Source: an uncultured Erysipelotrichaceae bacterium (GTDB lineage: Bacteria > Bacillota_I > Bacilli_A > Erysipelotrichales > Erysipelotrichaceae). Taken from it: a stretch of DNA of 64,000 nt. Every line of letters begins with the position of its first letter. Positions within the stretch are counted from its first letter, which is position 1. The stretch is taken from the NCBI GenBank assembly GCA_945875435.1, contig CAMCKH010000004.1, positions 1 to 64,000 on the forward strand. The letters run 5' to 3'. The notes under the pieces are model-generated. The model searched no databases, was not told where the DNA came from, and saw only the letters and a list, made by a program, of their open reading frames with translations. A program made the position numbers and the translations under genes. Shown here one piece after another: positions 1 through 64,000 of the stretch.

Positions 1-2604
1 TTTGACATTGCCTTTTACTACATTTGGGATAAAGTTCCAAGTACCCACAAATTCACCATTAGCTTTTGCGATAGTATGTGATGTTTTATCCCATCTTTCA
101 AATCTCCAAACACCATTGTTTGTTTGGTCTTGGTATTCAGTAGTATCAATTATTCCATTAGGCTCCCTAGTATCATTATTTACTAAGTTTAAATATTTAG
201 AATCTTCAGTAATTCTATTTGTGATTGCTTCTGGAAGTTCTATTGTTACACCATTTGCTTTTTCAAATCTATGAGTGATTATATAGGTTTTTCTAGCAAA
301 ATTCCAAGTACCCACAAATCTTGGAGATGGGTTAGTTCTACTTGGTGTAAGTGTTTGATTATCCCAAGCACCAAATGACCAAGTACCATCATTTTCACTA
401 TCTTCATAATTTGTTAAAACAATATCAGGGTTTGGTGTTTTTTCTGTTCCACTAGGAACATTGCTATAATCCTTGCCATTTAATCTTTCAGTGATTTCAT
501 TAGGAAGTTGGATTTCTGCAGGAACATTATTTCCTTTCACAAAAGTATGAGTTACATTATAAGTATTAAGTGTAAAATTCCAATAACCAATAAATTCACC
601 ATTCGCATTATTGATAGTTAATTGTTCATCTTTCCAATTTTTAAAGGTCCAAACACCATCATTTGCTGTATCATTATAGTTTTCTTTATTAATATTAGTA
701 TTTGGCTGTCTAGTATCACCATTGTTTAATTCATTATAATCACTTTCTGCTGTAATTTTATTACTAATATCTTGTGGTAATGAAATTGTATCAGGAAGAG
801 TAGGATCCTTTTCAAATTTATGAGTTATTTTATATTTAGTGGTATTAGCATTTGGATTATTAACTGTTAAAATATCTAAATTTAAAGGTAGAATTTCAAA
901 ATCAAAGTTTGGTGTCGGTACTGGAGTCACGATTGACTCCCAGTATCTATCAATAGCTTCTCGTTCTTCTCGCTTAGTTGGATGTATGTCCTTAGTTAAA
1001 TTAATAAATTTTTCTCCAGAATTAGTGGTCCCTCTTTCTGTCATATTGTAAATAAAGAAATTTTGGATATATTGTAAATATTCTTTGTAAAAATCATATT
1101 CTTCTTTAGATAAGGGATAGTCTGATTTTTTGTATTCTTCGTTAATTTCTTCCATGAATCTTTTTAATGGTTCACCAGGATTACCAGTAAATAATTTTGA
1201 CCAGTTTGGAAGTACTCGTAGAGGAGAGGTGCCATGAGAATTATTTTGCATATCATAAGTACCATCATCTTTTTTAACAATCCATTGTACATTTTTTCTT
1301 TCAGGATTGTTAAATACTGGTAATTGATTGTTTTGCGGAAGTGTTCCGTCCACATTTGGAGTTGTTGTTTCCATATTGACAGCTTCTTCTTTTAAAGCAG
1401 TTGGTAAAGCTGAAAAATCAATGTTATCTACAATACCATTTTCAAAATTATTTTCGGTATTTCTGATTTTTACTTTAATAAGTTCTGATATGTTTTCTCT
1501 TGGGTAAACTGTGATTTCACGCCACTCTTCATCCTTCTTAATAACTACTCCATTTTTTTCAACTTGGAATTTGATTCTTAGTGTTGCTGTGGCATCAGGT
1601 TGTGTCTCGCCTTCCTCATTCCAAAAATTAAAGGTAAGTTTTTTCCAAAGTATATCAAGTTTTGCAGTATCTGAGGCTTGAATTTCTGCACCATTTTCTC
1701 CTGCAAAAACAATAGACACACCCTCTGGCAATTCCAAAACACTGTTTGGTTTATTAAGAAGGTCATTTGGTTTTCCAGCTACCCCATAATCCTCAATATG
1801 AGATAAGAAAAGGTTGTATCTAGAATAAGAATCTTGTTGATAATTACTTAATCCTGTTACGGTTTCTTCAAAATTATCAGATATCCAATCAGGACGCGTC
1901 ACCTCTGTATTATCATATAGCGTTGCATAATCTATACTAATAGCCGGCTCTAACACTAACATCGTGTTATTTTCTTTCAAAAGGTGTCTGCTGCCATAAC
2001 TACCATTCAAGTTAAGATCCATACTAAAAGTTCCTGGACGAGCTAAGAAACCTAAAGCATATTTAGTTTTAGGCATCCCCGCATATTCTGCATCAAACAA
2101 AATATGCTTTCTATGATGAAACTTACTTAAATCGTAACTTTCTTCTAAAGAAGTTGGTGCATTTTTCAAAACACTTTCTTGAATAATATATATTTTATCA
2201 CTACTTATTAATGCACCAGAAGCTCTTTTATAATCATCACTGCTTAAAAATTGATTATTTAAATAAGCATTTTTTATATCTATAAGTGATGGTTTTTGAT
2301 CAAATTTTTTATATTTATAAGTTCCGTTTGCTAATTGTACAGAAATAATTGGATTTTCTGAAATTTCCTTCAAATTAAAATTTTTATTTTCGCTAGTAAT
2401 CGCAAATTCTCCATTTGAGTTAGAAATTCCATCAACACCTGTTTGGTGATTGTTGTTGGTGGCTAAAATCAATTTATTAGAAGCTACAAATGTTACTGAT
2501 GTTAGTGTTGTAACTGCTGCTAAAGGATTGATTACTACAGAGGTTGCTGCCATTGAACTCAACAATGCTTTTTGAATTTTGTTGTTATTTTTATATTTTT
2601 TCAT
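1..2604 (-). CDS. SHIRT-repeat surface protein, N-terminal part (runs off window)
   Basis: Open frame of at least 868 codons from an ATG at 2604 (good Shine-Dalgarno AAGGAG just upstream) to the window edge with no stop. The N-terminus (MKKYKNNNKIQKALLSS, then a long Ala/Val/Thr-rich hydrophobic stretch) looks like a secretion signal. Residues to about 560 form a region I do not recognise. From about residue 585 there are at least three tandem units of about 85-90 residues, each opening with a YxxTHxF motif and closing with F(V/I)G(T/Y)WNF (about nt 540-840, 300-555 and 30-300). This is the pattern of SHIRT domains, rod-like stalk repeats of streptococcal surface adhesins. A C-terminal wall anchor is expected outside the window. 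The start overlaps the glycosyltransferase stop by 14 bp, so the two are probably co-translated. An adhesin role is inference. Confidence 0.85.
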   Translation of the reverse strand, partial: MKKYKNNNKIQKALLSSMAATSVVINPLAAVTTLTSVTFVASNKLILATNNNHQTGVDGISNSNGEFAITSENKNFNLKEISENPIISVQLANGTYKYKKFDQKPSLIDIKNAYLNNQFLSSDDYKRASGALISSDKIYIIQESVLKNAPTSLEESYDLSKFHHRKHILFDAEYAGMPKTKYALGFLARPGTFSMDLNLNGSYGSRHLLKENNTMLVLEPAISIDYATLYDNTEVTRPDWISDNFEETVTGLSNYQQDSYSRYNLFLSHIEDYGVAGKPNDLLNKPNSVLELPEGVSIVFAGENGAEIQASDTAKLDILWKKLTFNFWNEEGETQPDATATLRIKFQVEKNGVVIKKDEEWREITVYPRENISELIKVKIRNTENNFENGIVDNIDFSALPTALKEEAVNMETTTPNVDGTLPQNNQLPVFNNPERKNVQWIVKKDDGTYDMQNNSHGTSPLRVLPNWSKLFTGNPGEPLKRFMEEINEEYKKSDYPLSKEEYDFYKEYLQYIQNFFIYNMTERGTTNSGEKFINLTKDIHPTKREEREAIDRYWESIVTPVPTPNFDFEILPLNLDILTVNNPNANTTKYKITHKFEKDPTLPDTISLPQDISNKITAESDYNELNNGDTRQPNTNINKENYNDTANDGVWTFKNWKDEQLTINNANGEFIGYWNFTLNTYNVTHTFVKGNNVPAEIQLPNEITERLNGKDYSNVPSGTEKTPNPDIVLTNYEDSENDGTWSFGAWDNQTLTPSRTNPSPRFVGTWNFARKTYIITHRFEKANGVTIELPEAITNRITEDSKYLNLVNNDTREPNGIIDTTEYQDQTNNGVWRFERWDKTSHTIAKANGEFVGTWNFIPNVVKGNVK

Positions 2605-3496
2605 TTTTAATCTCCTTACTTAAATAATCAAACAATCTTTCTAACATTTCTTTATTTAATTTTGTTTTAAAATAATCAACTTCTAGTAAGCTATAAACAA
2701 ACTTTTCTATTTCTTTAAGTTCATCTAAAGTCGTGTGATACATTTTAGGAAACATTGCTTTTCCCATTATTTTTACTGTGTCATTTGCTATATTTAGATT
2801 TTCATAAAAATACTTATTAGCTAAAAATAATCTATACAATGTTTTCTCTATCCCTACGGAAGAGGCACTATTTTCTCTTTTTTGAACATAAATTAATGGT
2901 AGATGAAGTAGACAAACATCTTCTTCCATAATAATTCGCCGATGAAGTTCAAAATCTTCTACTCCATCAAATTGAGAATTGTATTTATAACCTTTTTCTT
3001 TTAAAGGTTTTGTTCTCATAATAATCCCTGGATGTAAAAGGTAAGGGTGAAATAAATAAAACATTCTTAATTCGTTTGGGGTTGTGATTTGTTTTGTTTG
3101 CGGGAAAGATACCTGCCACTTATTATCTGGTGGGTATTTTGGAAACGAAACACAACAACTCATAAATATGTGAGGGTTTTTCTCCATAAATTCAACTTGT
3201 ATTTGTATTCTATCAAAGTGAGCTAAATCATCACTATCCATTCTAATGATATAGTCACTGTCAATATTTTCTATCCCAAGATTTAAAGCATAAGAAATTC
3301 CTTGGTTTTTTTCATAAGAAATTATTTCTACAGGATATTTCTTTAAAATCTCTAATGTATTATCAGTGCTACCATCATTTACTACTAAAATTTTGTAGTT
3401 TTGGTAGCTTTGATTAAGTACACTTTCAAGGCATTTTTCTATACATTCAGCACCATTATATACTGGAATTAATACTGTTACTTCTTTATTAGACAA
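2591..3496 (-). CDS. family 2 glycosyltransferase
   Basis: GT-A fold glycosyltransferase. From the chosen start the protein begins SNKEVTVLIPVYNG, a typical GT2 start, followed by VLNQSYQNYKILVVNDGSTDNT and the metal-binding DSDD motif (RMDSDDLAHFDR). It transfers a sugar from a nucleotide donor to an unknown acceptor. I chose the TTG at 3496, preceded by GGAG at 5 nt. A longer frame back to a TTG at 3562 is open, but that codon lies only 3 nt after a TGTTATAAT promoter element, so it is probably not transcribed with a ribosome site. An 11-G tract (3512-3522) lies between promoter and start. The stop overlaps the start of the SHIRT surface protein, suggesting a common operon and perhaps modification of that protein or of a wall glycan. 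Acceptor and donor cannot be told from sequence. Confidence 0.85.
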   Translation of the reverse strand: MSNKEVTVLIPVYNGAECIEKCLESVLNQSYQNYKILVVNDGSTDNTLEILKKYPVEIISYEKNQGISYALNLGIENIDSDYIIRMDSDDLAHFDRIQIQVEFMEKNPHIFMSCCVSFPKYPPDNKWQVSFPQTKQITTPNELRMFYLFHPYLLHPGIIMRTKPLKEKGYKYNSQFDGVEDFELHRRIIMEEDVCLLHLPLIYVQKRENSASSVGIEKTLYRLFLANKYFYENLNIANDTVKIMGKAMFPKMYHTTLDELKEIEKFVYSLLEVDYFKTKLNKEMLERLFDYLSKEIKNEKI

Positions 3497-3511
3497 ATTC
3501 ACTCCTAAATA

Positions 3512-3522
3512 CCCCCCCCCCC
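3512..3522. repeat. homopolymer tract of 11 C (G on the coding strand)
   Basis: Eleven consecutive C on the plus strand, read as G11 in the glycosyltransferase transcript. It lies about 7 nt before the TTAGGAG Shine-Dalgarno and about 40 nt after the -10 box. It is the longest G/C run I saw in this AT-rich window. Such tracts change length by slippage in known phase-variable genes. That it does so here is inference. Confidence 0.9.
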
Positions 3523-3563
3523 GTTTTATCCGAAGAAGGTAATTATAATATCTATCAACCAAT

Positions 3564-3572
3564 TATAACAAA
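3564..3572 (-). promoter_or_regulatory. extended -10 promoter of the glycosyltransferase operon
   Basis: TGTTATAAT on the minus strand, an extended -10 box with no good -35 hexamer. Transcription would start near 3557, downstream of the furthest-upstream possible start codon, which supports initiation at TTG 3496. Confidence 0.5.
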
Positions 3573-3688
3573 TAATATAATACTTATATATTATATTAAT
3601 TTTTGATTTAAAAATCTACTAAAATACCATTAAATTTTTTTTAAGTATTTTAAATTTTGATTTATTAAATTATTTGTATAGAGTTATC

Positions 3689-3717
3689 TTTACATTGAAA
3701 ATAAAATAATATATAAT
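3689..3717 (+). promoter_or_regulatory. promoter of the RelB/YoeB-type toxin-antitoxin operon
   Basis: TTTACA at 3689-3694, 17-bp spacer, TATAAT at 3712-3717, 29 bp before the antitoxin ATG. The interval just downstream (gtatata) is a plausible autoregulatory site, but no clear palindrome is visible. Confidence 0.6.
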
Positions 3718-3746
3718 GTGTTTGTATATATAAAAGGAGATAATAT

Positions 3747-3995
3747 ATGGCACAAGTAAATTTTAGAATAGATGATGTACTTAAATCAAAGGTTGAAAAG
3801 ACTTTTTCAGCTATGGGCTTAACAATGTCTGCTGCAATTAATATTTTTTTAACCAAGGTGGCTAATGAACAAAGGATACCATTTGAAATAACTGCAGATC
3901 CTTTTTATAGCGAAGAAAATATGGTAAGGCTTAAAAAATCTATTTCTGATCTTAATGAAGGGAAAGGGACTATACATAATATAAAATATGAATAA
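3747..3995 (+). CDS. RelB/DinJ-family antitoxin
   Basis: 82-residue protein with an N-terminal ribbon-helix-helix of the RelB/DinJ type (AQVNFRIDDVLKSKVEKTF, then LTMSAAINIFLTKVANE and IPFEI) and a charged C-terminal tail that would wrap the toxin. Shine-Dalgarno GGAG sits 7 nt before the ATG. The toxin gene overlaps its last 8 bp. In the family this protein neutralises its partner RNase and represses its own promoter through the ribbon-helix-helix. The pair is flanked by its own promoter and a hairpin terminator, so it forms an independent cassette. Confidence 0.88.
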   Translation: MAQVNFRIDDVLKSKVEKTFSAMGLTMSAAINIFLTKVANEQRIPFEITADPFYSEENMVRLKKSISDLNEGKGTIHNIKYE

Positions 3996-4251
3996 AATTT
4001 GGCAAGATGAAGCGTGGGAAGATTTTGAATATTGGACTAAACAAGATAAAAAAATGCTTAAACGAATACTACAATTATTACAAGATATAGATAGAAATGG
4101 GTATAACGGAATAGGAAAACCAGAACCTTTAAAAGGTGAACTTTCAGGATTTTGGAGTCGCAGAATTGACGATGTTAACAGGATTGTGTATCGCATTAGA
4201 AACGGAAATATAGAAATTGCTCAATGTGGATCACATTATAGAGATAAATAA
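3988..4251 (+). CDS. yoeB: Txe/YoeB-family toxin (ribosome-dependent mRNA endonuclease)
   Basis: 87 residues, normal length for YoeB. Family landmarks are present: WEDFEYW near the N-terminus, the KPEPLKGELSGFWSRRID segment with the catalytic-region Glu and Arg, NRIVYRI, and the C-terminal SHYRDK carrying the general-acid His and Tyr expected at about positions 82-84. It would cut mRNA in the ribosomal A site when freed from the antitoxin. It overlaps the antitoxin by 8 bp, so translation is coupled. All key residues are present, so it is probably active. Confidence 0.9.
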   Translation: MNKIWQDEAWEDFEYWTKQDKKMLKRILQLLQDIDRNGYNGIGKPEPLKGELSGFWSRRIDDVNRIVYRIRNGNIEIAQCGSHYRDK

Positions 4252-4278
4252 AATAACTCTTTTAAGAGTTATTTTATT
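4251..4278. terminator. bidirectional hairpin terminator between the toxin and histidine-triad genes
   Basis: 11-bp stem AAATAACTCTT / AAGAGTTATTT (4251-4261 with 4264-4274) followed by T-rich sequence on both strands. It lies between the convergent ends of the two genes. Confidence 0.7.
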
Positions 4279-6361
4279 AATTAATTATTTCAAGCATATC
4301 TCTAATACTATCAACCATTTGATATATATCTTCTCTAAAAGTACCAAAACTTCCCATTTTTGGTGAATCAAGTCTAATCAGTGGCGTTTCTTCATAACCA
4401 TAATAAGTTTTGGTTGCGGTGAATGTTATCGGAATGTTTTTAATTTCTTGATGAGCTTGGATAATTCTTGCAAATAAATGACTACCTACATTCGCATCAT
4501 TCATTTCAATTATTAAATAAGCCAATTCATTTCTAACCTCTTCACTTAAAGAATAATCATCTACATAACGAAGGAAAAATTCAGTATAAGACATCATCAT
4601 TATTGAGGGTCTTGAATGTAAAGCTAGTAGTTTATTAAGATAATTTTTAACATTTTCTAACCCTGTTAGATCTTTATTTGTTTCTAATAATTGAATAGTT
4701 TCTAAAACTTTGTTTTTTTCAATTCCACCTAGATCGGTTTTACGAATAAATGCACTATCTTTTAAAATGTTTTCAATTTCATTAACTTTATTTTCTAAAA
4801 TTATTTCTTCATCACTTTTTACATTTTCATTTACAGTTTTAAAAATATATGTATTCGCAAAAAGATTAAGATTTTCAATAAATCCAGCAGTTGAATTTTC
4901 AATAAAATTATCTCTTTGATTTTTCAACAATTTATAATCAAAATAATCTAAGGCTCTTGAAACATAACGATGTTCTTTTTCACTTAATTTAGTTTTTGAA
5001 AGCTCTAAAAGTTCTTTGCTTTTGTTTAAAACAGTTTCAACATCAAGTTCGCCCTCTTGTTTATTTCCTTTTGGAACGCTTATTCTATTTTTTTCATATA
5101 ATTCTTGCCCTAATGATTTGACTTTAATTGAATGTTCATGATTTCCGCTAGGAATAAAAAACCTTCCATTTTCTACCCTTAATTCTTCTGGAATAATATT
5201 AACACGAATTGCGGTAGCTTCTAATTCGTTCAAATAATCTATTTCTAAATCATCACTTCTTTCAGGAATAATAACTCTATCAACTAAAACACTTACTGGG
5301 TGAATGTGAGTTGGGTCGTATTCCATCATAGGCTCGTTATAAGAAAAATAAAGTTTATCTTGATATTTATAAAGCCTAATTGCTTGAATTGGAACAACAT
5401 CCTCCCCCTTTAAATTTTTACCAAATACATAACTTAAATATTGTTTTTTAAGGTGAATTAGTTCTTGTTTTTCTAAAGTTAAATCTTTTAAAATTTCTGT
5501 TTCTTGATTATTTATTTGAATTGTATCATAAGAAACTAAATGTAAATGATCATCGTGAGGAATATAAAATACCTTATCCTTATATGCGATTAAATTTTTT
5601 GATACTTTTGTTTGTTTTGAAAGTTCTTCTAATTTATAGTTATAATCATCTTCCAACTTTTCAATTAGAGGAGTAAAATTATTATCTTTAATACTTTTAT
5701 CATATTCTGCTTGATTTAAAACATATCCCTTATCTTGATATAACACATAATAAAAATCATTGTGTTTTATTATTTTGGAGAATAGGTTATTTGTTGGGGT
5801 TATTTTTGTGATTTCTACTTTATTTTCAATTTTATCAATATTTAGAAAATTATCAGGATTTTCATAAATAATATATTCTCTGCCATCTAAAAGTTTAATG
5901 TGGTAGTGATCTTTGTGTTTATATTTTGCTATTATTTGGTTTTTATTTGCAATTATTTCTGCTTTTTCTTTTAAAATAATTGTTTCAAAAGATTCTTCTG
6001 TATTGTTTTTTTCTAATACTTTTTTATTTTTAGTATCAAAATATAAATTATTGTTTTCTTTTAAAAATTCAAGGTATTGTTTTTCAGTAACAATATATTC
6101 ATTACCTTTATAAATTATGTGATAATGGTCTTCGTGAAGAAAGGCTATAACCTTAATTTTATCACCGTTTAAATAAATTTCTTTGATATTATCGTTTTCT
6201 TTAACGGTATCATTTTCTTTTTTTTCTACCACTGGGGTTTTAGTTTCTATTTTCTCTTTTTCTTCTTTAATCACAGTTTCTTCTTTTTTACGAGATAAAA
6301 TAAAAAACATTAAAACACTCATTATTAAAAAAAATAAAATTAAATAAAATCTCTTTTTCAT
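4277..6361 (-). CDS. histidine-triad (Pht-like) membrane-anchored protein
   Basis: 694 residues. One N-terminal membrane segment (about residues 5-23, RFYLILFFLIMSVLMFFIL) with no lipobox Cys, then a Lys/Glu-rich linker. HxxHxH-type triads recur: HEDHYH and HKDHYH (about residues 75-155), HDDHLH (about 275) and, less perfectly, DPTHIHPV and GNHEHS (about 350-410). A degenerate unit reads HNDFYY. The spacing and the partner motif (IxYKGNEYIV) resemble streptococcal Pht proteins, which bind zinc at the triads. The C-terminal 270 residues are helical and not recognised. It is anchored by a transmembrane helix instead of a lipid, unlike most Pht proteins. Zinc acquisition or storage is inference. 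Transcription comes from the promoter at 6388-6416 with an adjacent palindrome. Confidence 0.75.
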   Translation of the reverse strand: MKKRFYLILFFLIMSVLMFFILSRKKEETVIKEEKEKIETKTPVVEKKENDTVKENDNIKEIYLNGDKIKVIAFLHEDHYHIIYKGNEYIVTEKQYLEFLKENNNLYFDTKNKKVLEKNNTEESFETIILKEKAEIIANKNQIIAKYKHKDHYHIKLLDGREYIIYENPDNFLNIDKIENKVEITKITPTNNLFSKIIKHNDFYYVLYQDKGYVLNQAEYDKSIKDNNFTPLIEKLEDDYNYKLEELSKQTKVSKNLIAYKDKVFYIPHDDHLHLVSYDTIQINNQETEILKDLTLEKQELIHLKKQYLSYVFGKNLKGEDVVPIQAIRLYKYQDKLYFSYNEPMMEYDPTHIHPVSVLVDRVIIPERSDDLEIDYLNELEATAIRVNIIPEELRVENGRFFIPSGNHEHSIKVKSLGQELYEKNRISVPKGNKQEGELDVETVLNKSKELLELSKTKLSEKEHRYVSRALDYFDYKLLKNQRDNFIENSTAGFIENLNLFANTYIFKTVNENVKSDEEIILENKVNEIENILKDSAFIRKTDLGGIEKNKVLETIQLLETNKDLTGLENVKNYLNKLLALHSRPSIMMMSYTEFFLRYVDDYSLSEEVRNELAYLIIEMNDANVGSHLFARIIQAHQEIKNIPITFTATKTYYGYEETPLIRLDSPKMGSFGTFREDIYQMVDSIRDMLEIIN

Positions 6362-6387
6362 ATAATCTCCTTCTTAACACAACACAA

Positions 6388-6438
6388 ATTATATAGTATT
6401 TTCTTAATGATTACAACTAAATTGAAAATAATTTTCAA
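6388..6438 (-). promoter_or_regulatory. promoter and palindromic operator candidate of the histidine-triad gene
   Basis: On the minus strand TTGTAA (6411-6416), 17-bp spacer, TATAAT (6388-6393). Immediately upstream of the -35 is a perfect palindrome, TTGAAAATAATTTTCAA (6422-6438), a good place for a metalloregulator. It does not match the AdcR or Fur consensus as I know them. Confidence 0.5.
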
Positions 6439-6445
6439 ATTTAAT

Positions 6446-6520
6446 AAAATAAAAAAGAATATTTTAAAATATTCTTGGTTTAAACTTATTCTTTATAAAT
6501 CTCTAAACTACATTATACCA
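6446..6520 (-). ncRNA. candidate short RNA divergent from leader module copy 1
   Basis: On the minus strand an extended -10 box TGGTATAAT (6512-6520) is followed about 30-50 nt later by a perfect 22-bp palindrome (6455-6476) and a run of T, a good intrinsic terminator. No ORF lies between, so a transcript of about 60 nt is predicted. The same arrangement exists beside copy 2 of the module. Function unknown. Confidence 0.35.
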
Positions 6521-6647
6521 TAAATAAATATTTAATATAAGACTTATATTAAATCAATATAACTTATATAATATAATTAGTAATAAGGAGATTATTATGA
6601 AAGTTATACTTTATAATCTCCACAGATATAAGAATGGAGATAATTAA
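6503..6647 (+). promoter_or_regulatory. duplicated leader module, copy 1
   Basis: 145-bp element, also present at 45942-46086 on the minus strand with only about five base differences. In order: divergent extended -10 (TGGTATAAT, minus strand), perfect palindrome ATTTAATATAAG-A-CTTATATTAAAT, overlapping TATAAT boxes (6567-6577), Shine-Dalgarno and a 16-codon ORF. GGAGATTAT (6587-6595) can pair with ATAATCTCC (6613-6621), which can alternatively pair with GGAGATAAT (6636-6644). This resembles a translation-attenuation leader. It lies 34 bp before the next gene. Confidence 0.7.
6597..6647 (+). CDS. 16-residue leader peptide, copy 1
   Basis: Micro-ORF MKVILYNLHRYKNGDN with a strong Shine-Dalgarno (AAGGAG, 6 nt before the ATG). 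The second copy encodes exactly the same peptide. The only internal base change is synonymous (His CAC/CAT), and the stop differs (TAA/TAG), which argues that it is translated. Its codons contain the central arm of the two alternative RNA stems, so ribosome movement through it would change folding before the next gene. It is not similar to any leader peptide I know. Confidence 0.6.
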   Translation: MKVILYNLHRYKNGDN

Positions 6648-6681
6648 GATTTAAAACATTTTTTAATCAAAGGAGGTAAAT

Positions 6682-6879
6682 ATGGTAATTAAAAATAAAT
6701 TAACTTATCTTTGGGTGGTTGCTGCTATTATAATTTTTATCAAATTAGCATTTGATATTACCCAAAACAATTACGATAAAGTTTTAATGCTTGTGATGTT
6801 AGAAGTTATGTGTATTTATTGCTTTATTAAATTAAACTCTAGATCTTCTTATCTAAATCCTGATCATCCTAAAAAATAA
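6682..6879 (+). CDS. small two-helix membrane protein
   Basis: 65 residues with two hydrophobic segments (about 9-26 LWVVAAIIIFIKLAF and 34-50 VLMLVMLEVMCIYCFI) and a polar tail ending NPDHPKK. AAAGGAGG lies 6 nt before the ATG. Not recognised. It is the only gene between leader module copy 1 and a terminator (6878-6898), so its expression is probably set by that leader. Confidence 0.7.
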   Translation: MVIKNKLTYLWVVAAIIIFIKLAFDITQNNYDKVLMLVMLEVMCIYCFIKLNSRSSYLNPDHPKK

Positions 6880-6900
6880 GAGCTTGTAAAGCTCTTTTCT
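6878..6900 (+). terminator. hairpin terminator after the small membrane protein
   Basis: Stem AAGAGCTT (6878-6885) / AAGCTCTT (6889-6896) with a short T run. Confidence 0.65.
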
Positions 6901-6915
6901 TAATATTTCAAATAA

Positions 6916-8154
6916 TTATTTTTTAAACAATATTGATTTATATTCTTGTTTTTCTTGTTTTCGTTTTTTAATTTCAGCGTAAGCCGTAAACAAAACATCG
7001 GCATAAGAATTTAAAGCAGTTTCTGCCGAATCTTGTATAATCCCTATCACAAAACCAATACCTACAACTTGCATTGCGATATCATTGCTTATATTAAATA
7101 AACTACAAGTTAAAGGAACTAATAAAAGCGATCCCCCAACAACACCCGACGCTCCACAAGCACAAACGCTAGTTAAAATAATTAAAATTGTAGCTGTTAA
7201 AAAATCTACTTTTATTCCTAGTGTATGTGTAGCAGCTAAAGTTAAAATAGCAATAGTAATTGCAGCACCTGCAGTGTTAATCGCCGCACCTAACGGTATA
7301 GAAACAGAATATACATCTTCATTTAAGCCTAAATCTTTTGATAATTTTAAATTAACTGGAATATTAGCAGCTGAACTTCTAGTAAAAAATGCCGTAATGC
7401 CACTCTCTTTTAAACATCTTAAAGTTAAAGGAAAAACATTTTCTTTTGTAAGGAAAATTCCAATCAAAGGATTCACAACCAAAGTTACTATAAGCATTCC
7501 ACCCACCAGCACCAACAGTAAAAAAGTATGCTCTTTAAAACTGCTAAGACCACTTTCCACCACTGAATTGAATACCAAACCCATAATTCCAACGGGAGCT
7601 AAATTAATAACCCATTTTACAACTTCAGAAATTTTATTTGATATTTCAATAAACCCTTTTTTAATTTCTAAACTAGAATTTTTAAAAGCTAAACCAAAAA
7701 TAATTGCCCAAAATAAAATCCCAATGTAATTACCTTGCATAATAGCATTTAAAGGATTATCTACAATATTCATTAACAATTTTTGAACAACTGAATAAAT
7801 ACCGTCGGGAGCTTCAATTGAAATCGCAGTATCCAATAAAATTAATTTTGATGGGAAAATCAAACCCATAACAACACCAATTACTGCACCTGAAAAAGTT
7901 CCTAATAAATATAAAACGACGATATCTTTCATATTATCGGAATTATTATTTTTATGATTTGAAAGTGAACTTAGCACTATGAAAAAAACCAATAACGGCG
8001 ATATTGATTTAAGTGCGCCTACAAATAAATCCCCAAAAATACCAATCATTTTAAAATTAGGAAACGTCAAAGCCAGCACACTACCTAAAATCATTCCTAT
8101 CAATATTTTTTGAATAAAACTAATTGAATTGATTTTTTTAATCAAACTTTGCAT
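6916..8154 (-). CDS. sstT: SstT-like sodium/serine-threonine symporter
   Basis: 412-residue polytopic protein of the dicarboxylate/amino acid:cation symporter family. It has the serine-rich re-entrant region (TRSSAANIPVNLKLSKDLGL), the helix NTAGAAITIAILTLAATHTLGI and the GASGVVGGSLLLVPLTCSLF / QDSAETALNSYADVLFTAY stretch typical of SstT. It imports serine and threonine with sodium. The length equals the family norm. Shine-Dalgarno AGGAGG precedes the ATG. A promoter TTGACT-17-TATGAT lies at 8180-8208. A single-gene unit. Confidence 0.92.
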   Translation of the reverse strand: MQSLIKKINSISFIQKILIGMILGSVLALTFPNFKMIGIFGDLFVGALKSISPLLVFFIVLSSLSNHKNNNSDNMKDIVVLYLLGTFSGAVIGVVMGLIFPSKLILLDTAISIEAPDGIYSVVQKLLMNIVDNPLNAIMQGNYIGILFWAIIFGLAFKNSSLEIKKGFIEISNKISEVVKWVINLAPVGIMGLVFNSVVESGLSSFKEHTFLLLVLVGGMLIVTLVVNPLIGIFLTKENVFPLTLRCLKESGITAFFTRSSAANIPVNLKLSKDLGLNEDVYSVSIPLGAAINTAGAAITIAILTLAATHTLGIKVDFLTATILIILTSVCACGASGVVGGSLLLVPLTCSLFNISNDIAMQVVGIGFVIGIIQDSAETALNSYADVLFTAYAEIKKRKQEKQEYKSILFKK

Positions 8155-8179
8155 AATTCCTCCTGTTTAATTTTCACAT

Positions 8180-8208
8180 ATCATACGACATCAATCTATT
8201 AAAGTCAA
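8180..8208 (-). promoter_or_regulatory. sstT promoter
   Basis: TTGACT (8203-8208), 17-bp spacer, TATGAT (8180-8185) on the minus strand, about 20 bp before the Shine-Dalgarno. Confidence 0.6.
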
Positions 8209-8362
8209 ACAAAAAGATTTTTATTATTTTTTTAATCAATATCTAAATTTGCATCATAAACAAATACGACTATAACCATACTTGAATTTTTTACAAATTT
8301 AGCAATTTTACTAAACTTTTTTAATATTAGATAATTATTTTGCGCAATAAGAAAGGAAAAAA

Positions 8363-8647
8363 ATGAATCAAATTATTTTAATCGGCAACATCAAAGAAAA
8401 ACCACTATTTAAAACCACAACCACAGGATTAAATCTTGCGACCGTCTTAATTGAAAAAAATGACAATTCTGATATGTACCAATTTACTTTTTGGAATCAA
8501 AATTCTGAATATGTAAAAGACAATATTAAAGAAGGTGATAAAGTTATTATCAAAGGTCATTTAAAAGCAAACAATTTCCTAAAAGATGATAATGAAATCT
8601 ATTATAGATGTGAATTAATAGGTGATAGAATTTCTGTTATAAATTAA
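8363..8647 (+). CDS. ssb: short single-stranded DNA-binding protein
   Basis: 94-residue OB-fold SSB (MNQIILIGNIKEKPLFKTTTTGLNLATVLIE, FTFWNQNSEYVKDNIKEGDKVIIKGHLKANNF). It ends after the OB fold, with no Gly/Gln-rich linker and no acidic DDDIPF tip that recruits partner proteins in the housekeeping SSB. It is therefore probably an auxiliary paralogue, like competence-type SsbB. Shine-Dalgarno GAAAGGA. The intergenic region 8209-8362 contains TTTGCA-17-TATAAC (about 8250-8276) as a weak promoter. A TACGACTA (8265) recalls the streptococcal com-box but lies far from the start. Confidence 0.85.
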   Translation: MNQIILIGNIKEKPLFKTTTTGLNLATVLIEKNDNSDMYQFTFWNQNSEYVKDNIKEGDKVIIKGHLKANNFLKDDNEIYYRCELIGDRISVIN

Positions 8648-8669
8648 AAGCGAACAATTAAGTTCGCTT
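8648..8669. terminator. bidirectional terminator between ssb and the M13 peptidase gene
   Basis: Perfect 8-bp stem AAGCGAAC / GTTCGCTT with a 6-nt loop. A T-rich run follows on the minus strand, so it best terminates the peptidase transcript. Confidence 0.6.
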
Positions 8670-8671
8670 CA

Positions 8672-10561
8672 CTAATAAATTTCTATTCTAGATTCTTCAT
8701 CCAGATACATTTCATCACCTGATTTAATATCAAAAGTGGTGTAAAACTCTTTTAAATGTCTAGGAGTTATATTAGCTCGAAGTTTAGCAGGAGAATGCAC
8801 ATCTATATTTATCAATAAATCTAAATAATCGCTTCTATAATGCCCTCTCCAAATTTTAGCCCAGCTGTAAAAAAACTCATCAAATTTAGTAAGATTTAAT
8901 CGTTTAATGCATTCTAATGCACAAGTAAGTCCGCCTAAATCAGCAATATTTTCTGACACAGTTAAAGTACCATTGATTTTTTTGCCATTCAAACTAAGAT
9001 TATCCCAAAGTTGTATCATTGAATTTTTAAGTTGATTGAATTTTTCAAAATCTTCCTCATCCCACCAATTATTCATATTCCCAAATTCATCAAATTTGGC
9101 ACCATTGCTATCAAAAGCGTGTGAAATTTCGTGTGCAATAACGGCACCAATAGCACCATAATTAGCTTCTTTACTTTGGTTAATGCTATAAAATGGTTCT
9201 TGTAAAATAGCAGCAGGGAAACAAATCAAATTATTAAAAGGATGATAATATGCATTTACTACATTGGCACTTATTGACCATTTAGTCTTATCTATATCGC
9301 TACCTTCTTTTTGTAAAGACTCTTCTCTAAATATTCTTGAAATTTCCATCATATTCTCAAAATAAGTTTCCTTATTAATTATTAATTTGTAATAAACATC
9401 ATAAATCTTATCAGGAAACCCAATTAATGTTTCAATTTTATTTAATTTTTTGATTGCTTGTGCGATGGTTTCTTTTTTAAGCCATTTATTATTAGTAAGT
9501 CTTTCGTTATATACGGAAATTATATTTCTTATCATTTCTAAAACATCTTCTTTAACTTCATTTCCGTGATATTTTAAAGCATAATAATTTCCTAAAACAT
9601 GAGAAAAGCTACCAGCAACTTGAGAATATAAATTCTTTTCCTTAACTCTAATTTCACTTGCACCAGTAAGTGCTAATGTATATTTAGATGCGATAACTCT
9701 AATTTTTTCACTCAAATAACCAGTGCTTTTAAAAATAAAATTAACCTTTATCCAATCTTTGATAATATTTATATTTTCTTCATTAATGATGTTATCGATA
9801 TTATCAAAATAATGCTTGTTTGCTATTATAACTTTATTTGATTTTAAAGTTAAAACACTATTTATTATTTCTAAAACAGAAAAGTTTTTGGAAAGTTTAT
9901 CTACATCTTCCAATGATAATGGGTTGTAATAAACTGTATAATCTGAACTTTCTTCAGCACTTAAACTATATTTAGAAATTAATAAATCAAAAGCTAAACT
10001 ACTTTCAAAAATATTAACCGAATCATCATCAGAATAGCCGTATTCTTTCAATAGTTCTACAATGGTATCTTTTAAAGTGGCTATCAAATTCTTCCCTTTT
10101 TCAGTATCATAGTATGTTTTATCAGGTAAAAATAAACTAGGCATACTTAAATACAAAATATACTTATTGGCATTTTTCATATCACTTGAAACGCCAAACT
10201 CTATTGGAAGATCTGTTCCATATTTTGTTTCAGTTTTTATAAAATTCAATAGTTTTTCAACGCTATCAATAGAATCTATTTGTTTAACATAACTTCTAAT
10301 AGGGTCGAATCCTTCATTATCTCTTTTTTCAAAATCGCTACCTATTTTATATAGTTTAACCATTTCTGTTTCACAGCTATTGCTTAATGTTATTTTTTCT
10401 TCGCTCATCGCCTGTAAATCTTTCATCAAAAGTTTTTCTATATCATCAGCTAGTATTTGAAAACTGTTTATAGCAGGTTTATCATTAGGGATTGTTGTTT
10501 CTTGTAGCCACTTTTTATTCACTTCTTCATAAAAATCTTTTTTAAGCATTTCTTTATTCAT
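8672..10561 (-). CDS. pepO: M13-family zinc metallopeptidase (PepO-like)
   Basis: 629 residues, the usual length for bacterial PepO endopeptidases of the neprilysin family. The catalytic zinc motif HEISHAFD lies at about residue 477, ENIADLGG (third zinc ligand) at about 537, and the substrate-binding NAYYHPFNNLICFPAAILQ and HSPAKLRAN further along. No signal peptide is visible, so it is predicted to be cytosolic or released non-classically, cutting oligopeptides. The start ATG overlaps the stop of the FNT channel gene by 1 bp (10561), so the two form one operon read leftward to the hairpin at 8648-8669. Confidence 0.93.
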   Translation of the reverse strand: MNKEMLKKDFYEEVNKKWLQETTIPNDKPAINSFQILADDIEKLLMKDLQAMSEEKITLSNSCETEMVKLYKIGSDFEKRDNEGFDPIRSYVKQIDSIDSVEKLLNFIKTETKYGTDLPIEFGVSSDMKNANKYILYLSMPSLFLPDKTYYDTEKGKNLIATLKDTIVELLKEYGYSDDDSVNIFESSLAFDLLISKYSLSAEESSDYTVYYNPLSLEDVDKLSKNFSVLEIINSVLTLKSNKVIIANKHYFDNIDNIINEENINIIKDWIKVNFIFKSTGYLSEKIRVIASKYTLALTGASEIRVKEKNLYSQVAGSFSHVLGNYYALKYHGNEVKEDVLEMIRNIISVYNERLTNNKWLKKETIAQAIKKLNKIETLIGFPDKIYDVYYKLIINKETYFENMMEISRIFREESLQKEGSDIDKTKWSISANVVNAYYHPFNNLICFPAAILQEPFYSINQSKEANYGAIGAVIAHEISHAFDSNGAKFDEFGNMNNWWDEEDFEKFNQLKNSMIQLWDNLSLNGKKINGTLTVSENIADLGGLTCALECIKRLNLTKFDEFFYSWAKIWRGHYRSDYLDLLINIDVHSPAKLRANITPRHLKEFYTTFDIKSGDEMYLDEESRIEIY

Positions 10562-11358
10562 TAATCTAAATACTCGCTTTCTTTTTGATTTAAATAACTA
10601 TAACCTACTCCGATAAATATTCCTCCCCCTATCAAATTACCGATAAAGGCAAAAAACCATTGTCTAAAAATATTAAACCAAGTAAGTATTTCATATTGTG
10701 GTGCAACGGAATTGAATTTAAAAATTGAAAATGAAGAAAAATTCGCAATAACGTGTTCATTGCCCAAATAAACAAATGAGAATACTGCAGATAGTACAAA
10801 AGCTATTTTAGCATTTTGATTTTCCATTAATAAATAACCTAATATCGCAATATTCACAAAGATATTCGCAATAAATCCATCCACAATTATTAAAAGATCG
10901 TTCTTTCCAATTTTTGAAAGCACACTAGTTACAATATAGCTATCGCTTGCTAAATCTTTAAATGCGTTAGTGTTGGTAAAAAGATAACCTATAAACATTG
11001 CACCTATTAAATTAAATAGTGTGCAGACCATTAAAATTTTTAAAGCCTTAAAAAACTTGATTTTTTTCAAATAAACACCAGCACTTAAATACATCATATT
11101 AGAAGTTGCAAGTTCTGAATTTAAAAATAAAATATAAACTAAACCCCAAGCAAATAAAAATGAGAAACAAAATTTACCTAGATCAGGATGAATATGACTA
11201 ATTTTAGTAGCCCCATATGCCCCAGCGGCTGTGGTTAAAGTTAGAAAAATTCCAGCATAAAAAGATCTAAGTGCATATCTTAAAAAAGATTTGTCGTACA
11301 AATATTCTTTTTTATTCACAGCAGCAGTAATTTTCTCTATAAATAATGATTTTTTCAC
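10561..11358 (-). CDS. formate/nitrite transporter (FNT) family channel
   Basis: 265 residues with six hydrophobic segments and FNT features: the first helix YAGIFLTLTTAAGAYG, NSELATSNMMYL, a central GNDLLIIVDGFIANIFVNIAILGYLL and the closing GNLIGGGIFIGVGYSYL. The family forms pentameric channels for formate, nitrite, lactate or hydrosulfide. Substrate cannot be assigned here. AGGAGG lies upstream. It is the first gene of a two-gene operon with the M13 peptidase. The divergent MFS gene begins 76 bp away. Confidence 0.88.
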   Translation of the reverse strand: MKKSLFIEKITAAVNKKEYLYDKSFLRYALRSFYAGIFLTLTTAAGAYGATKISHIHPDLGKFCFSFLFAWGLVYILFLNSELATSNMMYLSAGVYLKKIKFFKALKILMVCTLFNLIGAMFIGYLFTNTNAFKDLASDSYIVTSVLSKIGKNDLLIIVDGFIANIFVNIAILGYLLMENQNAKIAFVLSAVFSFVYLGNEHVIANFSSFSIFKFNSVAPQYEILTWFNIFRQWFFAFIGNLIGGGIFIGVGYSYLNQKESEYLD

Positions 11359-11434
11359 AAATACCTCCTTATATTATTTTACTCAAAAATATTTTAAATA
11401 TCATTATTTTTGTAAATGATATATAATATATTTT

Positions 11435-12613
11435 ATGCATTATTTTAAAAATAAACAAATATTATTTCTAACAATTATATATGTGATTTTAGGTTTATCA
11501 TTAAATTTAGTACATCCTATCACACCTACATTTTTTAAATCTTTAAATATGTCTAGTCTTATTTTCGGGATAGCTTATGCTACTATGAGTTTTTCTAGTT
11601 TTATTTTCTCTCCTTTTTATGGAAATCTAGCAAAATATATTCAACCTAAAAAATTATTTTTTATCAGTTGTTTTGGTTATAGTGTTGGTCAAATAATATT
11701 TGCCTTATCTAAAAATGTACCAATGGTGTTGATAGGAAGAGCTATTTCTGGATCTTCCATCGCAGCTTCAAGCGTTTCTGTTTTATATATTGTAAGTAAA
11801 ATCATAAGCGATAAGGAAAGAAAAAAAGTATTACCTGTAATTACATCACTATATGGGGTTTTTGGTGCCTTTGGGCATACTTTTGGTGGTTTTTTGGGGG
11901 ATATTAATATTTTCCTGCCTTTTTTAACTCAAGTTATTATATGTTTAACTTGTGCAATTTCTTTTTATTTCATAATCAAAAATATTGAGGTTGAACCTAT
12001 AAACAAAAACGAATTAATAAAAAATTGTAATCCAATCAAAATTTTTTTTGAAATTAAAAATTATACTCATCGTAAATTAAATTTTCATTTCATTACTATC
12101 TTTTTACTTTCATTTGCCCATATAAATATTTGGCAAATGTTTAGTTATTACTTAATAAATTTTTATAACTTAAATAACTCTTTAAACGGAACTATCAGAG
12201 CTATAATCGGAATCTCATCATTAATATTAAATTATATTTTAACTACTAAAATTATTAGTTCAAAAAATGTGGAAATGAAAAATGGCATAATTATACTGAT
12301 TTCATTCATATCATTATTGAATATAATTATTTTTAGAAATATTTATACCTTTATTTTTCTTGGAATTTTTATTTTAAGTTTAGATAGTGTTATTTCTTCA
12401 ATAACCCAAGACAGAAGTATAGATTATTGCGAAGTTAAAGGTAGAAGTGTTGTGATAGGTTTTCATAACAGTGTCAAATCATTAGGAGCAGTAATAGGTT
12501 CTTTATTTTCTGGATATTTTTATGCTATAAACCCTATAATGCCCTTTGTCGTGGCAAGTGTTTTTTATTTAGTAGCTTATTTATTTAATAATAAAGTCAT
12601 TAAAAGTGTATAA
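11435..12613 (+). CDS. MFS transporter
   Basis: 392 residues with about 12 hydrophobic segments. The first cytoplasmic loop has the MFS signature region (FSPFYGNLAKYIQPKKLF), and helix 4 reads VLIGRAISGSSIAASSVSVLYIVS. Probably a drug or metabolite efflux carrier; substrate unknown. There is no Shine-Dalgarno. A TATAAT at 11422-11427 ends 7 nt before the ATG, so the mRNA may be leaderless. A lipoprotein gene follows at 7 bp. Confidence 0.85.
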   Translation: MHYFKNKQILFLTIIYVILGLSLNLVHPITPTFFKSLNMSSLIFGIAYATMSFSSFIFSPFYGNLAKYIQPKKLFFISCFGYSVGQIIFALSKNVPMVLIGRAISGSSIAASSVSVLYIVSKIISDKERKKVLPVITSLYGVFGAFGHTFGGFLGDINIFLPFLTQVIICLTCAISFYFIIKNIEVEPINKNELIKNCNPIKIFFEIKNYTHRKLNFHFITIFLLSFAHINIWQMFSYYLINFYNLNNSLNGTIRAIIGISSLILNYILTTKIISSKNVEMKNGIIILISFISLLNIIIFRNIYTFIFLGIFILSLDSVISSITQDRSIDYCEVKGRSVVIGFHNSVKSLGAVIGSLFSGYFYAINPIMPFVVASVFYLVAYLFNNKVIKSV

Positions 12614-12620
12614 TAAAAAT

Positions 12621-13139
12621 ATGAAAAAAATTTTAATTTTATTTTTAATATTAATACTTAGTTCTTGTTCCAGACCCTATACTTTGGATAAAGGAAAAAG
12701 ACAGGTTGTATATCTTAAAGAAGGGGTTTATGAAGGAACTTTGAAACTTTACGATATGGTTCACATCGTTAAAGATGGTGTAAAATTAGAAAATTTCAAC
12801 ATTGAAACTTTATTGACAATAAAAGGAGTTAGTGGTGGTGATGTAAATCTTGAAAACATTAACTCTCAAGGTGAAATATTAATAGATATGACAGTAAATA
12901 GTTATGTGGATTTAAAAAATATCAATACCTACTCTATGTCAATCTTAAACAACAATGATGTTTATTTGAATAAGGTTAAAATAGAAAAATTAACTATCAA
13001 CAATAAAGGAAATGTTACTATTGTAGATAGCGAAATAAAAGAATTAATAGTCAAAAATTCATCAGAAATCAAAATAACAAACACCAAAGTTGAAACCATC
13101 AGTAACCCAAATAATATCACAATAATTTCCAATAAATGA
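12621..13139 (+). CDS. beta-helix lipoprotein
   Basis: 172 residues starting MKKILILFLILILSSC, a type II signal with lipobox LSSC, so lipid-anchored outside the membrane. The rest is a run of short strands in which polar and hydrophobic residues alternate (LENFNIETLLTIKGV, VNLENINSQGEILID, VDLKNINTYSMSILNNNDV, KLTINNKGNVTIVDSEIKELIVKN), typical of a right-handed beta-helix. A GTG at 12606 would add five residues before the signal and is rejected. It follows the MFS gene at 7 bp, so is probably co-transcribed. No function is known to me. Confidence 0.75.
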   Translation: MKKILILFLILILSSCSRPYTLDKGKRQVVYLKEGVYEGTLKLYDMVHIVKDGVKLENFNIETLLTIKGVSGGDVNLENINSQGEILIDMTVNSYVDLKNINTYSMSILNNNDVYLNKVKIEKLTINNKGNVTIVDSEIKELIVKNSSEIKITNTKVETISNPNNITIISNK

Positions 13140-13192
13140 TGTAATTATATATTTTATTTTAAAAATATTATATAATAGTTTTAGGAGGATTT

Positions 13193-14431
13193 ATGAACAA
13201 TAAATATCGTTTCTGTCCAAAGTGTGGGCAACAATTAATTGCGAGTGCTAATTTCTGTCATATTTGTGGTGCAAAAGTTAGCGAAGAAGTTTTAGATGAA
13301 AATTTAGAAATCAAAAAAATAAACAACAAAAATGATGAGTTAGATATTCCTTTTTTAAGTAAACCAGTAACTGAGGAGATTTATTACGATGAAGAGGAAG
13401 AAAAAGAAACTTATCAAGATGAAGAATTAGAAGAGTACGAAGAAGAATTGGAAGATGAAGAAGAAGGTGAAGATAACCCTATCATAACTAAAATTTTATT
13501 TGGTTTGATAGCTGTGTTGCTGGTGTTGTTGGTAACAATAGGAATTTTCTTCTTATTAAAAAATCAAAATATTGAATTCTCACTACCTTTTTTCAATAAA
13601 AAAGAAGAAGTTGTACAAGTTGTGGAAGAAGTTAAACCTGCAGAAAGCACAACTACCACAAATGTAGCTATGAGCGATAACTTAAAAACAACTATTGATA
13701 CTTTCCTGGCTGCTAATAATAATGATGTTACTAAAATTACTTCATTAAATATCAATGGAAATACCGTTGCAGTAAATAATGAAACAGTCGCAAGTGATGG
13801 TACAAAAGATGGAAGTTTTGATTTAAATCAAATAAGCAACCTTACTGCCTTAAATACCTTAATAATAAGTAATGTTAATACTCTTACTTTGCCTAGTTCT
13901 AGTTTAGGTATTAAAAATCTTATTATAAACAATAGTAATATTGATACTTCTCTTACTAACATAAACAACCTATCATCTTTAAATAAATTAGTAATCACAA
14001 ACTCAACAATATCTAATTTAACTAATTTAAAGAGTTTAGCTAATCTAAATCATTTGGAACTTGTGAATAATTCTATCAGTGATATTACTGCTTTAGCTGA
14101 AATTCCTGTTTTAAAAACTGTTAAAATCCAAAATAACGCTATTAGAGATTATAGACCACTTAAAAATGTTGAAAATGTAACTATCAACAATGGAACTGGT
14201 CAAGATTCTAATGCATATCAAGTAGAAGTGTTAGTTGATGATTTAAGAGTAAGATCTACACCTGACAGCAGCACAAACAACAATGTTGTGAAACAAAAAG
14301 CTGATAAAACATACTATTATATTTTAGATGAAAAAGAAGATGGTTCTATCGGAAGAATTTGGTATAAGATAGGAAACAATATGTGGATTGCTTCTGAAGA
14401 AGGTACCTGGACTAAACTACACAATAAATAA
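13193..14431 (+). CDS. zinc-ribbon / transmembrane / LRR-like membrane protein
   Basis: 412 residues with an unusual layering. There is an N-terminal zinc ribbon (Cys8-x2-Cys11 ... Cys22-x2-Cys25), a strongly acidic stretch of about 40 residues rich in Glu and Asp, then one transmembrane helix (about 97-121, ILFGLIAVLLVLLVTIGIFFLL). Outside come Asn/Leu repeats resembling internalin-type LRRs (NLTALNTLIISN, SSLNKLVITNS, LANLNHLELVNNSISDI, PVLKTVKIQNNAI). The last 75 residues look like a bacterial SH3 domain (VLVDDLRVRSTPDSST, IWYKIGNNMWIA). It has Shine-Dalgarno AGGAGG and its own terminator. A sensor or envelope-binding role is inference. Confidence 0.8.
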   Translation: MNNKYRFCPKCGQQLIASANFCHICGAKVSEEVLDENLEIKKINNKNDELDIPFLSKPVTEEIYYDEEEEKETYQDEELEEYEEELEDEEEGEDNPIITKILFGLIAVLLVLLVTIGIFFLLKNQNIEFSLPFFNKKEEVVQVVEEVKPAESTTTTNVAMSDNLKTTIDTFLAANNNDVTKITSLNINGNTVAVNNETVASDGTKDGSFDLNQISNLTALNTLIISNVNTLTLPSSSLGIKNLIINNSNIDTSLTNINNLSSLNKLVITNSTISNLTNLKSLANLNHLELVNNSISDITALAEIPVLKTVKIQNNAIRDYRPLKNVENVTINNGTGQDSNAYQVEVLVDDLRVRSTPDSSTNNNVVKQKADKTYYYILDEKEDGSIGRIWYKIGNNMWIASEEGTWTKLHNK

Positions 14432-14455
14432 GCTACAAAAATGTAGCTTTTTTTT
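14430..14455 (+). terminator. intrinsic terminator after the zinc-ribbon/LRR gene
   Basis: Stem AGCTACA / TGTAGCT followed by eight T. Confidence 0.8.
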
Positions 14456-14488
14456 AGGAAATTTCATCATTCAAAGCAATAATTAAAT

Positions 14489-14941
14489 ATGAACAGAATA
14501 ATGGAAATCGCATCAATACTATCCAAAAGGTATTATCAAGAAACAGGAGAAGAAATAAGTGAATTAAAAATGCATAAATTACTTTACTTTATGCAAAAAG
14601 AATATATTGCAATGACTGGCGAAATTTTATTTGATGATGATTTTATGGCATATAAACACGGACCAGTTAATATTAAAATTAGAAAAAATTTTAAAAAAAT
14701 TAAAAACTATACAAGCAATTATATTTTAAAAAACAATGAAAGATATATTATAAACTTAACTTTAAATAAATATGGTTTTAAAAAAGTTACTACATTAGTT
14801 AATTTAAGTCACCAAGATATTTCTTATATAAATGGTTTAAAAAATCATCATTCATTAATAGATAAAAAAGATATTTATAAAGATGCTGAAAATATTAGAA
14901 AAATTGACTATCGTTGGGGTAATTACTATGATGAACAATAA
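14489..14941 (+). CDS. Panacea (DUF4065/SocA-like) domain protein, probable antitoxin
   Basis: 150 residues that are almost entirely one Panacea domain: KMHKLLYFMQKEYIAMTGEILFDDDFMAYKHGPVNIKIRKNF matches the family core K-LLYF---Y---G--LF-D-F-A---GPV. Panacea domains act as antitoxins for many unrelated toxins, the partner normally being the adjacent gene. Here the next gene overlaps the stop by 14 bp, the usual toxin-antitoxin coupling. No Shine-Dalgarno is visible. There is a terminator just upstream, so the pair has its own promoter, probably the AT-rich stretch 14456-14488. Confidence 0.8.
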   Translation: MNRIMEIASILSKRYYQETGEEISELKMHKLLYFMQKEYIAMTGEILFDDDFMAYKHGPVNIKIRKNFKKIKNYTSNYILKNNERYIINLTLNKYGFKKVTTLVNLSHQDISYINGLKNHHSLIDKKDIYKDAENIRKIDYRWGNYYDEQ

Positions 14942-15326
14942 AATTGGAAAAATATATAATTTATTTTTTAAATATTATGATTATAAACTTCAAAAAATAA
15001 TATTAAAAACTAGGATGGCACTTATAATTTCTAAACCCTACAATGATAATGAATTTATATACCTTCCTGTTTCTAGCATAAATATTAAAAACCTAATAGA
15101 TAAAAAATATGACTATAAAATAACACTTCCTTTTTCCAAAGACATATACTATATCAGAACACATAAACAAAATACTGCACATATAAATGAAATTGATTTT
15201 AATAATTGTTTATACAATTTGAATCAAAAAAATCCTAAAATATTTTATGATGTGATTAATTTGATGAAAAGTCACCAAGAAAATCTAATTGAAACTATCA
15301 AAAGTACCTGTTTCATAGATGAATAG
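14928..15326 (+). CDS. candidate toxin partner of the Panacea protein (PemK/MazF-like?)
   Basis: 132 residues from the ATG at 14928 (a second ATG follows directly). It begins inside the Panacea gene. The segment TRMALIISKPYNDNEFIYLPVSS, followed by YYIRTHKQNTAHINEIDF, recalls the RPALIIS...VLPVSS and Tyr-Ile-Arg-Thr regions of PemK/MazF-type SH3-fold RNases, but similarity is weak and I cannot confirm catalytic residues. An upstream in-frame extension to 14883 is rejected because it would overlap most of the Panacea C-terminus. The toxin role rests mainly on gene order. Confidence 0.55.
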   Translation: MMNNKIGKIYNLFFKYYDYKLQKIILKTRMALIISKPYNDNEFIYLPVSSINIKNLIDKKYDYKITLPFSKDIYYIRTHKQNTAHINEIDFNNCLYNLNQKNPKIFYDVINLMKSHQENLIETIKSTCFIDE

Positions 15327-15330
15327 ATGA

Positions 15331-15346
15331 TGATATAATATAATTA
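15331..15346 (+). promoter_or_regulatory. leaderless-type promoter of the flavoprotein gene
   Basis: TTTCAT, 17-bp spacer, TGATATAAT with the -10 at 15334-15339, then six bases and the ATG at 15346. No Shine-Dalgarno can fit. Confidence 0.55.
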
Positions 15347-16899
15347 TGTTAAATATTAATGAAATAAAATTAAATTTAGATGAAAGTGAAGAAATTTTAT
15401 CAACCAAAATATCACAAATATTAAAAGTAAAAAACTCTGATATTAAAAATATTTCTATTAAAAGAAAATCTTTAGACGCCAGAGATATTCCTTGTTATGT
15501 GTATAGTGTTGATTTTGAAATTAAAAATGAAGATAAATATTTAAAAATAAAAAACATTACTAAAACTATCAAAAACAAACTAATTCTTGAAAAAATAGAA
15601 ACACCTGTAAGACCAATAGTTGTCGGATATGGTCCGAGCGGAATTTTCGCAACACTTGGTTTATTGAGGCAAGGTATAAAACCAATAGTTTTTGAAAGAG
15701 GATCAAGAATAGATATTAGAAGTAAAGAAGTAGATAAATTTTTTAAACAAAATGAATTAAATGAAAATTCCAATATTCAATTTGGTGAAGGTGGTGCTGG
15801 AACATTCAGTGATGCTAAATTGACTACTAGATCAAAAGATTTAGATATGCAATATATAGTAGATGTTTTAATTGAATTTGGAGCTAAAGAATCTATAAGA
15901 TACGAACATTTACCCCACATTGGAACTGACAAAATTAGAAGTATTATCCAAAGAATCACGAATTATCTCATAAAAGAAGGCGTTGAATTTCATTTCAATA
16001 GCAAAGTTGATGAAATATTGATAGAAAATGAAAAAGTTAAGGGTGTTAGAGTTGGGAGTCAAAAATACCATAGCGATATAGTGGTAGTGGCATTAGGTCA
16101 TTCAGCATTTGATTTATTTAAATCTTTACACCAAAGTAAAGTTTATTTAGAAGCTAAAGAGTTTGCGGTTGGAGTTAGGGTGGAACATCCTAAACTATTA
16201 ATTGATAAAAACCAAAATAAAGATTACTATAATTTATTAGATAGTGCTTCTTATTCACTAATTCATAAAATAAATCCTGCCTATAGTGTGTATTCGTTTT
16301 GTATGTGTCCTGGAGGTCATATTGTATCTAGCGGAAGCAATAAACAAGCTATATGTTTAAATGGTATGAGTTATTCTCTTAGAAATAATAAATATTCAAA
16401 CAGTGGAATTTTAGTTCCTGTAAGAAAACAAGATTTAAAAAATGATGATTTATTTGCGGGTTTTGAATATATTTTAAATTTAGAAAAAAAGGCTTATAAT
16501 TTAAGTAATTCATATAAAGCTCCTGCTCAAAATATTAAAGACTTTTTAAATAATGAATTAAATCCTTTAAAATTTGAATCTTCTTATTCAAACGGCACTT
16601 TTCCTTACAATCTAAATAATTTCTTTAGCGAAAACATCACCAATTGTTTAAAAGAGGCATTTATTAATTTTGATAAAAAAATAAAAGGATTTATTGATGA
16701 AGGAATTATGTTGGCACCAGAAACAAGGTCTAGCTGCCCTATCAGAATAAAAAGGAATATTGATTATCAATCAGTAAATATTGAAAATCTTTATCCAATA
16801 GGAGAAGGAGCTGGTTATTCCGGAGGAATTATGAGCAGTGCTTTAGATGGTTTAAAAGCAAGTATTAAAATAAAAGACAAAATCAAAAATAAAGAATAG
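15346..16899 (+). CDS. COG2509-type FAD-dependent dehydrogenase
   Basis: 517 residues. An N-terminal domain of about 85 residues ([27 protein letters not shown]) precedes a Rossmann FAD motif at about 90 ([21 protein letters not shown]...VFERG). The [17 protein letters not shown] motif and C-terminal [21 protein letters not shown] complete the flavin site. This is the conserved, uncharacterised flavoprotein family widespread in Firmicutes. Its substrate is unknown. No Shine-Dalgarno: the -10 box ends six bases before the ATG. Uridine phosphorylase follows at 13 bp with its own AAAGGAG. Confidence 0.88.
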
Positions 16900-16912
16900 A
16901 AAGGAGAATTTT

Positions 16913-17689
16913 ATGGTTGATTATAGTCAAGGTAGTGGAAAGGCATATCATATAGGTGTTTCTCAAGGAGAAATTGGTGAATATGTAATTTTACCAGGAG
17001 ATCCTAAAAGATGTGCTAAAATCGCAAAGCATTTTAAAGATGCTAAAATGGTAGCTGATTCAAGAGAATATGTTACATATACAGGTTATTTAGATGGAGT
17101 TAAAGTGTCTGTAACAAGCACTGGTATTGGTGGTCCAAGTGCTGCTATAGCTTTAGAAGAATTGGTAGAAAAAGGAGCTAAAACTTTTATCCGTGTCGGA
17201 ACTTGTGGTGGAATGCAAGAAGAAATTTTAGGAGGAGATTTAGTTATCGCAACAGGAGCTATTAGACTAGAAGGTACTAGTAAAGAATATGCTCCAATAG
17301 AATTTCCTGCTGTAGCACACCAAGATGTTATAAACGCCTTAAATCAAGCATGTAATAAACTTAATTTCGCCAAACACATCGGTGTTGTTCAATGCAAAGA
17401 TTCGTTTTACGGACAACACAGACCTTCAACCTTACCAAATCATCACGAATTACTGAATAAATGGGATGCTTGGTTAAAGCTAAACACTCTTGCGAGCGAA
17501 ATGGAAAGTGCTGCTTTATTTATCGTGGCACAATATTTAAGAGTTAGATGTGGTTCAATTTTCTTAGTTGTCGCAAATCAAGAAAGAGAGAAAAAAGGAC
17601 TCAAGAATGAACAAGTTCACGATACCGAAAATGCCATTATCGCAGCTGTTGAAGCACTAAGAATTTTAATTCAAAATGATAAAAAATAG
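16913..17689 (+). CDS. udp: uridine phosphorylase
   Basis: 258 residues of nucleoside phosphorylase family 1. Visible are the N-terminal phosphate-binding [10 protein letters not shown], the [17 protein letters not shown] core, RVGTCGGMQ and the nucleoside-binding [15 protein letters not shown]. It splits uridine with phosphate to uracil and ribose 1-phosphate for pyrimidine salvage. Shine-Dalgarno GAAAGGAG. It lies 13 bp after the flavoprotein gene and ends in a hairpin shared with convergent murC. Confidence 0.88.
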
Positions 17690-17708
17690 ACTTTAAAGTC
17701 TATTTTTT
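17680..17708. terminator. bidirectional terminator between udp and murC
   Basis: 22-bp perfect palindrome centred at 17694/17695 (AAATAGACTTT / AAAGTCTATTT), with A run before and T run after, so it works on both strands. Confidence 0.8.
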
Positions 17709-18985
17709 TCTTTATACTTTTCAATATAAGGGGTAATATTAGCACAACTCATAAATACTAAAACCGAATTTTCATAATGATTTAATATTTCAATATTGTC
17801 AAAATCTAATTTCTTACAACCATTAATTTCTTTAATTAAAGTTTCTATTTTAAAATCATTAAAATCTTTCGCATACTCTCTATCTGATTTTATATCTGTC
17901 AAATAAACTTCATCGCTATCCTTAAAAGCTAATGTAAAATCTTGAAATAAATCAATAGTTCTGCTGTAAGTGTTAGGCATAAAAATAGAAACTATTTTTT
18001 TACTTGGATATTTCTGTTTAACTGCACTTAAAGTAGTTTTAATTTCACTTGGATGATGAGCATAATCATCTACAATTATATTATTATTGAAAGTTTCTAT
18101 TTTAAATCTTCGTTTTGCCCCATTAAAATTACTTAATTTTTTTTGAATTAATTCTGGTTCAACACCATAAAATAAACCTACACTAATCGCAGCCAAAACA
18201 TTATATAGAGAATGCATCCCATACATTTCAAAATTAAAATGATAAATAAATTTATTTTTATAAAAACAATCAAATCTTATACCTTGAGAATCTAAAACAT
18301 AATTTTTAGCTACCACATCTAAATTATCAGAAATTCCATATTTAATGATTGGGTGTTTAATATCCATTTTTGCAACATTTAAATCATCACCATTAACAAT
18401 CGAAAATTCTGCCTTATTATTAAAAATGGTATATGTGTCAATTATTTCATCAATTCCTTTTGGATAACACTCTAAATGATCTTCTTCTATATTATTTGTA
18501 ACACTTATTTTAGGAAAATAAGCTAAAAAGTGTTTATTATATTCATCAGATTCTAAAACAAATAAATTATTATTAACATCAATTTTGCCACTTCCATCAC
18601 CAATAAAATAATTAGATTCTAAAATTTTAGATATCATCATTGTTACAGTTGTTTTTCCATGAGTCCCATTAACTCCCACAGTTTCAAATCTTTTAGTAAT
18701 ATCTCCTATTATTTCATTATAATTTTGAATGATATTGCCATTATTAATCATTCTGATAATTTCAGGATGATTGTTGCTGAAAGCTTTGCTGTAAGTAACA
18801 ATATAATCCTTATCAATATTGGTGGGTTGGTAATTTATTTTAATATTTCTTTTTATCAGACCTTCTTCACTAAATTTATAACCTTGATAATCATCGTAAC
18901 CTACAACTTCATAACCTAAATCTTTTAAACAACACGCAAGAGTAGACATTCCTGCACCTTTAATTCCTATGCAATAATATTTCAT
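17693..18985 (-). CDS. murC: UDP-N-acetylmuramate--L-alanine ligase
   Basis: 430 residues, the normal MurC length. The N-terminal nucleotide-binding motif is YYCIGIKGAGMSTLACCLKDLG. The ATP P-loop is GVNGTHGKTTVTMMISK at about 107. The central motif is NNIEEDHLE, and DDYAHHPSEI is the Mur signature with metal-binding residues. It adds L-Ala to UDP-MurNAc in peptidoglycan synthesis. There is no Shine-Dalgarno: TGGTAAAAT, then six bases, then the ATG, suggesting a leaderless mRNA. It is a single gene, not clustered with other mur genes. Confidence 0.93.
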   Translation of the reverse strand: MKYYCIGIKGAGMSTLACCLKDLGYEVVGYDDYQGYKFSEEGLIKRNIKINYQPTNIDKDYIVTYSKAFSNNHPEIIRMINNGNIIQNYNEIIGDITKRFETVGVNGTHGKTTVTMMISKILESNYFIGDGSGKIDVNNNLFVLESDEYNKHFLAYFPKISVTNNIEEDHLECYPKGIDEIIDTYTIFNNKAEFSIVNGDDLNVAKMDIKHPIIKYGISDNLDVVAKNYVLDSQGIRFDCFYKNKFIYHFNFEMYGMHSLYNVLAAISVGLFYGVEPELIQKKLSNFNGAKRRFKIETFNNNIIVDDYAHHPSEIKTTLSAVKQKYPSKKIVSIFMPNTYSRTIDLFQDFTLAFKDSDEVYLTDIKSDREYAKDFNDFKIETLIKEINGCKKLDFDNIEILNHYENSVLVFMSCANITPYIEKYKEKNRL

Positions 18986-18991
18986 ATTTTT

Positions 18992-19000
18992 ATTTTACCA
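18992..19000 (-). promoter_or_regulatory. leaderless-type extended -10 of murC
   Basis: TGGTAAAAT on the minus strand; the -10 ends six bases before the ATG at 18985. Confidence 0.5.
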
Positions 19001-19001
19001 T

Positions 19002-19026
19002 AAAAAAACCTTATCTTACGATAAGG
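19002..19026 (-). terminator. terminator after tRNA-Asn
   Basis: Stem CCTTATC / GATAAGG with a 4-nt loop, followed on the minus strand by seven T. Confidence 0.75.
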
Positions 19027-19039
19027 GTTAATTTATAAA

Positions 19040-19115
19040 TGGCGCCTAAAACAGGGCTCGAACCTGTGACCTAACGGTTAACAGCCGTTTGCTCTGCCGA
19101 CTGAGCTATTTAGGC
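19040..19115 (-). tRNA. tRNA-Asn (GTT)
   Basis: 76-nt cloverleaf: acceptor GCCTAAA / TTTAGGC, D arm TAGCTCAGTCGGCAGAGCA, anticodon loop CTGTTAA with GTT, T loop GGTTCGAGCC, discriminator G and an encoded CCA. Confidence 0.97.
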
Positions 19116-19187
19116 ACTAGCTATATTATAATAGCATAGTGATTTTTTTATTGCAATAGAAAAATTAAAAAAATTAAATTTTTTAAT

Positions 19188-19613
19188 TTATTCTTCCAAC
19201 GCACCTTTCTTTCCAGCATCCGCAATACGAACATTCGCAAATATCAAAATTATAACTAATAAAGATACAATTGAAATTTTTTTGTATCCAATAAATAATT
19301 CTAAAATTTTTATAATAAGCAAAATGAATGAATATTTATACAACAAATCATAACTAATATTATTTTTAATAATACTTATTCCTAATATTAAAAATAATAT
19401 TAAGCCCGCCACACTTGAAATTAAATCAATCAAATTAATTAAGAAAAAACCAATATGAAAATATAGTAAACTAGTAGATAAAACAGCTATCTTAGGAAGT
19501 AAAGCTATAAGCATTAAAACCACTGCCGCAATACTATAATACGCAAATATTTTTCTTAAAATTTTATGATTTTTTAAAAACAATCCATCTATATCTTTAA
19601 TCAAATTTTCCAT
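19188..19613 (-). CDS. small multi-pass membrane protein, unknown
   Basis: 141 residues with about four hydrophobic segments (AAVVLMLIALLPKIAVLSTSLLYFHIGFFLI, GLILFLILGISII, FILLIIKILELFIG, SLLVIILIFANV) and a charged ending. Not recognised. The ATG has no Shine-Dalgarno; TGATATAAT ends six bases upstream (-10 at 19620-19625), so it may be leaderless. It is divergent from the ABC exporter 68 bp away. Confidence 0.65.
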   Translation of the reverse strand: MENLIKDIDGLFLKNHKILRKIFAYYSIAAVVLMLIALLPKIAVLSTSLLYFHIGFFLINLIDLISSVAGLILFLILGISIIKNNISYDLLYKYSFILLIIKILELFIGYKKISIVSLLVIILIFANVRIADAGKKGALEE

Positions 19614-19619
19614 ATTAAA

Positions 19620-19628
19620 ATTATATCA
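19620..19628 (-). promoter_or_regulatory. leaderless-type extended -10 of the 19188-19613 gene
   Basis: TGATATAAT on the minus strand with exactly six bases to the ATG. Confidence 0.5.
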
Positions 19629-19681
19629 TTTTTTAATATAATTAAAGTATATTTTTTTATTTTTTTATATAATAAATATGT

Positions 19682-20377
19682 ATGAGCTACATTGAAGTAA
19701 AAAATTGTTATAAAACTTATAAAATAGGACAAAATATAATTAAAGCCAATGATGATATTAACTTTACAATTGAAAAAAATGAATTTGTAGTTATTTTAGG
19801 ATCTTCTGGTGCTGGAAAATCTACAATGCTTAATCTTTTAGGAGGAATGGATAGGCTGGATAGCGGTTCTATCCAAATAGATAATATTGATATAAGCAAA
19901 TACAACGATAAACAACTAATTGAATATCGTAGAAATGATGTGGGTTTTGTTTTTCAATTTTATAACTTAATATCTAATCTAACAGCTAAAGAAAATGTCG
20001 AACTAGCTTGTGAGTTAGTCAAAAATCCGTTAAATCCTATTGAAGTTTTAAACGAAGTAGGTCTATCTAATCGTATAAATAATTTTCCTACCCAACTTTC
20101 AGGAGGAGAGGCTCAAAGAGTTGCGATTGCTAGAGCTATTGCTAAAAACCCTAAAATTTTATTATGCGATGAACCTACTGGTGCATTAGATTTTCAAACC
20201 GGAAAACAAATTTTAAAACTTTTAAGAAATTTAAGCAAAAAAAGTACAGTAATTGTAGTAACTCATAATTATGAAATTTCTAAAATAGCCGACAAGGTAA
20301 TTAAGTTTTCTGATGGTAAAATTAAAGAAATATCTATCAATCAAAACATAATGAAGGTAGATGATTTGGAATGGTAA
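19682..20377 (+). CDS. ABC transporter ATP-binding protein (MacB/LolD type)
   Basis: 231 residues with a complete ATPase: Walker A LGSSGAGKST at about 39-48, Q loop FVFQFYNLI, signature LSGGEAQRVAIARA, Walker B ILLCDEPTGALD, and switch His in VVTHNYE. This is the class that pairs with FtsX-type permeases for lipoprotein, peptide or antibiotic efflux or for mechanotransmission. No Shine-Dalgarno; TATAAT ends 8 bases before the ATG. The permease gene follows directly. Confidence 0.92.
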   Translation: MSYIEVKNCYKTYKIGQNIIKANDDINFTIEKNEFVVILGSSGAGKSTMLNLLGGMDRLDSGSIQIDNIDISKYNDKQLIEYRRNDVGFVFQFYNLISNLTAKENVELACELVKNPLNPIEVLNEVGLSNRINNFPTQLSGGEAQRVAIARAIAKNPKILLCDEPTGALDFQTGKQILKLLRNLSKKSTVIVVTHNYEISKIADKVIKFSDGKIKEISINQNIMKVDDLEW

Positions 20378-20378
20378 A

Positions 20379-23363
20379 ATGAAAAAAATAAATAAACATA
20401 TTTTAAATACTTTTTTTACATCTAAAGCTAGATTTATTTCAATATTACTGCTTATTTTCCTAGCATCTTTTGCTTATGTTGGTTTAAAAGCTACTGCTTT
20501 TAATATGGAAAATACCATTCAACATCATTTTAAAGAAACTAATTTTGCGGATATTTTTATTATGTCTAATTATGGTTTTGATAATGAAGATTTAGATTTA
20601 ATTAAAAAATACAATATTGAAGCTAATTATTTTTACGATTTAGAAGTTAAAGATAATAACTTAATAAGAGTATTTAACAACCCTCAAAAAATTTCTTTAA
20701 ATAAAATAGTAAAAGGTAGAGATATTAATGGATTAAATGAAATTCTAATATCTGAAAATCTTGAATCCAAATACAAATTAAATGATGTTGTTGAATTTAA
20801 AGATAATGACGATTTCAATTTAAAAAATAATAGCTATAAAATAGTTGGTTTTGTGCAAAACCCTGAATTTTTATCTAAAATAAATTTCTCCACCAGCAAT
20901 AAAGGTAGTGGTGAAATAAATGGTTTTGCATATATCGATAAAAATAACTTTGATTCAAAATATCATCATTTAGTAAAAATAAAAAGTGAAAATTCATTTT
21001 CAAACTCATACCAAAATAACATCATAAACCTTAAAACAGAATTAGAAAATATCTTTAAAAATCAAGCCGTAACTCGTCTTTCAAAAATTCAAAAAGATAT
21101 TGATACTAAAATAAAAGATGCTGAAAACGAACTTGAAAAGCAAAAACAAGAATTAATTGATGCCGAAAATAAATTTAATCAAGGATTTAATTCAATAAAC
21201 GAAAATAAAAAAGAATTAAATGAAAAATATGAATTATTAAACGATAAAGAAAAAGAATTAAATGAAGCTCACTCTTCCTTAGAAATTGCGAAAGCTAATT
21301 TTATTATCGCTGAAACAAAATTAAAAGATAGTAAAATACAGTTAGAAAGTTTAGATTTTCAAATAAAAGAATTAGAAAATAAACTTTTAAATTTCCAGGA
21401 AAATAATTCATCAATTGAAAAAATAGAATTAGAAAATACACTATCTATTCTTAAAAACACTTCTATCAACGGTTGGAATGAATATCAAAATAGTTTATCA
21501 CAATTTAACCAAAATAAAGAATATTTCAATAATAAATATAATGAATATATTAACGGTAGTTACTTAGTAAGTAAAAATAAAACAGAAATCAAGGATGGTT
21601 TAAGTAAAATAGAAAAGGAAGAATTGGATTTAACTCAAAAATACCAAGACTTTCTGAAAACAAAAAAGGAAGCATTAGAAAAAATAAATGATGCGAAGTT
21701 AGAAATTGAAGATCAAAAAGAAACAATAAAAAATTTAGAAAATGTTCAATATAAAATATATGATCGTGAAGATTTTATTACTTCAAATGGTTTTTTATTA
21801 TACAAAAACAACATTAAAATTATAAATTCAATTGCGATAGTTTTTAGTTCTATTTTATATATTATAGTATCTATTTTAATTCTCACAACAATGGAGCGAT
21901 TTATTAATGAAGAATATAAAAATATCGGTATCTTAAAAGCTATTGGCTATAATAATTTTGATATTATCAAAAAATTTCTATACTATGGTATTTCTAGTAC
22001 TTTTATTGGAACTACACTAGGAATATTATGCGGTTTTATTTTAATGCCATTAATTGTTTATAATACTTATAAAGTATCCTTTTCAATTATTCCTATAAAA
22101 TTAAATGTTTATTATATGGAAATTATAGTAGTATACTTATTAGCATTTTTTAGCAGTATACTCCCTGTAATCACAGTAGCTTTTAAATTAAAATCAAGCA
22201 AGGTAGTAGACTTGATAACTCCACAATTTTTTTCTAATTCACACAAAATATTATTAGAAAACTTAACTTTTTTATGGACTAAATTATCATTTAAACAAAA
22301 AGTAAATTTAAGAAATATTTTTAGATACAAAAAAAGAATGTTTATGACTTTATTTGGAATTAGTGGATCATTAATTTTATTGATAGTTGGTTTAGGCATT
22401 AAAGACAGCATTGAAGCTATTGAAACTAAACAATACCAAGAAATTTTTAAATATGATATTTTAACTATCTATCAAGATAATATAAATGAAAAAGAAATAG
22501 CTGAAATTAAATCGAAATTAGATAAATCAATTCATATAAACTTTAAAACTTTCAAAAATGAATTGGATGAAAATGTAAATGTCATTAGCGGTTCAAATAT
22601 AAATGATTATATTAAATTTATAAATTTGAAAGACCAAGAAATACAAGGTGATGTTTTAATAACTGAAAAATTAGCTAAAAACTTAAATATCAAAGTTAAT
22701 GATTATCTTACTTTAAAAGATGATAATACAAATTATGATTTAAAAGTCAATGGTATTATTCAAATGTATAGTGGTCATTATGTATTTTTAAGTGAAAACG
22801 CATATTCTAAAATATTTAATCAAAAATTTAAGATAAATGCTGCTTTAATTAAAACAGACAATGCTATAAATTTAAGCACAGAATTACTAAAGCATAAACA
22901 AGTCAAAGCTATAAACACCAACCTAACCCAAATAAAACAAATCAAAACAATGGTTAACTCTTTAAAAGGTGTTATTGTCTTACTTTTAACAGCCTCAGCT
23001 ATGCTTAGTTATGTTGTGTTATTCAATTTAAACAATATTAATATTGAAGAAAGAAATAGAGAGCTTTCAACTATTAAAGTTTTAGGTTTTTATGATAAGG
23101 AAGTTTTAAAATACATCTATGATGAAACTATTTATTTAACATTGGTGGCTCTTATTATTGGTCAAATAGTAGGGTTTAAAATATATAAACTTGTAATGGA
23201 TTATATTTCTTTAGATATTTTTATTTTTAAAGCTATTTTATCTTTAAATACAGTTATAATACCTAGCTTTTTAGTAACATTAATTTTAATTATTTTAAAA
23301 ATTTTAATGAATAATAAAATTAAAAAAATAAATATGTTAGAGTCTTTAAAATCAGTGGATTAA
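20379..23363 (+). CDS. FtsX-like ABC permease with large extracytoplasmic coiled coil
   Basis: About 994 residues. A transmembrane segment near residue 17 is followed by an extracytoplasmic region holding a long coiled coil (about 225-450, heptads rich in Glu, Lys and Leu). Next come three FtsX helices (about 475-620), a second transmembrane segment (about 665), a second soluble domain and three more helices (about 845-985), so two FtsX modules. The protein works with the ATPase one base upstream. The ATG at 20379 follows the ATPase stop. An in-frame ATG at 20361 would overlap it, and the choice is uncertain. The substrate is unknown. The coiled coil suggests it reaches into the wall. Confidence 0.85.
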   Translation: MKKINKHILNTFFTSKARFISILLLIFLASFAYVGLKATAFNMENTIQHHFKETNFADIFIMSNYGFDNEDLDLIKKYNIEANYFYDLEVKDNNLIRVFNNPQKISLNKIVKGRDINGLNEILISENLESKYKLNDVVEFKDNDDFNLKNNSYKIVGFVQNPEFLSKINFSTSNKGSGEINGFAYIDKNNFDSKYHHLVKIKSENSFSNSYQNNIINLKTELENIFKNQAVTRLSKIQKDIDTKIKDAENELEKQKQELIDAENKFNQGFNSINENKKELNEKYELLNDKEKELNEAHSSLEIAKANFIIAETKLKDSKIQLESLDFQIKELENKLLNFQENNSSIEKIELENTLSILKNTSINGWNEYQNSLSQFNQNKEYFNNKYNEYINGSYLVSKNKTEIKDGLSKIEKEELDLTQKYQDFLKTKKEALEKINDAKLEIEDQKETIKNLENVQYKIYDREDFITSNGFLLYKNNIKIINSIAIVFSSILYIIVSILILTTMERFINEEYKNIGILKAIGYNNFDIIKKFLYYGISSTFIGTTLGILCGFILMPLIVYNTYKVSFSIIPIKLNVYYMEIIVVYLLAFFSSILPVITVAFKLKSSKVVDLITPQFFSNSHKILLENLTFLWTKLSFKQKVNLRNIFRYKKRMFMTLFGISGSLILLIVGLGIKDSIEAIETKQYQEIFKYDILTIYQDNINEKEIAEIKSKLDKSIHINFKTFKNELDENVNVISGSNINDYIKFINLKDQEIQGDVLITEKLAKNLNIKVNDYLTLKDDNTNYDLKVNGIIQMYSGHYVFLSENAYSKIFNQKFKINAALIKTDNAINLSTELLKHKQVKAINTNLTQIKQIKTMVNSLKGVIVLLLTASAMLSYVVLFNLNNINIEERNRELSTIKVLGFYDKEVLKYIYDETIYLTLVALIIGQIVGFKIYKLVMDYISLDIFIFKAILSLNTVIIPSFLVTLILIILKILMNNKIKKINMLESLKSVD

Positions 23364-23430
23364 TAGTTAATTAAATTTGTTATAATAAAATCAAAACTTA
23401 CAATCATTATATTAAAGGAAGGTGCGTTAT

Positions 23431-24852
23431 ATGTTGCTTAAAAATAGATTATGTTATTTTATAATAATATTATTATTTTGTTTTGGGTTATTATTAAGTC
23501 CAATGTCTATTAATGCTCAACAAGGTATGGGTACTTTTATACCGTGGTCAGATGGGGTTGAAGAAAATTTTCATTTTGATAATGGTATTGCCCTTTATTC
23601 AGACAATGATAATTCTTGTTATAAAGAAGTGGAATTTCCTGAAGGCACCTTTGATTTTATGAGTAATAAGTCTATTGGTGAGTTTGTATTTGTAAATACA
23701 TACTCTCCATATAAATTTCAAGAATATTACAACGGTCAAGTTCATGTTGGGAATTTACCTGATGGTGCTTTGCTTAGTGATATATCATTAAAATTTACAC
23801 CTGTTAATGATGTTGATGATGAATATGTGTTTATTTATAAAAATGGTAAGGGTAAGGAAGTTTTACAGTTTATTATCCCTGAATCACTTAATTCTGATCC
23901 TGATAATCACGGTTTTCCTACTATAGACCAGATTGGATCAAATGTAAACAATCGTATGTCTTATTTTGATTCGATGTATTTAGATTTAGATGAATCATCA
24001 TTTAATCGTAATTTTATGATAAATTCTGAAACAGGTAATGAAATGATGCATTTTCCATTAATTGTGGTTGAAAGAACTAATGATATTTTTAAGGATAATA
24101 TCATTTCTACCATAATGGTAAATAATCATCAAGTAGCACCTGATTGGGAAAAAGTAAAAAATGAAGGTAAATTAAATGGTGTTAATTTTATAAAAATATT
24201 TGCGGATATTCGTTATTCAAAAAACTATGAAGTTACTTTTGCTGATTTTGAAATAAATACAAAAACTACATTAACCTATGATACAATTCTTAAACAATTA
24301 GCTACAAATGTTGATAATTTAAATACTGATGGTTTAATTATTCAAACAGAGCCAGAATATGGTTATGATTCCAATGATTGGTTTGGTGGAGGGGTTGTGA
24401 TTACAAAACCTGCACAACCAATTTCTAAAGATAGTGGTTTTAGTAGCAACCAACCAGGAGAATATTTGTTGTCAGTAATTATTAATGATGATAGGGTTTC
24501 AGAGGGTAATATACAAAAAATTAAGGTTACAGTACTTGCTGCAAACGATGGTGATTCTAATTATATTAAAGTTGATCCCCATTATCGTGTATCTCATATT
24601 TATGATAGCACTGTAAGTTGTCCTGTTCCAATTAATCAAGTTATTCTAAGTAATATTAAAGATTCAACTCCTCCACCTTCAATTTCAATCCCTCAATTAT
24701 CAGTCGAACCAACACCTCCAACCCCAACTCCTAAAGAACCAAAGGAAATTCATAAACAACTACCTAAAACTGGTGAGTCTATAAATTTATTACCTATATT
24801 AACTATAGGTTTAAGTTTGGTGTTTGGATTTATGCGTTATAAAAATAAATAA
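23431..24852 (+). CDS. LPXTG cell-wall-anchored protein, unknown
   Basis: 473 residues. Signal peptide MLLKNRLCYFIIILLFCFGLLLSPMSINAQQ, a mature region of about 390 residues that I do not recognise, a Pro/Thr/Glu spacer (SIPQLSVEPTPPTPTPKEP) and a sortase signal LPKTG, hydrophobic helix and short basic tail. The ATG at 23431 is preferred over an in-frame GTG at 23422 because GGAAGG sits 8 nt before it. A TATAAT (23381-23386) lies upstream. It is an exposed surface protein. No catalytic motif is visible. Confidence 0.82.
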   Translation: MLLKNRLCYFIIILLFCFGLLLSPMSINAQQGMGTFIPWSDGVEENFHFDNGIALYSDNDNSCYKEVEFPEGTFDFMSNKSIGEFVFVNTYSPYKFQEYYNGQVHVGNLPDGALLSDISLKFTPVNDVDDEYVFIYKNGKGKEVLQFIIPESLNSDPDNHGFPTIDQIGSNVNNRMSYFDSMYLDLDESSFNRNFMINSETGNEMMHFPLIVVERTNDIFKDNIISTIMVNNHQVAPDWEKVKNEGKLNGVNFIKIFADIRYSKNYEVTFADFEINTKTTLTYDTILKQLATNVDNLNTDGLIIQTEPEYGYDSNDWFGGGVVITKPAQPISKDSGFSSNQPGEYLLSVIINDDRVSEGNIQKIKVTVLAANDGDSNYIKVDPHYRVSHIYDSTVSCPVPINQVILSNIKDSTPPPSISIPQLSVEPTPPTPTPKEPKEIHKQLPKTGESINLLPILTIGLSLVFGFMRYKNK

Positions 24853-24881
24853 GCATGTCAAAAATATATAATCAATTAAAT

Positions 24882-25784
24882 TTATAATCTTTTTTTGTAA
24901 AATTCTTTTACATACTTATGTTTTTGATGTTTAGTTATTTGTTTGTCTATTATATTTTTTATAAATGCTTTTTGTTCAGTTGTGTAAGTAAAATCTGACC
25001 ATTTTTCGGCATTAAATAAACATATCTTAATTAATTCTTCAAACGATAAAATTCTATTATTATCTTTATATTTAGTTTCCTTTATTCTTTTTGTTGTGGT
25101 AACTTGAATATTAGCTTCATACAAGGTATCTAATACTTCTTTACTAATACTTTCATCAAGGGTTACAAGAAACATTTCCATAGCTCCGGTTCTTCCCATC
25201 TCTTCAGGAACTTCTTGCCAACGTTCTCTCAATGTAGTTTTAGCACTGATTAAAACTGTATTCCTTTTGTTTATGATATATTCGGCAACTCCAGGAGATA
25301 CAACATCAACCATTTTACCTAAACCTTTTTTTAAAAATTCATGTTTACCAATATTTCCTTGGCTATCTAAAGGAACCCCTGCACCCATTAAAATAAGTTC
25401 AATAATAGCTTCAAACTCTTTTCCAGCTCTACTTCTTCTACTTTGTGTATTTGATAAAGTTAACTCGTATATATACTCTGGAAACTCTTCTGCAAACCAA
25501 GTTATAGCTTCCATTGAATTTAGCGTATTCACATAAACCTCATCTATTAAAATTTTTAACATATCAGTAGTAAATTTCTTTTCAACAGGGGTAAATTCCC
25601 TCCAACAACTATCTCTCAATTTTTCAATCATATTGCTTGCATTTTCTTGAAAATATAGTTTTTCCATTTTATCATATTTTAATTTTATAAAGTTTTTATA
25701 CACCAATTCATATGGTTGTTCAAAAATTTTATTTCTTTCAGTTTTTATCTTTTCTTTATAATCATCTAAATTAATTTTTTCCAT
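24882..25784 (-). CDS. type II restriction endonuclease, SsoII/Ecl18kI/EcoRII-C family
   Basis: 300 residues from the ATG at 25784. It has the family core SRRSRAGKEFEAIIELIL and KMVDVVSPG...LISAKTTLRERWQEVPEE. The presumed catalytic triad falls at Asp160, Lys182 and Glu195, the same numbers I recall for R.Ecl18kI, which cuts before CCNGG. This supports both the start and the family. The upstream hydrophobic in-frame extension to 25907 crosses the shared operator and is rejected. The specificity (CCNGG or CCWGG) is inferred. It is divergent from its methyltransferase. Confidence 0.88.
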   Translation of the reverse strand: MEKINLDDYKEKIKTERNKIFEQPYELVYKNFIKLKYDKMEKLYFQENASNMIEKLRDSCWREFTPVEKKFTTDMLKILIDEVYVNTLNSMEAITWFAEEFPEYIYELTLSNTQSRRSRAGKEFEAIIELILMGAGVPLDSQGNIGKHEFLKKGLGKMVDVVSPGVAEYIINKRNTVLISAKTTLRERWQEVPEEMGRTGAMEMFLVTLDESISKEVLDTLYEANIQVTTTKRIKETKYKDNNRILSFEELIKICLFNAEKWSDFTYTTEQKAFIKNIIDKQITKHQKHKYVKEFYKKRL

Positions 25785-25803
25785 TATTATACATATTCCT
25801 TTC

Positions 25804-25833
25804 TTGAATTTTATACTTAAAATATGGTATATT
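25804..25833 (+). promoter_or_regulatory. methyltransferase promoter
   Basis: TTGAAT (25804-25809), 18-bp spacer, TATATT (25828-25833). Transcription would begin at about 25840, right at the operator. Confidence 0.5.
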
Positions 25834-25845
25834 AGTGTCATTAAG

Positions 25846-25860
25846 AGGACAATAAGTCCT
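25846..25860. promoter_or_regulatory. operator of the restriction-modification system
   Basis: 15-bp inverted repeat AGGAC-AATAA-GTCCT in the shared intergenic region. It closely resembles the operator bound by the HTH domain of M.SsoII/M.Ecl18kI as I remember it. It sits just after the methyltransferase -10 and at the -35 of the nuclease gene, fitting repression of the former and activation of the latter. Confidence 0.65.
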
Positions 25861-25899
25861 TTGATTATACTTTTAATTAAATCTAACGGGAGATAAACT

Positions 25900-27066
25900 A
25901 TGTCCATTATAGCACAAATAGAAGACTTTTCGATAGCTAAACAAATTAAGAATAAAAGATTAAAACTTAATATGACCCAAAAAGAACTTGCGGATGCGGT
26001 AGGTATGTCTAAATACGGAGATAGAACTATAAGAAGGTGGGAAAATGGAGAATCTCGCCCATCTCCATTAGAGTTAAAACAAATATTGAACTTTCCTGAA
26101 AAAACTCCATTTCCAAATAATAAAAAAGGTGAATTTAAAATGATAGACTTATTCTCTGGAATAGGTGGAACCAGATTAGGTTTTCATTTAACTGGAAAAA
26201 CAAAAGTTGTATTTAGTAGTGAAATAGATAAATTTTCAATAAAAACATATGAAGCTAATTTTGGGGAAACTCCTAGCGGAGATATTACTCAAATACTTTC
26301 TGAAAACATACCTAATCACGATATACTTGTTGGTGGATTCCCTTGTCAAGCTTTTTCTCAAGCAGGAAAAAAACTTGGTTTTGAAGATACAAGAGGAACT
26401 TTATTTTTCGAAATCGCTAGAATACTTAAAGATAAAAAACCGAAATGCTTTCTTTTGGAAAATGTTAAAAATTTAATTTCACACAACAAAGGGAATACTT
26501 TTAATGTGATTGTAAATACTTTAAAATCTCTTGATTATGAAGTGTATCATAATTTGTTTAAAGCTAAAGATTTTGGTGTTCCACAAAATAGAGAAAGAGT
26601 GTATATCGTTGGTTTTAACAAAAAACTTATACCTAATTATGGTGAATTTAAATTCCCTACACCCTTAAACACCATTACTAAAGTGGGGGATATTTTGGAA
26701 ACGAATGTAGATTCTAAATATACAATTTCAGATAACTTATGGAACGGACACCAAAGAAGAAAAATTCAACATAAAGAAAAAGGAAATGGTTTTGGATATT
26801 CTTTGTTTAATAAAAATAGTTCTTATACCAATACTATTTCCGCTAGATATTATAAAGACGGAAGCGAAATTTTGATTGAACAAAAAGGAAAAAACCCTAG
26901 AAAACTAACACCAAGAGAAGCTGCTAGACTTCAAGGATTTCCAGATAACTTCATAATTCCTGTAAGCGACACCCAAAGCTATAAACAGTTTGGTAATTCT
27001 GTTGTTGTTCCTGTAATTCATGCTATTGCGATTGAGATTATCAAAATTTTAAATAACCAAAAATAA
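25900..27066 (+). CDS. DNA cytosine-5 methyltransferase with N-terminal HTH regulator
   Basis: 388 residues. Residues about 12-65 are a Cro/CI-type HTH (AKQIKNKRLKLNMTQKELADAVG...TIRRWENGESRPS). Then come the C5-methylase motifs in order: I DLFSGIGGTRLGF, IV GGFPCQAFSQAG with the catalytic Cys, VI ENVKNL, VIII QNRERVYIVGF, and IX-X LTPREAARLQGFPD and YKQFGNSVVVPV. It protects host sites from the adjacent nuclease and probably regulates both genes through the 15-bp operator. Shine-Dalgarno GGGAG. A complete, intact system. Confidence 0.93.
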   Translation: MSIIAQIEDFSIAKQIKNKRLKLNMTQKELADAVGMSKYGDRTIRRWENGESRPSPLELKQILNFPEKTPFPNNKKGEFKMIDLFSGIGGTRLGFHLTGKTKVVFSSEIDKFSIKTYEANFGETPSGDITQILSENIPNHDILVGGFPCQAFSQAGKKLGFEDTRGTLFFEIARILKDKKPKCFLLENVKNLISHNKGNTFNVIVNTLKSLDYEVYHNLFKAKDFGVPQNRERVYIVGFNKKLIPNYGEFKFPTPLNTITKVGDILETNVDSKYTISDNLWNGHQRRKIQHKEKGNGFGYSLFNKNSSYTNTISARYYKDGSEILIEQKGKNPRKLTPREAARLQGFPDNFIIPVSDTQSYKQFGNSVVVPVIHAIAIEIIKILNNQK

Positions 27067-27088
27067 AATTAAATTTATTAAAGAATTA

Positions 27089-29092
27089 TCATTCATACAA
27101 CTTATAAAGTCTATACTTATCAGTATCAAGTGATGGATAATATCCGCATTCTTCAATTTTATAATACAATTCATACCAATAAGTAGTTTTTAAATTACGA
27201 TATAAAATACTCTTATCTTGAATAATAAAATGATAATCACTATCTTTTAAGTAACGACATAAATTTTCATTGTCGGGATTTTTTGGAGCATCCACATCCC
27301 CATAATAAATAGATGGATAAAATATTTTATATAATTCGTAATCTTTTTCAACTTCATTAAATAAATTTTCTCTACCATACAAAGTCATTGAATGGTGAAA
27401 AACACTTCTAATCAAACCATTATCAGTAATAATTTTAGGTTTTTTAATATTATCATTTTTAATCATATAGTCTATTTCATAAAAAATATCTACATAATCT
27501 TGATCGTACTTAAATATCCAATTAAATTTTTTTGACGGTTTAAAACTTTCGTGATAATAAATCGGTTTTATCTTAAATACACTATATTTAAAAAATACTA
27601 AAATCAGAAAAATATAAATAACATTTCTCATTTTAATATTTTTAAATTCCATTAATAAAAGTAAAGTAAATGGGTTTATTAATAGTTCAAAAGATCTTGC
27701 CCATACCGGATTGTATCTTTCAAATAAATAAACCATAAATGGATTAAAAAATACCACAATTATAAACAAGATAAATTTTCTTAATTTATCCTGTCTATTT
27801 TTAAATAAGAAAATAATACCACTAATATAAATGAATAGATTATACGCTAAACTAGCTTTATCCATAAACAAAAAGTAATTATAATTCATATCATATCTTC
27901 CAGCTATATTGTTGTGATATAAAGATAAATCAAATAATTTACCTGTGTTTTTAAAATTAATAAAAATCACAGCACACACAATTAAAAAAGTAAGATAGAC
28001 TTTTAAATTTAATTTTCTAAATAAAACCACTAATTTATCATTAAAAATATATAAAAATATTCCAAATATAATTGATAATATCGCAACGGTAATATGGTGT
28101 TGTTTAGAAAAAACTACCATCCCTAAATTTAAAAATGATGGCGTAATTAAAATTGATAAAAATCTAAATGTATTATTTTCTTCATCAATCATTATATAAA
28201 ATAATGAATATAAAAATATTGGTATGATAAAACTATTGCTTGAACTGGTAGCATTTAATGATAAAATAGTTAAAGCTATTAAAATCATATTTTTATTATC
28301 TTTTGAATTAAATAAATTTACCGTATTTAAAAACAATAGCCCAAACAACATAAAACGATAGCTATTTCCTATATAACCATATTGAAGATTATAATATTTG
28401 AATTGATAAAATAAAACCATTGTCATTAAAAATAAACTTATCAATAAGATATTTTTAATTTTTAAACTTCTTAAAATCTCTAAACAAATACCTACAAATA
28501 AAGTATGAAAAATAATTTGTGAAAAAAACACTACTAATGGCAAAAAGAAAGCAGTATAGTTAAAAGAATCAAAAACAACTTTTGAAATATAACTAAAAAC
28601 TGAAAATAGATGATATATAGCTTGGAGTTTATATTGATGTTGAATGAAATTTGAAGTTGTTCCAAAATAAGGGTGTAAGCTATATAATTTATCTATCTTA
28701 ATGTTATCAACAATCATATTTAGATAAAATTGACTATCAAAACCATTAGTATCACCTAAACTCATATTGATTGAACTATAAAAAATAAATATTACTACAA
28801 CTATCAATATTAACCATTTAAAAACATTAAAACTAAAATCTATTTTCTTAAAATCTTTAATTATCAAAATAATGCTTAATAACACAAAAATTAAATGACA
28901 ATATAATAAATAATCAAAAGAAAGCTCAAAAAAAGCAGGAAAAATTCCAACCACAAAACTAAAACTAAGTAAACTAATAAAACCAATAATAAAACTGAAT
29001 TCTATTTTTTTGATACTTAATTTAAAAACAATATATCTTCCTAAAATTTCCAAATAGGCTAAAAAAAATAACGGTGGTAGTATATAATACAT
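27089..29092 (-). CDS. large polytopic membrane protein, GT-C-like
   Basis: 667 residues with about 12-14 transmembrane helices and a soluble C-terminal part of about 140 residues. After the third helix there is an acidic loop motif, GDTNGFDSQFYLNM, placed like the catalytic loop of GT-C glycosyltransferases. HQYKLQAIYHLF follows. The tail (SDYHFIIQDKSILYRNLKTTYWYELYYKIEECGYY) resembles the ends of predicted polyisoprenyl-sugar transferases. Function not assignable. TGAGATAAT ends 7 bases before the ATG with no Shine-Dalgarno, so it may be leaderless. Confidence 0.6.
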   Translation of the reverse strand: MYYILPPLFFLAYLEILGRYIVFKLSIKKIEFSFIIGFISLLSFSFVVGIFPAFFELSFDYLLYCHLIFVLLSIILIIKDFKKIDFSFNVFKWLILIVVVIFIFYSSINMSLGDTNGFDSQFYLNMIVDNIKIDKLYSLHPYFGTTSNFIQHQYKLQAIYHLFSVFSYISKVVFDSFNYTAFFLPLVVFFSQIIFHTLFVGICLEILRSLKIKNILLISLFLMTMVLFYQFKYYNLQYGYIGNSYRFMLFGLLFLNTVNLFNSKDNKNMILIALTILSLNATSSSNSFIIPIFLYSLFYIMIDEENNTFRFLSILITPSFLNLGMVVFSKQHHITVAILSIIFGIFLYIFNDKLVVLFRKLNLKVYLTFLIVCAVIFINFKNTGKLFDLSLYHNNIAGRYDMNYNYFLFMDKASLAYNLFIYISGIIFLFKNRQDKLRKFILFIIVVFFNPFMVYLFERYNPVWARSFELLINPFTLLLLMEFKNIKMRNVIYIFLILVFFKYSVFKIKPIYYHESFKPSKKFNWIFKYDQDYVDIFYEIDYMIKNDNIKKPKIITDNGLIRSVFHHSMTLYGRENLFNEVEKDYELYKIFYPSIYYGDVDAPKNPDNENLCRYLKDSDYHFIIQDKSILYRNLKTTYWYELYYKIEECGYYPSLDTDKYRLYKLYE

Positions 29093-29137
29093 TATTCAAA
29101 TTATCTCATATTTCTTAAATCATTACAAATACAGAAT

Positions 29138-29716
29138 TTATCCAGTTAAATCAAAACTATTTTTAATTAATTTATTAAGTAAAATATCATCAATACCATT
29201 ATCTAACCTTACACTTATCCAATGTTTTTTATTCATATGGTAGGCACTAAAGATATTAATATTATCAATAACTTCTAAATTATTTTTTAAATTTAAAATC
29301 GGAATAATATCTTCATCATTTTTATTATTAGTAAGTTTATGTAAAGGAATTTTTAAAAATAACGCAAACCATTTTTGTTTATTGTTTTTAAAAACTAAAC
29401 TATCTTCAAAAATAATTTCCCCATCAACATTTAAAAGTTTTTTTATCTTTTTTAAAATTAATTTTTCATAATCAATATTTAATGCAAATAAATTTTCAAT
29501 TTTAGTTTTAATCTTTAGATGAAATCCATTAATATTACTATTTTTAAACAAAGTATACTCTTCTTGACTATCTAAATCTATAACCTTAAATGTATAACTT
29601 TCATAATTTAAAACAATCTGCATATTTTCTTCTGTTAAATCGTAAATATAGTTACCATTTATAAATTTAAAATTTCTATTTTCTAATTCTAATTTACTTA
29701 ATTTATTTATTTTCAT
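29138..29716 (-). CDS. MmcQ/YjbR-like protein
   Basis: 192 residues. The C-terminus, HMNKKHWISVRLDNGIDDILLNKLIKNSFDLT, matches the end of MmcQ/YjbR proteins (HWI-V-LDG--D----L---S-DL). The N-terminal half has the charged strand pattern of the same fold but is weaker. Biochemical role unknown. No Shine-Dalgarno: TATTAT ends six bases before the ATG. It lies between tRNA-Glu and the large membrane protein on the same strand. Confidence 0.7.
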   Translation of the reverse strand: MKINKLSKLELENRNFKFINGNYIYDLTEENMQIVLNYESYTFKVIDLDSQEEYTLFKNSNINGFHLKIKTKIENLFALNIDYEKLILKKIKKLLNVDGEIIFEDSLVFKNNKQKWFALFLKIPLHKLTNNKNDEDIIPILNLKNNLEVIDNINIFSAYHMNKKHWISVRLDNGIDDILLNKLIKNSFDLTG

Positions 29717-29729
29717 ATTTTTATAATAA

Positions 29730-29753
29730 AAAAACTGAACTTAATCAGTTTTT
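29730..29753 (-). terminator. terminator after tRNA-Glu
   Basis: Stem AAAACTGA / TCAGTTTT with a T run on the minus strand. Confidence 0.65.
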
Positions 29754-29758
29754 TAAAA

Positions 29759-29834
29759 TGGTGACTCGTATGGGGTTCGAACCCATGAATGCCGCCGTGA
29801 AAGGGCGGTGTGTTAACCGTTTCACCAACGAGCC
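29759..29834 (-). tRNA. tRNA-Glu (TTC)
   Basis: 76 nt: acceptor GGCTCGT / ACGAGTC, anticodon stem CCGCC / GGCGG with loop CTTTCAC carrying TTC, T arm ATGGGTTCGAACCCCAT, discriminator A and an encoded CCA. Confidence 0.97.
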
Positions 29835-29937
29835 AATGCTTAGTAATAATAACAGATATTTTTAAATAAATCAAGTATATTTTTTAATTTTTAATAAATT
29901 TAGAATATTTTATTAAAATATTAAACATTTATAAAAA

Positions 29938-29963
29938 TAAAAGGCAGTTAATTCTGCCTTTTA
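29938..29963 (-). terminator. terminator of the GH101 gene
   Basis: Stem AAAAGGCAG / CTGCCTTTT with T-rich flank, just before the C-terminal stop of the GH101 gene on the minus strand. Confidence 0.75.
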
Positions 29964-29973
29964 TTTATCTAAT

Positions 29974-36999
<7,026 letters not shown>

Positions 37000-37001
37000 T
37001 C

Positions 37002-37030
37002 ATTTTAAGTGATAGCGTTTACTTTGTCAA
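37002..37030 (-). promoter_or_regulatory. GH101 promoter with cre-like operator
   Basis: TTGACA (37025-37030), 17-bp spacer, TAAAAT (37002-37007). Inside the spacer AGTAAACGCTATCA (37010-37023) matches 13 of 14 positions of the CcpA cre consensus TGWAANCGNTNWCA as I recall it, so carbon catabolite repression is likely. Confidence 0.65.
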
Positions 37031-37039
37031 TATAGTTAA

Positions 37040-37080
37040 AAAAATAAAAATGAATCACTTATGTAATGATGATTCATTTT
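37040..37080 (-). terminator. terminator of the glycyl-radical enzyme operon
   Basis: Stem AAAATGAATC / GATTCATTTT with a 14-nt loop and a long T-rich run on the minus strand, 10 bp after the activase stop. Confidence 0.7.
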
Positions 37081-37090
37081 AAAACTTTGA

Positions 37091-37882
37091 TTAATTTATA
37101 ATTACGATTTTATTTTTTGAAATACTTTTAAAATATTCTGCCAAATCATTATGTTCTTGAATGGTAGGTGTCATTTTAGCAATATAATCATTATCCCTAG
37201 AACCCTTTGGGTGAACTCTGATTAATTTGAATAAAACTTCTGGATATTCTTTAATAGTTTCTGAAATTATCCTGACGGTTTCAAAAGGATCATAAAAACC
37301 TTTGATATGAACTAACCTAACCTCTTCCACTTTAGATAAAGCTAATACTTTTTTTAAATTTTCAAGATTTCTAAACATTATTTGTGGTTTTTCTATTTGT
37401 TTATTATCTTCTTTTCCATCTTTATTTTGATAATCAAAACAAAGTTTTTCAAAATTTCCAAGACCTTTAATATCAAATAAAAATTTATCAGTAACCTCAA
37501 TTAAATCTTTTATTTTATCGTAATTGAAAAATCCATTAGAATCTAAATAACAAGTTAATCCTAATTTTTTAACCTCTTTAAACAAAGGTATTAGTTCTTG
37601 ATAATGTAAAGTAGGCTCTCCTCCAGAAACTGTAATACCCCTAATAAAAGGCATTGAATCTTTTATCCTGTTTAAAAGATACGTTAAATTAACTCTTTGA
37701 GCATCGTTAGAATTTAGTGGAATAGTTTCAGGATTATGACAATATAAACAATTTATATTACAACCTTGTAAGAAAATGCTACAACGATTACCACTACCAT
37801 CGACATTCGCAAAAGGAATAATTCTATGAAGTGAAATATAGGTGTTGTCTAAAATTTCATTATCCTTTGACATTTTCTTCAT
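37091..37882 (-). CDS. yjjW: radical SAM glycyl-radical-enzyme activase (YjjW-like)
   Basis: 263 residues. The iron-sulfur motif is CNINCLYC at about 40-47 (Cx3Cx2C), followed by SAM-binding GITVSGGEPTLHYQELIPLFKEVK and LFDIKG. It is a compact activase without the extra ferredoxin domain of some GRE activases. It would install the glycyl radical on the enzyme encoded upstream, whose end it overlaps by 23 bp, showing tight coupling. The first Met is at 37882; a second at codon 4 is equally possible. It acts under anaerobic conditions. Confidence 0.85.
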   Translation of the reverse strand: MKKMSKDNEILDNTYISLHRIIPFANVDGSGNRCSIFLQGCNINCLYCHNPETIPLNSNDAQRVNLTYLLNRIKDSMPFIRGITVSGGEPTLHYQELIPLFKEVKKLGLTCYLDSNGFFNYDKIKDLIEVTDKFLFDIKGLGNFEKLCFDYQNKDGKEDNKQIEKPQIMFRNLENLKKVLALSKVEEVRLVHIKGFYDPFETVRIISETIKEYPEVLFKLIRVHPKGSRDNDYIAKMTPTIQEHNDLAEYFKSISKNKIVIIN

Positions 37883-39395
37883 CTCTTAAAACACGATCAA
37901 ACACCTTGGCATTATCATCAGTTTGAGATCCATACCAAGTGGTATCTCTTAAAACAACTTCCCCTTTACGATATTTTTCAACTTCACTCTTTTTAACTAA
38001 ATAACCAGTAACTCTAATTAAATCTGTATTTTTCAAATAAGTAGTGATATAACGATATCCTAATTTAAAAGATCCATCTATTATATCCACCACAGCATCT
38101 AAATGATCTAAATAAGTTTGATCAAATGCGAATAAATCTCCAGTTCCTGAAGGGAAATATTTATGGAAAGGTGCTGATTGTTTTAAATGCTCTAAAAGTG
38201 TAGGTTCTTCTCCAACTCTAACTCTATGAGCTGGGGTGTTGTTTTTATCTTCTTCATGTATCCCTGCACCAACTTGTGCGTGCAATAAATAACGATCATT
38301 AGTTCTACTTACATAAACACCTTGATGATTATCATTTACTTCTTTTAATTTTTCTAAAATTCTAGTAGCAATTTCATCACCTCTAACCGAACTTCCAAAT
38401 GTTTCATTAATTCCTTCTAATTTCAACAAATAATTAACTGCATCCGCTAAACCGACAATCGCAAGCATACTGGTGAAATTATCTTTCTTAATAAAACCTT
38501 CTTTAGTTAAAAAATCAACTTCAAAAAAATTAGATTTTTCAACTAAGAAACGGTGTCTTTTATCCATTGTTGAAAGTGCTAATTTCGCAACTTTTTCAAC
38601 TAAATTATCAACCATATCATCGGTGTTTTTAGCTGCTTTTACAATAGTTCCTAAACGAAGGCGAGTTAAAGTATAAGCACCTCCTGCATTAGGAAGGGCG
38701 TTATAACAACTTGCGATTGCATAATCTCCTAAATCTTTTTTATAATAAGGATCATTTGCAAAAGATGGTTTTGATACTAATAAGCACGCCTTAGCACTAA
38801 GCTCTGCAAATTCTTGACTAGTTATTGATTTATCATATTTAATAGACATATTTGGGGTTGGATTTTGTAGTTCGATAATAGCTTTTAAAATTAATTTCCC
38901 TGCTAAAGTTTCTTTAGGACCGATGTTTGCATGACAGAAAGAGTCTGGTATCATTTTATCAATATGATTTAAAAATCTTTTAATTTTTTTATAATCATTT
39001 TCTTCAGATGTTACAAAAGGATCTAATAAAGTATCTAAATGACCAATAAATACTGGATAGGTGGTAATTGAAGGAACATGTGAATAAATTATTAACAATC
39101 CATCTAATAATTCATCTAAGTCTGTAGGTGCTGGTAAGTCTAAGAATTTACAGCCATTTTTTACATAAACTTCATAATCTGGAATAATATATCTAGGTCT
39201 ATATATAGCATAACCTTCATTTAAATCACAAATCATTTGATTGTTTATGTGTTCTAACTCTTCATCTGTATAACCTAAAAGTTCTCTAGGATCAAATAAT
39301 CTTTCAGCAGTATTACCAATGCACATTAATTTTTGATGATATGTTAAGGCATTTGAAGTAATTACATTTAATAAATCTTGTTTAGTTGCTATCAT
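37860..39395 (-). CDS. yjjI: YjjI-family glycyl-radical enzyme (DUF3029)
   Basis: 511 residues, far shorter than pyruvate formate-lyase but the usual size for YjjI. The glycyl-radical loop near the C-terminus reads DLIRVTGYLV with Gly at about 464. A Cys in IASCYNALPNAGGAYTLTR (about 230) is a candidate active-site thiol. The reaction of this family is not established to my knowledge. Coupled to its activase. Shine-Dalgarno AAGGAG. A GGTATAAT box lies about 60 bp upstream. Confidence 0.85.
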   Translation of the reverse strand: MIATKQDLLNVITSNALTYHQKLMCIGNTAERLFDPRELLGYTDEELEHINNQMICDLNEGYAIYRPRYIIPDYEVYVKNGCKFLDLPAPTDLDELLDGLLIIYSHVPSITTYPVFIGHLDTLLDPFVTSEENDYKKIKRFLNHIDKMIPDSFCHANIGPKETLAGKLILKAIIELQNPTPNMSIKYDKSITSQEFAELSAKACLLVSKPSFANDPYYKKDLGDYAIASCYNALPNAGGAYTLTRLRLGTIVKAAKNTDDMVDNLVEKVAKLALSTMDKRHRFLVEKSNFFEVDFLTKEGFIKKDNFTSMLAIVGLADAVNYLLKLEGINETFGSSVRGDEIATRILEKLKEVNDNHQGVYVSRTNDRYLLHAQVGAGIHEEDKNNTPAHRVRVGEEPTLLEHLKQSAPFHKYFPSGTGDLFAFDQTYLDHLDAVVDIIDGSFKLGYRYITTYLKNTDLIRVTGYLVKKSEVEKYRKGEVVLRDTTWYGSQTDDNAKVFDRVLRDEENVKG

Positions 39396-39462
39396 AATTC
39401 TCCTTTAATTGTACGGTTTTAACCTGTATATTTATTATACCCTATATATCAATTTGATTAAA

Positions 39463-39491
39463 TAAAAAAACTCCTAATTATTAGGAGTTTA
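39463..39491. terminator. str operon terminator after tuf
   Basis: 9-bp stem ACTCCTAAT / ATTAGGAGT (39470-39488), followed by T7 on the minus strand. Confidence 0.85.
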
Positions 39492-39497
39492 ATTTAA

Positions 39498-40688
39498 TTA
39501 TTTAACGATTTCAGTAACTGAACCAGAACCTACAGTTCTACCACCTTCACGGATTGAGAATTTAGTACCATTTTCAACCGCGATTGGAGCGATAAGTTCA
39601 ACAGTCATTTCTACGTGGTCACCAGGCATAACCATTTCTACACCTTCTGGTAAAGTAATTACACCAGTAACGTCAGTAGTTCTGAAGTAGAATTGAGGAC
39701 GGTAGTTAGATACGAAAGCTGTATGACGACCACCTTCTTCTTTAGTTAAGATAACTACTTGAGCTTTGAAAGTAGTATGAGGAGTAACTGTTCCAGGTTT
39801 AGCAAGAACTTGTCCTCTTTCTACTTCATCACGGTTTACACCACGAAGTAAAGCACCGATGTTATCTCCTGATTCAGCAAAGTCTAATAATTTTCTGAAC
39901 ATTTCAATACCAGTAACAACTGTTTTCTTAGTTGGTTTGATACCTACGATTTCAACTTCTTCACTTAATTTTAAAACACCACGTTCAACACGACCAGTAG
40001 CAACTGTACCACGACCAGTAATTGTGAATACGTCTTCTACTGACATTAAGAATGGTTTATCAACATCACGAGTTGGAGTTGGAACGAATTCATCAACCGC
40101 ATTCATTAATTCATCAATCTTAGTTTCCCAAGCAGCATCACCTTCTAATGCTTTAAACGCACTACCACGAATAACTGGAGTGTTTTCTCCATCAAATCCG
40201 TATTCGCTTAATAAATCTCTAACTTCCATTTCAACTAAGTCGATTAATTCTTCATCACCCTTAGCAATAGCATCACATTTGTTTAAGAATACAACGATGT
40301 AAGGAACACCTACTTGACGAGCTAATAGAATGTGCTCACGAGTTTGTGGCATTGGTCCATCAGTTGCAGCAACAACTAAGATAGCACCGTCCATTTGAGC
40401 AGCACCAGTGATCATGTTTTTAACATAGTCAGCGTGTCCTGGGCAGTCAACGTGTGCGTAGTGTCTTTTTTCTGTTTGATATTCTACGTGTGCAGTATTA
40501 ATAGTGATACCACGAGCTTTTTCTTCTGGAGCACCATCGATTTGATCGTATGCTTTTGCTTCAGCCATACCTTTTTTAGATAAATAGTTTGTGATAGCAG
40601 CTGTTAAAGTTGTTTTACCATGGTCAACGTGTCCAATAGTACCAATATTAACGTGTTCTTTACTTCTATCAAATTTTATTTTTGCCAT
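39498..40688 (-). CDS. tuf: elongation factor Tu
   Basis: 396 residues. G1 [15 protein letters not shown]2 region [16 protein letters not shown]3 [16 protein letters not shown]4 NKCD, and domain 2-3 signatures [13 protein letters not shown] and [14 protein letters not shown]. It delivers aminoacyl-tRNA to the ribosome. It is the last gene of the str operon, 69 bp after fusA with AGGAGG. That gap also has an AT-rich TTGCTT-17-TAAAAT that could be a secondary promoter. Codon use is strongly biased, as in highly expressed genes. Confidence 0.98.
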
Positions 40689-40757
40689 TTTACAAAAATC
40701 CTCCTAAGTTTTCAATAATATTTTAAAATATTCAATAAAATAAAGCAATTAATTTAT

Positions 40758-42833
40758 TTAATTTTTAGCATTCTTTTTAGAAATGCTTTCTGCAATACTC
40801 TTAGGAACTTCTGAGTAGTGATCCATTTGCATTGCATAGTTTCCTCTTCCTTGAGTAAAACTTCTTAAATCTGTTGAATAACCGAACATTTCACTAAGCG
40901 GAACAAAGGCTCTTACCACAATTGTGCTTCCTTTTTCTTCTTGGTCTTTAATTTGACCACGACGCTTAGTAATATCACCCATTACAGAACCTAAGTATTC
41001 ATTTGGAGCAACAACTTCAACTGACATAATTGGTTCAAGTAATACTGGTTTACATTTTTTAGCAGCTTCTTTTAAAGCTAAACTTGCAGCTACTTTAAAT
41101 GCCATTTCAGATGAGTCAACTTCATGGTAACTTCCATCAAATAATGTAGCTTTAATATCAACAATTGGGTATCCAGCAATTAAACCATTGTTTAATGCAG
41201 CAATCAAGCCATCTTGTACTGGTTTAATATATTCTCTTGGAACTGATCCCCCAACTATTGCATCGATAAATTCAAATCCTTTACCTTCTTCATTTGGTTC
41301 AAATTTAACCCAAACGTGTCCGTATTGACCTCTACCACCTGATTGTCTTACAAATTTACCTTCACATTCAGCAGAAGTTCTAATAGTTTCTCTAAATGCA
41401 ACTTGAGGTGCCCCAACATTACATTCAACTTTGAATTCTCTTCTCATTCTATCTACGATAATATCTAAGTGAAGCTCACCCATACCCGCAATAATAGTTT
41501 GCCCTGTCTCTTCATCAGTGAATGTTTTGAATGTCGGATCTTCTTCAGCAAGTTTTCCTAAAGCAATACCCATTTTATCAGAATCAGCTTTAGTTTTAGG
41601 TTCAACACTCATTTGAATAACTGGTTCTGGGAACACCATAGATTCTAAGATAATAGGGTGTTTTTCATCGCAAAGTGTATCTCCTGTGGTTGTATCTTTA
41701 AGACCTACCGCAGCTGCAATATCACCAGCTAATACTTCACTAATTTCTGAACGGTGATTTGCGTGCATTTGCACAATACGACCAAATCTTTCTCTCTTAT
41801 CTTTAGTAGCATTTAATACATAACTACCACTTGTAGCATTACCGCTGTATACACGGAAGAAAGTTAATCTACCTACAAATGGGTCAGTCATAACTTTAAA
41901 TGCTAGAGCTGAGAATGGTTCGTTATCATCAGCTTTACGTTCTGCTTCACTTCCATCTGATAAAGTTCCTTTAATACTTGGAATATCAATAGGACTTGGT
42001 AAGTAGTCAAGTACCGCATCTAACAATAATTGAACACCTTTATTTTTATAAGCACTTCCACATAATACTGGGAAGAAATCAGATTCAATAACACCTTTTC
42101 TGATTGCTGATTTTATTTCTTCAATAGTAGGTTCTTCACCTTCAAGAACTTTCATCATTAAATCATCACTATAATCCGCAACAGCTTCAATAAGTGCAGC
42201 TCTTAAAGTTTCTACTTCATCTTTAAATTCAGAAGCAATATCACTAACTTCAATATCTTTACCTAAATCATCTTTGTAAATATATTGTTTTCTTTCAATG
42301 ATATCAATAATTCCTCTAAAAGTACCTTCAGCACCAATAGGTAATTGAATAGGAGCAGCTTTCGCATCTAATCTATTTCCAATACTTCTAACAGCCATCA
42401 TAAAGTCAGCACCAGTCGCATCCATTTTGTTACAGAATACAATTCTTGGAACTTTATAATTAGTAGCTTGTCTCCAAACAGTTTCAGTTTGTGGTTCAAC
42501 ACCAGCTTTTGAGTCTAAGACTGTTACAGCACCATCTAATACTCTAAGAGAACGTTCAACCTCTACCGTGAAGTCAACGTGTCCAGGTGTATCAATGATG
42601 TTTATTTTGTGATTTTTCCATTGTGCAGTTGTTGCAGCACTGGTGATTGTGATACCTCTTTCTTGTTCTTGAGCCATCCAGTCCATTTGGCTAGCTCCAT
42701 CGTGTGTATCTCCAGGTTTATGAATTTTACCTGTATAGAATAGAATTCTTTCTGTGCAAGTTGTTTTACCAGCATCAATATGAGCCATTATCCCAATATT
42801 GCGTGTTTTTTCTAGTGTAAATTCACGAGCCAT
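40758..42833 (-). CDS. fusA: elongation factor G
   Basis: 691 residues. G1 [20 protein letters not shown]3 [24 protein letters not shown]4 NKMD, domain [17 protein letters not shown] and C-terminal [28 protein letters not shown]. It catalyses translocation and, with RRF, ribosome recycling. Spaced 18 bp after rpsG in the str operon. Confidence 0.98.
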
Positions 42834-42851
42834 TTTTCTTCTTCCCTTCTA

Positions 42852-43334
<483 letters not shown>

Positions 43335-43347
43335 TCATTCTTAATGT

Positions 43348-43761
43348 TTATTTTTTAGGTTTTTTAGTACCGTAAAGTGAACGGCCTTGTTTTCTGTTGT
43401 TTACACCAGCACAATCTAGTGTTCCTCTAATAATGTGGTAACGAACCCCTGGTAAGTCTTTAACACGACCACCTCTAATTAGAACAACGCTGTGTTCTTG
43501 AAGGTTGTGTCCGATACCTGGAATATAAGCAGTTACTTCCATACCATTACTTAGACGCACACGAGCATATTTACGAAGTGCTGAGTTAGGTTTTTTAGGT
43601 GTCATTGTTCCAACACGAGTACATACTCCACGCTTTTGCGGTGAAGAAATATCAGTTGGTTTTCTTTTTAAACTATTGAAACCTCTATTTAAAGCAGGTG
43701 ATTTAGATTTATAAGTTTTATCAACACGACCCTTACGAACTAATTGGTTAATTGTAGGCAT
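43348..43761 (-). CDS. rpsL: 30S ribosomal protein S12
   Basis: 137 residues from [12 protein letters not shown], the universal start; an upstream in-frame ATG at 43791 would run through the AAGGAG site and is rejected. It contains [17 protein letters not shown] and [30 protein letters not shown], the decoding-centre loops where streptomycin resistance arises. Lys is present at the usual PKKPNS position, the sensitive type. First gene of the str operon. Confidence 0.98.
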
Positions 43762-43880
43762 ATTTTCTCCTTTCTTCTTTTTATTACACACTTATAGGTG
43801 TGCCAAACTGTTACTTAATATAAAGATTCATTAAAGAATCTCAACCCAGAAATTATAACAGTATTTTTTTATTATTTCAA
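43762..43880 (-). promoter_or_regulatory. str operon promoter and structured leader
   Basis: TTGAAA (43875-43880), 17-bp spacer, TATAAT (43852-43857). The roughly 85-nt leader has two hairpins: AGATTC-TTTAAT-GAATCT (about 43823-43841) and CACACC-TATAA-GTGTG (about 43789-43804), the latter just before AAGGAG. This could be a control site for a ribosomal protein. Confidence 0.65.
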
Positions 43881-43913
43881 TAGTTTTTAAAAAATAAATT
43901 TATAAATTATAAA

Positions 43914-43942
43914 GTTAAAGAGTGCATTATACACTCTTTAAC
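43914..43942 (-). terminator. terminator after the C39-like peptidase gene
   Basis: Perfect 11-bp stem GTTAAAGAGTG / CACTCTTTAAC with a 7-nt loop. The T run is interrupted, so strength is uncertain. Confidence 0.6.
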
Positions 43943-43963
43943 AATATTTAAAATTTCAAAACA

Positions 43964-44653
43964 TTAATATATGAAGAATCCTCTTCCACTTTCTTCGTGT
44001 TCCATACCATTAATTATATTTGGTAAACCTACAGTCCCCTTACCTGGTATCGGTGCGTCTCCAAATGGATCTATAAAATAAATTTTTTTATGACCATTAG
44101 TATATGAATAACCATGAGCTATTATAAAATGTCCACTTTCAGTAGGATAATTTATATTAAATTTTTGTGGATGATTAAGAAGAATTATAACAGGGTGATT
44201 ATCATTTATGGTTTTTTGTAGTGATTCAAAGAAATTTCTTTCTTTTGTATGTCTAACCACATAATAATTATCAATACCACGATATGAGTTGATATCTGAT
44301 GCGAGTGAATATATAGAGGTTCCATTTTCTTTGGTGGTTCCCATATCTCTTGCGAAAGTATCTTGTTCAATATATCTATTTGTAACATATTTAAGTGTCA
44401 TCTGAGCTACCGCAGGTCCGCAGTAATAGTCGTTATCTTGAAAATAAACAGGCACATCTAAAACTCTTTCATTACTTCTAGTCATTTTTACAGTTAATTC
44501 TTCTTTATCTTTTCGTTTTTTAATTTCTTCATTTTTATAAAATTGTTCTCTGGTAGGAATTCCAACAGTACCTTTAGCATTAGTGATTTGAGGTTTAGGT
44601 AGAAAGATTGTTATTAAAATAAACACCACTAGTATTCTAATCAATTTATTCAT
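43964..44653 (-). CDS. secreted C39-like cysteine peptidase
   Basis: 229 residues. Signal peptide about 1-26 (MNKLIRILVVFILITIFLPKPQITNA), a charged linker, then a papain-like C39_2 domain: Cys78 in DNDYYCGPAVAQMTLKYV, catalytic His region SGHFIIAHGYS and IDPFGD. This family includes peptidases that act outside the cell, but most members have no known substrate. Encoded 10 bp after a lipoprotein gene and probably translated from the same mRNA, which starts in leader module copy 2. A small regulated secretion unit is suggested. Confidence 0.82.
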   Translation of the reverse strand: MNKLIRILVVFILITIFLPKPQITNAKGTVGIPTREQFYKNEEIKKRKDKEELTVKMTRSNERVLDVPVYFQDNDYYCGPAVAQMTLKYVTNRYIEQDTFARDMGTTKENGTSIYSLASDINSYRGIDNYYVVRHTKERNFFESLQKTINDNHPVIILLNHPQKFNINYPTESGHFIIAHGYSYTNGHKKIYFIDPFGDAPIPGKGTVGLPNIINGMEHEESGRGFFIY

Positions 44654-44663
44654 TATTTCCTCC

Positions 44664-45905
44664 TTATCTAGTTATTTCTATTTCTTTTAAATTAATTATG
44701 CTGTCTTGTTTAAAATTTTCTTCTAAAACTATTATATTTTTTTGATTATCAAAACCAATCAATCTGAGTTTTATATCATTTAAAAATTCTGATTTTATAG
44801 GAACACCTATTGATTTTAAATGTATCTCACTATCTTTGTACGTTACTTCAAAAATATCTTTTAACCCAGATATATCATCACCCACAATATAAAGATAATC
44901 TTCATCTACAAGCGATCCTGAATTATGGAAATAAATATCAAAATAATCATATTCTGAATCATTTAGTTTTTCAGAATTTTTATAGATATTTTTAATTATC
45001 TCATTAGTTTTTTTATCTAAAAATCCTAATTTTTTTACATCTATCTCATCAATATAAGTTATAAACTGAAATTCATTTAAATCATTCATTTCAAAAACTT
45101 TGGGATGACTTTCAATTTCCAAAACTTCTTCATTAAAAGGATTTACTTTATAAACCTTATGAACTCCATCTTTAAAAGTTACATAAGTTGCGTTATCTTC
45201 ATTTTTATTAGCTTCTGATCTCATTAAAATTTCTTCATCTTTTCCATTATCTCCATTTAAATTTAATGGATTATATTTTCTTAAAACTTTATTTTCACCA
45301 GTATCTAAATTAAATAAATTCATATAGGTAAATTCTTTACCATTCTCAACACCTTTACTAAAAGATATTACTTTATTTTCAAATTGTGAAAATAAACGAT
45401 AAAAACCTCCATAAAATTGTGCATCACCATACACCTCTATTTCATTACCTTCTTTTACATAATAAGTGTAATTTTTTTCATTAACCCAATCATTAACTCT
45501 GTATAAATAATTTCCATTATGATACGCAATTCCAGTAGCTTTAATACCTTTTCTATCTTCTAGATTTTTTAATGTATGATAAGTCTTATCTTTTAAATCT
45601 ATATAACCTATCCCGAAGGTATCAAATTGACCTGGACCATTTATAATCCAATCATTTTCAGCAGTCTTTTTGATATAATTTTCATTTGTGATTCTAAAAC
45701 TAAAAAATACCTTATCATCATTAATTCCTAAAATATAATAATCATATGCGTTTGGATGTACTTGTTTTAAATCAAATGTAATTATTTCATTCACATTATA
45801 AGATCTATTTTTTGGAATTTCTTTTTCTTCAACAATTGTTTTATTTTGAAAAGTGCTACAAGAAGTTAGTATTAAAATTACTAAAAATATTATTATCTTT
45901 TTCAT
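44664..45905 (-). CDS. lipoprotein, unknown, first gene of the peptidase operon
   Basis: 413 residues. MKKIIIFLVILILTSCSTF has a clear lipobox (LTSC, Cys17). The mature part is a series of short strands with Tyr, Asp and Gly turns (YDYYILGINDDKVFFSFRI, GIGYIDLKDKTYHTLKNLEDRKG, ENKVISFSKGVENGKEFTYMNLFNLDTGE) resembling a beta-propeller; this is inference. No family recognised. AAGGAGG precedes the ATG. The duplicated leader module ends 36 bp upstream, so the gene is probably controlled by it. The C39-like peptidase follows at 10 bp. Confidence 0.78.
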   Translation of the reverse strand: MKKIIIFLVILILTSCSTFQNKTIVEEKEIPKNRSYNVNEIITFDLKQVHPNAYDYYILGINDDKVFFSFRITNENYIKKTAENDWIINGPGQFDTFGIGYIDLKDKTYHTLKNLEDRKGIKATGIAYHNGNYLYRVNDWVNEKNYTYYVKEGNEIEVYGDAQFYGGFYRLFSQFENKVISFSKGVENGKEFTYMNLFNLDTGENKVLRKYNPLNLNGDNGKDEEILMRSEANKNEDNATYVTFKDGVHKVYKVNPFNEEVLEIESHPKVFEMNDLNEFQFITYIDEIDVKKLGFLDKKTNEIIKNIYKNSEKLNDSEYDYFDIYFHNSGSLVDEDYLYIVGDDISGLKDIFEVTYKDSEIHLKSIGVPIKSEFLNDIKLRLIGFDNQKNIIVLEENFKQDSIINLKEIEITR

Positions 45906-45941
45906 ATATCCTCCTTAAATATTAAAAACACCTAAAACTAA

Positions 45942-45992
45942 CTAATTATCTCCATTCTTATATCTATGGAGATTATAAAGTATAACTTTCAT
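45942..45992 (-). CDS. 16-residue leader peptide, copy 2
   Basis: Encodes MKVILYNLHRYKNGDN, identical to copy 1, with His codon CAT instead of CAC and stop TAG instead of TAA. Strong Shine-Dalgarno AAGGAGG. Confidence 0.6.
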   Translation of the reverse strand: MKVILYNLHRYKNGDN

Positions 45993-46086
45993 AATAACCT
46001 CCTTATTACTACTTATATTATATAAGTTATATTGATTTAATATAAGTCTTATATTAAATATTTATTTATGGTATAATGTAGTTTAG
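45942..46086 (-). promoter_or_regulatory. duplicated leader module, copy 2
   Basis: Minus-strand copy of the element at 6503-6647, same length, about five differences. One (A to G in the micro-ORF Shine-Dalgarno, giving GGAGGTTAT at 45994-46002) turns an A-U pair of the stem into G-U, so pairing with ATAATCTCC is kept. It lies directly upstream of the lipoprotein/peptidase operon. Flanks differ between copies. Confidence 0.7.
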
Positions 46087-46149
46087 GACTTTATAAAAAT
46101 AAAAAAACACTCTTATACTTTCTTTTAAAATATTAAGAATGTTTTTTAA
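46072..46149 (+). ncRNA. candidate short RNA divergent from leader module copy 2
   Basis: Extended -10 TGGTATAAT (46069-46077) on the plus strand, then about 65 nt ending in a stem AACACTCTTA / TAAGAATGTT and six T. The first 25 nt after the -10 resemble those beside copy 1. It runs convergent to the tadA fusion gene and shares its terminator. Speculative. Confidence 0.35.
46099..46149. terminator. bidirectional terminator after the NUDIX-TadA gene
   Basis: Stem 46106-46115 / 46134-46143 (AACACTCTTA / TAAGAATGTT) with T runs on both strands. Confidence 0.6.
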
Positions 46150-46151
46150 TT

Positions 46152-47051
46152 TTATCTTTTGTTTTTAAAAAAATCTTTAAGTAATTTACTATTTGTATGA
46201 TTGTATTTTGATACTTGATGAACTTTTATTTTATGATGAACTGCTTTATTTTCTTCAATATTGAAATTAGAAATCGCAAATCCAGCTTTAGAGTTTTTAC
46301 TGATGAAATATAAGTTTTTTATCCTACTTTGAATAATAGCTCCTGCACACATCATACAAGGCTCTAGATTTACATACAAATCGCATTCTTCTAAATATTT
46401 ATTTTTAAGTTTTTTTAACGCTTTATTTATAACTATCATTTCAGCGTGATATAAACAATTATTTTTACTTTCTTTTAAATTAGTAGAACTTGAAATTATC
46501 TTATTTTTATAAACTACTATTGCTCTAATAGGTATTTCATTATCTTTGTTTTTTTTCATTAATTTTTTACAAATTTCTTCAGAAAACGAATATATTATTT
46601 TTTCATTATGTTTTACTTCTACCAACACTGAATTTTCATATCTTATTTCTAATTCTTTAAACTCTTTACCTTTTAAAACATAATTAATAAAATATTTATC
46701 ACTTTCCCACATCTTTAATTTTTTAATTTCTGTTTTAGAATAAAAATTTAAACTACCTTCATCACATTCTTTTTTTAATTCACCACTAAATTTATCAACT
46801 AAATAAAGATATATTATTTCTAATTCATTGTTGTAGTAAAAATTAATTTTTCCTAAAAATTTATAATTTTCTATTTCAAAATTACTTTCTTCTTTTACTT
46901 CTCTTTTTAAACACTCTACAATACTTTCATTAAAAAAACACTTACCTCCTATTCCAAGGTACTTGTTTTTATTTTCATCATCTTTTTTATTTTTATGTAT
47001 TAATAAAAATTTATCATCTTTTTTTAAATAAGCTAAAGTTGTTTTTTTCAT
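46152..47051 (-). CDS. tadA: NUDIX hydrolase - TadA tRNA adenosine deaminase fusion
   Basis: 299 residues from MKKTTLAYLKKDDKFLL. Residues about 1-135 are a MutT-type NUDIX domain; the box is GGKCFFNESIVECLKREVKEES, matching G-x5-E-x7-REVKEE except that the usual final Gly is Ser. Residues about 165-299 are TadA: EIPIRAIVV, His202-Ala-Glu204 and Pro-Cys232-Met-Met-Cys235, the zinc and proton-shuttle residues. TadA makes inosine at tRNA-Arg wobble; the NUDIX part may clean 8-oxo-dGTP. The TadA N-terminus is shortened. The frame could open at 47072, but that lies inside the SRP RNA and is rejected. No Shine-Dalgarno. Confidence 0.85.
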   Translation of the reverse strand: MKKTTLAYLKKDDKFLLIHKNKKDDENKNKYLGIGGKCFFNESIVECLKREVKEESNFEIENYKFLGKINFYYNNELEIIYLYLVDKFSGELKKECDEGSLNFYSKTEIKKLKMWESDKYFINYVLKGKEFKELEIRYENSVLVEVKHNEKIIYSFSEEICKKLMKKNKDNEIPIRAIVVYKNKIISSSTNLKESKNNCLYHAEMIVINKALKKLKNKYLEECDLYVNLEPCMMCAGAIIQSRIKNLYFISKNSKAGFAISNFNIEENKAVHHKIKVHQVSKYNHTNSKLLKDFFKNKR

Positions 47052-47056
47052 AATTA

Positions 47057-47134
47057 AAAAAGGCACACACAATCAGAGGGTCGTATGGCTGCTTCATTCC
47101 TGACCTGACCAGATTAGATCGTGATTGTTGTACC
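47057..47134 (-). ncRNA. ffs: signal recognition particle RNA (short Gram-positive type)
   Basis: On the minus strand the universally conserved core GGTCAGGAATGAAGCAGCC (asymmetric loop and GNAR-type tetraloop) sits in a hairpin closed by GGTACAACAATCA / TGATTGTGTGTGCC, then six T. The tetraloop reads ATGA where GGAA is usual. Promoter TAGACA-17-TATAAT lies at 47141-47169. Length about 75 nt, close to the short SRP RNAs lacking an Alu domain. It binds Ffh. Confidence 0.9.
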
Positions 47135-47140
47135 AATATA

Positions 47141-47169
47141 ATTATATAATTTTTAATTTTCTTTGTCTA
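47141..47169 (-). promoter_or_regulatory. SRP RNA promoter
   Basis: TAGACA (47164-47169), 17-bp spacer, TATAAT (47141-47146); start at about 47134 matches the first G of the closing stem. Confidence 0.7.
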
Positions 47170-47174
47170 TGATT

Positions 47175-47222
47175 AATTAAAAAAATAAAGTATAGAATTT
47201 GTTTTTTTAACTATACTTTATT
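47175..47222 (-). terminator. serS terminator
   Basis: 10-bp stem TAAAGTATAG / CTATACTTTA with a 15-nt loop and T7 on the minus strand. Between it and serS (47223-47344) I see only AT-rich sequence and the parS site. Confidence 0.7.
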
Positions 47223-47344
47223 AAATTAATTTTTACCCTATTTTTTCCGTTAATTTATTTTTTACATATCAAAATATTAACTAACTTATTTTTATTGAAA
47301 TACAAACGGTTACATTTTAATAGGTAATTAACTATTTTTTAATT

Positions 47345-47360
47345 TGTTTCACGTGAAACA
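47345..47360. promoter_or_regulatory. parS site
   Basis: TGTTTCACGTGAAACA, a perfect match to the bacterial parS consensus bound by ParB/Spo0J, abutting the serS stop and about 10 kb from oriC. It would nucleate ParB loading for origin segregation and SMC recruitment. Confidence 0.93.
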
Positions 47361-48641
47361 TTATTTAATTATTGTTTTACCACCCATATAAGGTTGTAAA
47401 GATTTTGGAATATTAACACTTCCATCTTCATTTAGATTATTTTCTAAAAATGCTATCAACATTCTAGGAGGTGCTACTACTGTATTATTTAATGTGTGAG
47501 CGTAGTATTTTTTACCATCTTGACCTTCTATTCTTATTTGTAATCTTCTAGCTTGAGCATCTCCTAAATTTGAGCAACTACAAGCCTCGAAATATTTCTT
47601 TTGTCTAGGTGAATACACTTCAATATCACAAGATTTTATTTTTAAATCTGCTAAATCTCCACTACAACATTCTAATTGTCTTACAGGTATATCTAAACTT
47701 CTAAATAATTCAACCGAATATCTCCACATCTTTTCATACCATTCCATAGATTCTTCTGGTTTACATATTACTACCATTTCTTGTTTTTCAAATTGATGAA
47801 CTCGATAAACTCCTCTTTCTTCTATACCGTGAGCTCCAACTTCTTTTCTAAAACAAGGGCTATATGATGTTAATGCATGAGGTAAGGTATCTTCTTTGGT
47901 TATTGTATCAATATATTTACCAACCATTGAATGTTCTGAAGTTCCTATTAAATAAAGATCTTCACCTTCTATTTTATACATCATATTTTCCATTTCTTTA
48001 AAACTCATTACTCCGGTTACCACATCTTTTCTAATCATAAATGGTGGTATATAATAAGTAAATCCTTTATCTATCATAAAATCTCTAGCATAAGAAATAA
48101 TAGCACTATGTAGTCTTGCGATATCACCTTTTAAGTAATAAAAACCATTACCACTAGTTTTTCTGGCGCTTTCTAAATCAATTCCATTTAATTTTTCCAT
48201 TATTTCTGCGTGATGTGGTATTTCAAAATCCTTTTCAGTTATTTCTCCAAATACTTCATTTACTACATTAAAAGTATCATCTTTCCCAATAGGAACAGAA
48301 CTATGAATAATATTTGGAATTAAAAACATTAATTCTTTAATTTCTTTTTCTAATTTAATTTCTTCAACTTCAATTTCACTAATTTTAATACCTATATCTG
48401 CGATTTCTTTTTTTAGTAATTCAGCTTCTTCTTTTTGATTATTTCTCATCAAATTACCTATATTTTTAGAACCTTCATTACGTTTTTTTCTTAAATTATC
48501 AACTTCAACCCTAATATTACGGTATCTCTCATCTTTTTCTTTAACTTCATCAACTAAATATATTTTATCGTGTTGAAATTTATTTTCCATATTCTTTTTA
48601 ACAAGTTCTGGATTTTCTCTAATTAATTTTATATCTATCAT
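47361..48641 (-). CDS. serS: seryl-tRNA synthetase
   Basis: 426 residues from MIDIKLIRENPELVKKNM, with TAGGAGG 6 nt before the ATG; an upstream in-frame extension to 48671 crosses that site and is rejected. It has the N-terminal coiled-coil tRNA arm (about 30-100), then class II motifs: motif 2 PCFRKEVGAHGIEERGVYRVHQFEKQEM and motif 3 NNTVVAPPRMLIAFLENN. It charges tRNA-Ser. Expression is controlled by the T-box leader upstream. Confidence 0.97.
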   Translation of the reverse strand: MIDIKLIRENPELVKKNMENKFQHDKIYLVDEVKEKDERYRNIRVEVDNLRKKRNEGSKNIGNLMRNNQKEEAELLKKEIADIGIKISEIEVEEIKLEKEIKELMFLIPNIIHSSVPIGKDDTFNVVNEVFGEITEKDFEIPHHAEIMEKLNGIDLESARKTSGNGFYYLKGDIARLHSAIISYARDFMIDKGFTYYIPPFMIRKDVVTGVMSFKEMENMMYKIEGEDLYLIGTSEHSMVGKYIDTITKEDTLPHALTSYSPCFRKEVGAHGIEERGVYRVHQFEKQEMVVICKPEESMEWYEKMWRYSVELFRSLDIPVRQLECCSGDLADLKIKSCDIEVYSPRQKKYFEACSCSNLGDAQARRLQIRIEGQDGKKYYAHTLNNTVVAPPRMLIAFLENNLNEDGSVNIPKSLQPYMGGKTIIK

Positions 48642-48862
48642 TTTACCTCCTAAAATAAAAAGGTGATACAAAGGGCGAATAATCGCGGTACCACCTTATT
48701 TTTTTCTTTTATAACTTTAACGCAGTAAACGGAAACTGTTAATTTCACTAAAAGGTAGATTTCTTATAGTATATTTAATGATTTTCATCACCCATCATCT
48801 TTCTGAAAAATAATTCTATAATACTTATCCTTTATCTTCGTTATGCAATAGCAACGCTATAC
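48642..48862 (-). promoter_or_regulatory. T-box riboswitch of serS
   Basis: On the minus strand the leader carries the T-box core AAGGTGGTACCGCG and the antiterminator/terminator region (AAGGTGGTA with TATCACCTTTTT). The upstream stem I region contains GATGATGGGTGATGAAAATC. A UCU serine specifier codon followed by A is at 48757-48759. Uncharged tRNA-Ser would stabilise antitermination. Confidence 0.88.
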
Positions 48863-48868
48863 CTATTT

Positions 48869-48897
48869 ATTATAACATGAAAGAATAATTATATCAA
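48869..48897 (-). promoter_or_regulatory. serS promoter
   Basis: TTGATA (48892-48897), 17-bp spacer, TATAAT (48869-48874). Confidence 0.75.
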
Positions 48898-48929
48898 TTC
48901 ACCTTATTAAGTTAAAATTTAGAAGATTT

Positions 48930-51377
48930 TTAATTATCTTCAAGTTCTTCGTTAGAATCAATGATCGCAACACTACTTACAACTGACTCTTCGTTAGTTT
49001 TGATTAATTTTACACCTTGTGTGCTTCTTCCAGTGGTTGAAACATTTTTCAAACTAATTCTAATCACAACACCATCGTTGGTAATTATTAAACAATCCTC
49101 ATCGCCAGAAACAGTTTTAAGTGCTACTAATTGACCATTTTTATCTGTAACTTTTAATGTAGAAACACCTTTAGCACCTCTTGAAGTACTACGATAATCA
49201 TTAATATCACTCATTTTACCATATCCATTTTCAGATATTACAAAGATATTTTTACCATCTCTACTTGTAGCCATACCTATTACATTATAATTTTCTACAT
49301 TCATTCCTTTAACACCGCTAGCACCTCTACCAGAGATTCTGACCTTATTTTCTTTAAATCTTACGGCTTTACCATTAGATGCAGCAATTATAATATCATC
49401 ATCACCAGTAGTTAATTTAACCAATACAAGCTCATCATTTTCCCTTAATGTAATCGCAATTTTACCATTTTTATTAATATTTTTAAATTCATCTAATGAT
49501 GTTTTCTTTACAATACCATTTTTAGTTACAAAGAATACATATTTAAATTCTTCATTATCTTGTTTAATAGGTAAAATTGTTTTAACTTTTTCATCTTTAT
49601 CTAAATCAATTAAATTAACTAACGGAATTCCTTTAGATATTCTGCTTGCTTCAGGAACTTTATAACCTTTTATACGATAAACCCTACCCTTATCAGTGAA
49701 AAGCATTAAATAATCATGGGTAGACATTGAAACAAAGGTATCAACTATATCATCTTTATTAAGAGTAACTCCTTTAACACCTCTACCACCTCTGTTTTGA
49801 GTTTTATAGGTGTCTTGATTCATTCTCTTCATATACCCATTGCTAGTTAATGAAATAATTATTTCAGAAACAGGAATTAAATCTTCATCTTCAACATCTA
49901 CACCACCATCAATAATTTCCGTTCTTCTTTCATCTTTATATTTTTCACTAACTTCAATTAAATCATTTTTAACTATTTCAACAATTTTTTTATCATCACT
50001 TAAAATGTCTTCTAATTTATTTATTAATTCAAGTAATGAATTTAATTCAGCACTAATCTTTTCTCTTTCTAAACCTGTAAGTCTTCTAAGTTGCATTTCG
50101 AGAATAGCTTTTGCTTGAATTTCATCTAAATTAAATCTTTCAATTAAAGAATTTAAAGCACTGTTATTATCTTTGGAATTTCTAATTAAAGTGATTATTT
50201 CATCTAAATTATCTAATGCGATTTGTAGACCTTTTAAAATATGTGCTTTTTCTTTAGCTTTTTTAAGATCATATTTAGTTACATTTCTTACAACTTCAAT
50301 TTGGTGATTAATATACAACTGCAACAATTCTTTTAAATTAACTTGTTTAGGAGTTTTACCAACTAAAACAATCGCATTAACACCAAAGGTAGTTTGAAGA
50401 GCAGTTAACTTATATAATTGATTTAAAATAACTTCTGCTTGAGCATCTTTTTTAACATCAATTACAATTCTAATACCATCACGATTAGACTCATCATTTA
50501 AAGCTACAATACCTTCAATTTGTTTATCTCTAACAAGTGAAGCTATTTTTTCCACCAACATCGCTTTATTAACTTGGTAAGGTATTTCTTTAACGATAAT
50601 TCTTTTTCGTGAGTTTTCTTTTTCTTCAATTTCAACCTTAGCCCTAATAACAACACTGCCTCTTCCAGTTTCATAGGCTTGTTTAATCCCACTTCTTCCT
50701 AAAATATAAGCACCAGTTGGGAAATCAGGACCTTTGATATAATTTTCCATCAATTCTAAAACACTAATATCTGGATTTTCAATAATCGCAACAATCCCAT
50801 CAATAACTTCTTTAAGATTATGAGGAGGTATGTTTGTAGCCATACCAACCGCGATACCCATAGAACCATTAACTAATAAATTTGGAAATCTTGAAGGTAA
50901 AACAACAGGTTCTTTCAATTCACCATCATAATTATCAGTCCAATCAATAGTTTCTTTATATAAATCTCTTACAAGTTCTAAAGAAATTTTTGACATTCTA
51001 GCTTCAGTATAACGCATAGCTGCAGCTCCATCACCATCGATAGAACCAAAATTTCCATGTCCATCAATTAAAGGATAACGATAACTAAAATCTTGAGCCA
51101 TCCTAACCATAGATTCATAAACCGCAATATCTCCATGAGGATGATATTTACCTATAACATCACCCACAATACGAGCTGATTTACGATGAGGTTTGTCTGG
51201 TGTAATTCCTAAATCTAATAACGAATATAAAATTCTACGATGTACAGGTTTAAGTCCATCCTTAACATCAGGAAGTGCTCTTGAAACAATAACACTCATT
51301 GAATAGTCTAAAAAACTATTTCTCATCTCAGAAGCAATATTAACTTCTTCTATTTTCCCATGATTAAATTCTTCCAT
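48930..51377 (-). CDS. gyrA: DNA gyrase subunit A
   Basis: 815 residues. N-terminal [33 protein letters not shown], the quinolone-determining region [19 protein letters not shown], and catalytic Tyr in [11 protein letters not shown]. The GyrA box [10 protein letters not shown] marks gyrase rather than topoisomerase IV. Six C-terminal beta-pinwheel blades wrap DNA. The quinolone positions read Ser then Glu-like residues (GDIAVYE), the sensitive type. Encoded 13 bp after gyrB in one operon. Confidence 0.97.
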
Positions 51378-51390
51378 ATTACTCCTTCAA

Positions 51391-54341
<2,951 letters not shown>

Positions 54342-54352
<11 letters not shown>

Positions 54353-54545
54353 CTATTATATATTCCTTACCATTTATTTTTAAAACATCGTTAATATAAA
54401 GTTTTTTACCTCTTTCTTTAACCAATTTTTCATTTAAAAAAATTTCATTTTCTTCAATGAAAAATTTACACATCCCACCCGTATCAACAATACCTTCTTT
54501 CTTCAAAAATTGTTGTAAGGTTATATAGTTTTTTTCTTCTTTCAT
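54342..54545 (-). CDS. yaaA: S4-domain RNA-binding protein (YaaA/RlbA-like)
   Basis: 67 residues with an S4-like fold (ITLQQFLKKEGIVDTGGMCKFFIEENEIFLNEKLVKERGKKLYINDVLKI). It is conserved between dnaN and recF in Firmicutes. RNA binding is family knowledge; the role is obscure. No Shine-Dalgarno: TGTTATAAT ends six bases before the ATG (-10 at 54552-54557), so it heads a separate, apparently leaderless transcript after the dnaN terminator. Confidence 0.88.
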
Positions 54546-54551
54546 ATAATC

Positions 54552-54560
54552 ATTATAACA
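54552..54560 (-). promoter_or_regulatory. leaderless-type promoter of the yaaA-recF-gyrB-gyrA unit
   Basis: TGTTATAAT on the minus strand, six bases from the ATG. Confidence 0.55.
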
Positions 54561-54595
54561 TAAAAGTGTGTTTTAAGGCTTATTTTTGAATAAAA

Positions 54596-54622
54596 AATAA
54601 AAATAGTGATAAATCACTATTT
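54596..54622 (-). terminator. terminator after dnaN
   Basis: 10-bp stem AAATAGTGAT / ATCACTATTT followed by a T-rich run on the minus strand. Confidence 0.7.
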
Positions 54623-54647
54623 TAACATTTTGTTTATTTTTCAGCCT

Positions 54648-55760
54648 TTATTGCTTAATTGGTGAAACCATTTGAATTAAACCATCATTAGAATTAGATT
54701 TAATTATTATCGGTTTAATGTTACTGTTGATATTCAAATAAATATTTTCAACTTCAAAAACTTTCAAAGCATCTAATAGATATTTTCCATTACAAGAAAT
54801 TTTAATTTCTTCACCCTTTAAAATTCTAACTGGAATATTTTCATCATAACTTCCTATTTCTTGATTGTTGGTGTAAATATGAACATTATCTTTTTTAATA
54901 TCTAAATTAATAATACTTTTACCTTCTTTTTTAATAAACAAAGTTCTATCGATGGCACTTGAAATTTTTTTAACATCAATTTCTATTTCGTGATTAAAAT
55001 TAGAATTTAAAAGTTTAGTAACATCAGGAAAAACATCATCTATCAATCTTGTTTCAAAAATAATATCATCAATTTTTATTTGAAGTTTTTTATCATTCAC
55101 AATCATATTAATATCTTCTTCTTTTTCAATCAACGAAACTATTTCTTTAATAGATTTTACAGGAATTATTAAGTTAAAATCATTTTTAACTTCCGCTTCA
55201 ATTTCTTTATAAGATAAACGATAAGAATCAGTTGCGATCGCAGTTATTTTATTTTCTTTACCAATCAAATTAATTCCACTAAGTGCAGGTTTAATACTAT
55301 TTTCATATATCGCAAAAGCTGTTTTATCGTTAATTTCTTTAATAAAAGATGATTTTATCTTTATTTCTTCACCTTTTTCAATAAAATCAATTCTTGGAAA
55401 TTCTTCAATATCAATACCATTAATTTTATATTCGATATTTTCAGTAAATATTTTAATATAACTACCATCAATTATTTCCAATTCAATATATTCTTCATTA
55501 ACTTTTCTGATAATTTCTAATAAATATTTAATGTCTAAAATTATTCCACCTTTTTCATAGATTTTTAATTCATTTTCTTCATTTTTAGAAATATTAGCTA
55601 ATATCGAGATATTAGTATCACTACAAGTTAATTGCAAAGTTTCATCATCACATTCAATTTTAATTCCTGTAAGAATCGGAAGTATTACTGATGGGCTGTA
55701 AGCCTTTGTTACTAATTGTAGTTTGTTGTGTAAGAATTTTCTGTTTATTTTAAAATGCAT
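54648..55760 (-). CDS. dnaN: DNA polymerase III beta subunit (sliding clamp)
   Basis: 370 residues, typical length. Three clamp domains: start MHFKINRKFLHNKLQLVTKAYSPSVILPILTGIKIE, centre FAIYENSIKPALSGINLIGKENKITAIATDSYRLSYKEIE, and end LIQMVSPIKQ (the conserved hydrophobic pocket end). It confers processivity on the replicative polymerase. AAGGAG precedes the ATG. It lies 127 bp after dnaA and is presumably co-transcribed with it. Confidence 0.96.
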   Translation of the reverse strand: MHFKINRKFLHNKLQLVTKAYSPSVILPILTGIKIECDDETLQLTCSDTNISILANISKNEENELKIYEKGGIILDIKYLLEIIRKVNEEYIELEIIDGSYIKIFTENIEYKINGIDIEEFPRIDFIEKGEEIKIKSSFIKEINDKTAFAIYENSIKPALSGINLIGKENKITAIATDSYRLSYKEIEAEVKNDFNLIIPVKSIKEIVSLIEKEEDINMIVNDKKLQIKIDDIIFETRLIDDVFPDVTKLLNSNFNHEIEIDVKKISSAIDRTLFIKKEGKSIINLDIKKDNVHIYTNNQEIGSYDENIPVRILKGEEIKISCNGKYLLDALKVFEVENIYLNINSNIKPIIIKSNSNDGLIQMVSPIKQ

Positions 55761-55887
55761 ATATACTCCTTTACAAAATATTATTATTAACTATAGTGGA
55801 AAAGTGGAAAAGTTAATTAAGTTTAGTTAAATACCGATATAAACAATATTTTTTAATTGTGGAAACTATTGTTTATTTTGTGGAAAA
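55761..55887. other. dnaA-dnaN intergenic region with DnaA-box-like sites
   Basis: Several TGTGGAAA-type sequences (at about 55857, 55878 and 55890) and AGTGGAAAA (about 55796-55810) resemble degenerate DnaA boxes. Together with the cluster upstream of dnaA this suggests a bipartite origin, as in Bacillus. Confidence 0.45.
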
Positions 55888-57222
55888 TTATTGTGGTTTT
55901 AATCTTTTTTTAAGTTCACTCACAACAATTTGGTAATTCATGTCATTTTTAATATTTTTTTCTATTTTATCACAAGAACTCATTATGGTTGAATGATCTC
56001 TATTTCCAAATTCCTGTCCTATTTTACTAAAAGGTAAATCTAATAATTTTCTACAAAGATAAATTGAAATATGTCTGGCGTTTGAAATATTACTAGTTCT
56101 ACTCTTTCCTATCAGTTGACTTCTGGTTAAACCGTAATAATTACACACACAATCTTTAATCTTATCAACAGTAATTTCATTTTTTACTTCTAAGGTTTCA
56201 TCTTTAAATATTTCTCTACATTCTTTTAAAGTAATAGTTTCATTTAAAGAATAATTTATAGAATGGAATAATATTTTATTTAAAGCACCTTCCAAACTCC
56301 TAACATCGCTAGAAAAATTAGTGGCGATAAAATTTATTATTTCATCAGAAATGCTATGTCTAAGTTCTGAAAAATTAAGTAGTTTCATTTTAATTATATT
56401 AACACTGGTTTCAAATTCGGGTTCTACTATACTCATTTTAAGACCACTGTTAAATCTACTGATTATTCTATCTTCAAGACCTTTAATATCATCAGGTTTA
56501 CGATCTGCAGTTATTACTATTTGTTTATTATTAGAAACAAGTTCATTAAAAATACTAAAGAAAATTTCATGAGTTTTTTCTTTACCAGCAATAAATTGAA
56601 TATCATCAACTAATAAAACATCTATTTTAGAGAAAGATTTTTTTAATTCGGCTAAACTTCCTTTTTTACTACATTCAAAAACTAATTCAATAAAATCACT
56701 ACTTGGTATTAAAGCAACTTTCTTTTCTGGGAAATTTTTAGTTATATGATTTCCTATCGCGTTTAAAAGATGACTTTTTCCGATACCACTTTTTCCATAA
56801 ATAAATAATGGGTTATAGTATAAACCGGGGTTATTAGCACAGAAAAATGCAGAAAATTGAGCTTCTTTATTACTTTTTCCAATCACAAAATTAGTGAAGG
56901 TGTATTGAGGATTTAATTTACTTTTATATATAGTGTTTTCATTTTGTTTAATAATATCTTCTTCTTTTCTAAAAATAATATCAACTTCTACCTCTTTGTC
57001 TAAGACCTCAGATAAAACAAATTTAATTAATTTAATATTAGTGTTCATTAAAGAAAAATTAATAAAAGTATAAGCGTGGATAATTGCCTTATCTGTGGTT
57101 AGAGAATAAAGTGAAGAATCACGAAAAATACTGATCAAATCTTGACCCACTTGTTCACTTTGTTCTAATTTTAATAAAAATTTATTCCAAATATCATATA
57201 AAAAAAATTCTTGGTTTTGCAT
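55888..57222 (-). CDS. dnaA: chromosomal replication initiator DnaA
   Basis: 444 residues from MQNQEFFLYDIWNKFLLKLE, the usual domain I start; an in-frame extension to 57285 is rejected as it runs through AT-rich origin sequence. Domain III has Walker A YGKSGIGKSHLLNAIGNH, Walker B VLLVDDIQFIAGK and the box VII Arg region IISRFNSGLKM. Domain IV ends with the DNA-binding signature ARHISIYLCRKLLDLPFSKIGQEFGNRDHSTIMSSCDKI in the expected place. It opens oriC. No Shine-Dalgarno is seen. Confidence 0.97.
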   Translation of the reverse strand: MQNQEFFLYDIWNKFLLKLEQSEQVGQDLISIFRDSSLYSLTTDKAIIHAYTFINFSLMNTNIKLIKFVLSEVLDKEVEVDIIFRKEEDIIKQNENTIYKSKLNPQYTFTNFVIGKSNKEAQFSAFFCANNPGLYYNPLFIYGKSGIGKSHLLNAIGNHITKNFPEKKVALIPSSDFIELVFECSKKGSLAELKKSFSKIDVLLVDDIQFIAGKEKTHEIFFSIFNELVSNNKQIVITADRKPDDIKGLEDRIISRFNSGLKMSIVEPEFETSVNIIKMKLLNFSELRHSISDEIINFIATNFSSDVRSLEGALNKILFHSINYSLNETITLKECREIFKDETLEVKNEITVDKIKDCVCNYYGLTRSQLIGKSRTSNISNARHISIYLCRKLLDLPFSKIGQEFGNRDHSTIMSSCDKIEKNIKNDMNYQIVVSELKKRLKPQ

Positions 57223-57600
57223 AATGTATAAATATTCTAATATATTTTTTAAAAAATATCTAATAAAAAACAAAACTTTCCACATATATAAAATGTTAAA
57301 AAATCAATATAAAAATTGAATGTATTGAGCTTTTCCACACTTTTCAAGATGTTTATAAATGTTAAAAAAATCATTCAATATGTGGTAAATGTTTATAAAT
57401 GTTAAAAGTTTATGAAAACAAAAAAATTTTTAAAAAATAAACCAAGGTATTTAAAGTTTAAAAACAAGTTTTACACAATAAAATTAATGTGGAAAGTTTA
57501 TAAAAATAATTGTGGATAATCTGTGGATAAAATATTTTAAATAATATTTAATAAAACTTGTTTAAATATTCACATCCTTTGTAGTATAATTTAAGTGATA
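57223..57600. other. oriC: chromosomal replication origin (oriC)
   Basis: Gene-free, extremely AT-rich gap between divergent dnaA and pgk. Two perfect DnaA boxes TGTGGATAA at 57511-57519 and 57522-57530, plus near matches TTTTCCACA (57331-57339), CTTTCCACA (57276-57284), TGTGGAAAG (57488-57496) and TGTGGTAAA (about 57381). A 19-bp direct repeat containing GTTTATAAATGTTAAAA occurs at 57349 and 57389. Gene polarity switches here. Confidence 0.85.
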
Positions 57601-57614
57601 TAGGAGGAATTTAT

Positions 57615-58808
57615 ATGTCTAAATTAACAGTTCGTGATTTGAATGTTTCTGGTAAGAAAGTTATAGTTCGTGTTGACTTTAACGTTCCTATCAAAGAAGG
57701 TAAAATCAAGGACGATAATCGTATCGTAGGTGCACTTCCTACAATTAATTATTTACTAGAAAATAATGCTAAAGTTATTTTATTATCACATTTAGGAAAA
57801 GTTGATCATAAAGATCCAGTTAAAAATGAAGCTGATAAAATTAAAAATAACTTAGAACCAGTTTCAAAAAGATTGGCTGAATTAGTGGATGCGAAAGTTA
57901 CTTTTGTACCAGTAACTCGTGGTGTTGAACTTGAAGAGGCTGTTAAAAATCTAAAAGAAAAAGAAATAATTTTAGTTCAAAACACTCGTTATGAAAAAGG
58001 TGAATCTAAAAACGATCCTGAACTTTCTGCATATTGGGCTAGTTTAGGTGATTTATTTGTAACAGACGCTTTTGGTTCGGTTCATAGAGCACATTCAAGT
58101 ACAGTTGGTATTGCTGAAATTTTACCAAGTGCTTTAGGTTTCTTGGTTGAAAAAGAAGTTGAGGCTTTAGGTAAAGCTATAAACAACCCTGCAAGACCTC
58201 TTGTGGCAATTTTAGGTGGTGCTAAAGTAAGTGATAAAATTGCAGTTATTGAAAATTTATTAAACATTGCTGATAAAGTTATTATCGGTGGTGGTATGGC
58301 TTATACCTTTGATGTTGCGTTGGGTAAAAAAGTTGGATCTTCATTATTAGAAGAAGATAAAGTTCAACTTGCGAAAGAATTCATCGCAAAAGCAAACGGT
58401 AAAATTATTTTACCAGTAGATAGTATTGTTGCTAATAGCTTTGATAACCCTACTGATATTAAAGTAGTAGAAGGTGATATTGAGGAAGGATATTTAGGAT
58501 TAGATATAGGTCCAAAATCAATTGAATTATTTAAAAAAGAACTACAAGGTGCAAAAACTGTTGTTTGGAATGGACCTATGGGTGTATTTGAAAAACCAGA
58601 ATTTGCGAATGGTACTATTGAAGTATGTAAAGCTATCGCAGAACTTCCTGAATGCTTATCAGTAATAGGTGGTGGAGATAGTGCAAGTGCTGCTAAAAAC
58701 TTAGGATTTAAAGATAAATTCAGCCACATTTCAACTGGTGGAGGAGCTTCTTTAGAATTTATGGAAGGTAAAGATTTACCTGGTATTTCAGTAATTAAGG
58801 AGAAATAA
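57615..58808 (+). CDS. pgk: phosphoglycerate kinase
   Basis: 397 residues. [26 protein letters not shown], substrate loop [23 protein letters not shown]-binding [15 protein letters not shown] and nucleotide loop [13 protein letters not shown]. It makes ATP from 1,3-bisphosphoglycerate. TAGGAGG precedes the ATG, and a TATAAT (57585-57590) lies upstream. It is the first gene of a glycolytic operon with tpiA and eno. Codon use is strongly biased. No gapA is present in front of it. Confidence 0.97.
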
Positions 58809-60880
<2,072 letters not shown>

Positions 60881-60884
60881 TTAA

Positions 60885-60915
60885 AAAATAAAGGGTGATT
60901 ATCACCCTTTATTTA
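60885..60915. terminator. bidirectional terminator between eno and rarA
   Basis: Stem AAAGGGTGAT / ATCACCCTTT with A/T-rich flanks on both sides; it overlaps the end of rarA. Confidence 0.75.
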
Positions 60916-62137
60916 TTTTAGTTAAATCATTAGTTCTTTTAATATTTTTTAATTTTAAATATAAGTCATTTAAAGTACTTTCATATTTATTTTTTGAAGG
61001 AGTATAAAATTCAATATTTTTAATTTCATTAGGAAGATATTGGATTTTATGTAGTGATGTTAAATTATTGTAGTCATATTTTTCTTCATCTTTTAAAGTA
61101 AAGTTACTTAATTTTAAATAAGATGGAATGTTGTGTGGTTTTTCTAATGCTGTTTGATATGCTTTTTTAATAGCTAAATATGAACTTTTAGATTTAGGTG
61201 CTAAAGTAAGATCAATAACTTGTAGTCCTAAAGGGATCATAGCTTCTGGCATTCCAATTCTTTTGGCAGTATCGATTGCTGCGATTGTTCTTGATACAAT
61301 CTCGGGACTCGCAAGTCCAATATCTTCGTAAGCGATTGTTAAAAGTCTTCTTTCAATTATTTCTAAATCATTATTTAAAAGCATTCTAGCAAGATAATAT
61401 AAGGCAGCATTCACATCACTACCTCTAATAGATTTTTGAAAGGCACTTAATAAATCATAATATTCATCACCATCTTTAAAATTAATAATTTTTGGTTTAA
61501 AACATTTATCTAAATCAGTTAATTTTATTAATTTATCATCATTGATAAATAGAAGCTCTAAAATATTATAAGCATATCTTAAATCACCATTTACACCACT
61601 ACTTAATTTATTTAAAGCTTCAATTTCAATTTCATAACCTTGTTTATGACAAATCTTTAAAATCGCATTTTTAATTTCTACATCAGTAAGAGGAAATAAT
61701 TCAAACATAAAAACTCTTGAACGAATTGCAGGGTTAATGCTGTGGTATGGATTGGAAGTTGTGGTTCCGATAATTGTGATTAAACCATTTTCTAGATAAG
61801 GTAGTAATAAATCTTGTTTATCTTTATTTAAACGATGAAATTCATCAATGATAATAATTAAATTTTTGGTTAAAGTGGCTTCAATAAAATAATTTTCTAA
61901 TTTCTTTTTATTATCTATCGCAGCATTAAACTCACGATATGGTAATTTTAAACTTTCAACAATTACCTTCGCAAGACTGCTTTTACCAACACCACTGGGT
62001 CCATAAAAAATAATGTTGAATAATTTATTTTTAACAATCATATTATAAATAGGACCATCTTTTGATAAAAGGTGATTTTGCCCTATATAATCATCAAGAT
62101 TTTTAGGTTTTAAATTAAAAGATAATAGGTTTTCCAT
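60902..62137 (-). CDS. rarA: replication-associated recombination protein RarA (MgsA)
   Basis: 411-residue AAA+ ATPase related to clamp loaders. Walker A FYGPSGVGKSSLAKVI at about 45, Walker B LIIIIDEFHRLNKDKQDLLLPYLE, sensor 1 IIGTTTSNPYHSINPAIRSRVFMFEL, and the C-terminal tetramerisation domain with YLARMLLNNDLEIIERRLLTIAYEDIGLASPE. It acts at stalled forks. No Shine-Dalgarno: TGTTAAAAT, six bases, ATG. Divergent from dtd with only 42 bp between the two starts. Confidence 0.92.
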   Translation of the reverse strand: MENLLSFNLKPKNLDDYIGQNHLLSKDGPIYNMIVKNKLFNIIFYGPSGVGKSSLAKVIVESLKLPYREFNAAIDNKKKLENYFIEATLTKNLIIIIDEFHRLNKDKQDLLLPYLENGLITIIGTTTSNPYHSINPAIRSRVFMFELFPLTDVEIKNAILKICHKQGYEIEIEALNKLSSGVNGDLRYAYNILELLFINDDKLIKLTDLDKCFKPKIINFKDGDEYYDLLSAFQKSIRGSDVNAALYYLARMLLNNDLEIIERRLLTIAYEDIGLASPEIVSRTIAAIDTAKRIGMPEAMIPLGLQVIDLTLAPKSKSSYLAIKKAYQTALEKPHNIPSYLKLSNFTLKDEEKYDYNNLTSLHKIQYLPNEIKNIEFYTPSKNKYESTLNDLYLKLKNIKRTNDLTKINKG

Positions 62138-62143
62138 ATTGCT

Positions 62144-62173
62144 ATTTTAACATTTTAAAAAATATATTAAAAT
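62144..62173. promoter_or_regulatory. face-to-face leaderless-type promoters of rarA and dtd
   Basis: Minus-strand TGTTAAAAT (62144-62152) and plus-strand TAAAAT (62168-62173) each end exactly six bases before their ATG. The whole 42-bp intergenic gap therefore holds both promoters, and each would use the other's -10 region as its -35. Confidence 0.5.
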
Positions 62174-62179
62174 TATATT

Positions 62180-62626
62180 ATGAAAGTAATAGTTCAAAGG
62201 GTAAAAAAAGCTAATTGTATTATAAAAGAAAAAATTGTGAGCGAGATAAATCAAGGTTTTTTATTACTTGTAGGTTTCACTATTACTGATGAAGAAAAAG
62301 ATTTGGTAAAGGTTGTTGAAAAAATTTCCAAATTAAGAATTTTTAGTGATGAAAATGGTAAAATGAATTTATCATTAAAAGAAGTTGGTGGAGAAATATT
62401 ATCAATTTCTCAATTTACATTATATGCAGATGTTAAGAAAGGTAATAGACCAAGTTTTATCAATTCACTCAAAGCAGATTTAGCACAATTGATGTATGAA
62501 AAATTCAATATATTATTGAAAAAAAGTGGTTTTAAAGTTTTAAAAGGAGTTTTTGGAGCTGATATGCTTATAACTTTAGAAAATGATGGACCTGTAACAA
62601 TAATTATTGATAGTAAGGAGTTGTAA
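62180..62626 (+). CDS. dtd: D-aminoacyl-tRNA deacylase
   Basis: 148 residues. The two DTD active-site motifs are present, LSISQFTLYADVKKGNRPSF (SQF) and ENDGPVTIIIDS (GPVT). It removes D-amino acids, and misacylated Gly, from tRNA. The stop overlaps the folD start by one base. No Shine-Dalgarno; TAAAAT ends six bases upstream. Confidence 0.94.
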   Translation: MKVIVQRVKKANCIIKEKIVSEINQGFLLLVGFTITDEEKDLVKVVEKISKLRIFSDENGKMNLSLKEVGGEILSISQFTLYADVKKGNRPSFINSLKADLAQLMYEKFNILLKKSGFKVLKGVFGADMLITLENDGPVTIIIDSKEL

Positions 62627-63459
62627 TGATTATTTCAGGAAAAATAATTGCTCAAAAAATAAAAGATGATTTAAAAATGAAGGTTGAAAGTTTAGTGAAA
62701 AAACCAACTTTGGCAGTAATTTTAGTTGGTGAAAATCCAGCTTCAATTAGTTATGTAAAAGGTAAGGAAAAAGCTTGTTTAGAAGTAGGTTTTAATTTTA
62801 TTTTAAACAAAATGAATGAAGATGTTACTGAAACAGAAGTTATTCAAAAAATTATAGAATTCAACAACAACAATGATATTGATGGAATTTTAGTACAACT
62901 ACCATTACCTAAACATATAAATGTTCGTAAAGTTATAGATTCAATTGTTTATTATAAAGATGTGGATGGTTTAAATTCATATAATGCTGGTAGACTTTTT
63001 ATAGATGAAACAAAATTTATTCCTTGCACTCCTTTAGGTATAATGGAAATTTTTAAAGATATAAATTATGATTTAACTGGTAAAAACGTAACTGTGATAG
63101 GTAGAAGTAATCTTGTAGGTCTTCCGCTTTCCAGACTTTTAACCAAATATGATGCCACGGTAACATTAACTCATTCTAAAACTAAAAATTTAGCTGAAAT
63201 CACAAAAAGAAGTGATGTGGTGATAGTTGCGATAGGTGATCCTAGATTTATTAATGAAAATTATTTGGATAATCAAGATGTTGTGATTGATGTAGGAATT
63301 AATCGTGTTGATGGTAAAATATGTGGTGATGTTGATTTTGAAAAAGTTAAAGACAAGGTTAAAAACATTACCCCAGTTCCTGGTGGAGTTGGTCCATTAA
63401 CTATCGCAAGTTTACTTAAAAATACTTATCAAGCATTTAAGGAGAAAATTAATGATTGA
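62626..63459 (+). CDS. folD: bifunctional methylenetetrahydrofolate dehydrogenase/cyclohydrolase
   Basis: 277 residues. SISYVKGKEKACLEVGF contains the catalytic Tyr-x3-Lys region, GILVQLPLPKHIN the folate site, GRSNLVGLPLSRLL the NADP site, and PVPGGVGPLTIASLL the C-terminal signature. It interconverts 5,10-methylene- and 10-formyl-THF. It overlaps dtd by 1 bp and the DUF951 gene by 8 bp: one operon. Confidence 0.96.
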   Translation: MIISGKIIAQKIKDDLKMKVESLVKKPTLAVILVGENPASISYVKGKEKACLEVGFNFILNKMNEDVTETEVIQKIIEFNNNNDIDGILVQLPLPKHINVRKVIDSIVYYKDVDGLNSYNAGRLFIDETKFIPCTPLGIMEIFKDINYDLTGKNVTVIGRSNLVGLPLSRLLTKYDATVTLTHSKTKNLAEITKRSDVVIVAIGDPRFINENYLDNQDVVIDVGINRVDGKICGDVDFEKVKDKVKNITPVPGGVGPLTIASLLKNTYQAFKEKIND

Positions 63460-63658
63460 AAAGAAATATGATTTATATGATATAGTTCAAATGAAAAAAG
63501 ATCATCCTTGTAAAAAATCAAAACATTTTAAAATAGTAAGAGTTGGTGTAGATATTAAAATTAAATGTTTGGGTTGTGATAATGTGATTATGTTGGAACG
63601 ACCTGACTTTGAAAGGAAATTAAAAAAAATTATCCAAAAACACGAAGAAATTCAGTAA
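63452..63658 (+). CDS. DUF951 zinc-ribbon-like small protein
   Basis: 68 residues. DIVQMKKDHPCKKSKHFKIVRVGVDIKIKCLGCDNVIMLERPDFERKLKKI matches the DUF951 core (VxMKKxHPCG...IKCxGC...ImlpRxxFexkl). It has three Cys rather than four because the usual HPCG Gly region keeps Cys but the pairing partner is unclear. Function unknown. Preceded by AAGGAG within folD. Confidence 0.85.
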   Translation: MIEKKYDLYDIVQMKKDHPCKKSKHFKIVRVGVDIKIKCLGCDNVIMLERPDFERKLKKIIQKHEEIQ

Positions 63659-63663
63659 TCTTC

Positions 63664-63692
63664 TTGACTTATAATTAAATAGGTAGTAGTAT
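63664..63692 (+). promoter_or_regulatory. promoter of rpmG-secE
   Basis: TTGACT (63664-63669), 17-bp spacer, TAGTAT (63687-63692), just upstream of the hairpin at 63700-63717. Confidence 0.5.
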
Positions 63693-63699
63693 TAAAAAG

Positions 63700-63727
63700 G
63701 TTATTGAAAGCAATAACTTTTTATTTT
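63700..63727 (+). terminator. hairpin with T run before rpmG
   Basis: Stem GTTATTG / CAATAAC, 4-nt loop, TTTTTATTTT. It terminates the dtd-folD-DUF951 operon, or, given a promoter whose start falls at its first base, forms the 5' end of the rpmG mRNA. Confidence 0.65.
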
Positions 63728-63737
63728 AAGGAGTTTT

Positions 63738-63893
63738 ATGGCGAAGAAAAATCTCGTGATTTTAACTTGTAGTCAGTGTCTCGCAAGAAATTATAGTACT
63801 CATAAAAATAAAAAGTCTAATTTAGAGCGACTACAACTACAAAAATTCTGTAAAAAATGTGGAACACACACTTTACATAAAGAAACAAAATAG
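63738..63893 (+). CDS. rpmG: 50S ribosomal protein L33
   Basis: 51 residues, too short for usual ORF cut-offs: MAKKNLVILTCSQCLARNYST...KFCKKCGTHTLHKETK. Two CxxC pairs (Cys11/14 and Cys38/41) mark the zinc-binding form of L33. AAGGAG precedes the ATG at 63738. It lies directly before secE, the standard rpmG-secE-nusG order. Confidence 0.92.
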   Translation: MAKKNLVILTCSQCLARNYSTHKNKKSNLERLQLQKFCKKCGTHTLHKETK

Positions 63894-63903
63894 GAGAATA
63901 AAT

Positions 63904-64000
63904 ATGAAATGGTTTAATTTGAATGAAATTAAAAAAGAAATCGGAAAAATAAGATGGGCAAAAAAAGAAGAACTTTTAAAAACTTTTTTAGAAGTTTGTG
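63904..64000 (+). CDS. secE: protein translocase subunit SecE, N-terminal part (runs off window)
   Basis: First 32 codons, MKWFNLNEIKKEIGKIRWAKKEELLKTFLEVC in pieces. The E-x3-I-x-W-x2-KEEL-x2-T amphipathic segment before the single membrane helix is the SecE hallmark. Position right after rpmG supports it. It clamps SecY in the membrane. GGAG precedes the ATG. Confidence 0.85.
   Translation, partial: MKWFNLNEIKKEIGKIRWAKKEELLKTFLEVC

Follow-up and report, generated by a model that had tools for sequence, protein, structure and literature searches.

A short reading frame with an RYKNG core precedes exported-protein genes in Erysipelotrichales: a candidate nascent-peptide leader

Why should one short stretch of DNA stand, almost unchanged, in front of unrelated envelope genes of an uncultured Erysipelotrichaceae bacterium? 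The window (the whole stretch of 64,000 nucleotides that was analysed) carries a 145-bp sequence twice, at 6503-6647 (+) and 45942-46086 (-). The repeat pair reported in the preliminary description is real, and the copies differ at exactly four positions instead of about five: 6577 T/G, 6591 A/G, 6623 C/T, and 6647 A/G. Both copies encode the micro-ORF MKVILYNLHRYKNGDN behind an AAGGAG/AAGGAGG Shine-Dalgarno (SD) site, and the two differences within this ORF are, as originally described, a synonymous His codon (CAC/CAT, 6623) and a changed stop codon (TAA/TAG, 6647). The SD of copy 1 lies at 6585-6590 (+) and its micro-ORF, with the core RYKNG, at 6597-6647 (+); the micro-ORF of copy 2 occupies 45942-45992 (-). 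The next ATG begins 34 nt past the micro-ORF stop in copy 1 and 36 nt past it in copy 2. The downstream genes also agreed with the first account: a 65-aa two-helix membrane protein after copy 1 (6682-6879, +) and, after copy 2, a 413-aa lipoprotein (44664-45905, -) followed by a C39-like peptidase with a signal peptide (43964-44653, -), which matched Peptidase_C39_2 in Pfam (PF13529, E 6e-19).

Upstream of its micro-ORF, copy 1 contains a 23-bp palindrome (TTTAATATAAGACTTATATTAAA, 6531-6553), a probable operator overlapping the -35 region, and overlapping TATAAT boxes (6567-6577, +) that, from consensus, are the probable -10. The palindrome of copy 2 lies at 46036-46058. At three mismatches or fewer, 0.03 occurrences of the palindrome were expected in the window and two perfect ones were observed; the 145-bp similarity is far beyond chance.

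Searching the window's own genome (1.17 Mb in 20 contigs, as searched) with the 145-bp element returned two further copies, making four in all: G000:C11:12507-12650 (-), 94% identical, and C13:12350-12486 (-), 92% identical. Common to all four were the palindrome TTTAATATAAGnCTTATATTAAA, the TATAAT region, the SD and MKVILYNLHRYKNGDN; in copy 4 the palindrome had one mismatch and the micro-ORF 15 residues. At one mismatch or fewer the palindrome occurred only in the four cassette copies across the whole genome, and at two or fewer it was found nowhere else in the genome. A membrane or secreted product was encoded after every copy. Copy 3 preceded a pair of small membrane proteins and a 159-aa secreted protein, and copy 4 preceded a bacteriocin-like operon in which a secreted protein of 129 aa is accompanied by two membrane proteins and an ABC ATPase; "bacteriocin-like" here refers to the operon layout, the secreted protein itself having no Pfam or NCBIfam match.

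Four near-identical copies with unrelated flanks in one genome could also be left by a transposable, MITE-like element, for which random positions, terminal repeats and target duplications had been named in advance as the marks. None of these marks was found for the four copies. When they were aligned with their flanks, inspection showed no terminal inverted repeats or target duplications; all four were co-oriented with the next gene and stood 34-39 nt ahead of it; and copies 2 and 3 were identical as far as the next gene's SD, a pattern that the shuffling of entire promoter-leader units would leave. A MITE is hardly credible on these grounds. Because all four copies sit at gene fronts and show no terminal repeats or target duplications, the cassette looks like a promoter-leader unit copied ahead of genes and not like a transposon.

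Other features were observed around the cassettes. A perfect extended -10 (TATGGTATAAT, 6512-6522, -, in copy 1) is kept in all four and points away from the micro-ORF, and a terminator-like hairpin stands about 30-60 nt past it in copies 1 and 3; a very short divergent RNA from this predicted promoter is possible. Divergent from copy 1, a 694-aa protein (4277-6361, -) resembles streptococcal surface proteins of the histidine-triad type. Next to copy 4, some 160 bp at the 3' end of the ABC ATPase gene that follows it recur as an inverted duplicate (L019, about 5560-5730 versus 1983-2140), probably a remnant of the rearrangement that brought this copy into place.

Beyond this genome, the cassette DNA gave only AT-rich partial matches in relatives, and no other genome matched most of its length. 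The RYKNG core, in contrast, turned up in many genomes, where the promoters, the spacers and the residues N-terminal to it are unrelated. The proposal that no other genome might hold the element, which would have spoken against it, was therefore borne out for the cassette DNA and contradicted for the micro-ORF. Likewise, the idea of a duplicated regulatory cassette with a (probably) translated leader, forming a small regulon, stands for the four co-oriented copies, but the general entity is the RYKNG peptide core and not the 145-bp cassette.

The first find outside this genome was the micro-ORF MLKYNLHRYKNGDLI in a Traorella genome, from a degenerate YNLHRYKNG search of 84,980 species. With wider patterns and a profile (HMM) built from 30 members, the core [SQHAG]-R-Y-K-N-G-(D/I/V) was found in about 90 short ORFs of 9-35 residues, from about 24 genomes, 10 genera and two families of Erysipelotrichales; the figure of about 90 merges three overlapping searches, is not fully deduplicated, and includes some fragmentary genomes. 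Copies per genome ranged from one to about 14, with about 12-14 in each of G135 and G218. In the window's genome the profile search (E < 0.02) gave seven loci: the four cassettes and three diverged loci on C8, C2 and C6, each with an exported gene next. The C2 ORF had no clear SD, and the C6 locus was not a separate micro-ORF but the instance, taken up below, of the core as the tail of an HTH frame.

With the strict minimal pattern there were 40 match rows, several of them overlapping start variants of single sites; all fell within the order, and the reversed control gave two. Across a class-wide sample of Bacilli, this pattern had zero matches outside Erysipelotrichales, and two genomes from outside the order matched the first pattern, both in a chance-like manner or within proteins. 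Matches with two mismatches were unreliable by themselves, the control columns also being populated, and the family is defined from exact, ORF-tested and HMM-found loci. The first-pattern matches L054-L057 and L063-L065 were set aside as coincidental or in-protein. No plasmid match was obtained. A phage or viral source was rejected, the viral pattern matches being mostly in-protein or chance, with the prophage-borne micro-ORF L194 as the exception. The one representative scanned matched no family model, and neither RYKNG, YNLHRYKNG nor a matching description appeared in any paper found, in a literature search of incomplete coverage that provides absence of evidence. The RYKNG mini-gene family is apparently undescribed.

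NxxRYKNG is fixed in the patterns that partly determined the catalogue, and its conservation there is hence not independent; R, K and N are invariant in it partly because the catalogue filter requires them. Independent support comes from the free positions, homologous pairs and profile-found loci. The residue before Arg, left free by every search pattern, was S, Q or H in 48 of 55 loci, and the residue after the core was D in 39 of 55 and otherwise I, V or E. In the homologous operons of L099 and L104, MLTYNPSRYKNG was kept through several synonymous changes while the flanks diverged. L213 (this genome) and L207 (another genus) precede genes for DUF6973 proteins that are 59% identical, and their micro-ORFs have little in common beyond N-x-x-RYKNGD. 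Across the family, the distance from start to core ranged from two residues (MMGRYKNGD) to 11, and the tails from zero to more than 20.

Codon choice within the core varied: Arg was AGA, AGG, CGA or CGG; Lys was AAA or AAG; Asn was AAT or AAC; and Gly was GGN. From this codon-level conservation of amino acids and from the SD sites, we infer that the micro-ORFs are translated. Among 53 distinct micro-ORFs, the core Arg codon was the rare AGG in 23 (5.7 expected) and the core Asn codon was AAC in 31 (13.9 expected), a bias that the upstream Asn did not have. This preference could mark a slow codon or an RNA-level site. The latter would suit an explanation in which the element is an RNA (or DNA) site that falls in a coding frame by chance, e.g., a protein or small-RNA binding site with the consensus MGRTATAARAAYGG. 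The strong over-use of AGG and AAC, and the purine at the third base of Arg in 53 of 55, agree with such a site; the variable wobble bases of the Tyr, Lys, Asn and Gly codons do not, nor does the open frame with its start codon, kept in nearly all loci. In addition, no element matched Rfam 15 at the gathering score, and no common RNA structure was found across the family. A nucleic acid site of this kind is distinctly unlikely.

The genes that follow the micro-ORFs were strongly biased. The next co-oriented gene was exported or membrane in 39 of 48 catalogue loci, versus 70 of 250 background genes (28%; odds ratio 11, p = 5e-12), with exported status assigned by an N-terminal hydrophobicity rule and not by a trained predictor, and with background genes drawn from the same loci. 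Among further loci from the HMM search, which used neither an SD nor a start-codon requirement, the next gene was exported or membrane in 23 of the 24 with a callable gene (two of these being near-identical tandem loci), and in G224/G133 it was so in five of five. The micro-ORFs form a family with a conserved amino-acid core and variable codons, N-termini and tails, directly upstream of exported and membrane genes and in the same orientation. The products included a class IId circular bacteriocin (L105; PF09221, 1e-13), the two DUF6973 proteins, a bacteriocin-like ABC operon, and many orphans. In G087, a homologue of the 65-aa protein of copy 1 (41% identity) follows a micro-ORF, with 409 nt between them. 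At L253, L270, L271, L272 and L297, the downstream secreted proteins share a short CxCG/CxxCG stretch after the signal peptide and are possibly one undescribed family.

The core also occurs joined to longer frames. In L221/L284 an HTH_3 regulator frame ends with it, in frame, and an exported gene comes next; the beginning of the HTH profile is missing from this frame, possibly through decay of the gene. In L300 (2620-2940, -), an exported thioredoxin-like lipoprotein starts with MVSRYKNGD (MVSRYKNGDRLILKFF...), so that the core is the start of the signal peptide; a further micro-ORF is found a short way upstream. Each of the two fusions is a single example.

A strong SD, a short spacer and a constant place ahead of an SD-bearing gene could be explained by bicistronic coupling, in which the micro-ORF is a sequence-insensitive translation starter copied with promoters and the peptide has no specific role. 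An amino-acid core conserved across genera and gene contexts is at odds with this, and the spacers of 100-250 nt between micro-ORF and gene in many family loci make simple coupling unlikely. Plain coupling is accordingly very improbable.

In 27 loci the downstream SD had a mean unpaired fraction of 0.52, versus 0.52 in shuffles, and no excess pairing of either SD was found across the family; an RNA attenuator as the general mechanism was rejected, the 27 loci being indistinguishable from shuffles. Intrinsic terminators between leader and gene were present in four of 55 loci (0.85 expected), too few for terminator-based attenuation to be general. L148, L127 and L141 have a clear intrinsic terminator immediately after the micro-ORF, and in this subset attenuation or an independent mini-transcript is possible. 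The trp and his attenuator leaders resemble the RYKNG frames as short translated leaders ahead of an operon (translation being predicted here), but differ in that the micro-ORFs contain no run of one amino acid's codons and that terminators are confined to the four loci.

For the window's genome alone, a local translational attenuator can be drawn. The N-L-H codons (AAUCUCC) form an anti-Shine-Dalgarno with three potential partners: the SD of the micro-ORF itself, the GGAGAU at the micro-ORF's end, and the SD of the next gene. A hairpin over the micro-ORF start reaches -11.7 kcal/mol, with two of 200 shuffles as good, and the four full leaders fold into differing alternatives. The z of the full leaders is only -1.2 to -1.8, however; the four copies are recent duplicates and hence allow no covariation test; and the arrangement was not seen across the family. 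Such an attenuator is doubtful even here.

The main rival to a leader acting in cis is a diffusible peptide, a free trans-acting, pheromone-like signal within or between cells that would be sensed by an XRE/HTH regulator and call for bacteriocins and envelope proteins. It holds this place because small HTH_3 regulators lie directly upstream, close enough for co-transcription, in L102, L105 and L194. Bacteriocin-type genes, which are among the products here, are often under peptide control. These regulators, and one nearby in L207, are HTH_3-like, about 75-83 aa long, with a similar C[VI]Y..F end, and in two of L102, L105 and L194 the final codons of the regulator contain the SD of the micro-ORF. 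In streptococci, very short ORFs near regulators can be signals (PMC9426450). The Rgg-SHP and ComRS systems of those bacteria are similar in having very short ORFs at competition-gene promoters, sometimes beside an HTH regulator. Unlike their peptides, however, the RYKNG frames have no secretion signal, no hydrophobic leader or precursor, and no fixed mature C-terminus, the tails being variable, and there is one copy at each target operon. An HTH-TPR receptor of the RRNPP/Rgg type was not seen in the one adjacent regulator scanned, whose 75 aa gave HTH matches only and no peptide-binding TPR domain. The fusions to an HTH frame end and to a lipoprotein start also argue against a released peptide. 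A diffusible signal is unlikely, though the RNA-binding site, the local attenuator and plain coupling are all weaker.

The favoured reading, a leader whose nascent peptide acts in cis and pauses ribosomes before they reach an exported gene, has roughly even prospects of being correct, the pausing itself being predicted. Every target carries a copy, the core can stand at any distance from the start and be followed by any tail, and in-frame fusions occur, which together argue for action in cis; the indifference to the ends of the ORF, with the constant placement at an exported gene, points to the ribosome as the site of that action. A nascent-peptide pause would be the simplest cis mechanism. 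A ribosome that has just made ...RYKNG(D) would slow or arrest, and the pause would set the amount of downstream exported protein made. The read-out would be ribosome hand-over or re-initiation, or protection of the mRNA 5' end, and not a conserved hairpin switch. In this genome, the palindrome may add a conventional switch that turns transcription of the four-member sub-regulon on or off. Over-use of the rare AGG is compatible with a pause site. Against a cis-acting arrest, the usual read-outs of arrest leaders, SD sequestration and terminators, were not found family-wide; in some carriers a regulator that is probably co-transcribed comes first, and the ORF is then no 5' leader; and the AGG/AAC preference fits an RNA-level site equally well.

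As a kind, the leader peptide is known. ErmBL, ErmCL, ErmDL, the CmlA leader and TnaC are likewise short ORFs with a strong SD just upstream of a regulated gene, and likewise have few conserved residues able to act within a nascent chain of 9-13 residues. R-Y-K also fits the +X+ type of macrolide stall site. The upstream SD-preceded ORF and the amino-acid core conservation of erm-type leaders were found here, while their SD-hiding alternative hairpins were not, beyond a weak hint in this genome only. Each of those leaders belongs to a single type of gene or operon and is usually read out by a hairpin or terminator, whereas one RYKNG core stands before as many as about 14 operons of a genome, unrelated and for exported products, with no common hairpin found. 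SecM, MifM and VemP share with it a nascent-chain signal (predicted here) ahead of export-related genes; they are long enough to reach the export machinery and control that machinery, whereas the products of the RYKNG ORFs (9-35 aa) would in most cases still be inside the exit tunnel when complete, and the genes that follow encode cargo proteins. Put forward tentatively, and short of an even chance, is the wider reading that RYKNG would define a new regulatory class of nascent peptide, a portable core that pauses ribosomes with no fixed chain length or RNA switch and underlies an order-wide, translation-level regulon of exported effectors.

Overall, regulatory leader peptides are usually found singly, gene by gene; here a core carried by ORFs of as few as nine residues marks from several to about 14 operons in a genome; nearly all of these encode exported proteins, and several are bacteriocin-like. 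What is new is one portable core common to many unrelated exported-gene operons. ORFs so short are generally missed by annotation, and the regulon has therefore likely gone unseen so far. The RYKNG core looks like a common on-the-ribosome control signal for exported weapons and envelope proteins in gut Erysipelotrichales, and offers a handle for finding unannotated secreted effectors in these bacteria.
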